Source: Candidatus Altimarinota bacterium
GTDB lineage: Bacteria > Patescibacteriota > Gracilibacteria > BD1-5 > UBA2023
Length of the DNA stretch: 64,000 nucleotides
Direction of reading: 5' to 3'
NCBI GenBank assembly: GCA_013268835.1
Contig: JABFSX010000004.1
Coordinates: forward strand, 310,001 to 374,000
This document shows positions 1-64,000 of the stretch, piece after piece. A model generated the notes under the pieces. The model worked only from the letters and a program-made list of their open reading frames with translations, had not been told where the DNA came from and ran no database searches. Both the position numbers and the translations under genes were made by a program. Position 1 is the first letter of the stretch. Every line of letters starts with the position of its first letter.

Positions 1-426
1 TTCCGCAATGAACAGAATGAAGAGGAACAACCAGTCGTAATCCATCGAGCTATCTCTGGATCTCTTGAGCGTTTTATGGGAATCATCATCGAACACTTCT
101 CAGGAACATTCCCTCTTTGGCTCGCTCCAGAACAAGTTCGAATCATTCCGATTGGCGAGACATTCTTCCCATATGCAGAAGAGGTATTCTCAGAACTCAA
201 AAAATCAGGACTCCGAGTGAAGTTTGATGATTCTACAGATTCTCTCGGAAAGAAGATCCGAAACGCTGAAACCGAACATGCCAACTATATCCTCGTAGTA
301 GGTGCAGAGGAGATGGCGAATCGTACCGTTGCCGTGAGAAACTTCAAGACCAAGTGACAATCAACAGAAGGTATTGCAGAATTCGTAGCAAGAATCCAAG
401 AAGAGATACAGAGTAAGGCACTCTAA
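1..426 (+). CDS. thrS: Threonine--tRNA ligase, C-terminal part
   Basis: Only the last 141 residues are in the window; the gene starts upstream. The fragment opens with the VIHRAISGSLERF stretch and continues with the PLWLAPEQV boundary into the anticodon-binding domain, both characteristic of threonyl-tRNA synthetase, which charges tRNA-Thr in the cytoplasm. One TGA codon (355-357) is read as Gly; without recoding the protein would stop about 23 residues early. The TAA stop is followed directly by a strong hairpin. Identification is confident; the missing N-terminal catalytic and editing domains cannot be judged. Confidence 0.95.
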
Positions 427-429
427 AAA

Positions 430-460
430 ATAATCCCCTGAAAATTCAGGGGATTATTTA
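430..460. terminator. Bidirectional terminator between convergent genes
   Basis: A perfect stem of AATAATCCCCTGAA and its complement lies between the thrS stop and the convergent minus-strand gene, with T-rich ends on both strands. The stop codon of the minus-strand gene (458-460) is inside its flank. Confidence 0.9.
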
Positions 461-940
461 TGCAAAGAGATCATTATTTGTTTTTACCTCATCATATGAG
501 AGCATAATCTCATATGCCTGATAGAGTAGCTTTACATGAATGCGAGGAAGCTTGTGCAAACTAGATTTCTCATAAAATATTTCTTTTAGCTTCTGATCCA
601 ATTCGGGATTTTCACTTGCAAATTTTTTATAAAAAGATTGCGACCTATAAATCTCTCCTATGTAATTGTTATAAAAGAAACAATGGATATTATTTCTTAC
701 TCAAGAGAATTTATAAAAATCACCAAATGAAAGTACTGATTTTGACTTCCATATCGACTCCTTAAGTATATATTCATACGTATTTATTCAATAACTTTTC
801 ACTATCTCTTGTCTGAGTGAGACAATATAGTAGTATGAAAGATCAAGAATCTTGACAACTTCCCCAGAGGTAGCTCCAGGAAATATTTTTGTCTTTGCAA
901 AAATAAGAGGATAATATTTATATTCTAGATCTTCTGTCAT
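458..940 (-). CDS. Hypothetical protein, 160 aa
   Basis: A continuous frame of 160 residues with two TGA codons read as Gly. The start is the ATG at 938-940 and the stop is TAA at 458-460. The protein is rich in Tyr, Lys and Phe with no signal peptide or membrane span. A stretch near the N-terminus (residues about 21-48: FPGATSGEVVKILDLSYYYI followed by a Leu-Arg-Gln segment) could form a small helix-turn-helix, but this is only a visual impression. I do not recognise a family. It converges with thrS on a shared terminator. Confidence 0.7.
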
Positions 941-999
941 TTATTTTTTTAAATATAATTATATTATATCATAATAAACATAAAAGACAATACTTCTTC

Positions 1000-1461
1000 T
1001 TAGTGCATACTTACAGCTAATCCTGAATCAGACGATTGTACTGAAAAACTTCGTTGAGATTGCATCAATGCTCCAATCATATCTTCTGGCTGAATCAACT
1101 TATGTACTTTTTCTTGTGTTATAGAACGAATTTCAGATAAATCCAATATCAATATCTGATCATCTAGTCAACAAATAACTCCTATTTTTCATTTTTTTCA
1201 TCAGATATTTTTTTCTACATCTCATCTATTAAATATTTGAATCTCCCCATCTCATAGAGTAATTCACTGTATGGCTGTTTTTATAGGAAATTGATCTAGA
1301 GAATTCAATTGTATTGATTCCAGATGAAGCATAGGATCAGCATAGTTGCCGTCGATAATATTACGGATAATATCTGAAAGAGTAAAAAAAGAGTCCCCTT
1401 TCGTAAGATCCCATTGTTTGGAATCTGCGATATAGACTCATGCCGAGAGAATATGTGACAT
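1000..1461 (-). CDS. Hypothetical protein, 153 aa
   Basis: The frame runs from ATG 1459-1461 to TAA 1000-1002 and needs about eight TGA codons read as Gly, including one pair in tandem, so it is invisible under the standard code. A Gly- and Lys-rich central turn (about residues 79-95) separates two beta-rich halves. The C-terminal part has a long segment of mixed charge ending in Met-His. No signal peptide and no recognised motif. It lies just upstream of the preceding minus-strand gene (59 bases apart) and may be co-transcribed with it. Confidence 0.65.
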
Positions 1462-1569
1462 ATAAAAATATAAGAAGTGAGCATTCTATATTCTTTTATA
1501 GGTTATGCAAGAATATATTTGCAAATTTTCAATTTCAGGATACAAACAAATTCAATTACTATAATCTCT

Positions 1570-2268
1570 ATGTCACAAAATTCTGAAAATTATCCTGAAG
1601 AATACAAGAACTGATCTCTTCAATTTTTTGGTCGAAAATTTGTAGTAACCCCTAACGTGCTCATACCACGTCTTGAAACAGAGTGCCTTATTAAACGAGC
1701 AAGAACTTTTATTCAAAAAGAACAAATCAAAACAGTCATTGATATTGGTTCTGGCTCATGAATCATTGGAACTTGTATCGCTGATATAGTTGACGAAGTA
1801 ATATTTATTGATATCTCTTCTGAAGCTCTACTGATTACAGAAAAAAATTTCACTGAAAATTTCCCAGAAAAAAAGAGTCGATATATACAATCTGATTTAC
1901 TATCTCAACTTTCACCAGCTGATTTTTCATCACTTAGGGGACCAATTCTCTTTCTTACCAATCTTCCTTATATTCGAGATGAAGACTGGAAAAATATGAG
2001 CAAAGACACTCATTTTGAACCAAAAATAGCACTTTTTGGTGGAGAAAAAACTGGGTTCGAGCTCTATGAAAAACTCTTTGAACAATTTGAAATCCTTTGC
2101 ATGTTAGAATCTCTTGATTCACTCTATTGTATTTTCGAATTTGGTTTTGATCAACGAAAAATTGCAGAAGAAACACTCAAAAAATACAAAGATTGGAATT
2201 ATAGTTTTTTTCCAGATTATGCAGGAATCGAACGATTCTGAGAAATTAGTTTTGAGCAGAATCCATAA
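1570..2268 (+). CDS. prmC: PrmC/HemK-like release factor glutamine methyltransferase
   Basis: A 232-residue class I SAM-dependent methyltransferase. PrmC family enzymes methylate the GGQ glutamine of release factors. Visible motifs: PNVLIPRLETE near residue 30, the SAM loop DIGSGSGIIGT (one Gly from TGA) near residue 60, and TNLPYIRDE near residue 135, where the canonical NPPY catalytic motif is NLPY; I recall this variant from other candidate-phylum homologues. The family usually has about 280 residues; the N-terminal helical domain is nearly absent here. A TATAAT box (1560-1565) lies 4 bases before the ATG, so the mRNA may be leaderless. The 3' end overlaps the next minus-strand gene by 23 bases. 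Confidence 0.85.
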
Positions 2269-2539
2269 CAAATCCTATTCGACGAGTAACTCCAAAGGCA
2301 ACAATATTGGTAGACCTTCATTCTCTTATGATAAATGCAACTACTTCATCCAATGGAGCATCTTTACTCTGAAAAGTCTCAGGAATATCAAATGAAAATC
2401 CATTAATACGAAACGTCTTTCAATTTCATGGGAAAAATTTATGGCTTCATTCGAGTGAGTTATGATTATCCTGCATCTGTATTCAGGTAACAGTATGGTA
2501 TTGATTTGTTTCAGGATCATATATTTGAGCTTCTTCCAT
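2246..2539 (-). CDS. Hypothetical protein, 97 aa
   Basis: ATG 2537-2539 to TAA 2246-2248, with five or more TGA codons read as Gly. The small protein is polar, aromatic and beta-rich (residues about 45-85 alternate hydrophobic and charged positions) with no signal peptide. It overlaps the convergent prmC-like gene by 23 bases at the 3' end. No family recognised; the length and clean glycine placement argue for a real gene. Confidence 0.6.
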
Positions 2540-2562
2540 AGAATGATAATTAGGTAAATAAA

Positions 2563-2583
2563 AGCCCTCCGAATGGGAGGGCT
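2563..2583 (-). terminator. Hairpin terminator, minus strand
   Basis: AGCCCTCC stem, GAAT loop and GGAGGGCT complement, followed on the minus strand by TTTTATTTACC. It ends transcription from the small minus-strand genes at 2603-2962. Confidence 0.8.
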
Positions 2584-2602
2584 AAAAAGTATATTTTGTG
2601 TC

Positions 2603-2671
2603 TTATACTCAAAAACCTCCCAAAGTCGGAAGAATAATAAGCACGAGAAGTGAAGAGAAAATTACTTTCAT
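2603..2671 (-). CDS. Candidate 22-residue hydrophobic peptide
   Basis: ATG 2669-2671 to TAA 2603-2605 encodes MKVIFSSLLVLIILPTLGGF followed by Gly-Val, with one TGA (Gly). It is one Lys then an uninterrupted hydrophobic stretch, the shape of a single membrane helix or a bare signal sequence. A promoter-like TTGACA, 16 bases, TATATT lies just upstream on the minus strand and a strong terminator just downstream, giving a short dedicated transcript. No Shine-Dalgarno sequence is evident. It could equally be chance; length alone cannot settle it. Confidence 0.4.
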
Positions 2672-2677
2672 GAATTG

Positions 2678-2706
2678 AATATACTGATATGAATGCTTTT
2701 GTCAAA
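2678..2706 (-). promoter_or_regulatory. Promoter-like element for the 22-residue peptide
   Basis: On the minus strand TTGACA, a 16-base spacer, then TATATT, a few bases before the small ORF. Both boxes match sigma-70-type consensus closely. Confidence 0.45.
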
Positions 2707-2719
2707 AAAATATACTCTA

Positions 2720-2962
2720 TTATCGAACCGTACCAGGATTTTCTATATCTGTAATAAGAGTCATAGCTCAATCAACTATCTTTTTCATAGTAGCATCCAC
2801 CTTCTGAGTCACTCTAGGATTATTAATATAGTTATAAGTTCCAAATGTTGCTGACGCTCATAGAGCAGCAATTGCAATAACTCTCAATATTCATTGAGTT
2901 CATTCTCTTTCTTGCTTAGCTGCTTTTTCAGGATTCTCACGTACAAATTGCTCTCTTAACAT
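2720..2962 (-). CDS. Small membrane-anchored hypothetical protein, 80 aa
   Basis: ATG 2960-2962 to TAA 2720-2722, with several TGA codons read as Gly. Residues 1-20 are charged and polar, residues about 22-38 form one hydrophobic segment (ILRVIAIAALGASATFGTY), and the rest is an amphipathic helix. The layout suggests a cytoplasmic N-terminus, one membrane helix and a short outside tail. No family recognised. Confidence 0.65.
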
Positions 2963-3078
2963 AAGATGTAATGTAATATACAATTATTATATAGTATATA
3001 CTAAATAGTCAATTTATTTACATACCACCGTTTCTTGATTTACATTGCAAAAGTGAGTTTTTTTCATACCATATCAGT

Positions 3079-3915
3079 ATGCAAACACTCAAAAAATTTT
3101 TTGTTATTTTATCGAAATGACTACTCATTTTTCTTACTGCCCTTACATTTGGAATGTTAATCGTGCTTTTTCATGATTTATATTCTTCCTTCAATAATTT
3201 TTTATTGGAACGTGGTTGGTTTCATTTCTTCTTTGATACCAAGCATGTTCAATGGATAAAAATCTGAATTACTTGGATTGGGGAACTCATTACTACTCTT
3301 GGTAATTGGAATTATCTGATTGCATTCGCAAGTGCTTGTGCCGAATCGCTTCCAATTATAGGAACTGCTATACCTGGGATGAATATTATGATCCTCGTGG
3401 GATGATTTTGGGGGAAAACCCATATGATTGGAACTATTTTCCTCGCTGCACTTGGAGCCATGATCGGGAATTATATCGGTTATTGGACTGGGAAATGGTA
3501 CGGACATGAGATCATCGAGAAATACGGTGACTACATCTGACTCTGAAAAACAGAACAAAAAATCCTCAGTAAACAGATAGAGAAAAACTGATTTTGGTAT
3601 ATTATTCTCGGAAAGTTTCATAATTTTACGAGATCATTTGTGCCATTTATAGCTGGTGCGAGCGGTATGCAAGAAAAAAACTTCTGGATATACAACACTA
3701 TTGGATCTATTATCTGGGCAGCAAGCATCAATCTTCTTGGGATCTTTTTTATCAGCCAATACGAATCTATTCTTGATAATCTTGGGAAGATTATGATGGT
3801 GATCCTTGGGCTTATTTTTGCTTATTTTTACTTCTTCCGAAGAGATTCTCTCAAACAATATATGTATGATAAGCAACAAGAAATCCAAGATAAAATCGAT
3901 AAAAAAACAAAATAA
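3079..3915 (+). CDS. DedA-family membrane protein
   Basis: A 278-residue inner-membrane protein with about five hydrophobic segments. DedA/SNARE-associated proteins are lipid flippases or scramblases, some recycling undecaprenyl phosphate. The family signature is clear: an acidic residue and small residues before a Pro-Gly turn (AESLPIIGTAIPG, about residues 95-107), GNYIGYWTGKWYG, and FTRSFVPFIAGASGM in the conserved re-entrant region. Seven TGA codons fall on glycines. ATG 3079 is the first start after a stop. The next gene, an undecaprenyl-phosphate sugar transferase, begins 18 bases downstream, which fits a joint role in lipid-carrier metabolism. Confidence 0.9.
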
Positions 3916-3933
3916 ATCCTGATATACCACCCA

Positions 3934-5052
3934 ATGTTCACTCTTCAATTCGCTGTGTTCTTTATAGCATCAATATTACTTTCCCCTCTCATACTTGGGG
4001 GTATATCTTACCTATTGAAAAAAGCTAATTTTTTTGATCGTCCTCATCTCTATAAGAGTGAGAAATGAAGGAAACCAGCACCATATGGCGCTGGGATATC
4101 AATCCTTGTGACACTTCTTCTGATGAGTCCGCTGATTTTTCTTTTTGCTGATTTTTCCCCACTCCTCGAAAAAAGACTCATTATTATTCTTGGAATTGGA
4201 ATAATTATATCAATAATATCATTCATCGATGATCTGGATACTATCGGAAAAAGTAAAGTAAAAATTCCACCTATTGCAAGACTCATTATGCAGATTGGTG
4301 TTGGGGCAATCATCGGTCTCACAAGTATAAAAATCTCATATATGAGCCATATTCTCGGAGGAATTATTCCTCTTGATGAATGGTTCTGGAGTTTTCATAT
4401 ACAGAATTTCGCTATGACTATCTATTGGATTCCAATCCTTGTAACTATTATCTGGTATGTGGTTGTATTCAATGCTGTGAATTTTTCTGATGGGGTTCCT
4501 GGCCTTACGGGTGGATTTGCTCTCATTAGTTTCATTATCTTGGCTTGTCTTGCATTCAAACTCTATCTCACGGATACCTCTCTTGCAAGTCAGGAAAATA
4601 GCCGATTCCTTCTTACGATCCTTGCGATTATCATACCTATTACATACTTTCTCACCCGAGCTGATATCTCAAGAAAAGTAATTATGGGAGACTCTTGAAC
4701 CATTATGCTCGCATTTCTCATTGCAACACTCGCTATCATTGCAGGAGGAAAAATCGCAACAGCCATGTCTGTCCTTGGCCTCTATCTCATAGATTTTGTT
4801 TACGTAATCACAGCTCGTATTCTCAATGGACAAAATCCGATGAAATGAGATCAAACACATCATCTCCATTTTCGCCTCATGGAACTTGGACTCACTCAGA
4901 ATCAAATTCGATTTATTGTATATTTTCTTTCTAGTATTTTTGGTATTGCGGCCATATTTCTCCCAACCATAGGAAAAATTATACTCTTTATAATTATCGG
5001 TTGAGTGACCATATTTCTCACAGAGATACTCGAAAAAGTAAGAAAAAAATAA
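3934..5052 (+). CDS. MraY/WecA-type undecaprenyl-phosphate sugar-1-phosphate transferase
   Basis: A 372-residue polytopic membrane enzyme that loads a sugar-1-phosphate onto the lipid carrier. Diagnostic motifs in order are FIDDLD (about residue 92, Mg-binding Asp pair), VNFSDGVPGLTGG (about 186-198), MGDSG with Gly from TGA (about 252-256), and KGDQTHHLHFRL (about 307-318), the HxHH-type motif typical of the family and closest to WecA/TagO. Ten or so transmembrane helices are apparent. Whether the donor is UDP-GlcNAc or UDP-MurNAc-pentapeptide cannot be told; the WecA/TagO type seems more likely than MraY. It follows the DedA gene and ends in a hairpin terminator. Confidence 0.9.
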
Positions 5053-5076
5053 TCCACCAAATGGTGGATTATTTTT
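5048..5076. terminator. Bidirectional terminator
   Basis: AATAATCCACCAAATGGTGGATTATT followed by T6. It overlaps the stop of the upstream gene and touches the stop of the convergent sod gene. Confidence 0.9.
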
Positions 5077-5660
5077 TATTTAGAACTAAATCGTTCTTCG
5101 ATCTTTGCCCAATTTACAACGTGCCAAAAGTTTTCAAGATACTTAGCTCGAGCATTACGATAATCAATATAGTAAGCATGTTCCCAGACATCACAAGTAA
5201 GAAGTGGTGTATTCTCTGTTGTTATTGGAGTGAGTGCATTGGATGTTGAAATAATATCAAGTGATCCATCTGATTTTCGAACTAACCAAGTCCAACCAGA
5301 ACCGAAATTTGCAAGGGCTGCCTTGTTGAATTCTACTTGAAAATTCTCTATAGTCCCCCACTTTTCATTGATAGCATTGAGAAAATCACCAAGATGGAGG
5401 ATATCAAAAACAGGAGTTAATGATTCAAAATAAAACGTATGATTCCAAATCTGAGCAGCATTATTAAATATGCCTCCAGAAGATTTTCAGATAATCTCTT
5501 CCAGATTCATATTTTCATATTCTGTTCCTGGAATGAGCTTATTAAGATTATCTACGTATGTCTGATGATGTTTTCCATAATGATATTCGAGTGTCTCACG
5601 AGAGATATATGGCGCAAGCGAATCAAGAAGATATGGGAGTAATGGAAGTGAATGTATCAT
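5076..5660 (-). CDS. sodA: Superoxide dismutase (Fe/Mn family)
   Basis: A 194-residue Fe/Mn superoxide dismutase that converts superoxide into peroxide and oxygen in the cytoplasm. The four metal ligands are visible: His in [10 protein letters not shown] (near residue 27), His in IWNHTFYF (near 74), and Asp and His in [12 protein letters not shown] (near 155-159). One TGA (Gly) lies in the helix before KSSGG. Length is normal for the family. Sequence alone does not separate Fe from Mn. The gene converges with the MraY/WecA-type gene. Confidence 0.95.
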
Positions 5661-5777
5661 GATAAAAGTATTAAGTTTCTACTTTAGAATCTAAAATAGA
5701 TTTTTATTATATCTATTCTTTGATAAATTCAAATCTTTATGAGACTTAATTTCATTATGAATGAATGTAAAATAAAT

Positions 5778-5806
5778 TTGACAATGTAACTAAAAAAGTA
5801 TAGGAT
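5778..5806 (+). promoter_or_regulatory. Putative promoter
   Basis: TTGACA (5778-5783), 17 bases, TAGGAT (5801-5806). Transcription would begin near 5813, so the ATG at 5805 would lie outside the message and the ATG at 5895 becomes the likely start of the following gene. Confidence 0.45.
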
Positions 5807-5894
5807 GCCCCTCATCGTAAGATGCAAGTTCAGGTATATTACCTGTAACCCAAGTAATTTTTACGATGCACATTCCCAAGGGAGGGATAACTGT

Positions 5895-6179
5895 ATGTGT
5901 AAACGCAATCTTCGTATTGTCGATCTTGAAGAAGTCACGACAACACAACAAGTGAGAGATCTTCTCGCTCACAACAATCGTATTGAACAACCAGCCATCC
6001 AATATCTCAATAAGAAAGGAGTCGCTACACCACCAGATATTCTTGCTCGAAGATCTTGAATACTTCCCTCTCAACGACACTATTTTCGAATCTCTGTTTT
6101 ATACAGATGGTATGAATGTAGCGTTCGGAATGAAAAAAGGCCAAGCCCACGCTGGCCTTTTTCTTTTCCTAAAAAATAG
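5895..6179 (+). CDS. Hypothetical basic protein, 94 aa
   Basis: ATG 5895 is preceded by AAGGGAGGGATAACTGT, one of the few Shine-Dalgarno-like stretches in the window. The frame encodes a basic protein with a central segment NNRIEQPAIQYLNKKGVATP and one TGA (Gly) near residue 55. Its upstream extension (to 5805) uses rare codons and overlaps the promoter, so I excluded it. Oddity: the frame reads through a strong terminator hairpin at 6133-6168 and stops at TAG just after it, so the last 15 residues look unnatural. The true end may be different. No family recognised. Confidence 0.5.
6133..6168. terminator. Hairpin terminator
   Basis: AAAAAGGCCA, a 9-base loop, TGGCCTTTTT and further T residues. 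It lies inside the predicted 3' end of the preceding frame. Confidence 0.85.
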
Positions 6180-6219
6180 GAAATTTGCCAAATATTAAAA
6201 ATTAGTGTAAGTTATAATA

Positions 6220-6993
6220 ATGAACACCACCAATCCATTTATCAATAGTAGCATATATATGCCATCACCAATCTCTATTCCTTGAGAGAAATCTTTGGTG
6301 ACACCAACTTGACTCATTAAAAGTTCAAAAAAAGTACTAGAAACACTAGATCCTATAGATCCAAAAAAAAGAGAAGAGAATATTCTATTGGTAAATGATA
6401 AACAAAATTGACTACTTCAACAAAATGGTACAAGTGTTATTTCTTGAGAAAAAAATGATGAATTTCATAGAAAACTTGTTGTTTATTTTCGTCCAACGCA
6501 AATCAACTACGTATCGAGAGTTCAAGTTATAGAAATTATGCGATTTTTGCAATATTATGTAGAACAAGGATATTCTTCCTTGTTTGATGATTTTATGGTA
6601 CTATATCGATTCCCTGATACTGATATGCTAGATGAATTCGAGAAAAATTCACACCCTGCAACAGGAATAGATTTCCGTCTATTGAGTAGTATTTATGCGA
6701 ATACTGTTCACTTCTCAAATGGTACTCCTGATTTTATTCCAGGAACAATTCCTATTCTTGGAACCACTCCACACAAAAGATGGAAACAACATATGGGACG
6801 GTATGTTCATCTTCCATTGGAATATGAAACCGTTGAAAAGATTGGGCATCGTCATGGTATCATATCACCTTCCGAAAGAAAAAATGGAAAAGAAATAACT
6901 GAATCAAGAAAACTTATTCCAGTGCTAAATACTGTTTTACAAACTATCCAAAAAACTGAGGCCATAATGATCAAAAATTCTTCTCTACAATAG
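6220..6993 (+). CDS. Hypothetical protein, 257 aa
   Basis: ATG 6220 to TAG 6991-6993. The first 75 residues are low complexity (Ser, Pro, Lys, Gln) with several TGA-encoded Gly. The rest (about 80-257) appears globular, with VVYFRPTQINYVSRVQVIEI, a segment rich in aromatic residues and DTDMLDEF, and a Pro-Gly rich turn GTPDFIPGTIPILGTTPHKR. There is no signal peptide or membrane span. A TATAAT sequence sits directly before the ATG. I do not recognise a family. Confidence 0.7.
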
Positions 6994-7075
6994 AGTGCTA
7001 TTAATAGTGATTATTTTGCTTTTTTATCCATTTTCTATACTCTATTTTTGTTTAGTATTATCTCTTTAGTCAACT

Positions 7076-7918
7076 ATGATTCTCGATTGACGTCTCGTTG
7101 CATCCACTATTCTTGAGAATATCAAGAATGAAATCACCTTTTCTCCTGCAAATGAAAAACCGATGCTGGCGGTAGTTCTTGTAGGTGATAATCCTGCATC
7201 ACTTTCCTATATAAAAATGAAAGAGAAAAGAGCCAGAGAAGTAGGAATGGGTTTTTGACTCTATCGTTTTGATGAAACTATATCGCAAAATGAGCTCGAA
7301 GAAGCAGTAATATCTCTCTCAAAAAATGAAAAAATACATGGAATAATAGTACAGGCCCCACTTCCAAAATACATCAATTCGCACGATATTATCGATTGCA
7401 TTGATCCTATCAAGGACGTTGATGGTTTCACAAAAACTCAAATTGGGAATATGTTTCTTGGTCATGATGGACTCTGGAGTTGTACTCCAAAAGGCATTAT
7501 GACGATGCTCTCTTATTATAGAATTGATGTAAAATGAAAAAATATTACAGTAATCGGAAGGTCTAATATTGTCTGAAAACCAATGACACTCATGCTCATC
7601 AATGCTGGAGCAACTGTAACAAGTTGTAATAGTAGCACTAGAGATATCTCAGAAATAACCAAAAAAGCTGATATTGTTGTTGTAGCAATTGGCTCTCCAG
7701 GTTTTCTTACAAAAGAAATGGTAACAAAAAATACAATTGTTATCGATGTGGGTTCAACTTTTGTGGAAAATATTGGCCGAGGTGACGCTGACTTCGAAAA
7801 TCTCAAAGAATATGTGCAAGCCATTAGTCCTGTTCCTGGTTGAGTATGACCTATGACTGTTGCTACCCTCATAGAGAATACTTGGAAGGCATTTCTCTCT
7901 CAAAATAATATCTCCTAA
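7076..7918 (+). CDS. folD: Bifunctional methylenetetrahydrofolate dehydrogenase/cyclohydrolase
   Basis: A 280-residue FolD, the cytoplasmic enzyme interconverting methylene-, methenyl- and formyl-tetrahydrofolate with NADP. Signatures: VGDNPASLSYIKMKEKRA (residues about 40-57, with the catalytic Lys in YIKMK), IIVQAPLPKYI, KDVDGF, GRSNIVGKPM (NADP site, Gly from TGA) and the C-terminal SPVPGGVGPMT, where two of the glycines are TGA. Length is normal. It converges with the prenyl synthase gene with a single base between the stops, and no terminator separates them. Confidence 0.95.
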
Positions 7919-7919
7919 A

Positions 7920-8795
7920 TTAGGATTTTCTCTCCATTACATATTGTTTAATTTCTATAAATTTTTGATTCTCTAAATCCTGAAGAATTATATCCATCTG
8001 GACTCCAATTTCTTCAAGGATTTTTTTTGTTTCCCCTATTCAAAACATCGTAACTAGTCACTTCTTTTGATTTTGATCTTTTCCTACCGTTTTTCATAAA
8101 GTAGCACTCTCTCCTTCATGATCGAGGATATCATCTCGAACCTGAAATGCTCGACCAAGTAAAATTCCAAATTTTCTAAATACATCGAGTTGTTCTCTAT
8201 TTGCTCATGATATCATTCCACCAATAATAAGACAAGAAGCAATAAAACCTCCTGTTTTTTCATCATGAATCCTCATAATATCTGCAAGAGAGAATCCTCA
8301 TTGATCCCCAAGCGTATCTCGCACTTGTCATAATACAACCCCAGTATCACCTGTGGTATGAGCTATTTCCGTTATTACTCGAATATCACCAAGGGTTGCA
8401 AGTTGTTCAAATGCCATCGTCTGAAGTGCATCTCCAACTAAGATTGCCATAGTTTCACCATACTGTTTCCAAACTGTTGGTTTCCCACGACGAAGGATAT
8501 CATTATCCATACAAGGGAGATCATCATGAACCAGCGTATAACAATGTAAAAGCTCAATTCCAATCAATCCATCTAATACCTCATCTGAGCATTCTTGTCA
8601 TGAAATCTGCTCATAAGCAAGCATAGAAAGTATTGGACGGAGTCTTTTTCATCATCATTCGACTGCATGTCGAAGAGCAAGAATAAAATCAGATTCTAAT
8701 CATTGAGAAGATGAAATATTATTTTTTGCAAAATATCGCAATATTGAATTATTGACTCGATTTTGATATACAGGAAGCCAGGAAAGTATTGCCAT
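7920..8795 (-). CDS. Polyprenyl (geranylgeranyl/farnesyl-type) diphosphate synthase
   Basis: A 291-residue trans-prenyltransferase that builds short prenyl diphosphates, the substrates of UppS encoded just upstream. Motifs: AVEGGGKRLRP (about residues 41-51), where all three glycines are consecutive TGA codons; the first Asp-rich motif [11 protein letters not shown] near residue 85; and the second, QVRDDILD, near residue 210. The residue pattern before the first motif fits a C15-C20 enzyme, but chain length cannot be fixed from the sequence. Start ATG 8795 lies 8 bases after the uppS stop, so the two form an operon. Confidence 0.93.
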
Positions 8796-8803
8796 AAATA
8801 ATT

Positions 8804-9484
8804 TTATTTTCAGAAATTTCTTTTTGTGGAATTATAGGATTCAAGAGCTCGATCAAAGTCATCTTTCCCAAAATCAGGCCAAAGAGTATCAGTAAAAAAA
8901 TACTCTGCGTATGCAGAATGGTACAGATAAAATCCCGAATGACGTATAGCACCACCCGTACGCACAATAAGATCTGGGGGAGGATATCGCCCCGTATCCA
9001 AATATGTAAGAAAGGTCTTTTCATCAAGTTTTTTTGGATCGATACCCTCTGCAAGGGCTCGTTTAATCCCACGAATAATCTCATCTTGTCAGCTATATCC
9101 AATAGCAAATATACAAGTCATCCTAATCCCTCCTTTAGTCTTTTCTATAGATTCAAGAAGAAGCGTTCGGATATCTGCAGGAACTAACCAAAGATCACCA
9201 ACAATATCAAGGCAAACTGAATTTTTAATAAGTTTTTCTACAAGTTTAGGGATTTTATCACGAAAAAGTTGAAATATTCCAGCAAGTTCGATTTCGGAAC
9301 GTTCAAGAATATTTTCCTTCGAAAGTGCCCACATACTTACAAACTCAATCTCACTATCCAAACAGAGCATAAGTATTTTTTCTATGTTATCTCCTCATTT
9401 TTCATGTCAAAAAGTGGCAAGATTTGAAAGCTTTGTAGCCCATCGCCGATTTCCATCCATTATAAATCCGATATGTTTAATCAT
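8804..9484 (-). CDS. uppS: Undecaprenyl diphosphate synthase
   Basis: A 226-residue cis-prenyltransferase making the C55 lipid carrier for cell-envelope polymers. Motifs: GFIMDGNRRWAT at the N-terminus (catalytic Asp), FGHEKGGDN with two TGA-encoded Gly, FAIGYSGQDEI, RTGGAIRHSGFYLYH and the C-terminal LWPDFGKDDF. Slightly short for the family (about 240-250), with a short Gly-Lys tail after the last TGA. First gene of a two-gene operon with the prenyl synthase. The pair agrees with the DedA and MraY/WecA-type genes nearby: lipid-carrier supply and use. Confidence 0.95.
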
Positions 9485-9669
9485 ATTGTATACAAAAAAG
9501 TACCAAGAGAATATCAATATAGAAAAGAAAAGCAATGGAAAAGTATCGAGATTTGCTTTTTTCTAAAAGCTGAATAGAATGTGTCCTGTCGAATTATGTT
9601 TCCTCTCCGTGTCCATAGACCGAAAGAGTGTTATCAGAACCGGCGTTTATTTTTCTCTCTTTTCTCTCT
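9485..9669. other. Intergenic region with long leader of the RRM gene
   Basis: A 185-base space between the divergently transcribed uppS and RRM genes. The 5' leader of the RRM gene is long and ends in a pyrimidine tract (TTTTCTCTCTTTTCTCTCT) immediately before the ATG, with no Shine-Dalgarno sequence. I see no clear fold or known riboswitch; a regulatory role is possible but unsupported. Confidence 0.4.
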
Positions 9670-9951
9670 ATGAGTACAGCAGGTACAAAACGATTATTCG
9701 TTGGAAACGTTCCTTTCCGCATCGATGCACAAGATCTTCGTGCATTATTCGAAGAAGTTGCTCCAGTAACAGACTTTTTCTGGCCAACTGACCGCGAAAC
9801 AGGTCGTAAAAAAGGTTTTTGTTTTGTTGACGTAAATGAAGCTGATATGGCTGCAGTTATCGAAGCAATGAATGGTAAAGAAGTTGAAGGTCGTCAACTC
9901 GCAGTTAACGAAGCTCAACCTCGTGAGGAGCGTCCAGCTCGTCAATACTAA
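9670..9951 (+). CDS. RRM-domain RNA-binding protein
   Basis: A 93-residue single RRM protein like the small cold-inducible RNA-binding proteins of cyanobacteria. RNP2 is RLFVGNVPF (residues 8-16) and RNP1 is KKGFCFVDV (about 47-55), with the aromatic residues for RNA stacking present. A short Arg/Glu/Gln-rich tail follows. No TGA codons are used and codon choice looks optimised (CGT, GTT, GAA), which suggests strong expression. The start is ATG 9670 since an upstream extension is a hydrophobic run outside the RRM fold. A strong terminator follows. Confidence 0.93.
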   Translation: MSTAGTKRLFVGNVPFRIDAQDLRALFEEVAPVTDFFWPTDRETGRKKGFCFVDVNEADMAAVIEAMNGKEVEGRQLAVNEAQPREERPARQY

Positions 9952-9968
9952 TCTTAAAAAAGTATTAG

Positions 9969-9999
9969 AAAATCCCTCTGAATTTCAGAGGGATTTTTA
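9969..9999. terminator. Bidirectional terminator
   Basis: AAAATCCCTCTGAA paired with TTCAGAGGGATTTT and flanked by A and T runs, between the convergent RRM and tag genes. Confidence 0.92.
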
Positions 10000-10008
10000 A
10001 TGACTTAA

Positions 10009-10575
10009 CTATTTCTCTTTCCGAAAACAAGTATCAATATGATCATCTACCATTCCTATTGCCTGCATAAAAGCGTACATAATGGTAGAGCCTATAAATG
10101 ACATTCCCCTTTTCTTTAGATCTTTTGATATTTTCTTGGAAATATCAGATTCAGTAGGAAAATCATATATTGTCTTTCCCGAATTTATTTGGGAATTTTT
10201 ATCGATAAAATCCCAGAAATAAGTATCTAAACTCCCGAACTCTTGTTGTATCTGAAGTGTCACAATTGCATTTTTCCTCACTGAATATATCTTGAGACGA
10301 TTACGAACCACTCCTGGATCTAAGAGTATTTTCTCGAGTTCCACATCAGTCATAATTGCGATCTTCCCAATATCCCAATTATGGAAATATTTACGATAAT
10401 TCTCCCGTTTTCTGAGTACAGTAATCCAAGAGAGTCCTGCCTGTGCTCACTCAAGAGTTAAGAACTCAAAAAGAATAGAATCATCATGAACGGGAGTTCC
10501 CCATTCATTATCATGATATGCAACATAGAGTGGATCCACTCCACACCAAGGACAACGGATTATATTTTCATTCAT
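10009..10575 (-). CDS. tag: DNA-3-methyladenine glycosylase I
   Basis: A 188-residue Tag-type glycosylase removing 3-methyladenine from alkylated DNA. The family start CPWCGVDPLYVAYHDNEWG is intact, followed by LEGAQAGLSWITVL (Gly from TGA) and KRENYRKYF. Zinc ligands are visible: Cys near the N-terminus, His in YHDNEW, and the C-terminal His and Cys in HIDTCFRKEK. Start taken at ATG 10575. It is the last gene of a tight four-gene operon (gatA, lepB, phosphatase, tag) with gaps of 4-11 bases. Confidence 0.95.
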
Positions 10576-10579
10576 ATTC

Positions 10580-11239
10580 CTATTTCAAATATTCTATAAC
10601 ATCTTTCATATTCCCATCCTTGCCGAGCTTCACAGCAAAACCTCTTTCTTCATCCGTAAATCCAAGGGAAATCTTTGGATTTTTTATTACCTGAGTATCT
10701 TCAGTATTGTCACCCAAAAGAATAACATCATCAGAACCATGTTCAAACTCGATATCAATAGTCTTATCAAGAGGACATGTTATTGAATCTTCTTCTACCC
10801 ACATAACAATACCTTCTTCTAAGATAAGTTCATTTCCGAATACAATCTCTGGGATGTAATTATAACGTTTTTGGAACCAAGTTGTAACAAAATTAGTAAT
10901 CCCTGAAGTTACAATCACTAGTGGAATATCTTCAGCTATAAGATAATCGAGGAATTCTCGAACTCCTTCTCGTGGAGCAAAATACTGATCATTCATCACT
11001 ACTTGATCAATCTGATCTTGAGTCAATCAATACGTAACAAAGAGCTCGGCATGGGACAAAAACCACTTTTCAGTCATTTCAATATTTCCCTCTTTTTCAA
11101 AATGAATATTTGCATCATAGAGATTATTTCTATCTGAAATATATTCTTCACCAAGTAACCCACTTTTAGCAAAAATAGACCAAGTCGTTGGCATATCAAA
11201 AGTTGTGAATGTCTTTGAAAAATCTGAAATTATAAGCAT
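10580..11239 (-). CDS. HAD-superfamily phosphatase related to pyrimidine 5'-nucleotidase (UMPH-1)
   Basis: A 219-residue HAD hydrolase. The order of elements matches UMPH-1/P5N-1: an N-terminal SDFSKTFTTF, a helical cap with EMTEKWFLSHAELF, then PREGVREFLDYL, VIVTSGITNF, and the acidic motif ILLGDNTED near the C-terminus. Motif I is Asp-Phe-Ser where active phosphatases have Asp-x-Asp, so the usual general acid (Asp8) is Ser. It may be a weak or altered phosphatase. The pyrimidine nucleotidase assignment is by resemblance; MtnX-like or phosphoserine-phosphatase-like enzymes remain possible. Third gene of the gatA operon. Confidence 0.75.
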
Positions 11240-11248
11240 ATGTAAAAA

Positions 11249-11776
11249 TTAATTACTAAGAATTTTTCCTGTTATTTGTGATTTTTTAATAAAATGAGCT
11301 GATACATCTTTTCCAAAACAATTTTGGAAACACTGTCTTGAATCGGCTGAATTCTGACGATTATCTCCCATAACCCAGTAAGAATCATCAGGAATTATAA
11401 ACTCTTTTTCTTCTATGTATTCAGGTAAAAATGTTTTTCAATCATTGGAATCTGAAAGATATGATTCTTTAATTTGTGAAAATTCAAAAGATCATATTCC
11501 TTGAATCTCTACTTGTCCAGAAGAAAAACGTATTGTTTCTCATGGAAGTCAAACAATTCTTTTTAGATAATATGATCTATGCACGTCAACTCATGGTTTT
11601 ACAATAACCACATCTCATCTATCAAAATTTTTACTTAATTTCTCAGCAATAAGATATTCTTTGTTATGATAATTTGGCTCCATAGATGATCCATTCATAA
11701 TGAATGGTGAGGCCACCAAAGTCCTGACAGATATAATCAAGACTATCATCGAAGTACCCAATAAGGAAATAAACAT
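11249..11776 (-). CDS. lepB: Signal peptidase I
   Basis: A 175-residue type I signal peptidase with one N-terminal membrane anchor (residues 1-20). Catalytic Ser lies in MNGSSMEPN (about residue 30) and the general base Lys in YLKRIVGLPGE (about residue 73, two Gly from TGA). Box E is MGDNRQNSADSR (about 135-146). It cleaves Sec-type signal peptides at the outer face of the membrane. The ATG was chosen because an in-frame TAA lies 11 codons upstream. The gene starts 11 bases after gatA. Confidence 0.93.
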
Positions 11777-11787
11777 AGAATAAACTA

Positions 11788-13221
11788 TTAAAATATTTTT
11801 GGTTTTTTACTTTCAATAATTCACTTCATTGCTTGTTCAATAATATGGCCTACCATAAGTACTTTTTCTTCTCCGAGTACTGGACCAAGAATCTGCATCC
11901 CAACTGGCAATTCGATAGAAGAATCATCTTTTGGTGACGCAAACCCAACAGGAATCGTAAGCCCAGGAAGTCATGCAAGTGATGCAGGAATCGTAAATAT
12001 ATCTTCAAGGTAGAGAGAAAGTGGATCAGATCACTTTTCTCCGATTTTCCATGCAACAGTTGGTGCTGTTGGTGTCACAATAACATCTACCTGAGCAAAT
12101 GCCTCTGAAAAATCTTGACGGATAAGTTCTCGCACAGCAGTTGCCTTTTTATAATATGCATCATAAAATCCTGATGAGAGTACGTATGATCCAACAAGAG
12201 AACGTCGTTGAATCTCATTTCCAAGAGCTTCTGATCGATTTTCAACAATATTTCCACCCGTTCCAGAAAGTGCACCATATCGAATTCCATCATATCGAGC
12301 AAGATTGGATGCTACCTCTGCTGGACAGATTGTATAGTATACCGAAACACCATGTTCTGTATGAGGAAGTGAAATCTCAATAACTTCTGCTCACATATCA
12401 CGAATATTTGCAATAGCATTATCTATAGCACTACGAACACCGGAATCAATACCGTCAATAAAATATTCTTTTGGTATTCCAACCTTGAGTCACTTGAGAT
12501 CTTGGCGTTTCCAAATATTTGAATCGATACTTACTGGAGCAGTGAGTGATGTGGAATCTTTAGAATCATAACCAGCAGTTACCTCATAGAGTAGAGCGGC
12601 ATCTTGTACTGTTCGAGTAAAATATCCGGGACAATCAAGGGAAGATGCCATTGCCATAACTCCATATCGAGAATTACGCCCATATCCAGGCTTGAATCCA
12701 ACCACTCCACACATACTTGCTGGCTGACGAATTGATCCACCAGTATCAGTTCCGAGAGCCGCAGGAACAAGTCAGGCCGCAACCGCTACAGCAGATCCAG
12801 ATGAAGAACCCCCAGGAATACGAGTCGTATCCCAAGGATTTCGAGCGGGACCAAATGCACTATTTTCCCCACTTCATCCCATTGCAAATTCATCCATATT
12901 TGTCTTACCAAAAGAAATGAATCCAGCTCATTTCATGCGTTCTGTAATGGTTGATTCATATGGTGGAATAAAATCCACTAACATCTTTGAGCTTGCTGTT
13001 GTACGAATTCCTGTTTCACAAAAAATATCCTTAATAGCGATAGGAAGGGATTTTTCTGAATCTCAAACAAAGGATTCCTCAGGAAGAGTATTGAATGCAT
13101 TCAGTTCAGAATTATATTCTTTTGTTCGCTCTAGAAAATAATTATATATTTCAGAAGTTGTGGTTTTTCAGTTTTTTACAAGTTCAGAAAGTTCGATAAG
13201 TGAGAGATTTTTGAAATCCAT
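11788..13221 (-). CDS. gatA: Glu-tRNA(Gln)/Asp-tRNA(Asn) amidotransferase subunit A
   Basis: A 477-residue amidase-signature protein, the glutaminase of the GatCAB complex that converts misacylated Glu-tRNA(Gln) to Gln-tRNA(Gln). The Ser-cisSer-Lys triad is visible: Lys in LPIAIKDIF (near residue 64), Ser in [12 protein letters not shown] and Ser in [12 protein letters not shown]. About ten TGA codons fall on glycines, for example [14 protein letters not shown]. The start [11 protein letters not shown] is typical; an in-frame upstream extension is AT-rich and unlikely coding. A tRNA-Gln gene is elsewhere in the window. First gene of the gatA-lepB-phosphatase-tag operon. Confidence 0.96.
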
Positions 13222-13410
13222 AAATTCAGTTGAATGAAGAGATAATAAGTTTATTTTATTCGCAAATAGATAATAATTCAGGGAAGATAAAAATCCATCT
13301 AGAACTAGATAATGCTTAATGCAAGCGAGTATAGTTAAAAAATAACTAAAAACAAGTTTTGACAAAATAATATAATAAGTACTATTACTAATATATTAAA
13401 CAATAAGCAT

Positions 13411-13692
13411 ATGAAAGAAATATTATGAGCTCCTACCTACTCTTTAGGTGAGGCAATGCGACAACCACCGTCTATTCCTAGTTATATTTTTGGACCAGAG
13501 ATGCAAGAGTGGTTAAAGAAAGAATGAGCAATTTCTGGCATAGAATATAGTCAGGAATGATTCTGGAAATGAAATATTTGATCTATAAAAAATCTACTTA
13601 ATTCTATTGTAGATCAAATCCAATGAAATATGATTCTTTACGGGGCCAATAAAATTGATACCATATCATCAGAAAGTATTGATGGTATTTAA
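13411..13692 (+). CDS. Hypothetical protein, 93 aa
   Basis: ATG 13411 to TAA 13690-13692, with five or more TGA codons read as Gly. The protein has a Pro-rich segment (MRQPPSIPSYIFGPEMQEWL, residues 16-35) and a C-terminal half of alternating hydrophobic and polar residues (IVDQIQGNMILYGANKID). No signal peptide. Its position is alone between gatA and hisS, on the same strand as hisS. I do not recognise it. Confidence 0.6.
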
Positions 13693-13757
13693 AAAAACCT
13701 TATAAGATTAAATTGCCTTTTTACTATTTTTGCATATACTCACTGTTATATTAACTC

Positions 13758-13790
13758 AACTCCCGATCTGTCCGACAGTTCGGGAGTTTT
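13758..13790 (+). terminator. Hairpin terminator upstream of hisS
   Basis: AACTCCCGA, a 12-base loop, TCGGGAGTT and T4. The stem contains only GC-rich pairs unlike the AT-rich surroundings. It follows the 93-residue gene by 65 bases and precedes hisS by 45 bases. A T-box was considered but no specifier or T-box sequence is visible. Confidence 0.7.
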
Positions 13791-13834
13791 AGAGGCTTTT
13801 TGGCTTTACACTTATAGACTATAACCTAATAATT

Positions 13835-15196
13835 ATGGAAATTCCTCCACGAGTCAGATGAATGCAAGATATATTCGGTGAATATCAACGATATTTTACA
13901 TTTCTCAAAAAAGTAGCTCGACATGAATTCAGAACGAATGGATTCACTCGTATTACTACCCCGATTCTTGAGCTCAAATCTCTTATTACTCATTCAACGG
14001 GTGATGGGTCTGATATTGTAACGAAAGAAATGTTTGATTTCACTGATAAGTGAGGACGTGAAGTTGTTATGAAACCTGAGAGCACTCCTGGAGTTATGCG
14101 AGCCTATCTTGAATCTATGCTTGAGGAACCACAACCAGTGTATCTCTACTATGTGGAACCTCATTTTAGATATGATCGTCCTCAAAAAGGGCGTTATCGT
14201 CAATTTCACCAAATTGGTGCAGAGATTATCGGTGAAATAGATCCAATACTTGATGCCAAAGCAATACATACTATGGCTCAAATTCTTGATGGACTTGGAC
14301 TTGCAAATACCTACACCATAAAAATAAATTCACTTGGTATTGCAAAAGAACGTGAAAAATACCTTATTGAACTCGCTTCATTTTTTGAAAATAAAAAACA
14401 TCTTCTCGATGAAGTTGATCTCACTCGTCTTGAAAAAAATCCACTCAGACTCCTTGATTCTAAAAATCCAGATGTAAGAGAACTTCTCAAGGTGGCACCA
14501 AAAATGACAGATTTTCTCAAGAAAGACTCCCTTGAATTTTACACAAAGGTAAAAGAATATCTCGATATACTTGGTATCAAATATGAAGAAGATCCTACTC
14601 TTGTGCGAGGACTTGATTATTATTCTCATACTGTTTGGGAACTCGTAGATGGATCTGGACGCACACAAGATGCATTTGGTGGTGGTGGACGATATGATAG
14701 TCTTGCAAAATCAATAGGATACAAAACAGAGGTTCCTGCTGTTGGATTTGCATTCGGTGCAGAACGTCTTATTGAAGCCATGATGGAACGAGGAGTACAG
14801 CTCAAAAACAAAGATAAAATACATCTCTATATTATGCAATTGGGTGATGATGCGAAAAAACTTGCCCTTCCTCTCAATATACAGGCTCGAAAAAAATGAC
14901 TCAATAGCCTTCTCGGTCTTGGAACTCCAAGTATCAAGGTACAACTCAAAAAAGCAAATCGGGTTAATGCACGATTTGTGATTGTAATTGGTATTATGGA
15001 GGCTAAAAAGATGGTATGTCAACTTAAAGATATGGACAAATGAACTCAGGTAGAGATGCCTCTTGATACAGTACTTGATGCTATTGTCGCTGAAGTTGGA
15101 ACAGAATCACTATCATTCTATCATCCTTCAAAAGATTTTATAATTACAGATACAGCACTTGATGCAGAATTAGTAAAAAAAATCACAGTAGATTAA
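13835..15196 (+). CDS. hisS: Histidine--tRNA ligase
   Basis: A 453-residue class II aminoacyl-tRNA synthetase. Signatures in order: PPRVRGMQDIFG at the N-terminus, motif 2 FRYDRPQKGRYRQFHQIGAE, the histidine-specific LVRGLDYYSHTVWE (about residue 256), FGGGGRYDSL and motif 3 AVGFAFGAERL, followed by the anticodon-binding domain. Four TGA codons (all Gly) split the gene under the standard code. The C-terminus is slightly longer than typical (about 420), ending in an extension of some 30 residues. Confidence 0.96.
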
Positions 15197-15213
15197 TTAA
15201 AAAAATAAATAAT

Positions 15214-15242
15214 AAAAACCCTGGGGAAACCAGGGTTTTTAT
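15214..15242 (+). terminator. Hairpin terminator
   Basis: AAAAACCCTGG, GGAAA loop, CCAGGGTTTTT. It ends hisS transcription and also faces the convergent secreted-protein gene. Confidence 0.9.
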
Positions 15243-15261
15243 TATAAGAGGTTTACTTTTA

Positions 15262-18096
15262 TTAATCCTTAGCTTGTTCAAAGCCTATAGGTGGTTCCAT
15301 ACGCATAAGTGGATTATATTCGATAATCACTGGATATTTAGCAAGATCATCTGTAGGAGTTGTGAATAGCTGTGGAAGGCTACTTGTATTTGTACATGAA
15401 CCCACGACACAAGTCTCTCAACCAATAATCAAACCATTTCCAAAAGGCTTACCACCGTATAGATAATACCGTCTAAGGTAGTTTAGATCATATTTTTGAG
15501 CATCAATTGGTGTCGAGCAGGAAATATTCAGAAGAGAAGGACATCGTATTGGATTCATTCGAGAACCACCAAGAGTATTTTCACTTACGATAGATCCAAA
15601 AATATGGAGCTGATTTTTTAATACACCAATATTACCGACTCCAATTTCATTGGCACCATCATAACTCATGATACTTCCATCAATTATATAAGTACCAACT
15701 ACATTGGTAACAGCTGGACTAATATATAGATTTCATCCATTTCCATTTTTATCTTTTTGTATTACCACCCCAAGAATGGAGTTTGAATTTGCATAAAACA
15801 TGTTTGTATCAATATATACATTTGCTCACTTTACTACAAGAGTTCTCTTTCATGAAATTCAAGAAGCAGGACTTAGGGTAAAATTTCATCAGGTTTTTTT
15901 CAATTGAATAATAGAAGTATCAGCTCATTTTTCAACAACACCTCATTGTGATCATGCTCCAGCAGGTAATGAGGTAAAATTAGTTATCGAACTTCATGCT
16001 GAAACTAGTTGCATATTTCTCGTTGCCATAGCCACAGACTGTGCTATATTATTTCGAACTACAGAACGAGTTAATCAACTAAATATACTTGTACTGTCAG
16101 CGAATTGTCCATCCACTATGGATGCAATTGTATTACTTGCAATAGGTCCGATTACCTTAGCACCTACCTGATTTCCAATATTTGTAACTATAGTACTAAA
16201 ATAATATGGTTTACCGATAACATCACCGTTATAGAGAACATTTTTCCCATCAAGTAAATATGAATAATGTGTAGATAATTGAAGACTTGATCCCGTTGAT
16301 ACAATTTTATTGGCTATTTGTTCAAGTTTTGTATATAGATCGGTGCCACCACTTCAAGGATTAACTGTCATAACAGATCTTGTAGGAGTTATAGGAGTTG
16401 TACTACTTGAAGTACTTCATCCAAAGAGATTGAAATCTCACACATTTGCACCACTAAATTCAAGCTGAAGCTGAATAGATGCTGGATCCACAGCACCAAG
16501 ACTATTATCATTGACATCAATACGACTCTGCTGCTCGGTACCCTCGATGAATCATCCATTTCTCAAATTTCAATTAATATCAGCCAAATAAAGTGGAGCA
16601 AAATAATGTTCAACTGGCTGATTTGACCCTACTGGAGCATCAAATGATTGGGAAAAGGTTTCATTGATACCAAGATCATCCGTAACAACAAGATTCATCG
16701 TAAAGCCAAATTCTGCCCATGGATCAGAAATTGGCTCACCCGATGCATAACCATTTTCAGTAGGAGTATATACCTTTATTTCTAGTGGGTATGAACCATC
16801 TGGGGAAGTTAGAACATTTGGAAAAGATTGTGTAGCACCAAAACTGAGATCTACAGAAACATTATTTGGAGCCATAACGAATACTGATGTTCCTGATGCT
16901 GTAGAACGAGTATATTGATTCAAAAACATTGAATTTATTATTCCTGAGAGATTCATCCTTATGTCTCTATTGATACCTGTTGCAGGAATAATAACATTAC
17001 CATAACCATCAGATATAGTTTGAATAAAGTTTCTTGGTTGACCATCAGCAACAGCAGAATCAAATTCTAAAGTATCCTGTGGATTTGTTGGTAAATAATT
17101 TGGATTTGCATATACATTATGTGGAATAATTTTTAGAGGGGCTGGTATAGATACACAGTTCCCTGCTTGATCACAAATCTTATCTATCAATATAGTTACT
17201 TCTCTACCACCAGTTATTGGATCGCGATCAATATCTACATTTGATACATCGGCAATATATGGATATACAAAACTATAAGGATCAGGAGTTACAAATGAAT
17301 CATAGCTAGATGGATCGCCATTTTTCTCGACACGATACCATACCTTCACTGGGGCTGCTGCATCATTGAAGCTAAGATTCAAATTTTGATTATCAGTAGC
17401 GAGGACATCTTGATCTGAAGTATCACTAAGATCACCCGAACTCGGTGGTGTTGTATCAATACGAACAACTCCATTTGCTGAAGAATTTGATGTCCAAGCA
17501 GTACAAATATTAAGTGCATTATCACGAGGACAGACCTCAAATGCATATGCATACCCATCAAGTCAAGTATAATTATAGGTATACAATGGACCTGGACCTG
17601 CAGCCACATTGGTGAGGGTTGTCAGAAGAGTAACTGGCGTTCCCTGTGCACCAGCAATTCGATAAACCCGAATATCATAATCCTTAAGCCCTGAGCCCCC
17701 CGTATCATTAGCATTCCACTTTAATGTAATGGTAGTTGTATTCTGCCAACCTCATGAGGCTGTAGGTGGTGCAAACTCGAGATTTGATGCGGTTGGAGAT
17801 GTTGAATCCCAATAATAACACTGCATTAATGGATGCACGATAGTAGTTACCTGAGCCTGACGATTCCTTCCATATGTGGCGGTTTCAAAATAAATTCATA
17901 AGCCACCCAAGGGTCACGTAAGATCTGCTAATGTTGGTCATATAGCATCTGGCAAAAGTGGTTCATCTTCAGGACAATTCGCTATTGAGATATTTTGCCA
18001 CTGAGGATTATACCATTTTGCATATATCTCATTGTTTCATAGAAAAAATGAAATACATACGATACCCAAAAATACTATTTTTATATTTGTTTTCAT
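15262..18096 (-). CDS. Large secreted surface protein, 944 aa
   Basis: ATG 18096 begins an N-terminal signal peptide (MKTNIKIVFLGIVCISFFLG). The mature part is beta-rich, Thr/Ser/Asn-rich, with a fibronectin-like segment around residues 115-215 (TLKWNANDTGGSGLKDYDIRVYR) and Cys pairs typical of exported proteins. The C-terminal region (about residues 745-850) shares a module with the 1477- and 769-residue proteins: Arg-Thr-Leu-Val-Val-x-Gly, GGNLYI, and a Leu-x-Ile-x-Gly strand. About 20 TGA codons are used. No sortase-type or transmembrane C-terminus is seen. Function is probably adhesion or envelope structure, by inference only. Confidence 0.85.
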
Positions 18097-18167
18097 AAAA
18101 AGAAATTTATATACCTTATAGTAACATATTTCTTAGTAAAAAAACAAATTTTTGAGTGTTATTTTGT

Positions 18168-18196
18168 AAAAATTAATGAATAACTCATTAATTTTT
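18168..18196 (-). terminator. Terminator-like hairpin after the radical SAM locus
   Basis: AAAAATTAATGA, ATAAC loop, TCATTAATTTTT. It lies just after the last gene of the 14-gene unit and before the start of the 944-residue secreted protein on the same strand. AT-only stem, hence weaker than other terminators here. Confidence 0.55.
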
Positions 18197-18202
18197 TATA
18201 TT

Positions 18203-20293
18203 TTAATATAAAAAGATACGTGTTTCTAAAAGCTGAAAAACAAATTTTGAGAAAATATCCTTATTTTCCTTTGATAGAGTATTCATATTGGCCTCCAATG
18301 AAATTTCAGAATTATACGTTGATAAAAAATCTTTAAAAAATGTTGGAACAATAATGGAACGATCACTTACCCAATTGTACAACTGAATATTTCCTTTTTC
18401 ATCTTCATCCATCCACTGATTCCCGAGAGCAACCTGAAAATATTGCTCCTTGATTTTCTCTAATCCCAAAGGAATAATGGCAATATTTTGCCTCCAATAT
18501 GTGAAATACGGATTCTCCCGATAGAGGCGTTTCATCAGATAAAATAGTGCCGTACGATCGATAAACGTCCAAAAATGAAATGCATCAATCGATCCAGGCT
18601 GAAACCATGATAAGAATTGGGTAATATGGACTTTCTGTGCTATCTGATGATAGAAATTAAAGTTTCTTGGAATACCATTTACCTGAAAATTGTAGTTCAA
18701 CGAAAAATCCGATGTTCCCTCTTGAATCACCTCAATCCCAAATCGTTTTGCCTGAGTGAAGTAGTTCGTTCCTCGCATCAATGAGAGTACGTTCGGTGTA
18801 CACGTATAGTGATGAAGTGTCTTGATATTCTGAATCAGGAATCTCGCATTCATAAGAGATTCCTCTTTCGTTTCAGTTGGAAAACCAAATATGGCATAGT
18901 TATGGAGTGCAATTCCAGAATTGTTGAAATAATGAATTATCTCTTGTTTCTTCTGAACTGAAATAGAACCAAGTCACTTGTTGATAGTCTGTTCCAATCG
19001 ATCAATCGCACTCTCAAGTCCGATTCCACAATATCGAGCTCATGACTGATAGAGCTTATCACAAAAATCCTGCGTATACGCGAGTTCGAATCGGGCTCGA
19101 AACTGATAGAGAATATGCATTCATTCCGCAATGAGCACATCAGCAAAGTATTCTATAACACCTGGATGAATCGCCTCATCCATAAAAACGACATGTACAA
19201 TATTATTTTTCTTCAGAAACTGAACACACTGATCTACATATTTCCGTGTTTGTTCGTCTTTCTCAGCACGGAAAGAATAGAGATGTGTGGAGTTGATAGC
19301 ACAGAAGTTGCACGCACTCCAATAGCACTTATACGGCAGCAACCTGAGAACAATACTTGGAGTTCCTGCAATCGGTGTAATATTCTGTTCTGAGAGATAA
19401 TACCTGGTAAAGTTCTCATAGAGTTCATTCTCATCAGGATTCCGAGAAGGTGGAATAAACTGTGTCTGATTCTCAGAATTGCGATGGATAATATTTTGTA
19501 TATCAGAATCACTCGGATCTCATCCATTTGAGAGCTTCTCTAAAAGGGCATTCATGGCGACTCCATAATCCTGATATACGAGAAAATAATCAAAATAATC
19601 GAATACATGAGGATTCTGTGAAAACGCCTCAACCCATTTTGTGAAATCAAACTGTTCATTTCCATGGGTCGCATCGATGATAATTGTGTTCCCATTTTTC
19701 TTGAGAATACTACAAATCATCAGTATTTGAAGGAGTTCCCCTGGCCAGAAAAAATCGATAATCACAATCGAATTATGTATGTCCTCGGCTTCCAGAATCG
19801 ACTTGATGAATCGATAGGGAGAATGAATTTCTCCTTCTTCTATGATCGACTCGATAAGGGAAATATCTGGATTATCACTATTGAAGTTCATACTCGAAAA
19901 TGTCACTCACTGAGCGAGATCGATCTTCCAATTCTTCTCAAAAACATTATGAAGCTTGATAAGTTCATTCATGATTCGGTAGCCAAAAATCACTTCTTCT
20001 GGTTTTGGTGGTTGATGAGAAAAACCTTGGAATATCTTCTTCACCGATTCCATAGACCCGAGCAAATATGAGAAATTCTTCAAGAAAAATTGATGAAAAG
20101 CAGTATGACTACCTTCTCATTTCAGCTTCAGGAAAGATTTCAGGAGATTTTTCGGAGAAAAAAGGAATTGCCAAAATTGAGGCGAAAGATGGATGGATTG
20201 GATTTTACTGTTTGATCCACGAGATGTTTTTGATTCAACAAAACTCGTATGATTGAATTTCGTGATGGGATGAATCTTGTATATCATTTTCAT
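18203..20293 (-). CDS. Radical SAM protein with B12-domain-like N-terminus
   Basis: A 696-residue protein. Residues about 1-75 could be a small winged-helix (RRE-like) domain. Residues about 135-300 form a Rossmann-like region (FFWPGELLQILMICSILKK) resembling the B12-binding domain of RiPP-maturing radical SAM enzymes, but the DxHxxG cobalamin motif is not evident. The 4Fe-4S motif is C323-x4-C328-x2-C331 (KCYWSACNFC), the spacing I associate with B12-type RiPP enzymes. Four TGA codons are read as Gly. ATG 20293 is 11 bases after the stop of the double radical SAM gene. It is the last gene of the locus. Substrate unknown. Confidence 0.8.
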
Positions 20294-20304
20294 AATTGGG
20301 AGAA

Positions 20305-22023
20305 TTATTTCTTTGTTTTCTGATATTTGTTGAGAATTGCGAGTAACCGTTTTTTCGGAGAAAAATCAATCGTATCCTTTGTATGAAAAGAGAAGGAATT
20401 CGTGTCTATTTTCCCCTCTGCAGAAATGTCGATAACCTTGTGTGAATCAGAGTTTAGACAATACATCTCATTACCATAGTGTTCCATAATAATCTCCATC
20501 TGAGAATCTACAATATTCCATATATCATCATCCCACACATATTTCTCACCATAGAAAAGTTCGAAATTGAATTTCCGATATCAGAGTTCGAAAATATCCT
20601 GAAATGATACGAAAAGTGATGATGCCTGTTTCGGTCAAAAACCCAGAAGAATGACGATACGTTCTTTTGGAAAAAATTGAGTTAGTACAGTGAGTCCATT
20701 TTGGAGCTTATCATAACTCCGATCCCGAGTTTCATTGTGTGTAACTCTATTCCCATTCCATGAGATATGAATATCAAAATCATGTGATGCAAGATATTCA
20801 GCAATCTCAGGATTCATGAGTATTGCATTGGTAGCAATACGATACTGCATTTTCTTTCATAGTTTTTCTACAAGAGTATCAGAGAACTCAACGATTCTGC
20901 GAATATTCTCGAACTTGAGAAGTGGTTCTCCACCAAAAAATGATATTGCCTTTTTCTCACCATCTCACCGAAGGTGCCATTCGACAATATTGATAGCCGT
21001 CTCATAAGAAAGCTCTTGATTATTGAAATCCAGATAACAATAATTGCAACGCAAATTGCACTGATTCGTCATATTCAGACGAATCTCGTCGTATGGACCA
21101 GTGAGAAAATTCTTATTCCCACGAACCTTCTGAATAGAAATAAAGAATTCAATAAATACTTCATTCAACTGATGAAATATTTTTGCTCTTTGTTCAAGAA
21201 CTGTCTTATCTGCTTGGTAATCGAGATACCAAGAAACCGGACAAATACAGAACCACTTGTGTTTGCAAGAAAAACATCCATTCACCTGATCGAAATAATC
21301 AAATGCATGATGATATTGGAATCATTCTGGAATCCGATCAATTCGATTACAAAGGAAAGTACTTCCCTGTTCATCTACCACTGTTTTATGACAATCACTC
21401 GACTTCATCTCAAGCGTATCCATATCAGGCCCGAAAAAAATAAATTTCCGATTTTTCTCAGTCAACTGCACCAAATTTTCTAGTGCTTTTTCTATCTGAA
21501 TAATGCTTTCTCTTGTCCAGTCAGCATAGATCTCAGGAGCGAGTGCAAACTGATAGAAGCCATATTTCTCCAAGAGAAAAATAAGCTCAACGGGGCTATC
21601 GATGAGATGTGGCTGAAAAATAATACTAAATCGAAGTAGGTCTCGAATCGGAAAAATCGTTTCCAGATATTTCTTCCCGAAGAATTTCCCGAACGAACGA
21701 AAATGAAGAGAATTCTCTACCAGAATTCGATGGTGGTTAATAAATTCCACTTTTTCAGTATCGAGAAGACTTCCATTCGTGATGATGATGAATTCCATTT
21801 CTGGCTTTTTCTCTCGGGTCGTTTCAACGATTTTTGCAATATCTTTCCATTTGATGAGTGGCTCTCCTCCAATAAATCGGATCATATCATATTCCAAGAG
21901 GTTGATGCGCTCAGAAAATTCCTCATGTTGAAAATCCTGAACCTTGCTTTCCAGTTCCACATAACAATACTCGCAATTGAAATTGCATACTTTTGTGATA
22001 TATATTTCGATGGTTTTTTTCAT
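20305..22023 (-). CDS. Tandem (two-module) radical SAM protein
   Basis: One 572-residue chain with two complete radical SAM modules. Module one has C13-x3-C17-x2-C20 (VCNFNCEYCYVE) and FIGGEPLIKW; module two has C322-x3-C326-x2-C329 (QCNLRCNYCYLD) and FFGGEPLLKF. Between them (residues about 215-265) is a cysteine cluster including CFSCKHKWFCICPVSWYLDY, as in SPASM/twitch auxiliary-cluster domains. Four or more TGA codons lie on glycines; without them the gene appears as five fragments. The C-terminal 75 residues lack cysteine clusters. Start ATG 22023 is 5 bases after the upstream stop. It probably performs two linked steps on one peptide, by inference. Confidence 0.88.
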
Positions 22024-22028
22024 GGATT

Positions 22029-22748
22029 TTACTCGGTAAAATAGATTTCTTTTCTTTCTTTTTCTTGGCAGAGATACTTGATATTCCAGTGTGGATTTAT
22101 TCGTACTATCCCGTCAATTTCTCACATCCATCCACTGGATTTGAGTATAGAGATGTCTCAGGGTTTTGCAAAACGAATAAAGTATTTCTGTCTTTCATTT
22201 TCAGAGAAAGTTCGCATCACTCCCGTATATCCTACATCCTCTTTTGAGAGATGAATATCTCAGAGCATCGGACAATACGAGGTATCTATAATCTCATATA
22301 TTTTTGGTACGATATTTCCTTCGAGAATATCAAAACCAAAACAATCAAATCGCTGATATCCTTGGGTAAGCTGGTATCCTGAAAGATGAGGAAAAAGTGT
22401 TTTGAGAAATTCTATTGATACTTTTGCTTCATTTGAATTCTGCTGATATAGAGAAACATAGAACTTTTTTCGATGAGACTGGGCATCGTATCCAACATGG
22501 AATGGTTGATCTGAGAATTGATGAAATATCTTTTCTATAATATCATGTTTTTCTTGACTCAAATTATGAGAAACATAGCGAAAGATGATATCTTTTCTCC
22601 TTGCAAAAATCCGAATATCAGAAGGTTCTGAAAAATGCAACACCTTGGAAATGCTTGTTTCTCAGAGCATATGAGCATATTCGAAATATCCCGTTTCATC
22701 ACGAAAAAGTTTCTGGAATGCGATGATGGAGGAATGGAATATGGACAT
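22029..22748 (-). CDS. Unknown protein of the radical SAM locus, 239 aa
   Basis: ATG 22746-22748 lies 2 bases after the asparagine-synthetase-like stop; TAA is 5 bases before the double radical SAM start, so it is firmly in the operon. Two strands repeat a pattern: GYDAQSHRKKFYVSL (near residue 82) and GFDILEGNIVPKIYEI (near residue 135), i.e. Gly-aromatic-Asp, a turn, Lys and Tyr. Weaker copies follow. Repeats of this kind are seen in ABBA-fold prenyltransferases, but I have no stronger evidence and do not assign that function. Four TGA codons (Gly). Confidence 0.75.
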
Positions 22749-22750
22749 AA

Positions 22751-24175
22751 TTATTGTACTAAATTGTCATGAAATTTCTGCAAAAGGATTTTAGAATAAT
22801 CAAGCAATGAGGCATCATACGCATAGGAGAAATCAATTCAGAGATTATAACCATACTCCCCCTCTACGATTGAGAGTCATTTTGAGTTGAGAAACATTTC
22901 TGCTTCTTTTCGATAAGTTTTATAATTTTTAAATCGAAGAAGTTCATAATCTGTAAATGGTAGACGCCTTTCGATACCATTTCGGAGCGTTAATTTATCA
23001 ATCATCTGGAGATTATAGTCAAACATCTCATGATTCAGGAATTCCTGATCAATCTGAAAATCCTTTATCATTCCTCGTGAATGAAAGTGTTTGTATCTTC
23101 CTATGATTTCATTATAGGGAAAATGAGTATTAGAATTAATAAGTTCCTCTTTTCCATCACCTCAGAATTCTACTCGCACATGTGCGTATTCTGGGTATTG
23201 TTCTTTCAATATCTTTCAAAGATTCGGAAGATAGACCAATCATTCATGCTCATAGACTTCATTAGGGACTTTTCGTCCATCCATATTGATGAGCAAGTGA
23301 GTAATTCCGTGAAACTTTGCATTCTTCTTCGCAATCTCAATCTCGACCATATTCTTCTCGGTGACAAAACTATAGGCAATGATTTCTCCTTGATAGTATT
23401 TCTTGAGAAAATAGAGTATCAAATTCGAGTCTGGTCCTCCTGAAAGAGATACAAATATCTCATCTTGAAAATATGGAATTCTTCTTTTTACTGCTTGTTC
23501 CAAAGTATCAATGAAAGACATCTCTAGATTCTGAGGAATATAAGAATCAAATACCTCCGTTCGAATCTGGAAATCCTGAAATACTATATAAGTTCCCGAA
23601 CAGAGCGTTGATATGCCTTCTATTATCGTACTGGGACTGATTCCAAACTGGAACGTCATATGTTCTATGAAATTTTTCTTGTTGAGTATTGGTTTTCAGA
23701 AAATAAGCGTCTTGATCTCGGAAGCAAAATACAACACCCCTTTTTGAATTGTATAGTAGAGATTATTTGTTCCCCAACGATCACGAAAAAAGAAATATTT
23801 TTTTTCCTGCTTATCATGGATAAATATTGAGAATTCCCCATTTACAAAATTGATAAAATTTTCCCCCAGTGCATCATATACTCGTGCAATAACTTCACAC
23901 TCAGTGAAATCATCTGGATTCTCTTGTATTCCTATTTTTCTAAGAAGGAATTCTTTGTTGTATATCTCACCAACAAGTCCAATAACCAAATCTTGATACA
24001 AATATGGCTGACTAGTATCCTTATCAAGATCTGAGACTTTCAGATGTGCATGATAAAAAGAGAGGGTATCCTCATAATAAAAATAAGAATTATCGACTGC
24101 ACGAGGAGCAAGTGTTGCAGCCATTTTCTGAAGAATTGCTTCATTATGCGATGTGCATCCAGTAAATCAACACAT
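22751..24175 (-). CDS. Asparagine-synthetase-like (class II glutamine amidotransferase) protein
   Basis: A 474-residue AsnB-type protein. It starts MCGFTGC, giving the N-terminal nucleophile Cys2 after Met removal (the Gly is TGA), with RDRWGTNNLYY near residue 130. The ATP-pyrophosphatase loop is VSLSGGPDSN (near 225), and FGGDGKEEL replaces the usual SGEGSDEL (near 345). It is shorter than AsnB (about 550-620). In peptide and natural-product loci such proteins form amides or isopeptide/lactam bonds on carboxylates. Here it sits 6 bases downstream of the aminotransferase, so a role in amide formation on the product is plausible, not shown. Confidence 0.88.
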
Positions 24176-24181
24176 AACTAA

Positions 24182-25387
24182 TTAATTTTTAGTGAAAAAA
24201 TTATACATATTTGCAATAATATTTTTTGCAAAAAATATTATTTGCTCGTTTGAGAGACAAAGTGGTGGGCATACTATTATTGTTGTATCAGTCGGATACG
24301 CTAAAATTATCCCAGATGATAACATCTGTTCTTCCATTTTTAACTGATTAAACTTTTTTTTTGAATGTATCGCAAATAAAAAACCATCTCATTGAATGAA
24401 AAAATTATCATCAGTAATCTCATTTTTTAATGTTTGAAGCCAGATTTCTGAAGACTTATTTTTTATATTTAGCGATATAATATCCTTGAGAATTTCAATA
24501 TTTTTTAGTCAAATCTCGGCGCTGATTCATGACCAAGCAAAAGTAGAATAATAAGAAAATTCTTTTTTTAAACTATCCCTTACCATAACACATCAAGCTT
24601 GTGCGTATCAAGAAGTTATTCCTTTTGCACAACAAAGAAGATCTGGAATAACACTATAATGTTGGTAGGCAAACCAAGTTCAAAATCTTCCAAATCAAGT
24701 TACCACTTCATCAAAAATTAATAAAACTCCATATATATCACAAAGTTTTCGAATTTCTTGAAGTACCTCTTTTCAAAAAAATACGCCCCGAGAAAATGAG
24801 ACAAATGGTTCCAAAAGAAATAGACTTATCTTTCAAGATTTAAATAATTTTTCTATATCTGATAGAAATTTAATTGAATTCAATTTTCACTCTGAATCAA
24901 GTTCTAAATCAATTCAGAGTGAAAAAATTTTTTTTTCATATATTTTCACTTGAAAAATATTCATTTTTTCTAAAGAAGAAAAAAGAATTGAAAGAAAAAA
25001 AGAGTTTCAATGATATCCATCACGTAAAAATAATACCCCCCCACCTCATTTTTCTTGTAATCATATTTGTATCGCAATCTCCACAGACTCTGTTCAGCTT
25101 GTTGTTCGATATAGGTAAAAGAAATCATTATTTGTAATTTCTTCAAGCTTATCTCAAAGACGTACTTGGGATTTATTTTTAAACATTTGAAATACATATT
25201 CCGTCTCTTTTGATATCTCTTCAATATAAGAAATCATCTTTAAATTCTTATGTCAAATATTGACTACTGCTCAAGAAGAAATCAAATCTGCATATTTATT
25301 ATTTTGATGATCTATCAGATATATTTCACTAAAAGAAGTAACGAATGGATACTCAATGGAGTTGTTATAAAATGAAACTATTTTCAT
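24182..25387 (-). CDS. Class III PLP-dependent aminotransferase
   Basis: A 401-residue fold-type I aminotransferase. Motifs: YRTTSGTESVEIAIQ near residue 85, FDEVVTGFGRFGTWFA near 225-240 (Asp of DE binding the pyridine N), and CCAKGITSGYAQAGCV near 255 with the PLP lysine. This is the class III (glutamate-semialdehyde mutase, ornithine aminotransferase) pattern. The N-terminal 40 residues are shorter than usual. Many TGA codons are read as Gly, including a run before GGGVLF. Its ATG overlaps the SDR gene by 10 bases. The amino acceptor is unknown. Confidence 0.9.
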
Positions 25388-26163
25388 ATTTTATGATAGT
25401 AAGATTTTAAAAAAAGATTAATTTTGGCTTTAATAGCTAAGATAATTATCATCTTAGATTTAAAAATTGTATTATCAATAATAACCTCATGATCTCAATA
25501 ATTTGATTGGCTTATTATATTACTAATAATCTCATAAAAAGATTGCATATCTGTATTATATGCCAACTCTGGCATTACAATATTATCTGGGTAATATGGA
25601 TATATTATATTCCTATGAAGATTTGTATTAAATGGTCATGGCATGATATTATATATGTCATATATAGCCTTATATTCTTCTCTCAAATGGTCAATAATTA
25701 CATTAATACCTGCCTTTGTTGCACTATATAAAGAAATACCTGGTATATACATCTCACTAGCAATACTACTCATGAATATAACTTTCACTTTTTTTTGAGT
25801 CCCATGATTTCTATTTTGAAATAGATATGACAATAATCAAATATGACCTATTAAATTGCTCTCAAAAAGATAACGAATTTGCTGAGTTGAGAATCAAAGT
25901 GTTCAACCATATGCCATTTTTCATGCATTCAAAATCAAAATATCAAAATCAAAACTATTCAAATTATTAAAATAATAATCTTTTTCAGGATGAAAATCAA
26001 TATCAATGGATGTGATTCATTTTTTGTTAAATACAGAAACAATATCCTGATGTTTATCAATTGAAAATCAAGCAATAATATTATACTCAACTATTTCTGA
26101 TAATTTTTCAGCTAAAAATCTTCAAAATCAAGAAGAAGCTCAAGTTATTAATATATTAATCAT
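25378..26163 (-). CDS. Short-chain dehydrogenase/reductase
   Basis: A 261-residue SDR. The cofactor loop is TGASSGFGRFL (residues about 7-17, several Gly from TGA), followed by a downstream LILNAG (NNAG-like) motif. The catalytic residues are Ser in FMSSIASEMY and the Tyr-x3-Lys of SLYSATKAGINV. It would oxidise an alcohol or reduce a carbonyl with NAD(P)H. The gene starts 7 bases after the preceding gene and its last codons overlap the aminotransferase. Paired SDR and aminotransferase could oxidise and then aminate the same carbon, an inference from adjacency. Codon use is strongly AT-rich. Confidence 0.88.
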
Positions 26164-26170
26164 GATTTAA

Positions 26171-27007
26171 TTAGGCCAAGAAGTCAAAATACAATTCCAC
26201 TATATCTTTTTCAAAAGCAATTGCAACGATTGGGATACCAAATAAAGTACGTAAAATTATTGCATCAAATCAAATCAAAATAAATATTGATATGTTACTT
26301 TCATTAATATGAAAATTATCAGAAGCCACCATATTATATATAATTTTTTTTGTAACTATTCAATCCCTGAGGTACCTATATAATATATGAAAACCATTAA
26401 ATTTATATTCAGGATATATCTTATATATAAGCACATGGTGTATTTGATGATTTTTTTGAGTATATACAGATGAATCATACATTTTATATATCTTATATGC
26501 TGTTATATCTATATCATTAAACTGAATAGCAGCGAGTGTCGGTACATCATTAAATAATTCTAAATCAATATATACTGAAGATTCTTTAGCTAAATTAATA
26601 AAAGCAGATATCTCTCATACTGAGAGTGTTGAATAATTCACGTAATTATAATGAAACTTATCTGATATAGAATTATAATGAAATCAATACCAAAATGCAC
26701 CATATAAACTATATACAGTATAAAATTTTTTTAGAATATTTGAAACTTTTGCATTAGATCAAATAACGTCATGGATAATAAATTCATAATTAAAATATGT
26801 GGAATCCCTTTTGGGAACATCACTATATAAAACCCCGTTAAAATCAAAATTCTGAAATTCATCATTTTTCAAAGAAAATTCTAATCGCAAAGATCACTCT
26901 AATTTAGAATGATGTAAGTATTTTCTTATAGCACTAATTATTGAGCTATTCATACTTAATTCTTTTGGGAAATCTTTATTTTTTAAATAATTAATAAATT
27001 GATCCAT
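26171..27007 (-). CDS. Unknown protein of the radical SAM locus, 278 aa
   Basis: ATG 27007 overlaps the FAD-like gene by 17 bases; TAA 26171. The protein is rich in Tyr, Phe, Asn and Ile. It shows repeated Tyr-Lys-Ile-Tyr strands (DITAYKIYKMYD near residue 185 and HVLIYKIYPEYKFNGFHILY near residue 205), reminiscent of the Lys-x-Tyr strands in the 239-residue unknown of the same locus. No cysteine clusters and no catalytic motif I can name. The two unknowns may be distant homologues. Very AT-rich codon use (TTT, AAT, ATA). Confidence 0.7.
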
Positions 27008-27929
27008 TTTTTAAAAAGAGAATATATAAATAGGTAACCTTTTCTATCATATAGTTAACTCTATTAAAGATAGGATTTGCTTCTTCATACTTAAAATAAG
27101 TAAAATTTTTTAAGTATGAATCCATATCAAGAAATATTTTCTTTCTAAACTTTAATAAGGTATCTAGATATACTTTATTATTTGAGATAATAAACATTAT
27201 AGTTAGCAACGTATCTATGATAGCAAGTTGGTTAGATAATCATAGAATAATAGGCCCAAATCAACGTCATGATCAAATTAATAACTCCATAGAATCATTA
27301 TAATCATTATAAACATGAAATTCTTTAAATTGAAAAATATCTATATTGATACGATTTATTTTTAAAAAATTTTTTGCATCATTTATTCAATTATAGGTTT
27401 CATTTATCGGAATATACCAAGCAATATAATAATTTCCATCTCAACCTGAATATCAGTATACTGGCATTTTATTAATACTAAATTCAAAATTTTTTTGTCA
27501 TTTTCTAGCTTTTGCAGAGCAAAAAACAAGTTTATATAAGAAAGAACTGGATCTGTTCCAATTTTTTACAAAATCCTCTCTTTTTGCATAAATATTAATT
27601 TCTTCACCCTTTATTACTTTTTTAGGATGAAAATTATTCTTCATTTCATGAAAACATTGATCTATACCAAGAGGTGATAGGATACATCATTTATTTTTAA
27701 ATGAAGAATTATTCATATCTAAAATATCTATTTCTCTAAAAATACGAGAATAATCTAACTGAAAAATACTTTTTAAAGTAGGAATAACAATTTCATTCAT
27801 TCAAGTAGGAATGAAATCAAATTTTGAATTTACTGAAACAGTATCTAAATTAAAATTTTTTTTTAATAAAAATTGAATTAAAAAACTTGCAAATCAACTT
27901 CCATGAACAATAATATTCTTTTCATACAT
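26991..27929 (-). CDS. Putative FAD-dependent oxidoreductase
   Basis: A 312-residue protein beginning NIIVHGSGFASFLIQFLLKK (residues 5-24), a beta strand followed by Gly-x-Gly-x-x-x-x-x-x-x-Leu as in FAD-binding Rossmann folds. A later Gly-rich motif GSGRGFGPIILGLSNQLAII (near residue 225) resembles the second FAD motif of halogenases and monooxygenases, with three or more glycines encoded by TGA. The lack of a full GxGxxG leaves some doubt. Its 3' end overlaps the next gene by 17 bases. The substrate is unknown; a modification of the peptide or its building block is inferred from context. Confidence 0.6.
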
Positions 27930-27949
27930 AATTTTATATTCTTTATAAA

Positions 27950-29068
27950 TTATACATGCATATATGTTTTAGCAGAATCTATATATTCCTGATATTTTTT
28001 ATTGGCTTTTGCAAGCAAACGAATCTTGCTAGCATATTGTTCCGTGATTCTATCACGATATCATAGAAGTTTGTTCATCTGAACAATTTGCAAAGTCTCT
28101 TGAGAATCATGAAAATATCCCAATCGACAATCTGCACAATGAGTTGAATCATTATCAAACTTACATCCGATATATTTATTCACTTTTTCTATAAAATCCC
28201 CATCATTAATATTCGCTGGCACGTATACAGAATAATCTCGTTCTTTATTTACAAACGGATTAAACAAGATATCACCATTGGTGAATGCTTCAGTATAGAA
28301 CCAAAGACACCGTCACTTATTCTTTGAAGATATCATATGAAACCTGAATTCCTTATTGAGTGCGTTCAGATAGAGAAAGTGTCATTTTCCGATTTCATCC
28401 AATAAGTGATCATGTATCTTCACCAATTCGGTAATCCATTTTTTCTGCATATCAGTAGACCAGACCTTTCCATCCACAGGAGCGATATTAATCGTACAAG
28501 CAAATTCGAGATCTACCGTAAGATGAATATAAGAATCGTAGAGATTTTCCACGGTATTTTCATCAATGGTCATTGCAATCCCGAGATGTGTATCGATTAT
28601 ATTAGAGACAATAAGATCTTTATGGACAATTACAGAATCATATGATGATTTTCATCAGAAAAATTTTCGATTCTTATCATGCATCTCTTTTGTTCCATCA
28701 ATACTCCAAGCCAGATAAATCTGGTGTTCCCGAATAAAATCCAGTCGTTCTTGAGTAAATCCAATACCCGAAGTACAGAAAGAAATATCGAGTTGCTTCC
28801 CTGTTTCTTTTTCGAGTTTTCGAGCATACTCAATGCCATGTTTGATAATATCAAAATATATCAATGGTTCGCCCCCAAGCAAATGCAACAACTTATTATG
28901 TCATGGGGTGTACATAAGAAGTTGTATAAGTTTTTCAAGGGTAGGCAGTTCAATACTGCGATTATTATCTTTATCAACAAAACAATAAGAACATCGAAGA
29001 GGACAACCCTCTCCAACAATAATCTTCACAAAATATATTTGCTTATCGAGCAAAGAAAAATCAACCAT
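27950..29068 (-). CDS. Radical SAM peptide-modifying enzyme (SPASM-type)
   Basis: A 372-residue radical SAM protein. The 4Fe-4S motif is C22-x3-C26-x2-C29 (GCPLRCSYCFVD), followed by HLLGGEPLIYF (SAM-contacting Gly-Gly-Glu-Pro) and SIDGTKEMHD. Near the C-terminus a Cys group (IGCKFDNDSTHCADCRLGYF) fits a SPASM or twitch auxiliary cluster. Gly from TGA in four or more places. The gene starts 2 bases after the membrane-anchored unknown. It may take the place of HxsC, the second radical SAM partner of Hxs systems, but sequence inspection alone does not establish that. Confidence 0.85.
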
Positions 29069-29070
29069 AT

Positions 29071-29769
29071 TTATGGTAATAGTTTAAAGTAACCATCACA
29101 TATTTCTCGCCAACCTGAAAATAGATTTTTATCTATATTATTGCAATCACTTAATGATTTTGCATGAAAAAAATCCATCTGAACCAAACAAGCCTTTCTA
29201 TCTGCTTCTACAGGAAAGTAATTTTCATCTGAACAATATGCTCGATTATTAGCAATAGTTTCAGCTATATCCATATCTTGTCCTATTGCCTTTCCTGTAA
29301 ATATCGATTCACGAAAATACTGAATAAACTCTTTATCCGTCTTAAATGACTCAACAAATTCTTTATTTTTCTCATCTTTTAGAAGGGCCTTATAGAGCAA
29401 ACTAAGAAAAGTATCAGTATGATCATCAATTTGTTTCCTTCTTTCCGTCTTTAGAATCTTCCCTTCTTGAAGAATTTTTTGAGTCGTTAGAAGATAGGAA
29501 CTAAGATAGTTTTGCTCGATTATTTTACTAACTTGAGATTCATCATGGATGAATAAAAAATTCTCCACTAATTGTTCTACACTATTTAATTGTAGATCTG
29601 GAACATTTTTTTCTACTGATCAAGAAATCGTTGAATTTGTTATACTGAGAGAAGTTTGTGTCCTCTCAGGATTTATTCAATCTCATCTTTTCTGAAAAAG
29701 ATAGTATCCAAAATAAATTCCTAAAAGAAATAAAAAAACAAAAATGAAGAGAAGCGATCCTTTATTCAT
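29071..29769 (-). CDS. Membrane-anchored unknown protein, 232 aa
   Basis: ATG 29767-29769 begins with MNKGSLLFIFVFLFLLGIYF, a single N-terminal membrane anchor followed by a hydrophilic Ser/Thr-rich linker and a helical, charged domain (about residues 70-232). Cys residues near the C-terminus (AYCSDE, KACLVQ, DCNN, EICDGY) could form disulfides outside the cell, similar in style to the Cys-repeat protein at 46234. It lies 17 bases after the precursor and 2 bases before the radical SAM gene. No protease or transporter motif is visible. Confidence 0.75.
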
Positions 29770-29786
29770 AATATAAATATATTAAA

Positions 29787-30269
29787 TTAGCACCATCCGC
29801 CGCCACTACCGGATCAAGATCATGATCAAGATCATGAATTTGAATGAGTCGCATAGGCAGCATCCGTTGTTAGACTTCATCAATTTAGTCACCCCCCTTG
29901 TATAGTGGCATTACCATTTGCATGCCCATTTACTACTTCATAGTAAGGGGCTATTCCCGCATTTGTATAGATCGTACCATGCAATCTGCTTTGAGGAAGT
30001 GCGCATCCAGCATCCGCTCACCCATTATAATAGCGATCTATCGTCGTGGGTGTACCTGCTAATTCTCAGAAAGAAACCGTATTAGAAGCATAGCTTGTAG
30101 TACAGGCAGCGCTCACTTGATCTACTCATAACATTGTAGTTACAATGCCCATGGTAATCATACTCATTTTAAGTGCATCTTCCGAAACCAACTTTCCACT
30201 TTCGATAGAAAGAAACCCGTTAAGCTTCTTTTGAAATTTTGGAATATTTTTTTTCTTTGATTCTGACAT
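29787..30269 (-). CDS. Putative precursor peptide with Ser-Gly repeat and Trp-Cys end
   Basis: A 160-residue small protein between the HxsB-like gene and the membrane-anchored unknown. The N-terminal leader is basic then helical (KFQKKLNGFLSIESGKLVSE, residues 11-30), followed by a hydrophobic stretch (MSMITMGIVTTML) and a Thr/Ala/Gly/Asn-rich middle. The C-terminal core, residues 142-160, is HSNS followed by a Gly-Ser ladder (six Ser-Gly pairs in total) and GGWC. Gly 146, 148, 150 and 152 are TGA. Only three Cys (about residues 58, 87 and 160). Layout resembles HxsA of His-Xaa-Ser systems or GrrA Gly-rich precursors, but no H-x-S repeat is present. Core cleavage site is unknown. Confidence 0.8.
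29790..29846 (-). repeat. Ser-Gly repeat in the precursor core
   Basis: Nineteen codons whose middle is a near-perfect 12-base repeat unit on the minus strand (TCA TGA TCT TGA, twice) followed by TCC GGT AGT GGC GGC GGA TGG TGC. The repeat encodes Ser-Gly pairs with UGA as Gly, then switches to GGN codons. Confidence 0.9.
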
Positions 30270-30327
30270 AAAATAGAAAATTTAATTGTAAGTAATTGTA
30301 TTTTTTTTATTGAAAAAGTAAAATTTT
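30270..30327 (-). promoter_or_regulatory. AT-rich gap before the precursor gene
   Basis: The only gap over 20 bases inside the 14-gene unit. It carries long A/T runs that could hold an internal promoter for extra expression of the precursor. I see no clear consensus boxes. Confidence 0.3.
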
Positions 30328-31779
30328 CTAAATTCCAAGCCAAGATCGAAATATCTTCTCATTTTCTGGATCTCTTAGTTTATCAAAAAGATAATCTAAC
30401 ATAACAATCTGTATAGCAACTTTTTCATCTTTTGAAAAATTTGAAAATAAATTTCAATTTTGAGTGAAAGAATAAACAAGATCAACTCCAAGATATGGTT
30501 TATATACGTAATCCATATATCAAGGAAGTCAATCGAGCGTACTCGCCTGAACACAGATTTTTGTAACAGCAGAATTCGCCATAGCCTTATACGTCTCCTC
30601 TCCAGAATCTAATAAAGGTGTAAGCAAAAAATCATCCTTTCCCATACGCCCCAGCATTCGAGCATCATCACCACTATATACCTTTCCATCATAGTTATAA
30701 GCAACATACCCAATTGCAGCACCTGAAGGTGAGCGAACATCCATAAATCCACTATCAACATTATTCAATATTTTATTCAAGAAAACAACTGAGATCATTT
30801 CCTTGAAAAAAATTCACTGCTTATTTTTTTCAAGGATATAATCCATTGCATCTCTATAAAGTTCTGCATATTCCTTGAGAGAAAATTCCAATTTTTCACG
30901 CTCAGCAAGAGCGAATCAATAAGGATTCAGCCATCTTAGTCAAATAGTTGTAAGTCCAATATCTATATAAGAATCTATAATTTTTTTAAAATCCTGTAAT
31001 CCAACTTTAGTCCAAGTAGCCAAAGCATTAACCTTATATCAAATTTTTCATCTTTTTTCGTTCTCTTCGGTAATTCTACGTATCCAGTACGTTACTTTTT
31101 CAAAACTGTCACCATCTTTCCAAACTCTTTGTCTATTATGTGTAACTTTATCTCCATCGAGAGAAGTACAAATATCAACTCCATGGTCTAATAACCAAGC
31201 TAGCTTCTCTTCGTCCATGATGGAAAGATTTGAAACTAACACAAAATTTACTCACTTATGGAGTACATAAGCTTTCATTTGTGCATATTCAACAACAAAT
31301 TTGATTACCTCCCAATTTACAAGAGACTCCCCTCCTTGAAATTCAATAGTAAGCCATGGAGATGAAGAATAAAAAATAGTATCTACTACTTTTTTTGCCG
31401 TCTCCTGAGTCATATCCAACTCCTTAGCAGTCATAGGTGCCACAGCAGCATGACAATATTGACACTTATGAGTACAACGAAGTGTTGTAACCAAAATATG
31501 AAGTGCTGGTCAGAATGCAAGAAACCGATTCTTCTTATTATAAGCAATTACAGCCCGATCTTCATACGTATCATTTTTAATAAAAAGTTTTGCATCAAGT
31601 TCTCATAGTTTTTCTCAAGTTATTTTACCAAGGTAAAAATCTTGAAATTCACTCTCAGTAAGATGCGAATAATATCCAAATTCGTTAGTAATAAGATAAT
31701 TTCCATTATTTTTACGAGAAAAATAAAATGGAGCTATTTTTTTAGAAAAATGATGAATGGATTCAAGACTTAGGCTCAT
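30328..31779 (-). CDS. HxsB-like radical SAM maturase lacking auxiliary-cluster cysteines
   Basis: A 483-residue radical SAM protein. The cluster motif is C102-x3-C106-x2-C109 in TTLRCTHKCQYCHAA, preceded by a roughly 95-residue N-terminal domain as in HxsB (His-Xaa-Ser system maturase). The C-terminal half follows HxsB closely: YDGKVYSGDDARMLG, then ASTLDGLPGYMDYVYKPYLG and a FRSW end. In the family as I recall it, the segment PxCxxCxYxPYCG supplies auxiliary-cluster cysteines; here the three positions are Tyr, Tyr and Leu. About 12 TGA codons (Gly). It may have one cluster only. Overlaps the short HxsD-like gene by 10 bases. Confidence 0.85.
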
Positions 31780-31970
31780 ATAGTATTTTCAAGTGAAATA
31801 GAAAGCATATAATTCATTAATTCATCAAAGATATATTGTGAATCATCTTCTTCAATTGAAATAACAGAATCAGAATAGATAATATTATATCCAACAAAGG
31901 TCAGAATCGCCTCTTGAATGATATTCTCAGGATAGATATCTTTATTTATGTTGAAAGTTTTTTTTGACAT
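31770..31970 (-). CDS. Short HxsD-like protein, 66 aa
   Basis: ATG 31970 to TAA 31770; the frame passes one TGA (Gly) before ending Gly-Ala. Residues 9-25 (KDIYPENIIQEAILTFV) followed by a strand pair and YIFDELMNYMLSISLEN recall HxsD of His-Xaa-Ser systems: an N-terminal Ile-Tyr helix and a C-terminal helix with Asn-Tyr. The gene overlaps the longer HxsD-like gene by 29 bases and the HxsB-like gene by 10. It may be a substrate-binding helper. Small size limits certainty. Confidence 0.6.
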
Positions 31971-32490
31971 CTTTGAGCTTATTAGGATCTATTTTAGGTT
32001 TCTGTAGTACCTGTGCATCTGCTTCGATTTCTGCAAGAATCCGATTAATCTCCTCTTCATCAATCTTAAAATCTGGATCAGTCTCTATTTCACGAAGTAT
32101 TTCATCAATATCTTTATCAAAATCTATTTGTCATGATGAATTTTGTGATGCATCAACACTTTTAAAATTAGGAAGATCCGCATAAGAACCAAGAGCACGA
32201 CGTACAATCGTCTCACGAACTATCTTATTTTCATTTTCTATCTGAACTCTAAGAGAATAAGCAAGAAGTTCATCAGAATATTCAAGTGCAAAATGCTCAG
32301 CACTCCATTTTTGTCATTCCTTTGGAGTTATTTGTACTACAAGTTGATTATTTTCTATATAAAAGAAGAAATATGCTCTATCAAGAAATACATATGCTGC
32401 CTTCATAGAAATACTTAATGAGAAAATATTGATATCAATCAAAACTTCTAGACGATTATTTTCTATATTTTTGGAAATAAAATTTTTCAT
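31942..32490 (-). CDS. HxsD-like protein with acidic C-terminal extension
   Basis: A 182-residue protein, first gene of the unit. Residues about 20-95 match the HxsD layout: strand and helix SISMKAAYVFLDRAYFFFYI, a short beta pair, then FALEYSDELLAYSLRVQIEN and RETIVRRAL. HxsD proteins are usually about 90-100 residues; here an extra 85-residue acidic, Glu/Asp/Ile-rich coiled segment follows. Two TGA codons (Gly). Roles in Hxs systems are not known with certainty; binding or presenting the precursor is the usual guess. Assignment rests on pattern resemblance. Confidence 0.65.
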
Positions 32491-32613
32491 AAGTACTAAA
32501 ATAGTTTATATTTTTCAGTTTAGATTCTAGTGAATAACTCTAAAAAACAAAATTTTTTTATAATTGTCCTTTTACAAGCCATAATTTGATGTTGATGTGT
32601 ACCAAATAAGTAC

Positions 32614-32641
32614 TTGACAATATATTATTAATACATAATAT
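32614..32641 (+). promoter_or_regulatory. Promoter of the 1019-residue protein gene
   Basis: TTGACA (32614-32619), 16 bases, TAATAT (32636-32641), about 100 bases before the ATG at 32746. It lies in the 255-base space between the divergent HxsD-like gene and this gene; the minus-strand promoter of the radical SAM locus must also be here but I cannot place it with confidence. Confidence 0.65.
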
Positions 32642-32745
32642 CTACAAAATTGATAACCATACTCATATAGTATCTTGAAATTTGCATTTTTATTTCCAAT
32701 GTGCTACAGTGAGAAGGTAAATCTATTTTTCTAATCATACCATAT

Positions 32746-35700
32746 ATGTTTACGCTCAACATCAGAAACATTGTCCGTGCAACAAAAGGAGGAATAAAGT
32801 GGGCTGCAAATGCTAGTCTATCTCCTGAGGTAGCAAAAAAATCACTCCAATCTCAAATTGTAGACATTGGGAAAAACTCAAAAGATGGACTTGACTTCAT
32901 CACTAAAAGAAAAGATCTCCTGAATTCAGCATCAGAAGATGAACTGAAGAAACTCAAGGAACTTGCTATAGCAAAAAAGGCAGGTAAAACCCCTGAATAT
33001 AATGAAATACTTCGACAAGATATCCAGAATACTCTTGATGCCAAGGCAGCAGCCAAGGCAAAAGCTACTGATGTCACAGCAACAGCCCTTCAGACAAATG
33101 TTCCAGCTATTGCCCCTGCAGTAGTTGCTGCCAAAGAGACACGTAGAGAATGAACTGAGGCCGTAATTGCAGAAACCCGCGTTGCAGTAAGTGAACAAAT
33201 GGCAAAGGTAGAAAGAGTTATAGCTCATACGGAACAAGAATCCCTTGATCTCCAGTATGAAACAAATGGTGACCTTAAAGCAAGCTCAATTGTGGGGCTA
33301 CTTTCTGATCTTGATGGAATATCTGGTATAGAGAGAACCAATCGAGGATGGTTCCGTCGTACATTTTTTGGTGGTGGAGATCAAAAAGAAGTTGTTGGAG
33401 AACAACAACTCAAGCAACTCCTTCAAGGAAAAAATCAGGCACAACTGAATGAGATATATACTCGTATTACTGGGGATACTACTGGTATCAGTATATCTGA
33501 AAAAAATAAAAAGAATTTTCGAGATGGAGAAAATCCTCAAAATAATCGATATGATTTTGAACATGCTACTCAATCAAAAATTACCAAGTTCCAAACAGAA
33601 CTTATTCAACAAGTTGACGTAGTTGCTACAATGTCATCTATTCTCTTGGATGATAAGGATGCCCGTACTGGTCTTCGTGCTGTACTCGAATGAAAAACTG
33701 AAGCACTTCAAGCTGCACTCAGTGACCCAAAAAGAATCGAAAAATTCAAAGAAACTCTCAAGGCAAATGGAACTCTTGATCGAGATCCTGCATTCCTCGA
33801 AAAAGTTGCATCAGTACTCCTTCGTATCGGTATTAGTGCTGGATTCTCTGTATTTTCAGGAGGAATAATGGGTGGATATATTGAACAAGGCAAGCTTGAT
33901 GTAAAAAATGGAAAAACAACTCGTGATGGACTCAATCTCACAGCAAAAACAGGTGTAGGAAAAGAAGGATCAGCATCAGCAGCAGCATCAATCGATCTCG
34001 CTGGAATCCGTCTTGAAGGAAATTGGAACGATCCAGAAATGCGTATTTCCAATCGTGTTGCCTATGTTATGGAAGCTGATGATAAAATGAAGGCCTCTCG
34101 TGATCTCATGACAAAAATGAATGAGCAATATTGAGGTGGAGCACAACCAGAGAAAAAAGAAAAACTCAGTGACAAAGAACAAGCTAAGTTAGATAAGATT
34201 ACTGATCTTGGTAATGCCTATATTCAATCTCAAGAGCTGCTCAATAAACTCCCTGATTCTCCAGCCAAAACAGATGCTCTTGCAAAAAATACTCTTACTT
34301 ACCTTTCAAAGGTGGAAGCTATTCAATGAACAAGGCTCAAGGGTATATTTGCTTCTGCAACTCTATCAGGTTGGATGGTTGGACTCTCTGGAGCTGCCGT
34401 TGATACATCTGCATCTTTTGATAAAATCAAAGTTGGAGCAGCAACTATAGAAGGTGAAGTTCTCGGAAAAGAATCACTCACACAAGAGCAAGTTAAGGAA
34501 TATCTTACGAAACTTGGAATCACTGAAGAAAATGGGAAATACATGGAAAATGGAAAAGAGATTCTCACAGTACCAGCAGGAAAAAAAGTTCAATGGAATA
34601 TTGAAGAAATCATTACAGATCGAGATACTATTATAAGAGCAACATCTACTCTTATTGATGCAAAAACACAACCAAAATCTGAGCTCATAAAACTCAGACG
34701 TACAAATGTAGAAGCAAAAAATGAGTATATTGATAGTAATCCAAAAGCTGTTGCTGACCTTGCCAAGAAACTCCGACTTTCTAATTGAAAAATGACAGAA
34801 CTTGAAACAGCTATATCAAAAGAATGATACGATGTTGCCACAACAAAACTTGAAAATATCCTCAAAACTTCTAAGGATAAAACAGCCATTGGACTCCTTG
34901 AGGCACTCAAAAAACTTACTACTCCAGAATCTAAAAAGGCATTCTTTGATCTCTTCCTTGGAAAAACATCAGGAAGTGTAGAATCCCGTAAGATGGGTAG
35001 TGATTTAGAGCAAGGTAAAGATGTTAAATCTGAACTTACTAAATATTATGATCGTTTGGCAAAACCATTTGCAAAACAGTATGGAATCGAGGAGGCTCAA
35101 GTAAAGGCAATTCTTGAGGCTATTAAACCAACTCTCGATAAGGCACATATTGCTACTCTTGGGAATTATTTTAAAGAAGGATTCACTGGTCTTGTAGCAT
35201 TCAATCAAAAAAATGCAGGAAAAGATTTTGTTACAGTAGATAAGATCGATCATGCCAATGCTCGTTTTGTAGGAAATCCAAGTGAGGTTACTGATACAAA
35301 AATGGCTGATAAAATCAGAGGGCAGGTAAAGACAAAAATCTCTGACAAAGAAGCTCAAGAATTTCAAACGAATAATCCAGCTCTTAAGGATCTTAAAATT
35401 GATGATATTAAAACCAAAATGGTAGCTGGTAAGGTTTCTGCATATCTCTCTTTTGAGGAAAGTGCACAATGTTTCAATCTTGGATTCGTTGCAGAACCAG
35501 GTGATATTACTCAAACAACTTGAGAAACTGACGTTCCTGTTGATTCAAGAAAATCTCGAGGTACTCTTGTTGGAGCATCAGAAAGTGAAGTTGGATCAGT
35601 AGGACTCTGACTTGGACAAAGATGGACAGAAAAAAAGCCAGAAGATCCAAATAATCCTAATAATCCTAATGATCCAAAAACTCAACCTGGTGACTGAGGA

Positions 35701-35805
35701 GAAGTTGTTCGTCCAGTAACACCTCAACCAATAGTAACTCCAACTCCTGTAAATCCATGAGTGACTCCACCCTCTGTAAATCCATGAACTGTTGATGTCT
35801 TCTAA
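32746..35805 (+). CDS. Large helical protein with Pro-rich tail, 1019 aa
   Basis: ATG 32746 to TAA 35803. Mostly helical, Lys/Glu/Ala-rich, with no N-terminal signal peptide. Two hydrophobic stretches (SVLLRIGISAGFSVFSGGIM near residue 360 and IFASATLSGWMVGLSGAAV near 535) could be membrane segments. The last 60 residues are Pro/Asn/Thr-rich (repeated NPN, VNPG and VTP units), like a surface-exposed tail. About 14 TGA codons. The next two genes encode a small membrane peptide and a large secreted protein on the same strand, 9 and 11 bases apart, so the three form an operon. No family recognised. Confidence 0.8.
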
Positions 35806-35814
35806 TAAAAAAAT

Positions 35815-36009
35815 ATGAAAAATAAAATTTTAATACTTCTACTTTGTTTGATTGTTATAGGCTTATGAGTTTTCATCATGAAAAAAAACAACCCTATACA
35901 ATCAATAGAAGTACAATGAACGGCAAATAATCTAGTAACTACAGGTTCTGGGGATACTCCATGAGTAACTCCTGCAGAATCAACGAATAATTCAGTAAAT
36001 TCTTTTTAA
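35815..36009 (+). CDS. Small membrane-anchored protein, 64 aa
   Basis: ATG 35815 encodes an N-terminal hydrophobic helix (ILILLLCLIVIGLGVFIM, residues 5-22), a basic Lys-Lys-Asn turn, then a Thr/Ser/Asn/Gly-rich tail with several TGA-encoded Gly. It sits 9 bases after the 1019-residue protein and 11 bases before the 1477-residue protein. The tail composition (TTGSGDTPGVTPAEST) resembles the Pro/Thr-rich ends of its neighbours. Function unknown; possibly an assembly partner. Confidence 0.65.
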
Positions 36010-36020
36010 TTTTCATTTTT

Positions 36021-39000
36021 ATGAAACTCACCTTTTTATTTTTACTTCTCATATTATCTTGAAATATATTTGTTCAAGAAGGATTTTCAGCTGGCTGATA
36101 TCCAGAGGTAAGTTGTTCTTCTTATGGCCTACAGGCCAATAGTTGTAATCAATGTTTTGATGGTTGATTTGTCTATAATGGCTATGGTAGGGCTCCTCTC
36201 TATGATGACTTTCTAAATACTACTAGTCTAAAACAGATTATTCTTGCATCTGAAAATACACAACCAGTTTTATTTGAAAATCTTCAACCCTCACTCACTT
36301 GGACATATTCAAAAAATCCTCTTTTTCATTTTTCACAAACTTTCAGTACCCCAAGTGCGAGTCTTATTACGAAATATCCAGTTTTAAATGGAACAAGTTT
36401 TTATACATTTCAACCAAATTCCACTACAAGATATGTAGAAACTGATGCTGGAGATGGATTTTATCTTGCAAATGTATCTTCATGAGCTAATCGTTCTCAA
36501 CCAGGATTTAAATTAACATATAATGTTAATTATCGAACACTCCTTGCCGACGGCACCCTTCAGAACCCAGTTTCTCATAATGAATGTGTCTTTTATAAGC
36601 CTGCATTTTGTGGAGATGCCATTCTTGATAGTGGAAAAGAGACATGTGACCCAGCTGACGCCACTAAAACAGGATGGGGAGCAGGTGGATGTAATACTTC
36701 ATGTCAACCAATTCCAGTTATTCCAACTCCATCTTGTGATGCGGTCTCAGCAAATCCTGTATCAGGAACAACTCCTCTCGTTTCTCAAATTACTTGTAAT
36801 GGATCAAATCTTCCTGCCAATCCAACATATTCTATCATCTGTGGTAATGGGACAAATGCAATAATGAGTGGAAATAAAGGTACTTGTACTTATACAAATA
36901 CTAGTACTGTCGCTCAGGCGTTTACTCCAATTTGTACCATTAACGGTACAATAACATGACCATCTTGTCAGACAGTCGTTTCAGTTAATCCTCCAGTACT
37001 TGCTGCCTGTGTCCCAGGAACTACTACTGGACCACAAGTAGCTGCTCTTAGTGCCACAAGCCCCAATCTCTGTCCAGCTACACAAATAGTTGGTGGATTT
37101 ACTGGTACTACTGTAGGAACACTTACGAACTATACGTGGTCATGTAATGGATCTACTGTTGGTGGCGCCTGTGCTGCAAGTTATAATTCAGCTACAAATA
37201 TACCAATCCTTTCTATTAAAAAGTATGCAAATACTGCTGATGGTCAAATAGTGAGTGATGCTCTTTCTCTTACTGCTGGCTCTAGTTTTAACTATCGATA
37301 TGATGTTACAAATAGCGGAAATGTTGCAGCACTAGGAGTTGTTGTTACGGATACCCTTCCTCAGTATACTACCCTCGGAACTGTCACTGCTCCTGCAGGA
37401 TGGACTTGTAATACAGGTACAAAAACTGTCGCAACCATAACTTATCCTACTGTTGTTTGTACTACTGCTTCTCTTGCACCAAATACAACTGTTTCGATTA
37501 CCGTAGGAGCTACTCTTGCAGCAGTTATCCCTACAAATACTGAGCTTCGAAATATTGTCTATACTTGTAAGACGGGTGATACACCAAATGCTAATTGTAC
37601 TCCTGGTTGTATAGATCCAAATAATCCTGCATGTACACCACCTCCACCACCTCCAAATTGTAATCCAATTCCAGGAAATCCAAACTATGATCCTGCGTGT
37701 ATCATTATTACAACACCAACTACAAATGTATCTATAAAAAAATATGCGAAAAGCATAGCAACTGGAGATACAGAGTCTGCTCCAATATCTATTGCTCAAG
37801 GAGAAACATTCTCATATTTTTATCAAATACAAAATACGGGAGCGGTAGCAGCCACAGGAGTTGTAGTAAAAGATACTCTTCCCCCATATCTAACATTTAC
37901 TGGCAATATTACTATCACAAATCCTTCAGGTATAGATGTTACAAATGATTGGATTATTAGTACTGGATCTCAATTATTTGGTACAGAAACAATTCCTCGT
38001 ATCTATTTGATTCTCACTAAAAAAACTGATCTTCCTGCAAATTCTGGAATCTATACGTTCAATATTCCTGTTAAAATGGCGAACAATACGCCTGTATCTG
38101 TAAGTATGCAGAATATCGCATATGTTTGTGCTGCAAACATGGTAGCTAAGCCAACAGGACCAGGTGGTGAACTTATCTGTGGTACACCAAATCCACCTCC
38201 TCCACCACCGCCATTTCAATGTACTCCAACCAATAATCCTCTCAAGGATCCTGCTTGTATCATTGTGTTAACTCCTGGATTCGATCTCTCTCTCAAGAAA
38301 TATATTGGAACTAATGATGCACAAAGTGCTATATCAACAACAAATGGTGCAGTGCTGAGCTATATTCTTCGGGTTACCAATTCTGGTACAATGGCCTCAT
38401 CTGGAATTACTACGGTTCAAGATATACTCCCTACTGGAGTAGAATATGACACTGCAGCTTCTGGATCTGGATGGACATGTAGTGTAACAACACGAACTCT
38501 TCGTTGTACATCTACTCAGATTGTAGCAAGTTGATCAAGTTATCCAGATATTACTGTTCCATTTCGTGTTACCGCTACTGCTAATCAGACAGTAACGAAT
38601 ATTGCAGCAGTAGATAATCCAAATGAAACTAATCGATGTAATGCAAGCGGACTCCTACCATCTATCGATACAGCATCTTGTACTGGAGATACAACCAATT
38701 CTGATCCTGCAGTACTCAGTATTCCTGGAGGTAGTACTGGTGGAACATCAAATGTAGGTAAAAAATGTGTAAATGGTGTTGCTACTTGTGCAACTTATAA
38801 CTCAATCATTGCTTGTGAAGCTGAAATTGGTGTCGGAAAATGTTATTCATCTGATAGTGCTGGAGTTCTACTTTGCCAAAATCAACCACTTATTTGTGAC
38901 TCATCTTGTAGCACACCTGGATCATGTGGACCTGGTGGCCCAAGTTGTACATGACCTGGTTGTTATTCAATAGGTTATTGTGGTGATGGAGTTCTCCAAA

Positions 39001-40454
39001 ATGGAGAAGAATGTGATGTACAATGACTCAATGGAACTATTGGTGCATTCTGTTCAGCAAGTTGTAAGATTACAAATCTTACTAATCCTGGGGCTAATCC
39101 AATTACAGATCTTTGGATGACTATACCTGTACTTGCTTGAACCCAACAAAAACTTGGATATAGTTGGCTTGATGGCATTCAGTGAAGAGTAGCATTCAAT
39201 GATAATCGTATGGTTCTCGGTGTTGGAACAAAAGCATTTACTCTTGCTGACACTGTAGGCTTCGGAATAAAAACACAATATCGTGTGCCTATTATGATTG
39301 AAGCAGATAAAAAAACTTGTCTCCAATCAACTGGTAATTCTCTCAATTCTGAAATAATATGTACATCATTTGGTGATGCATCTGCACTTTCATCAAACGT
39401 TCATGTATTTACTCGATATGATGGAAAAAAATATGTTGTTATCGGTAATGGTGATTATCAATATCAAACTGGACCGCTCTCTGCATTTTATGTAAATAGC
39501 CTGCAAACAAATTCGAATAGTATTAATCTCTTCAAGGGACCAGTTCAATACCAAATGCCAAATGGTAATGCAGGACCAACACTCAATAGTGCCTTCTTTG
39601 CGAGAAATATTGGAACTGATGGAGTAATTAGTCTTCTTGGATGTTCTGGATCTGACTGTAGTACTAGTTCAGTAGTGAATCTTGTAAGTCTTCCGGTTCG
39701 TGTATCGAGTGCAGCTGTATCCTCTATTGGATCATCATCCAATAGATCACTCGAAACATTCTTGAATCCTGGTAATCTTTTTACTGGATTTCTCTGATCC
39801 ACAAAATGATATACATCAACAACCAACTCAAATAACAATACAACTGTCAATAATAATGTACCTCTTCCTACAATACACGGTATTGTTGCAAATCCTACAG
39901 TTACAACGATATCTGAACTGGAGACATATGCTGTAAATGGAAATAAAAATGTTCTTGCAGTAAATGGCAATCTTACAATATCATGTTCTCCTGGAAGAAG
40001 TATATTTGAGATGAGTGGTGTTCGCACGGTCATCGTAACTGGTAATCTCATCATCAAGTGTAATCTTACTTATGCATCTAATGATAATACAGCAAGCTGG
40101 GCATGGATTACAAAGGGTGGAAATATACAAGTATACAATGGCACAGGAACACTCTCTGATGGGGCTATAACCAATATTGCTGGAGTATTTGTATCTGTAA
40201 AAGAAGGAGTAAATGGTGGCAATATTACCTATACTGGTAATACTACTACTCAAACTATCCTTCGGGTAGAAGGAACTCTTTATGGAAATGCAACTCCACT
40301 TTTCAATTCTCGACTTTACGCTCGAGCAACGAGTGCATATGATATACTCACAACTGGAACTATTCTCAATTATTCTAATCGTGCTCTCGTATCTCCTCCT
40401 CCGCTCCTCTCTCAATATCTAAGGAACTATCAGGTACAACGGGTAGTTCAATAA
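36021..40454 (+). CDS. Giant secreted surface protein with DUF11 repeats, 1477 aa
   Basis: ATG 36021 opens a signal peptide (MKLTFLFLLLILSGNIFVQE). Near residue 38 is an NSCNQCFDGGFVYNG motif shared with the protein at 41588. Three DUF11-type beta-sandwich repeats follow (about 400-520, 565-715, 750-870; each with a YxVTNxG and V-x-DTLP strand), joined by Pro-rich linkers with CTPPPPPPN and paired Cys. DUF11 domains occur in bacterial cell-surface proteins. The last 150 residues (from about 1330) carry the RTVIVTGN...GGNIQVY module shared with the 944- and 769-residue proteins. Many TGA (Gly). A terminator follows. Confidence 0.88.
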
Positions 40455-40458
40455 AATA

Positions 40459-40490
40459 AAAAATCGCTTCAAATTTGAAGCGATTTTTTA
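40459..40490. terminator. Bidirectional terminator
   Basis: AAAAATCGCTTCAAATTTGAAGCGATTTTT between convergent genes. Confidence 0.93.
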
Positions 40491-40502
40491 TTTTATTCAT
40501 TT

Positions 40503-41474
40503 TTAAATTTTTCTGAGTTTTACCATAAAAAATCATTCTGTTTCATCACTGGGAAGGATACGAACTGCTCGATTTAGAGCTTCTGGATAATTAGTATTTT
40601 TCCCAAAAGATGAAAGTCCATTTTTCCACCATGCTTTTTCTGTGAGACCAATATCAATTGGATCTAATGTTACATCATCATGTGATAGGAGGAATTCTGA
40701 TATCACTCATTCATTCTCTTCAGGTGCCAGGGTACAAGTAGAATATACAAGCGTTCCACCTTTCTTAAGTCGTGAAAAGGCCACTTCTAGAAGTTCTCAT
40801 TGGAGCTCTGATTTTTTTTGAATATTATCAAGTGACCAGAAACCATACGTCTTCTCATTATCCAGAGAGATACGTCCTTCCGCAGAACAAGGAGCATCCA
40901 ATAGGATACGATCAAATTCAACATCAGCAAAATCATCTACCACCACAATATTCCCACTAGTTTCAGCAAGCCAATGTCTTGCATCCATCTTAATTCACTC
41001 TACAATAGTTGCTCATTGGAGCTTACAATTGTGCATCAATTTATCATATCGAATTTGATTCTGTTCGATGGCAAATATATTTCCTTGATTTTTCATCATC
41101 ATTGCAAGTTGTGTTGTCTTGGATCCTGGAGCAGCACAAACATCAAGGATAGTCTCTCATGATTCTGGAGCAAGAACAAGAACGGGTAATATTGATGCAA
41201 TAGATTGGAGATATATCTTACCATCATAAAAAGCTCTTGTCCCCTTCATAGCATATTCATATTCTCGATCAAACACATATACTCCTGAAATTCCTGAAAA
41301 TTCCTCTATAGCAATCCCCTTTTGAGTGAACTCTTCAAAAACTTCAGTTCCATCAGTTTGAAGGAAATTAAGCCGAAATGATCACTTGCGATTTTTTGCA
41401 AAAGAATCAATAACACTATTGTAATCAATTCAGAGAACCGTTTTCAATCGAGATGTCAGAAGTGATGGAATCAT
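40503..41474 (-). CDS. RNA m5C methyltransferase (NOL1/NOP2/Sun family)
   Basis: A 323-residue SAM-dependent rRNA cytosine-C5 methyltransferase, RsmB/RsmF type. Motifs: ILDVCAAPGSKTTQLA (SAM loop, about residue 105-120), FDRILLDAPCSAEGR with the motif IV Cys, and VYSTCTLAPEENE with the catalytic Cys of motif VI. The N-terminus is short (no full NusB-like domain), which is nearer RsmF or the archaeal/CPR type. Several TGA codons (Gly). The rRNA position cannot be assigned. Convergent with the 1477-residue protein. Confidence 0.92.
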
Positions 41475-41545
41475 AATGTATATAGAGAAAATATATCCCC
41501 TCGAAAAGAGAAAAATGAATTGTACAAAATAACTCTCAAAAAGCA

Positions 41546-41580
41546 AAAAAAATCCTGAGTGACCAACTCAGGATTTTTTG
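41546..41580. terminator. Terminator between minus-strand genes
   Basis: AAAAAATCCTGAGT, GACCA loop, ACTCAGGATTTTTT. Strong stem with T run on both strands, just after the 269-residue gene. Confidence 0.92.
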
Positions 41581-41587
41581 TTAGGAA

Positions 41588-42397
41588 TTAGATACGTTTT
41601 CTAAGAGAAAACATAAGTCCAAAAGCAATAAAGAATGCTGCAAGGATAAGTATGATTGTCTCAGTAGGACCCGTAGCTGTTTTAGTAATATCTGGAGTAA
41701 CTGGAGTTTTTGGTGTAGTAGGGGTTGTTGGAGCTGGAGTAACTACTGGAGCAGAGAGATTATATGCAACACACTCATAATGAGTTTTTGCAGCCCCCTC
41801 ACTTGCTGAAGCATCAATAATATGAGAAACTACTGGGTATCGGAGCATTCCAACAAGTTCTCCATTCTTACGATCTGTTTTATCAAGTGTATATCCAGCA
41901 CCGAGATCAGTCTCAAGAAATCGAACTTTTTGAGAAGCACCAAGAATATATTGCATTTTTGTAGAACCTGATTGAGCTGGTGACCAGACGATATCACTAC
42001 TATTTTTCCATACTTTTGATTCATCAGTAGGAGTAGAAGTCCAAACTGTAGAACCAAACGATACCATATTTGGTTTCTTTTGCTCACTCTGGTATGCAAC
42101 CATCAGTGATGTTGTGTTATTTGTCCAATTATCAAAAAGTCCTGTAAGTTTTTTACCCACCGTAACTGTACCTCCATCGAAACATTGGTCACAGCTATTC
42201 GTACCAAAAGCAGTATTTGATGAACAACTTACTGATTTATTCTCTCAGAGAGCTATTCCTGATTGAGGAGTAGCTACTGGTGCTGCATTAGTCGGAGTTG
42301 CTGGAGAAATCGGAGATCCAATAGGACTTCCTGTAGCTGCAAATGTAAGAGGTATTGCTAAACTTGCAACAACGAAAAACGAAAGAACCTTTTGCAT
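41588..42397 (-). CDS. Secreted surface protein with C-terminal membrane anchor, 269 aa
   Basis: ATG 42397 opens a signal peptide (MQKVLSFFVVASLAIPLTFA). An N-terminal NSCDQCFDGGTV motif (near residue 66) repeats the Cys-x-x-Cys-Phe-Asp-Gly-Gly element of the 1477-residue protein. The C-terminal region is a Thr/Pro/Val linker (TPTTPKTPVTPDI), then a hydrophobic helix and a Lys/Arg tail ending LRKRI. The Gly-Pro-Thr-Glu just before the helix recalls a sortase-type sorting signal, without proof of a recognised LPxTG motif. The chain is thus exported and anchored. Function unknown. Confidence 0.82.
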
Positions 42398-42537
42398 AAG
42401 AGAAAAATAATTAGAATGTAAAAAACTTGTCAGAAACCATTGTATAATTCGCTGTGCATTTGTCAAAAAAGATTTTGTGAAAACGGAATTTTTGACTACA
42501 ATATTTGTACATTTATCTTATAATTATATTTTCCAAT

Positions 42538-43083
42538 ATGTTATCGAATCTACAACAAGAGCTTCTGAAAGCCACAAGTCATATGAAGTCTGAGCTTGCT
42601 AAGCTCCAGGCCTGACGTGCCAATCCAGCAATTGTCGAAGATGTGTACGTAATGGCCTACGGGAGTCTTGGACCACTCAAAAATATTGCAGCTGTTTCGA
42701 TTATGGATGCAAGTACTATTGTAATACAGCCTTGGGATAAAACCCTCATCAAAGATATCGAAAAAGGCATCAGTGATGCGAAAATCGGGCTCAATCCATC
42801 GAATAATGGAGAAACGTTGATGATAAAAATCCCACCGCTTACAGAGGAACGTCGTCGAGACCTTGTCAAAATAGCAAGCCGTCTTGGAGAAGAAGGAAAA
42901 GTTGGAATCCGCAATATTCGTCAAGATTTCAAGAAAAAAATAGACAAAGCCAAAGCAGATAAAGAAATCAGCGAAGATGAAGCAAAAGGATATGAAGCTA
43001 ATCTCCAAAAAGATATCGATAAGGGGATCAAAGATATTGAAGAAATGCTCAAAGTGAAAGAAGTTGAGATTATGAAAGTATAA
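42538..43083 (+). CDS. frr: Ribosome recycling factor
   Basis: A 181-residue RRF, which splits post-termination ribosomes with EF-G. Clear family elements are the N-terminal LAKLQAGRANPAIVED (Gly from TGA), PWDKTLIKDIEKGI, SNNGETLMIKIPPLTEERRRDLVK and the long coiled C-terminal helix rich in Lys and Glu. Length is normal. Next gene (mfd) starts 11 bases after it. Confidence 0.95.
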
Positions 43084-43094
43084 ATATCCTCGTT

Positions 43095-46000
43095 ATGATA
43101 ACCCTTTCTCATTCCAGTTGTGCTACTGCCCGACTCTTCAGTATGAAGAGTCTTTTTGATATATGAGAAAAAAATATTATTATTACAGATAATACTACTG
43201 ATATTTCATTGATGCAATCTTTTGCAAAAGTGGTTCTCGGCCAGGATATATATATCCTTCGTACCTTTGATGAATTTTGGATGATGCACGAAGCTAGAAC
43301 TGGTATTTTTTGTATCCCAACTTCCCTCTTGGAAACCCATGGAAATATAGAATATCTAAAAAAACACTCGCTCTATGAAATAGAGCGAAATACTGAACAA
43401 ACTATAGAAAATAGTATCGAAAAACTCATAGATTTCGGGTATACTCATGCGAGTCACCTTGGTGAACTTGCTACCTATCGTCGTGAAGGAAGTATAATCT
43501 CTATAACTGATGCTTACACAGGAAATACGATTCATATCGAATGGTTCGATATAGAGATCGATAGTATCATCGAAATCGACTGAAAAACCGAAGAACGAAA
43601 ATACAAAGACAAAATCACAATAAAAAATCAAAAACTTGATACCACTCCCATCGAACGAAAAATTGGTAACCTCAATATGGATATTCTCTCTCTTGGAATA
43701 TCGAATATTTCAGGAAAAATTATATTGATTGGTTGTGATTTTCTTCCTTATATAGAACATTTGAGAGAGATTTCTCAGATTCATTTTACTGATTTTCATC
43801 GAGATGAATCTTTTTCGATGGCGATAGACATTCCAACTATCAATCATATTGATGAGTTTCTGGCTTTTTTACGAGAAAAAACCGAAGATGGAATAGTACA
43901 TATCTATACCAAATTTCTGAAAACTCTTGAAGAATTCGTTGTATTTCATTCTCTGAAAAATATAGAGATTTTTGAAGTTCAGAAACCATGACTCGAAAGT
44001 TTTACAAAAGAAAATACACTATCGCATACCATTCCTGAATTAGGCAACATACTAGAATCCAAAAAAACTCTCATTACTGATGATATCATCGGTCAGATTT
44101 TTGTAAGAAATCGTAATAAGAAATCAATCGCCAAACATCTTGATCTTCTACTTTCGCTCAATCCTGGAGATCTTGTAGTTCACAGAGAGCATGGGATTGC
44201 ATTATTTCATTCTGTAATTCACAAAAATACTGGAAACATTGACCGAGAATATCTCGAACTCCACTATGCGGAATGAGACAAGCTCTTTGTACCACTCACA
44301 GAGATCTATAGAGTCAGTAAATATCTCGGAAAACCCGATGTGGAGCTTACCAAACTTTCTGGAAAAGAATGGGAAAAAACGATGGAGAAAACCACCGAAG
44401 AAATCGAAGCCATTGCACTCGATATTCTGGAAACCAATGCACGTCGTTCTCTTGCGAAGGGACGATCTTTTGCAAAATTTCGTGATAAAGAAATCGAATT
44501 CCAAAAAGCCTTTGCATACGAATATACTCACGATCAATCCACTGCTATCGAAGAGATTTTTGAAGATATGGAGTCAGAATCAGCTATGGATCGACTCATC
44601 TCTGGAGATGTTGGATTCTGAAAAACAGAAATCGCTATGAATGCAATATACAAAGCGGTTCTCTCGGGCACACAGGTTGCCGTCATTTCACCACTTCTGG
44701 TTCTCGCTGATGAACATTATGAGACATTTACGGAACGACTCACTCCATTTGGAGTTCGAATCGGGATTATGACCCGTATGAATTCAGCAAAAGAAATCAC
44801 CGAAACACTCAATGATCTCAAAAATGGAAATATTGATGTCATTGTTGGAACCCATAGGCTCCTCTCGGAAGATGTAAAATTCCGAAAACTTGGACTACTG
44901 GTTATCGATGAAGAACATAAATTCGGAGTCACGCACAAAGAACGAATCAAAAAAATCAGAGCTTGAATAGATATCCTTGCTCTTTCAGCAACTCCGATTC
45001 CCCGTTCACTCAATCTTGCCCTTTCAGGACTCAAAAAAATCTCCATCATCGCCACTCCACCAAAAAAGAAAAAACCCATCGAAACGATTATCACGAGATG
45101 GAATGAAGAAATTATATCTTCAGCAATTGCGAATGAAATCAAACGAAATGGACAGATCATCATTCTCCACAATCGGATTCGCTGAATGGAGAGTCTGGCG
45201 AAAGAAATAGAGACCATCATACAAATCTCAAAAATAGAAAAAAAACCAAAGATTATTATCACACATGGTCAGATGCCCGGTGATCAAATTGAAGATCGAA
45301 TTCATGCATTCAAAAAAGGAGAATATGACATCCTCCTCTCAACTACCATTATCGAAAATGGGGTAAATTTTCTCTCTGCGAATACCATTATTATAGTCGA
45401 TCCTGAAGAATTCTGACTCGCAAGTCTCCATCAGCTTCGTGGACGAGTTGGCCGAAAAGATGTGGATGCCTATTGTTATCTGATGTATCGAAAACCTGAA
45501 CTCTCCAAAGATGAAAAAGAACGACTTATCACGATAGCAAATAATACACATCTCGGGGCAGGATTCGAGATTGCTATGCGAGATATGGAAATCCGTGGTG
45601 CCGGTGATGTGCTTGGAATCAAACAATCTGGACGAAGCAAGGATATCGGTCTTACCCTCTACTTCCGTCTTCTTGAAGAGCGAATAGCAGAACTCAAAGA
45701 TGAAAAGAAAAAACGAATACTAACAAAAATTGAACTCGATCTCTCCTATGTACTTCCTGAAAAATATTTCCTTTCTGAATCTGATAAACTCAACTTTTTT
45801 AGAGAAATAGAAAATATCGAAAGTCTTGAAGAACTTGAAACATTGGAAGAAGAAATGCTTCCTCAGCTCTGAGAAAATGAATGAAATACTAACAAAAATC
45901 TATTCCTTCTCATGCGAAGTCGTCTTATACTATCCGAATATGGAGTTATAAAACTCTCTAAAATTGGAATTAATTATGTCTTTGATCTCAAAGAAAATAC

Positions 46001-46136
46001 TACCCCAAATGATACAAAGAGATTTTTGGAAAGATTTGATTCAAAAAATCGAATGATCCTCCTTTCAGTGAAAAAAATCCGAATAGAATCACGCTACTGG
46101 AAAACTATAGAAGATTTCTTAAAGGACTTACTTTAA
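43095..46136 (+). CDS. mfd: Transcription-repair coupling factor
   Basis: A 1013-residue Mfd. RNA polymerase stalled at DNA damage is released and UvrA recruited. Visible: RNAP-interacting domain LVVHREHGIALFHSV with LHYAEGDKLFVPL, Walker A LISGDVGFGKTEIA (Gly from TGA), Walker B VIDEEHKFG, ATP-helix motifs SATPIPRSLNLALSG, IIENGVNF, and HQLRGRVGRKDVDAYCYL, and a C-terminal domain. The N-terminal UvrB-like part is reduced and degenerate (normal size about 1150 residues). Ten or so TGA codons. Downstream of frr. Confidence 0.95.
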
Positions 46137-46233
46137 TATATATAACAATATATATTTTGTGTTGTCTACTTAAAATACTGATAAATCAATATAAAAAAGT
46201 GAAAATTTCTTGTAATTAGAGTAATATCAGATT

Positions 46234-47190
46234 ATGCAAAAAACAATTTTTACAATCATATTTGTTATTCTCCTCCTCGGAGCATTCGGATTTTTTCTAT
46301 TTTTCCAAGAAAAACCTATTTGGGATATTGGATATAAGATAGGTAACGATACTACCCCAAATACCTTTACTGAGCAGCAACTTCTTATAGAGAAAGAGAA
46401 TAAGAAAAATATGGATTTTTATAATTCCGCTTTGAAAAATCTCAATCCTAATCTCTGTGAATGAATTACAAAAAAAATTCAGCAACAAGAATGTCGTGAT
46501 ATGATCGGTGCCACTCAAGCAAAAAAATCTGGGGATATTGCTGCGTGTGATACACTTACAGGTACTGGAATTGTGATACTTTGTCGTGATGCCATAAGAA
46601 GTGATAGGGCTGTTACAACTCGGAATAAAATTCTCTGTGACAAAGTCACAGATACTGAACGAAAAATATATTGTAAAGAACAAATTGATGAACTCATACT
46701 TCAGGCGAATGCTGAAGAAAATTCTCTTACAAAAGATCTTTGTAATAAGCTTGGTGAAGAACAAAAATGAAATTGTCTCAATGAAATACAACAAATTGAT
46801 GAAACCAATATCTACAAAGAAGCAACGAGCAAGAATGATGAAAAACTCTGTAAAACCATAAAAAATAAAGAACTTCAAAGTACTTGTATTGATACAATTA
46901 GTATTAAAATTGCCGTAAGTACAAATAATAGTATTTTATGTGAAAAAATCAGTGATCGAGAAAAAAGACTTTACTGTAAAACACAAGTTTCAAAAACAGA
47001 AGATATAAACTTGTATAAATCAGCCATTGAATCGAATAATCTTAGTACCTGTGAAAAAATAAATACTCTCACTCTTAAAAACAAATGCAATGATAGCATT
47101 ATCATAAGTCGTGTAAAAATTGAGAAAAACCCATCTCTCTGTTCATGACTTAGTAATACTGGGATTATTGCATCTTGCCAACAAATATAA
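46234..47190 (+). CDS. Secreted or anchored Cys-repeat protein, 318 aa
   Basis: ATG 46234 begins with an N-terminal membrane helix (QKTIFTIIFVILLLGAFGFF, residues 2-21). The rest consists of about eight repeats of Leu-Cys, 10-14 residues, Cys-x3-Ile/Val (for example ILCDKVTDTERKIYCKEQI and ILCEKISDREKRLYCKTQV). Paired Cys suggest disulfides outside the cell. Three TGA codons (Gly). No family name known to me. The gene lies between mfd and the 769-residue secreted protein, 26 bases from the latter. Confidence 0.8.
46429..47185 (+). repeat. Tandem Cys-pair repeats within the 318-residue protein
   Basis: About eight degenerate copies of roughly 25-40 residues, each containing one Leu-Cys and one Cys-x3-Ile/Val half. 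They are visible only at protein level; the DNA is diverged. Confidence 0.7.
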
Positions 47191-47216
47191 TACAAATAAT
47201 AAATCGTTTTAACTCC

Positions 47217-49526
47217 ATGTTACGTTCCATTCTACTCATCATAACATTACTAATCTCTTATATATCTATAGGGATGGTATATGCTGGTAGCATAACCTAT
47301 ATTCCAAGTGAATATATAACTATGACAGGATCAAATAATGATGTGCGATTCGATGTTAAAGACGCACTAATTTGATTTGACATAGGAGCACCAACTCTTG
47401 AAACTAATACTTTACCAAAACCATCATTTACTGGGGCATTTTATGGATCATGAATCGGATGGATTATGTTTTCAACCGGAACATACCATGTGAGCCTAGA
47501 TTGTTGAATTCAATCATTAGATAATCTTACGAATAATTGTAATTTATTAGATTTTTGATGGAATGAGAATATTTGAGAAATAGACTTTGGATGAGTCCAG
47601 TATAATCCAAATACTGGACTACTCGAATGAATAGCAACATCCTATGCAGGAAACATAGATCTTGCAGGAATTGCACTTCCGCTAAAAAGAATAGAACTCA
47701 ATGAGTCTAATATTATTGCAGATAGTGACATTACCTTAAGTGTTTCAGGGGCCTGGAGATACCAGTGATCTTGATCACTGTGGACATGAGAATATCAGCA
47801 GATTATCGATACCATCGATTATCAAATCGATGGTAATAATTGAATATATTCAGATGGTGTAGATCTTTCTCTTGCAAGTAAATATGATATTACTATCACT
47901 GACCCCAACGGGAGTAAGACAATATTTTGATGAATTGAAATATATCCATGAGAACTATCAACAGCGGACGAAGGTGATGGATACTTTGCAGGAATATTTT
48001 GTACTAGTAATTCGTGATATTCCGATTGTCCTGAAGGTACCGATAGATCAGCAACGAGTCTTATACAAACACCTGTCATGTGACCACTTACAGCCGATTG
48101 AGAGAGTTATTATCAATTCAGTCTCAGGGCTCGTGATAAATATGGAAACCGAACAGGAAGTGGAAATAAAATGAACATTTTATATGATACTACTGTAAAA
48201 AATATTCAAATAGATGATAATATTAACTATCCTTCTTCATTTTCTGGAGATGCATTTATCTCAAATAAATTCCCAACTAAAATAGACTGAACTAGTAATT
48301 ATACTTTTGATATATCAAATGGTATTGATATAAACTATACCATAGCAAGCAATGCTCCAACAAGTTCACCGGATAATATTATTCAACTCAATTCAGTTGA
48401 ATATATCTCAGGAGTATTAGCACCAATACCAATAACTATTCCTGGTCCTCTCATTGAATTTTCAGCACTCTATACTGCAAGTGTAGATTCTAATATTGCA
48501 CCAGTGATTGGAACTCCCTACTCTTTCTGAGTCACCCTTACTGGATCACATCCAAGTATAGTACCAACTATTATTTCTACACTAATAATTGGAGATGGTT
48601 CAAAATCTGTATGGAAAAATCTTTCCAGTGATCCTCTTACTAAGTGTACAAGTTGGTTTCCAGATGCAATGCCTCCAACACTCTGTGAATGGATAGGATT
48701 TAGAAAATCTGCCATTGCAACTGAGAGAAATTCTAGCTTCACCTTCACAGGAACATATGTTGGAGATATTGCAAATCCTGATCTCGAAGGTTCAAGTATT
48801 AATAGTTATATTTATTATCAAACAGGTACTATAACTATTCTCTATAGAGGATCTCCTGAAGTATCCCTAGATGCTGCCACTCGTCCTACGGAACGAATTC
48901 GTCTCTTGGGTCAATCCAATACACTTCTCAATATGACATGATGAGAAAATCGAATTGATCTTATTAATACAATTCGAAAAAATACTACACTACTTTCTCG
49001 GAATAGAACAAATTATAATGATGTGGATTATACTATTACCGGAGGATTAAATATCAATATTGATGACTCTAGCTTCATAAATAAACGAACTATTGTGATA
49101 GTTGGCTGAGATGCTACTATAACAAGTGATATTACCAATAGGATGCGTCCATTATCGATTATCGCACTCACGGGTCCAGATGGAAATGGATGAAATATCT
49201 TCATTGATGGAACTGTGAAAGATATTCACAGTTCACTTATCAGTGAGCGGTCTATTCGATCCTGAGTAGATGATAATCAGCTCTATATCAGATGATTAAT
49301 AAGCTCTGCCAATACCCCTCAAGAGATTCCTACCGGTACTTGCCCATACTATATTAGTACCTGTACTCCTTCTGATTTTGATCTACCACTCTCACGATAT
49401 GGATTTCTTAGTCTATCTAATACTACTGGGCATACAAGTCTCTCTGGTGCAATATATACTGCTCCTCTGATTATCGAAACTGATCCTCGACTCATGAGAG
49501 ATCCACCTAAAATTATATTAAAATAA
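47217..49526 (+). CDS. Secreted surface protein with shared C-terminal module, 769 aa
   Basis: ATG 47217 starts a signal peptide (LLIITLLISYISIGMVYAGS). The mature chain is beta-rich with a segment of cadherin/Ig-like style (residues about 330-470) and few Cys. The final 150 residues carry RTIVIVGGDATIT, GNGGNIFIDG and NQLYIRG, the same order as in the 944-residue protein and, more loosely, the 1477-residue protein. About 25 TGA codons, one of the highest loads in the window. No anchor at the C-terminus. Role in adhesion or envelope structure is inferred. Confidence 0.85.
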
Positions 49527-49591
49527 AAAATTGAATTCATTTAAAAAATAAATAGTATACGAATACGTTTTATATTCTAACTATTTTTTAT

Positions 49592-49996
49592 ATGAGCGTT
49601 CTTAAAGAATTTCGAGATTTTGCTATGAAAGGAAATGTGGTTGATCTTGCTGTCGGTGTAGTTATTGGTGGTGCATTTGGAAAAATTGTATCTTCTCTTG
49701 TTTCTGATATCATCATGCCAATTGTTGGATTTCTCACTGCTGGTGTTGATGTAAAAGATCTTGCATATAAGTTCCAAGCTCCAGCACTTGATGGAAGTAT
49801 GAAGATGGTAGAACTCAAATGGGGAATGTTTCTCCAAACCATGATCGATTTTGTTATTGTTGCCTTTGCTATATTTATTTTTATTAAAATTATAAATAAA
49901 GCTACAAAGAAAAAACCAGCAGCAGAGCCAGTAGTTCCGGCTGGACCAACTGATGTTGAACTCCTTATTGAAATTCGAGACCTTCTCAAGAAATAA
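49592..49996 (+). CDS. mscL: Large-conductance mechanosensitive channel
   Basis: A 134-residue MscL. Its N-terminus LKEFRDFAMKGNVVDLAVGV and the first helix GGAFGKIVSSLVSDIIMP are family hallmarks; the second helix MIDFVIVAFAIFIFIKIINK and a C-terminal helix ending EIRDLLKK follow. It opens in hypo-osmotic shock as a pentamer in the inner membrane. It has no TGA codons, which is unusual here. The terminator follows. Confidence 0.96.
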   Translation: MSVLKEFRDFAMKGNVVDLAVGVVIGGAFGKIVSSLVSDIIMPIVGFLTAGVDVKDLAYKFQAPALDGSMKMVELKWGMFLQTMIDFVIVAFAIFIFIKIINKATKKKPAAEPVVPAGPTDVELLIEIRDLLKK

Positions 49997-50017
49997 ATTT
50001 CTCAAAATATAAAAAAT

Positions 50018-50060
50018 ATTACCAAGATTATTTTTCATAAAAAAGTATCTTGGTTTTTTT
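50018..50060 (+). terminator. Hairpin terminator after mscL
   Basis: ACCAAGAT (50021-50028) paired with ATCTTGGT (50047-50054) across an 18-base loop and followed by T7. Confidence 0.8.
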
Positions 50061-50084
50061 ATATTTTTTCCTATACTTTTCTTT

Positions 50085-51122
50085 ATGCACCTTATTGTAG
50101 ATATACGCTCATCATTTCCAATCAACCCAATAATAATATTATATGCAAGCAATTGGGTAGATTTATGGCATACCAGACACCCCGAACATCGTATTAGTTA
50201 TATTCATTTCTCTCACCAAGAGTGTCCTCCAAATGGGCAATCAGTAATAGTCTCACAACCAACATGGTGGTGAAGATGAAAACGATTACGCTCAAAATGA
50301 ACTTCAGAGATTTTTCGATGCGTCAATTTTTCAAAATATCCTCCATATGATTCAAAAATAGAAACAATATCTCATATATTTGATTATGTAGACATTTTAT
50401 ATCCAAAAATAGAACCTACTGGGATACAAAAAATTCTCAAAGTTCAATCAAAAAACAAAATTAATAAATCATATAAAATTATTGTACCTTCATTACAAGT
50501 TTGACAAGAATCAGTAAGTCTAATAGATACAAAAGAAGAAAGTATCGAAATAATTCCATATCTAGAGTTTCAAAAAAATACAAATTATACAAATATACTT
50601 TCTCAACTTTCAATTACTGGAAAATACTGGATATATGATGGTAGCTATGGGAGTGAAGCAAATATTCCAAATCTCCTGCAAGGATACAAAACCTATCGTG
50701 AACTTTGAGGAACATATACACTTATACTTATGGGGCTATTGGTAGGTATGGAACTTAGAAATATAAGTGATCAAATTCAAAAAATGAATCTTACAGGATT
50801 TGTAAGAATTATTGGTACACTTGAAGCTAAGGATATAGAGTCTCTCTATCAAAATGCAAATGGATGGATATATATCGGTGCTTACTATGCTGGTGGTCCA
50901 AAAATTGAACTTGCTAGAACTTACCATATACCCTTACTTATCTCGCATATTCCAACATTCCAAGATTTTTTTGATAATTCAATTACAATTCATCCTAATC
51001 ATCTCAGTACTCTTGGTAGTTTATTACAAGAATTAGAAACAAGTAAAAAAGAATTTTATCAAAAAATTACGAATGAAAAGATTATGCAAGCATATGAAAA
51101 GATTATAGCTGAAAAATCATAA
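50085..51122 (+). CDS. Glycosyltransferase family 4-like protein
   Basis: A 345-residue GT-B protein. The C-terminal half has the nucleotide-sugar part: VRIIGTLEAKDIESLYQNAN (residues about 243-262) followed by GAYYAGGPKIELARTYHIPLL, in which the acidic Glu after GGP binds the donor (normally EGxGxP-x-x-E). The N-terminal half is short and lacks a clear acceptor motif. It lies between mscL and Hsp20; other cell-envelope genes lie elsewhere in the window. Sugar donor unknown. Confidence 0.82.
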
Positions 51123-51178
51123 AAAGTTGCAAAACAGAGGATATTTCATAAGATAAATCTATCTTTTTATATAAAAAA

Positions 51179-51658
51179 ATGTTCAAAATATACGGCGTAA
51201 CAGACCCAAAAAATCACGATACAGAAAGCCATCATAAGCAACATGACTCTCAAGAAAAACATAATCATCATGAGCATGATGAGCATCATGTAGATGTAGA
51301 AATTCGTGATGAAGCTGATCATGAAACAGATATTGGACAAATAGCAGTAGATATTCTCGACACTTCTAACTCGATTATTATTGTAGCACCGATAGCTGGA
51401 GTTGATCCTGGAGATATTGATATTGGTCTTTCTAGAAACATTCTAACAATCTCATGAAATCGTAAAGAATCTCCGATTTATCTTGATGCTCGTCGTATGC
51501 TTGTAGAAGAATGCTTCTATGGTGCATTTTCAAGATCTATTATTCTTCCGGAAAATCTTGGGTTTGATGAGATTAGAGCAACTGTAGAACATAATGTCAT
51601 CATGATAACAATACCGAAGCTTACCCTCATATCAAAGACCATCAAAGTTGGAAAATAA
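51179..51658 (+). CDS. Hsp20/alpha-crystallin-like small heat shock protein
   Basis: A 159-residue protein. The N-terminal 50 residues are His-rich (HNHHEHDEHHVD near residues 29-40) and may bind metal. The alpha-crystallin part includes VDILDTSNSIIIVAPIAGV, DIDIGLSRNILTISGN (Gly from TGA) and FSRSIILPENLGFDEIRATV, then VIMITIPKL, as in holdase chaperones. The usual I-x-I/V C-terminal motif is seen only as a short ISKTIKVGK tail. First gene of a run of five same-strand genes. Confidence 0.9.
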
Positions 51659-51674
51659 TTAATTATATTTATTC

Positions 51675-51878
51675 ATGTTCTTTTTTAAGAAAAAAAATCC
51701 CCAAAATACCCCTATCACTCCTAATGAAAATGTTGCAAAAAAAAGTATAAAAACTATGGATACCGTTATTACTGGTGTTATTCTTGGTGGTATTATTGCT
51801 TCTCTTTATGGAGTAAAAAAACTTCGAACAAAAGATAAAAAAGATGATGAATCTTCATCAAATAATGATCATCACTAA
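51675..51878 (+). CDS. Small membrane protein, 67 aa
   Basis: One membrane helix (TVITGVILGGIIASLYGV, about residues 31-48) between a Lys/Asn/Pro-rich N-terminus and an acidic-basic tail ending in DDESSSNNDHH. 16 bases after Hsp20. No TGA codons. Similar short TM proteins are common in this phylum; function unknown. Confidence 0.75.
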   Translation: MFFFKKKNPQNTPITPNENVAKKSIKTMDTVITGVILGGIIASLYGVKKLRTKDKKDDESSSNNDHH

Positions 51879-51888
51879 TACTATATAT

Positions 51889-52605
51889 ATGTATCGATTA
51901 TTGCTTATTTTCATAATTACTCTTAGTTTTGGCCTTTTAACCAATGAATCCGTTTTTGCTGAATGATGCGAGATATCCAGTGAACTTCCTTCAAATAGTG
52001 AGCTCACTGGAAAAATAGACCAATGTATAGAGGCTCGATCAGGAAAATGAGAAAGTCCAAACAGTATTACTGAATTTGTTTGTCCTCAGGGAAATTCTTG
52101 GGCAAGTAATGACCAAAGTATAACATCAGAAACTCTTGCCTATAATATCGCTGCAAATCTTGCCTTCAATAAGGCTGATAAAGATATCAAAAAATATATG
52201 CAGGAACTCCAAAAAAATCGAGAACCAGATCCAACAAAATGGATAGAAAATATTCGTTCATGTACTGATAAAATTACATCCATATATGATAATATATGTA
52301 ATTTTTGAGTGCTTGAAAAACGGCTTAATGAAAATAAAGATAAAATTTATATCAAAACAACCTCTACATATCCTCAGGATCTTTGTAAGTCATTGGCAAA
52401 AAAAAAGATTCAATGATGGTATAATCTTGGTACTATTATGATGTCAGATGGTATAGCAAAAAATAAAAAAAATAGTACCGATAAATGGGCAACGGAGGTA
52501 AAATGAGCCTATGCAAAAATTCTTGCAGATTGGCATAACTATCAAAAAATTCTTGCTAGAGCTGCTGGGAAAATGACTGGCTATAATAAACAAATTGTAA
52601 AATAA
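51889..52605 (+). CDS. Secreted hypothetical protein, 238 aa
   Basis: ATG 51889 opens a signal peptide (RLLLIFIITLSFGLLTNESV). The mature part is helical and polar with six Cys (e.g. GCEISSE, QCIEARS, FVCPQGNSW, RSCTDK, NICNFG, DLCKSL) and Lys/Asn-rich. Seven TGA codons (Gly). Its TAA shares an A with the ATG of rsmA (TAATG), so the two are translationally linked. No family recognised. Confidence 0.78.
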
Positions 52606-53375
52606 TGGAGAATATAAAAGCTAAAAAATCACTCGGTCAAAATTTTCTTATCGATCAAGATGCCCTATGAGACATCGCTAATGCTATTGAAATAAAAAAT
52701 AAAAATATTATTGAAGTGGGACCAGGATATGGGGCACTCACTGATTATATCATTGATCAATCCCCCATTTCTCTCGATCTTGTTGAACTCGATACCGATA
52801 TGATTGCTCTACTCGAGTGAAAATATAATCCATCAGAAATTAGCATACATCATATCGATGTTCTCAGATATATTCCGTCATATACGCATTATTCTGTCAT
52901 TGCAAATATTCCTTATTATATCACGAGTCCTATATTATTTCACTTTCTCTATGAGCTTGAGGATAAGCCTAAAGAGATGGTTATCATGATGCAAAAAGAA
53001 GTTGGGGAAAAAATACTCGAATGAAGAAGAGATAAAAAACCACATCACTCATTTCTTTCGCTTTGTATGGAGCAAGCCTGTTCGAATATAGAAATTATTA
53101 GATATGTTGGTAAGGCAAGTTTTGATCCTCAACCAAAAATAGACTCTATTGTTCTCAAGTTCTCTGTCGAGAATAATAGAAAACCTGAACAAGAAAAGAA
53201 GCTCATCCAACTCTGGAAAGTGGCATTCTCACACCCTCGAAAAACATTGCTCTCAAATCTCAAATGAAGCACATATAATGTCGATTATATTCGCAATATT
53301 CTGATAGAAAAAGGCTATGACGACCGGGTACGCGCTGAAGCAGTCAATAAAAACGACTGGATTTTTTTACTCTAA
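52605..53375 (+). CDS. rsmA: 16S rRNA dimethyladenosine transferase
   Basis: A 256-residue KsgA/RsmA, which dimethylates A1518 and A1519 of 16S rRNA. Motifs: KKSLGQNFLIDQDAL, IIEVGPGYGALTD (SAM loop), LVELDTDM, IDVLRY, and the catalytic VIANIPYYITSPI. C-terminal RNA-binding domain with FDPQPKIDSIVLKF and a FSHPRKTLLSNLK helix. Five TGA codons as Gly. Its start overlaps the preceding stop by one base, a strong link to that gene. Confidence 0.96.
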
Positions 53376-53381
53376 TACATA

Positions 53382-54014
53382 ATGGCAAAACAAAAATACT
53401 ACGCCGTCTGGGAATGACGAGATACTGGCATATTCAGCAACTGGGAAGAATGCAAAAAATCCGTAGAATGATACATTGGAGCAAAATATAAGTCATTCGC
53501 CAGTCATGAAGAAGCCAAAATTGCACTCAGATATCCAGCTCATGACTATATCGGGAATGCTACGAAACCAGCCAAAGTATCAGAAATAGATATCAAGAAA
53601 TATGGTGAACCCATTATGGATAGTATCTCTGTTGATGGAGCATGGAATACGGTATCAGGATGGTGTGAGTATCAAGGAGTTATAACCAATTCTGGAGAAA
53701 ATATATTCCATGGATGACCATATGCCGATGGAACCAATAATATCGTAGAATTCCTTGCAATAGTCCATGCGCTTGCCTACTGTAAAGAAAAATGACTCTC
53801 TCTGCCAATCTATACTGATAGTCAAACAGCAATATCTTGGGTAAAGTCAAAAAATGCTCGTACAAAGCAACCAAGAAATGCAACCAATTTTGAGCTTTTT
53901 ATACTTCTTGATAAGGCAATTCTCTGGCTCAAGAATAATGAATATAAAAATCCTATCCTCAAATGGGAAACCAAAGTCTGGGGAGAAATAAAGGCAGATT
54001 TCTGAAGAAAATAG
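53382..54014 (+). CDS. rnhA: RNase H with N-terminal viroplasmin-like domain
   Basis: A 210-residue ribonuclease H type I with an N-terminal viroplasmin (Caulimovirus) domain: YYAVWEGRDTGIFSNWEECKKSVEGY (shortened: KYYAVWEGRDTGIF, then KSFASHEEAKIAL), which binds RNA-DNA hybrids. The catalytic domain has the four acidic residues: Asp in DSISVDGAW, Glu in NNIVEFLAI, Asp in LPIYTDSQTAIS, Asp in EIKADFGRK. It removes R-loops and primer RNA. Seven TGA codons. Six bases after rsmA, followed by a terminator. Confidence 0.93.
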
Positions 54015-54044
54015 GACAATAATTTCGATTATTGTCTTTTTTTA
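54015..54044 (+). terminator. Hairpin terminator after RNase H
   Basis: GACAATAA, TTTCGA loop, TTATTGTC and T7. Confidence 0.9.
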
Positions 54045-54080
54045 TAAATATGTGTTATTATGGATATATAATTATCTCAT

Positions 54081-54332
54081 ATGAGTTTTGAAAGTGGTAA
54101 CACATCATTAGAAAAAGTTTATGAATCACAACTCCCTCCTCATATAATTGAGGTATGTTTAGAGTTGGGAATTAGCCCTGAAAAAAGAAATAATCTTAAA
54201 TGACTACCTAATAATATACAAGAACCTATTTTCCTAGAGTTAGAAAAATATAATACATCTATGGGAAAAATCTGAAAAGATGAAAGTATTCAATATGAGA
54301 GATTATTTAATTCTAAATCTTTGCAAGCATAA
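54081..54332 (+). CDS. Hypothetical protein, 83 aa
   Basis: ATG 54081 to TAA 54330-54332. A short helical polar protein with a Gly from TGA near residue 44 and two near 66. No signal peptide. Its stop abuts the ATG of the next gene without a gap. No family recognised. Confidence 0.6.
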
Positions 54333-54743
54333 ATGGAAAACTTCAAATTTTCATCACTTCTTGCTGCAACTCCACTTTCCGAAGAAGATAAATACAATCT
54401 TACGGTGATATTTGGAGCCCTCTGACCCATTCGCCAACTTGATATTATCGATCATTGGTGATGATATCTAGATAGAATCCTCCAAATTCATGGAAAAGCT
54501 CAAGCAGAACGGAATCGCCAGATCCAAGAAACTTTTACAAAAATTAATCAGATGATTGATGATGCTTATCTCAAAGATCAGCAAAGAAAGCAACAAGAAG
54601 CTGAGGAAAAATCAAAAAAAGATACTGATATGATTGCTGCTATGGAATATGATCAAAAGCGAAAAATCGCAAATATCAGACAAAAAGAACAAGAGATGCA
54701 GGTTGCCAGAGAAAAACTCCTTGATCCCCTTGCTTTTATATAA
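54333..54743 (+). CDS. Coiled-coil hypothetical protein, 136 aa
   Basis: ATG 54333 directly follows the stop of the preceding gene. Residues 1-45 are globular (FKFSSLLAATPLSEEDKYNL then a Gly-rich turn and a Trp-Gly-Gly segment), the rest is a long coiled coil rich in Lys, Gln and Glu (residues about 55-130). Three or more TGA codons. Possibly structural; I do not recognise it. Confidence 0.7.
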
Positions 54744-54759
54744 AAAAATATCATTTACT

Positions 54760-54999
54760 ATGAATACTATCACTCTCACTCTTCCTAATTGGGATCGATT
54801 TTCAGAAAAATACCATCCGGATCCAGAATTCCTAGAAGCACTTATGACAAGAATAGAGTTTCTTGAAAATACGGAACTCAAAGAAAATATCCTTGCTCGC
54901 ATCAATATAGAACTCTGAATTCTTCTACTTCACGATACAGAAATAGATAAAAAAATGTACACTTCGCTCCTCCAAGAAATTACTCAGAGTAAAAAATAA
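54760..54999 (+). CDS. Hypothetical protein, 79 aa
   Basis: ATG 54760 to TAA 54997-54999, with one TGA (Gly). A small all-helical protein with PNWDRFSEKYHPDPEFLEAL at the N-terminus and a C-terminal acidic helix. 16 bases after the coiled-coil gene, and a terminator follows, so the three form an operon. No family recognised. Confidence 0.65.
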
Positions 55000-55004
55000 A
55001 TCAT

Positions 55005-55034
55005 AAAAAATCCCTAGTAAATAGGGATTTTTTA
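55005..55034. terminator. Bidirectional terminator
   Basis: AAAAAATCCCTAGTAAATAGGGATTTTTT between the convergent 79-residue and CNNM genes. Confidence 0.88.
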
Positions 55035-55041
55035 TAGGAAA

Positions 55042-56346
55042 CTATTCTTCTATATTTTTTATACATTCAACTCGTTCGATAACATTGTCATCTACTTCAA
55101 GAACTTTTAATACGAGACGTGTCACCTTACCAAATGATATTGTATTCCCTACCTGAGGAAATCATTCTTCTTCAGCCATAAGAACATATGAAAGTGTCTT
55201 ACTCATATACTCATCTGGAAGATCTATCAATTCAGCTGTAAGATTGAATTCTTCGAGAATATCATCAATCAAAACAGATCCAATTGCCTCAATGGCACCA
55301 TTTTTTCATTTTTTCATAAAGATTTCTTCTTTATCTTTTTCATCTTTAATATCACCAAATACCTCTTCCAGAACATCTTCCATGGTTACTACTCCTGCCG
55401 TACCACCATGTTCATCAAGTACCAGAGCGATATGTCGACGTGATTTTTGGAATTTTTCAAACAGATCATCGAGCGCATGAGTGAGCGATACCTTCATAAT
55501 CTTTTCTAGATCAAGATTCGAAAGATGAGCTGCTCCATGTCCTTCTCGTTGCAACTGAAATGCCTCACGAAATGTCATCACAAATTCAACATCATCCGTT
55601 GTATCACCGCAAACCGGCAAACGCGAATGAGATGATTTCATCAGAAAATCACATACTTCATCAATCGTCATATCTAGTGAAAGAAATTCTACATTCACTC
55701 GAGGCGTCATCACTGATCCTGCTGTCATATCAGAAAGATTGAGTAGATTCTTTATCTGACGCTTTTCATCTTCTTCTACTGCCCCACCAGCATGCGACAT
55801 ATCAATAAACGCATCCAGTTCTTCTTCACTCACTGTTGTCCCATGCATATCGAGTTTACCACCTGTAACCCAAGATAGTACACGAACAAATTGTTCTACA
55901 ATCCAAGTGAGTGGCAAAAGTAACCAAACAATTAATTGATATATAGGGGCCGCCATAAGTGCAATTTGATCATTAAAACGAACACCCAATACCTTTGAAG
56001 TAATCTCACCAAAAAGAAGTACAACCATAAAAGAAACAGTGTATACAATCAATGAGATAGTCGTTTCAGGTAATTTTGTAAATATATGCACCATCTCCGG
56101 TGTAATATAACGCTCAGCAATAATCATCGGTGCACTCGTCACAAAGAGAGTCGCTATAAGATTGGTAATCAATAGTCTTTCATTCTTTTTTTTGAGCTTA
56201 GCAAGAGTACGTGCTCACCATCGTTTCTGTCGAAGAAAACCCTCAAGTTTATGTCCACCAACGGACATAAGTGGAATCTCTGTACCAGCGAAAAAAGCAA
56301 GAGCAAGTACAAAAAGAAGAAAAATCAATATAGGAAAAGGGTCCAA
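55042..56346 (-). CDS. CNNM/CBS-domain membrane protein (HlyC/CorC family)
   Basis: A 434-residue protein: N-terminal CNNM transmembrane domain (residues 1-170, three or four helices, with AGTEIPLMSVGGHKLEG and the GEITSKVLGVR motif), a CBS pair (about 190-310: SVMTPRVNVEFL, RHIALVLDEHGGTAGVVT) and a C-terminal CorC_HlyC domain. Such proteins export Mg2+ or act in metal tolerance. No ATG precedes the conserved region; the best start is TTG 56346, two codons after which PFPI begins, with a stop codon farther upstream. Two TGA codons (Gly). Convergent with the 79-residue gene. Confidence 0.9.
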
Positions 56347-56462
56347 GGTTGCTAAAAATAAGAATAAAATAGTAGATACTCTACAAGAATAGATTGATTA
56401 TATAAGAATAAGGAGAAAAGCAAATGAGATACAGAGGTAATACATTTTTTTTATAGAAAAAA

Positions 56463-57611
56463 CTAATCTACATAAATATATCCATCAATACTGGAGCTAT
56501 TAATTGAGACCTTTCGAATTGTAACTTCATAGAGTCCTCGATAATTCATATCTTTTACGATGATATTCCCATCCTCAATACCTGCCACAATACCAACATG
56601 ACCATAGTACCTATTATATCATTCTCATGAGAATTGAACAATAGAACCAACTACTGGAGTAGATCAAGTTTTTGCTCAAGCTGCCTTTGCATTTCGGATC
56701 CAAGTATTTGCATTTCATCGCCATGTTACTGTCTTATTTTGTGCCACATACCAAGTACAATTTCATCATACAAAACCTCGTGATTTTCACGTATATTTAA
56801 CAATATAACGATCTTTGAGTCCTGTTTTTGATGAAATAGTTGTAACAGATTTAGGGCTAATCTTAGCATCATTACTATCGCGTGTTTGGGTTGCCACCTT
56901 AGATATTGGCGCCTTTACTGGTAATGATTGTACATTTCATGCCATCGATACTGTACGTTTCATTGCCCCAGGAATCATAAGATCCATACCGATTCGAATA
57001 CTTGCAGCATCCCTTAACATATTTACAGAAACAATATCTGCAGAATCAACCTTATATTTTGATGCAATTGCTGAAATAGTATCACCTGATACTACATTAT
57101 GCACTACTCCTGAAACAGGAGGAATTTTAAGAATTTGTCCAATTTTGAGCTCATCATCCATAGTAAGGTCATTGGCCCATAATATAGCATCAGTACTTAC
57201 TCCATATTTATTTGAAATAATTTGCACACTTTCAAGTGCTTTTACAATATGTTTTTTTACAGAATTTTTTGCCGTTCCTGAAACAATAGGAGATACAGAT
57301 GTTGAATCTAATGAATTATCCAAAGGATCTCATCATCCAATACGAATTAATCCAGTATCAGAAATATATCATTCATCCTCTGATTCACCTAGATCACTAT
57401 ATGCAGTGATAATAGTAGATTCATCGTAGTCACCAGCACGAACACTCCCCCCCGATCAGATAATCGAGAGAGATGGGTATATAGGAAATATTATTATTAA
57501 TCCAATGGTAAACCATTTAAATTTTTTAAAAGTATCCGATACTGATGGAATATCAATATTGGCTCTTCCTGCTCGTGCATGCCGGGCTTTATGATTTGGA
57601 CGTATGGACAA
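56463..57611 (-). CDS. LysM and CHAP-domain cell-wall peptidase
   Basis: A 382-residue envelope protein. Residues 1-35 are basic, then a membrane segment (KWFTIGLIIIFPIYPSLSII), two LysM repeats (VQIISNKYGVSTDAILWANDL and VSGDTISAIASKYKVDSADI) for glycan binding, and a CHAP amidase/endopeptidase domain with Cys in GGNCTWYVAQN, His in YGHVGIVAG and the Asn of VKDMNYRG. It would cut peptidoglycan during growth or division. Start is TTG 57611; no in-frame ATG fits, and a TAA precedes. Many TGA (Gly). Confidence 0.88.
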
Positions 57612-57685
57612 TCGAGTATTTTAGGGATAAATTGCCTTTAAAAGACATTCCTTCTTTCTATATTCTATAGTCTATGTTCAAAAAA

Positions 57686-57997
57686 TTATGCAATTGCAGT
57701 TACTGTAAGGCGAGTTTGATATGCTCGGAATCCTTGAGTACGCATATAACGTTTTTTTGATTTGATTTTGAAGACTCTGATTTTATCAGCCTTGAAGTGC
57801 TCATCAACCTTAAATGAGATCTGAGAACCCTCAACGGTTGGAGTTCCAACTTTTACAGTTTTACCATCTGCACTCGCAACGAGAAGAGCTGGAAGAGTTA
57901 TTGTACTTCCAACATCAGCATGTTGACGATCTACAACAATTACCATATCTTGTTCAACAATGTGTTGTTTACCACCGATTTCTACTACTGCAATCAT
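57686..57997 (-). CDS. rplU: 50S ribosomal protein L21
   Basis: A 103-residue L21. The start MIAVVEIGGKQHIVEQ and the C-terminal KSKKRYMRTQGFRAYQTRLTV are family hallmarks. ATG 57997 was preferred over an upstream in-frame extension that is hydrophobic and outside the family. No TGA codons. rpmA (L27), its usual partner, is not next; the LysM-CHAP gene follows 74 bases later. tRNA-Gln lies 187 bases upstream on the same strand, possibly co-transcribed. Confidence 0.95.
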   Translation of the reverse strand: MIAVVEIGGKQHIVEQDMVIVVDRQHADVGSTITLPALLVASADGKTVKVGTPTVEGSQISFKVDEHFKADKIRVFKIKSKKRYMRTQGFRAYQTRLTVTAIA

Positions 57998-58184
57998 AAA
58001 AAGGAAAATTAGGCTCATACGAGGGACTCACTGGAATGGTGAATACTTGAAAACCTTGTAACGAAGCGAGATAAAATCTGGATCATATCCAGAAACAATC
58101 GTTTGTGAAAAAAACTGTTTCCGTGACATGAAGTCGGTATTGTATCGATTTTTTAGAAAAAGTCGAGAAAAACTACTTGACTAA

Positions 58185-58259
58185 TGGTTGGGGTGGTAGG
58201 ATTCGAACCTACGCATGGCGGAGTCAAAGTCCGCTGCCTTACCGCTTGGCGACACCCCA
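58185..58259 (-). tRNA. tRNA-Gln (UUG), CCA encoded
   Basis: The minus strand folds into a cloverleaf: acceptor TGGGGTG with CACCCCA, D arm, anticodon stem GCGGA/TCCGC, loop CTTTGAC with anticodon TTG, T arm GTAGG-TTCGAATC-CCTAC. Discriminator A and CCA are encoded (58185-58188). GatA in this window suggests Gln-tRNA is formed through Glu-tRNA(Gln). Confidence 0.95.
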
Positions 58260-58275
58260 GTGATTCGGTGCGCCG

Positions 58276-58302
58276 ATTATAGTGAAAACTGAAAAAAGTC
58301 AA
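58276..58302 (-). promoter_or_regulatory. Promoter of tRNA-Gln
   Basis: On the minus strand TTGACT (58297-58302), 15 bases, perfect TATAAT (58276-58281), 17 bases before the tRNA 5' end. Confidence 0.75.
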
Positions 58303-58437
58303 AACTTTTTATTTAATATAAATAAACTAAAAACATATTTGTCAATAAAGTTTACTTATTCTTTTAAAAATTTGACTTCTTTCATCAATTATATAAATTG
58401 ACATTTAAATTAAATAATTTTTTATGAAAAAATTCAA

Positions 58438-58878
58438 ATGGGCTTAGCTGCCATCGCCATATGAGGAACACTTACAGTATATGCCATTCAAGATAAGCTA
58501 ACCCCTAAAAGTATAGATGAACAAAGATATTCAGTAATACGTGCAATGAACCACGTACTCGGAGAAAGAAATATAACCCTACCATCAAAATCAGAATGTC
58601 TGATAACTATATTTGGAAAAGCTAAAAATAAACTGAATGCAGTATTGTCTTGTGAAGGAGAAAAAGTATTGACACATCATAGTGATCTTACAAATCCAAC
58701 AGATATAGACTATGTTACACAAGTTTTTAATGTTAGAACACTTCCGTCTGGAAAATTAGATACACAAGGTGGTTGTTTTAGTTTTGAGGCCCAATGAAAG
58801 CAAATAATAGGTTGACCTGATTGTGAATGACTTATTGACGAAGAAATAGAAAAACCGGCACCTAAAATATTAACATAA
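58438..58878 (+). CDS. Secreted or membrane-anchored hypothetical protein, 146 aa
   Basis: ATG 58438 opens MGLAAIAIGGTLTVYAI, a hydrophobic export-type segment (Gly pair from TGA). The mature part carries Cys pairs (SECLIT, LSCEGE, GGCFSFEA, GPDCEGL). Oddity: an ATG 14 bases earlier (58424) begins MKK in a different frame and dies at TAG; with one more A in the A6 run it would fuse as MKKIQMGLAA, a normal signal peptide. So 58424 may be the original start, now broken, or restored by slippage. No family recognised. Confidence 0.7.
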
Positions 58879-58894
58879 AAACTTCCTTTTTTTT

Positions 58895-58930
58895 AAATCT
58901 TCTCTATACTCTTCAGAGAAGATTTTTTAT
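58895..58930 (+). terminator. Hairpin terminator
   Basis: AAATCTTCTCT, ATACTCTTC loop, AGAGAAGATTT and T5, 17 bases after the secreted-protein stop. Confidence 0.85.
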
Positions 58931-58940
58931 AATTCAAACT

Positions 58941-59408
58941 ATGCCTGTACATAAGATCACTGTAGAACTCCTCAAAGATATAGCTCATATTGGCCGAAAA
59001 TGAGCCATTATAGAGGTATCAGCACCTCAAGCTCGTAATTCTCTCATACCAACTGGCATTGCAAGAGAAGTAACTCCTGATCGTCTTAAAAAAATTGAAG
59101 CTGATAAAAAAAGAGCTCAGGATCAAGTTCGTATACGCCTTGAGCAGGCTTTTGAAATTCAAAAAATTCTTGAATGACAAATATTCGAATTTTCGCTCAG
59201 AGGCAAATGAACCAAAGTATTTGGTGGGCTTGATGAACACACTATCGGGAACAAAATTGCTGAAAAATTTGATATCAAATTTGAGAAAAAAGATATCAGA
59301 CTTCCGAATAATACACATATCAAAACTGCTGGAGAACATCTCGTCTATCTCCATATTACCCGAGATACTCTCGCAAAAATTTTTATAAAAGTAAGTATAT
59401 CAGACTAA
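58941..59408 (+). CDS. rplI: 50S ribosomal protein L9
   Basis: A 155-residue L9. N-terminal domain: KITVELLKDIAHIGRKGAIIEVS (here shown in part: LLKDIAHIGRKG, Gly from TGA) with VSAPQARNSLIPTGIA in place of the usual VKxGYARNxLIPxG; then the long helix, and a C-terminal domain with KVFGGLDEHTIGNKI. The N-domain is somewhat divergent, but overall layout is intact. Downstream overlap of 4 bases with a convergent small gene. Confidence 0.9.
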
Positions 59409-59665
59409 TGAATAGTGTACTGGCTTGCTTGGGAAATATCTTTAAAATATTTACCCCAGAGTACCCTATCCTGATCGGAAGAAATCCCCATAAGAGAATC
59501 TTCTATATCTAGAATTGATATATTAAGATTTGGAAAAAGTAATCATGTTACACTAAACATAATATTGCCCATCACTTCATATGATGAAGTATTAAGGTAT
59601 TCTGGAATCTCAAAAATTCAACGTTGCATACCATCGAGATCATATTCTACAATACTTCATTTCAT
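59405..59665 (-). CDS. Hypothetical protein, 86 aa
   Basis: ATG 59663-59665 to TAG 59405-59407, with three TGA codons read as Gly. Mixed alpha/beta, no signal peptide (SIVEYDLDGMQRGIFEIPEY at the N-terminus, a Trp-Gly and Gln-rich end). Its stop overlaps the convergent rplI stop by four bases. No family recognised. Confidence 0.6.
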
Positions 59666-59720
59666 ATAATCTAATTTTATTAGAAAATAACTATATTAGT
59701 TAAAATAAATTTGTCAATAA

Positions 59721-60110
59721 ATGAAATCCCATCATAACTATATATCCATAGACTATGGTACCAGAAAATCTGGTCTTGCCTACTCCGTAGAGGGATTTTG
59801 TTTTGCATGGAAAACGGTACTCACAAAAGATCTCCTTGATATTCTTCCCAAGTGGCTACAAGATCGAAAAGCTGAAAAAATAATAATCGGAATGCCATAC
59901 AATATCGATGGAACAATGTCAAAACATGGAAAACGAGTGCAAGAATTCACAAAAAAACTCGAAGCAATAGTAAATATTCCAATACAATTTCACGATGAAC
60001 GACTCTCAACAAGTGAAGCCATGCTTGGATTTGATGAATATGGAGTTAATGGCGATATCGATGCTGAGGCCGCAAGACTCATTCTTATTGATTTTTTAAA
60101 TCAAAAATAA
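59721..60110 (+). CDS. ruvX: RuvX/YqgF-type Holliday junction resolvase-like protein
   Basis: A 129-residue YqgF/RuvX, an RNase H-fold nuclease linked to pre-16S rRNA processing and junction resolution. Motifs: SIDYGTRKSGLA (first Asp), IIIGMPYNIDG, FHDERLSTSEAML and DIDAEAARLIL with the final acidic residues. No TGA codons. Normal family length (about 130-140). Confidence 0.94.
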   Translation: MKSHHNYISIDYGTRKSGLAYSVEGFCFAWKTVLTKDLLDILPKWLQDRKAEKIIIGMPYNIDGTMSKHGKRVQEFTKKLEAIVNIPIQFHDERLSTSEAMLGFDEYGVNGDIDAEAARLILIDFLNQK

Positions 60111-60208
60111 GATCAAAAAATATCTCTCGCAAACATTTGCAATTATAGAAATAATTCATATATTGCACTTCGTTTTTTCGATTTTTATATACCTATCTTC
60201 CCTACTCT

Positions 60209-60583
60209 ATGGCTGAATCTCGCGTAACCGAACCTCGTAAAAGATTTGTTGAACTTCTTGGTCAGCATACCCGCATTACATTTAATGATCTCAAAAAAGA
60301 ACTCGTGGGAAAAAAATGAGAGCCTGGAATGAATCTTGCTACCCTCTATCGTATTGTTGATACTTTCAAAGAACAGGGACTCATCCATGAGATGACTATT
60401 GCAGGAGAACGAGTTATTTTTACTTGCCAATGTGCTGATGGTCGTGCCGATGATGCTATCACTATTAGTTTTTGTGAAAATTGTGGTGCAATATATGATA
60501 CCCATACTCGTCTATCTGGACAACTCACGATGTCCAATACTTATCAACAAACCAAGTCTTGCAATGCTTGCGTAATTCTCTAA
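60209..60583 (+). CDS. Fur-family transcriptional regulator
   Basis: A 124-residue Fur-type repressor. N-terminal winged helix (RKRFVELLGQHTRITFNDL, with NLATLYRIVDTFKEQGLIHE as the recognition part) and C-terminal dimerisation domain with Cys-x2-Cys pairs (FCENCG and CNAC) for structural zinc. One TGA region after KK (Gly). Metal sensed is not clear; the regulatory His-rich site is weak. A terminator separates it from the next Fur-family gene. Confidence 0.88.
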
Positions 60584-60598
60584 AAAATAATTTTATAA

Positions 60599-60628
60599 AA
60601 AAGTCTGTGTATTTCACAGACTTTTTTA
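60599..60628 (+). terminator. Hairpin terminator
   Basis: AAAAGTCTGTG, TATTT loop, CACAGACTTTT and T run, between the two Fur-family genes. Confidence 0.9.
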
Positions 60629-60656
60629 TTGACAGAAACACATTTTTCTCTATATT
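60629..60656 (+). promoter_or_regulatory. Promoter of the zinc-homeostasis operon
   Basis: TTGACA (60629-60634), 16 bases, TATATT (60651-60656). Transcription would start near 60663, inside the adjacent palindrome, and the leader would be only about 14 bases. Confidence 0.75.
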
Positions 60657-60657
60657 T

Positions 60658-60674
60658 TTGATACTAAGTATCAA
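60658..60674 (+). promoter_or_regulatory. Putative Fur-family operator
   Basis: TTGATACTAAGTATCAA is a perfect 7-3-7 palindrome. It overlaps the expected transcription start and ends two bases before the ATG of the second Fur-family gene, an ideal position for autorepression. Confidence 0.75.
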
Positions 60675-60676
60675 TT

Positions 60677-61075
60677 ATGAATATAGAAAAAATTCTAAAA
60701 TCTTACTGAAAAAGTATTACAGAGGAACGAAAGGAAGTATTTTCTTTTATTCAAACCAAACATATCTTCACTGCTCAAGATATCAGTGAAAACTTTCCGA
60801 ATCTTGGTAGGGCAAGCATTTTCCGAACCATTCGACTCTTTCTAGAAATTGGAGTCCTCAGAAGACTCACTTTTGGTGAACGCTCGGAAACCTATGAAAT
60901 CAACGAAACTGAACATCATCATGAACATATGAAATGTACCGTCTGCCAAAATATTATGAACTTTGATTCTCATAGTATCTGCAAAAAAATATTTGAGGAA
61001 GCCAAAAAACAAGGATTCATCATCCAAGAACATTCTCTTTCGATACTCGGAAAATGTCAGAAATGCACGAATTAA
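60677..61075 (+). CDS. Fur-family regulator (Zur-like) of the zinc operon
   Basis: A 132-residue Fur-type protein. Winged helix with TAQDISENFPNLGRASIFRT and RLFLEIGVLRRLTF; then HHHEHMKCTVCQNIM, a metal-binding His/Cys cluster, and a C-terminal GKCQKC. One TGA (Gly). It begins two bases after a perfect palindrome and precedes a COG0523 GTPase and a ZIP transporter, which fits a zinc sensor (Zur). Metal identity is inferred from context. Confidence 0.88.
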
Positions 61076-61086
61076 TAACAAAAAAT

Positions 61087-62016
61087 ATGAAAAAAATCCC
61101 TATAACCATCCTCACAGGATTTCTCGGGAGTGGTAAAACCACTCTCCTCAATCATATTATCCGAAGTGCCAATGGCCGAAAGATTGCAGTTGTTGAAAAC
61201 GAATTCGGCTCTACTAGCATCGATGCAGAACTCATCGAAAAATCTACCGAAGAGATTGTAGAAATCTCAGATGGTTGCATTTGTTGTACGGTACGCAAAG
61301 ATTTCATGACAGCAATAGAAAAACTCCTGGCAAGTGGACGACCGATAGATCATATTATTATCGAATGTTCTGGAATGAGTGAACCCCTTCCAATTGCCCA
61401 ATCATTTTTGATGAATGATATGGATGGACGAGTAAAACTCGATAGTATCATCTGCCTGATTGATGCTGAAAATATTGCAAACAATATTGCGAATCATACT
61501 AGTACTGCTCTTGATCAGATCGAATTTGCTGATTTTTGCATCATCACCAAGTGAGAAAAATCAAATCAAAATATACTCAATTCTATCGAAGATATCATCC
61601 GAAGAGTCAATGCCTATGCTCCGATCATCAATCTCCCCACTGAGAAAATATCACTCGAACTCCTTCTAGATACTAATCGCATATCAATAGAAGACAGTGA
61701 AAAACTGTCTGAAATAAACGATAATCATACTCACAGTGAAACTATGTGACACTATGTGTACAAAAGTGATCTCACTTTTAATCACTTAAAATTATCTGAA
61801 TTTTTCAAAGAACTTCCCTATTCCATCTATCGAATAAAGGGATTTGTAAAACTTGATTTTGAACCAAATAAGATATTTCTTATACAAAAAGTATGAGCCC
61901 GATTCACGGTAGAAGAACAGGCAAATTCATGAAATATAGAAGGAAATACACTTGTTTTTATCGGTGAATGAATTAGTCCATTTCATATCAATATTGATCT
62001 TGCAAGATGCATATAA
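61087..62016 (+). CDS. COG0523 (CobW/ZNG1-type) GTPase, zinc metallochaperone
   Basis: A 309-residue G3E-family P-loop GTPase. Walker A ILTGFLGSGKTTLLNHII (residues 6-23), EFGSTSIDAELI, DGCICCTVRKDF with the Cys-x-Cys-Cys metal site, IIIECSGMSEPLPI and a C-terminal CobW_C domain with YSIYRIKGF. These chaperones hand zinc to client proteins in zinc shortage. ATG 61087 was preferred; an upstream start at 61054 would overlap the regulator. Six TGA codons. Second gene of the zinc operon. Confidence 0.92.
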
Positions 62017-62050
62017 TATCATAATTACTTTTTATACTTATTTCCAAAAT

Positions 62051-62785
62051 ATGTTCTTTCCACTTATTATCCTCTCTTTCATTTCTGCTACTGGACTTCT
62101 CCTATTTCTTTTTAAAAAAGTAAATCAAACTGCTCTCAATCTTCTTATTGGTCTAGGCGCCGGATCGATGCTCTCAGTGTCACTCGTGCATATATTTCCA
62201 GAAGCACTCGAGCAAACAGAATATGCTGTTTATGCTTTTATTGCTTGATTCCTCATCATCTATCTTATAGAAGAGATACTTACTCCGCATGCTCACGATC
62301 ACGGGCACTGAGATCATATTCATGAAGATCCACATGAGCACTATGATCACGTTGCAATTGTTTCATTTATAGCAATCTTTATACATACCCTCTTTGATGG
62401 ACTCGGGATTCGTGCAGGTTTCTGAATATCAGAAGAAATTGGATATACTGTACTTGCAGGAGTGGCACTTCATCAAATTCCTGTCTCCCTCTCACTTGCT
62501 GCTATTTTCCGTGAAAGTAAATTCAAGAAGAATATACAACTCATATTTCTTTCATTATTTGCTATTGCAGCACCAATCGGCTTTGTGATATCTGATATAA
62601 TCTTATCGAATGTATCAATGTCTTTCACTGGTCTTGCCACCGCTTTTGCTGGGGGGTCACTTCTCTATGTAGCGACGGCTGATCTCTTACCAGTGATTCA
62701 TTCACAAACCAACAAAAAATATGCAACCGTAACACTTTTTATAATTGGATGTATTGCAATGAGTGCTGTGAAATTATTTGAATAA
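62051..62785 (+). CDS. ZIP-family zinc transporter
   Basis: A 244-residue ZIP transporter importing Zn2+ or other divalent metals. Six to eight TM helices; the His-rich loop HAHDHGHGDHIHEDPHEHYD (about residues 81-100), and the conserved TM4-TM5 motifs IFIHTLFDGLGIRAGFG and AGVALHQIPVSLSLAA with metal-binding His, Asp and Gly residues. ATG 62051 follows the GTPase stop by 34 bases. Four TGA codons. A terminator follows, closing the zinc operon. Confidence 0.93.
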
Positions 62786-62806
62786 ATATGCACTCAAAAA
62801 CTCTCT

Positions 62807-62836
62807 AAAAAATTCGCTTTCAAGCGAATTTTTTAT
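62807..62836 (+). terminator. Hairpin terminator
   Basis: AAAAAATTCGCTTTCAAGCGAATTTTTT closes the zinc operon. Confidence 0.92.
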
Positions 62837-62872
62837 ATACTTATGCGTATATAATTACTTATTTATCTATAT

Positions 62873-63148
62873 ATGTCTCAAATCTCTCGACAAGAATTCA
62901 CAGATAAAGTACAAGACTACATCAAAAGAATCAATCAGATTGCTGAAGAACAAGGATACTCCGTGATGATGGCTTACTATATCGAAGGAAGTGAGGAGAT
63001 TCCTGATGATTTCATCATCGACTGGAGAAATATGAATCTCAATGACAATATCTATGCTCTCTCTCGTTGGAATCAAGATATTATGAATAACTTTGATGAG
63101 GATGCTGATGAAGATAGGTTCGATATCAGAACACCAAGTTTCGAATAA
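62873..63148 (+). CDS. Hypothetical acidic protein, 91 aa
   Basis: ATG 62873 to TAA 63146-63148, no TGA codons. Helical N-terminus (SRQEFTDKVQDYIKRINQIA) followed by a beta segment and a very acidic tail (DEDADEDRFD). Convergent with the reductase gene, four bases between the stops. No family recognised. Confidence 0.75.
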   Translation: MSQISRQEFTDKVQDYIKRINQIAEEQGYSVMMAYYIEGSEEIPDDFIIDWRNMNLNDNIYALSRWNQDIMNNFDEDADEDRFDIRTPSFE

Positions 63149-63152
63149 AAAA

Positions 63153-63839
63153 CTAAAACTGTTCCCAAAATATTTTCTCTTTTTCTATACCAAGTGCCTC
63201 GAGTTTTTCTCGGGCACTTTTTACCATTACAGGAGAGCCACAGAGATAAAATTCTTGATATATAGCTATACTCTCAGGTGTAATCCAATCAGTTACATAT
63301 CACCTCAGATATCCATCTCGTTCTTCTCGGGAGAGATAGGTTATATATTTAAAATCCTGAAATTGAGATCCAAGTTCCTGAATCTCTGAAGAATAAAAAA
63401 CATCCTGAAGCTCTCGAACTCCAAATATAAATGCTATATTTGCAGGTATTGCTTCTCATTTAGCACATCCATTCATCATACAGTAGAGTGGAGCAAAGCC
63501 TGTCCCAGTTCCAATAAAACACTTGGAAACTGAACTATCCTGAAGTACAAAATGCCCAAGTGGTAACATTCCTGAAAATATCGTACCTATAGGGGCATCA
63601 CAAATTAGTGGACTTCATTTTCCATCAGGAATTCGTTTGATAATAAGAGTGAAATTCTGATCTCTATAGGAAGCTATAGAATAGGCACGATTCAATCAAG
63701 GAAGAAGTTGAAACAATACATATTGACCAGGTATCATTGTATTTTCTTGGAATTCAGAACAACTATACATAAGCTCATAGACATCATGAGTAAGTTGTTT
63801 TTTGGAAGTGAGAGTAAAACGAGTCTTGAACATAGGCAT
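63153..63839 (-). CDS. FNR-like flavin oxidoreductase
   Basis: A 228-residue ferredoxin-NADP(+) reductase-like protein. FAD domain: PGQYVLFQLLPGLNRAYSIAS (in part, LNRAYSIAS is the flavin Arg-x-Tyr-Ser motif), NAD(P) domain: FIGTGTGFAPLYCMMN and FYLCGSPVMVKSAREKL. It moves electrons between NAD(P)H and a ferredoxin or flavodoxin, or another acceptor. Slightly short; no iron-sulfur Cys cluster. Four TGA codons. Start at ATG 63839 (a second in-frame Met is 2 codons later). Confidence 0.88.
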
Positions 63840-63840
63840 T

Positions 63841-63873
63841 ATAAAATCCTCTCGATTATGAGAGGATTTTATA
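63841..63873 (-). terminator. Hairpin terminator
   Basis: AAAATCCTCTC, GATTA loop, GAGAGGATTTT and T/A runs, between the partial minus-strand gene and the reductase. Confidence 0.85.
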
Positions 63874-63889
63874 ATATTACAAGAAAAAA

Positions 63890-64000
63890 TTATGCTGATT
63901 TTTTAAAATGAGAATCATTCGCTGCAGGAGCAAGCGATCATTTTCAAAAATGAAGTTCATTGGCAGTATTCAAAGCATCTGGTTTTCAAAAATGTGGATC
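63890..64000 (-). CDS. Unknown protein, C-terminal end only
   Basis: Thirty-six residues up to TAA 63890-63892; the gene continues beyond the window. The tail contains three short His-Phe-Lys/Gly repeats (PHFGKPD, LHFGKGS, SHFKKSA) with at least three TGA codons (Gly). No family can be named from so little. Confidence 0.6.

Follow-up and report, generated by a model that had tools for sequence, protein, structure and literature searches.

We know of no product of any Hxs system, and none was found in the open-access literature. The set of HxsA, HxsB, HxsC and HxsD was described by Haft and Basu, as cited in PMC9062424. The locus analysed here, which lies in a 64,000-nucleotide stretch of gracilibacterial DNA (the window), resembles these systems in that its HxsB and HxsD score over the curated cut-offs, the precursors of its relatives are HxsA3/A4-like with HGS repeats, and the leader of the window precursor is homologous to theirs. 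It is unlike them in that no HxsC scores over its cut-off, the window precursor is without an HxS repeat, and gracilibacterial loci contain up to 17 more radical SAM proteins together with other tailoring enzymes. As two defining features of canonical Hxs systems are missing, an HxsC over the cut-off and HxS repeats, we class the locus as an Hxs variant and not as a canonical Hxs system. A locus in a Nannocystaceae MAG of the Myxococcota (JAESSZ010000248.1, L037) likewise has HxsB, a precursor of the form (SHG)n...SW and three radical SAM proteins similar to members of the gracilibacterial arrays, but its array is small, it uses the standard code, and no GGWC and no AsnB-like, prenyltransferase-like or g14-type gene was seen on its contig; a Myxococcales locus (L036) had no clear array.

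Three enzyme groups offer further comparisons. PapB is a thioether-forming radical SAM/SPASM ranthipeptide maturase (PMC9413430), and PapB-type ranthipeptide and SCIFF maturases are the best family matches of the window proteins g06 and g13; these nevertheless score far under the family cut-offs, g13 has two modules per chain, and the presumed substrate is of HxsA type. Cobalamin-dependent radical SAM enzymes (OxsB, TsrM, CysS, MgmA) share the overall fold of the g14 model and g14 has a distant match to TIGR03975, a family of RiPP B12 radical SAM C-methyltransferases, although its cluster motif is CX4CX2C and not CX3CX2C, identity is 10–14%, and cobalamin binding is a prediction from the model. 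The g12 model has the fold of PT-barrel (ABBA) prenyltransferases (TleC, DMATS1, CymD, LimF; TM up to 0.58), whereas g12 lacks a sequence-family match, is only 239 aa long and lies inside a radical SAM peptide locus. The open-access literature (subscription papers and preprints lie outside this search) yielded hardly any work on Hxs systems and none on radical SAM loci of Gracilibacteria. A sequence-only reading of the window had seen here a radical SAM peptide-modification locus of undescribed appearance, built around Hxs genes and equipped with additional tailoring enzymes; this view is supported, and no description matching the locus was found in that literature.

Gracilibacteria read the TGA stop codon as glycine. 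The locus consists of 14 co-directional ORFs running from 32490 to 18203 on the minus strand, all open under code 25 (TGA = Gly) and broken into fragments under the standard code, with spacings of −29 to +58 nt from g01 to g14, which bears out the co-directional 14-gene unit read from the sequence. Consensus promoter scans gave a signal no higher than in shuffles. The genes are:

31942..32490, minus strand: g01, HxsD (TIGR03976, 59.9 bits against a cut-off of 50)
31770..31970, minus strand: g02, short second HxsD-like protein (NF038315 HxsD_rel, 26.5 bits, below the cut-off of 41)
30328..31779, minus strand: g03, HxsB radical SAM maturase (TIGR03978, 439.5 bits against a cut-off of 370)
29787..30269, minus strand: g04, HxsA-type precursor, 160 aa (alignment with 16 relatives)
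29071..29769, minus strand: g05, membrane-anchored protein (position and N-terminus only)
27950..29068, minus strand: g06, PapB-like radical SAM/SPASM protein (NF047865, 130.6 bits, below the cut-off of 340)
26991..27929, minus strand: g07, putative flavoprotein, orphan (TGA 61% of Gly)
26171..27007, minus strand: g08, orphan (TGA 60% of Gly)
25378..26163, minus strand: g09, short-chain dehydrogenase (PF00106, 72.6 bits; TGA 71% of Gly)
24182..25387, minus strand: g10, class III aminotransferase (PF00202, 167 bits; TGA 64% of Gly)
22751..24175, minus strand: g11, AsnB-like amidotransferase (TIGR01536, 155.7 bits, below the cut-off of 267.1)
22029..22748, minus strand: g12, putative PT-barrel (ABBA) prenyltransferase (AF2 model, pLDDT 75.6)
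20305..22023, minus strand: g13, double radical SAM protein (PapB-like, 168.2 bits over two stretches, below the cut-off of 340)
18203..20293, minus strand: g14, cobalamin-type radical SAM protein (TIGR03975, 39.9 bits, below the cut-off of 281.85)

Most of the gene assignments made from the sequence held. The five radical SAM modules in four proteins were recovered as g03 (by TIGR03978), g06 (Pfam, 54 bits), g13 (two modules) and g14 (by fold), and profile matches agreed with the HxsB-like maturase, the class III aminotransferase, the SDR and the AsnB-like protein. The proposal of two HxsD-like proteins stands for g01, which is above its cut-off, but g02 falls below its own. Profile searches gave no family match for g07, g08 or g12, so that the supposed FAD enzyme, g07, is left with a weak N-terminal similarity to a Trp halogenase; its motif is suggestive, but at E 0.007 we do not claim a halogenase. 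No member of the locus scores over any housekeeping family cut-off. As for a defence system, PADLOC gave weak viperin-type matches only (g06 and g13), and g13 reaches 93.8 bits against prokaryotic viperin NF038283, below the cut-off of 180.

Comparison across related genomes places the window cluster as one variant of a hypervariable family of clusters. Among 353 genomes of the class, 45 have an HxsB that scores over its cut-off, and almost all of these belong to two families within the order of the window. When below-cut-off matches are included, HxsB is present in 48 of the 77 genomes of that order. These 48 genomes have a fixed core of HxsD, HxsD', HxsB, an HxsA-like precursor and a lipoprotein-like or membrane-anchored protein; g01 holds the position of the first conserved core gene, a g02-type gene occupies the same place in relatives, and a lipoprotein-like gene stands at the g05 position. 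Downstream of the core lies a co-directional array whose contents differ genome by genome. The CX3CX2C motif occurs in 222 of 401 array proteins of the relatives, more often than chance would give: of the 173 genes lying upstream of HxsB in these stretches, 4 have it; 18 loci have at least five array proteins with this motif, the maximum being 17. Further array families include NifH, nitrogenase component 1, U32, carbamoyltransferase, Trp halogenase and 2OG-Fe(II) oxygenase. The earlier expectation of one product from one fixed locus was not upheld, since only HxsD, HxsD', HxsB, the precursor and the anchored protein are fixed and the remainder is swapped between genomes. HxsC, noted from the sequence as missing, is indeed found over the NCBIfam cut-off in none of the 77 genomes of the order (best score 145.9 against 267.9 bits), but HxsC-like proteins below that threshold are abundant: many array proteins are of this kind, and they occur in 41 of the 48 HxsB genomes compared with 2 of 29 without HxsB (Fisher p 4e-12, uncorrected for kinship).

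We compiled a table of 45 precursors and aligned 17 of them (the window and 16 relatives), of which 16 match NCBIfam HxsA3 and 13 match HxsA4; the window precursor matches HxsA3 at E 0.029 only. The common layout is a basic leader, a hydrophobic stretch with a signal-peptide-like end (by eye), usually VNGH, and a tail, most commonly (SHG)n with an RW, QW, AW or SY end. The window tail is HSNSGSGSGSGSGSGGGWC, with none of the HxS repeats that most relatives have, and what had been described as a Gly/Ser-rich precursor is more exactly an HxsA-type protein without its former His-Gly-Ser repeats. TGA accounts for 10 of the 26 Gly codons of g04. Its parts are:

30105..30269, minus strand: leader and signal-peptide-like segment, a conserved alignment block ending ...DQVSAA before C, the putative cleavage site between them placed by eye
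29922..29933, minus strand: VNGH motif, near-universal in precursors, candidate HxsB site
29802..29837, minus strand: (SG)6 tract in place of the usual (SHG)n repeats, co-occurring with g14
29790..29801, minus strand: C-terminal GGWC, in 4 of 45 precursors, co-occurring with g13, g06, g11 and g12

In the precursor alignment H116 is invariant and N114 and G115 are conserved in more than 90%, while in the (SG)6 tract TGA encodes four of the Gly residues, the majority. HGS repeats have been lost in the precursors of the window, G123 and G107, and HxsB clearly adjoins the repeat-free precursor in the window and G123; with HxsB kept beside repeat-free precursors, it cannot need the HGS repeats, and the VNGH region becomes a candidate site. 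The G056 precursor has a middle region resembling that of the window and ends in SHGSHGQW, which indicates a tail exchange between these two relatives, whose precursors are about 54% identical over their whole length.

Array genes co-vary with the precursor tail, and each enzyme set has its own short tail sequence; the window precursor has both the GGWC and the (SG)n tail, and the window locus has both modules. The GGWC-ending precursors are exactly those with a linked g13, namely in the window, G091, G094 and G102, and g13 is found in 5 of the 77 genomes of the order, the fifth being G108. In that genome, a 2.7 Mb bin of 500 contigs, g11, g12 and g13 lie on short contigs without a precursor, and the sole recovered precursor, on another contig, has an RW end. 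The other three GGWC loci have g06 homologues at 62, 46 and 29% identity. Homologues of g11 occur in G091, G094 and G108, and those of g12 in G091, G102 and G108 only; homologue searches found no g11 in G102 and did not detect g12 in G094. The g11 protein matches PDB 1ct9 (E 9e-15) and retains the MCGF glutaminase start at its N-terminus, and the C-terminal half of g13 has its best PDB match in 5wgg, which we take to be CteB. The g12 model, built from four sequences and of moderate confidence, gave Foldseek matches mainly to indole/aromatic prenyltransferases, the majority of them acting on tryptophan or tyrosine (best matches E 4e-4 to 9e-4; TleC TM 0.58 over the query), and its fold suggests a putative prenyltransferase. 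A polyprenyl synthetase is encoded at 7920–8795 of the window, making prenyl donors plausible. A prenyltransferase fold fits a tail with Trp beside Cys, yet Trp ends many other tails too.

The (SG)n tail is paired with g14. As g14 had no match in the PDB by sequence, we compared folds: the AF2 model (pLDDT 83.9) matches OxsB (E 3e-11), AprD4, MgmA, TsrM and CysS, and its architecture of a B12 domain and a radical SAM domain suggests a B12-type radical SAM enzyme. The CX4CX2C motif is invariant in all eight aligned sequences. Eight genomes of the order have g14; no case beyond those eight was found in the whole class. All five precursors with an (SG) run of at least eight residues have g14 in the locus, and a sixth g14 precursor (G085) ends in SASGSGCGDR, a shorter tract. 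We had put the pairing on record on the basis of the window, G113 and G123 before it was met in G070, G086 and, in the shorter form, G085, three of the six cases; in G062 and G063 g14 is present and the precursor was not found. A third tail, GRGCW, is common to G092 and one contig of G086 (C1), whose arrays are near gene-by-gene homologous (most genes 57–74% identical) despite belonging to different genera; one radical SAM protein of these arrays has no further homologue in the set. Separation of the window's genes into unrelated contexts in related genomes had been named as evidence that would speak against the locus; homologues of g11–g14 were instead found only in Hxs loci with matching precursor tails, apart from distant AsnB matches and the fragmented G108.

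The block g07–g10 has a different character, with a GC content of 22–27% and TGA at 60–71% of Gly codons, compared with TGA at 19–29% in the flanking g05, g06 and g11–g14. No homologue of g07 was found in the 353 genomes of the class and no significant homologue of g08 in the 77 genomes, and g10 scores 170 bits against BioA and 107.6 bits against the daptide aminotransferase, each below cut-off. Judging from composition, the block was probably inserted recently between g06 and g11 from a lower-GC relative using code 25; with two genes, g07 and g08, lacking counterparts in relatives, this compositionally foreign block may or may not contribute to the single product first proposed. As speculation, the SDR and aminotransferase (g09/g10) could turn a hydroxyl into an amine. 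A composition and TGA use so sharply unlike the neighbours', with g07 and g08 missing from relatives, would also be expected if the locus were composite, an Hxs core sharing its transcript with at least one unrelated pathway for small molecules or glycans, with g07–g10 especially doing something else. We consider this improbable, because an unrelated pathway would not vary in step with the precursor tails from lineage to lineage, as g06, g11–g13 and g14 do, and because array members are mostly radical SAM proteins.

The tail–enzyme pairings were first noticed post hoc and comprise few independent events, and they could in principle reflect coincidence or shared ancestry. Supported branches of the HxsB tree, however, force four changes for the GGWC label and five for the g14 label, and three more loci showed the (SG)n pairing after it had been predicted, making this explanation very unlikely in our view. 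Independent pairs agree in 4 of 4 cases for GGWC and 3 of 3 for g14, numbers at which a sign test cannot reach 0.05, and cross-pairings agree in about one, as the window carries both tails. A decaying copy, whose enzymes have ceased to act on a precursor that has shed its His repeats, is hardly credible: no HGS repeat is left and the window precursor is below HxsA3 significance, but all 14 genes are intact, HxsB included, and separate lineages again combine (SG)n and GGWC tails with the same enzymes.

We think it likely that the locus is an Hxs-type RiPP system, in which a fixed core is joined by exchangeable modules that modify matching tail segments of a secreted HxsA-type precursor. That the enzymes act on the precursor, and by what chemistry, we infer from the observed gene order, core families and co-occurrence and from the modelled folds of g12 and g14; because g06, g11, g13 and g14 are below family cut-offs, the proposed chemistry rests on distant similarity. 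HxsD, HxsD' and HxsB would bind the leader and carry out the core modification, downstream modules would then modify C-terminal segments in a tail-specific manner, and export would presumably follow by the Sec route. The g14 enzyme would act on the His-free (SG)6 tract with B12-radical chemistry, g06, g11, g12 and g13 would act on the terminal GGWC, and g07–g10 would represent a recent add-on. More speculatively, g06 and g13 may tie the terminal Cys into a thioether, given their likeness to PapB and CteB, g12 may prenylate the Trp, g11 may amidate a carboxylate, perhaps the C-terminus, and g14 may methylate or otherwise alter the Ser-Gly tract. A broader proposal, which we offer tentatively and regard as somewhat unlikely, is that whole cassettes are swapped with their cognate tails, forming a modular tail code in which prenylation, thioether formation, amidation, B12-radical and even halogenase and nitrogenase-like chemistry are applied to one secreted HxsA-type family; g09/g10 of the window may even convert the hydroxyl groups of Ser to amines.

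The co-variation of array genes with the precursor tail is the new element here. The natural pairing of tails with enzymes predicts the peptide site of each enzyme, which makes these assignments directly testable, and the fragmentation of the clusters under the standard code helps explain how they could be overlooked. With these loci, bacteria that are reduced and probably depend on hosts maintain a large modification pathway at considerable cost, which suggests that the product matters for life on or against other cells. If the modular tail code is true, that chemical diversity sits in genomes near one megabase.

Alongside the GGWC and (SG)n tails of the precursors, we found a third tail type, GRGCW, in two relatives (locus stretches L140:8833-17297 and L077), whose gene sets are near-identical across two genera, and we regard this tail and its gene set as a further candidate tail-cassette pair. 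Other arrays contain further enzyme families: that of genome G113, where the precursor C-terminus reads ...SGSW, terminates in a clear tryptophan halogenase (L058:13900-15213, 247 bits), and U32-family members occur at L053:3796-4776 and L047:6213-9182 and might serve as oxygen-independent hydroxylases. Six genomes have arrays with a NifH-family protein (including L089:12271-13467 and L073:15268-16083; 273 bits), and four of the six also encode a protein resembling nitrogenase component 1, one of which scores 113 bits; these six peptide-modification arrays thus house nitrogenase-like enzymes.

Immediately after the window array lies a gene for a large, secreted-looking protein (15262-18096), with array-adjacent homologues in several relatives, near which the opposite strand often carries a prepilin-peptidase-like gene, identified by eye. 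The window also encodes a polyprenyl synthetase (7920-8795, 169 bits), and prenyl diphosphates are therefore within the genome's capacity.

In the HxsB tree, a long branch marks a second, very divergent HxsB-like lineage (genomes G120, contig C16, and G117). A Nannocystaceae contig (L037:2434-9503) encodes HxsB together with a precursor of the (SHG)n type, and it also carries three radical SAM proteins that resemble gracilibacterial counterparts; this locus likely reflects cross-phylum transfer.
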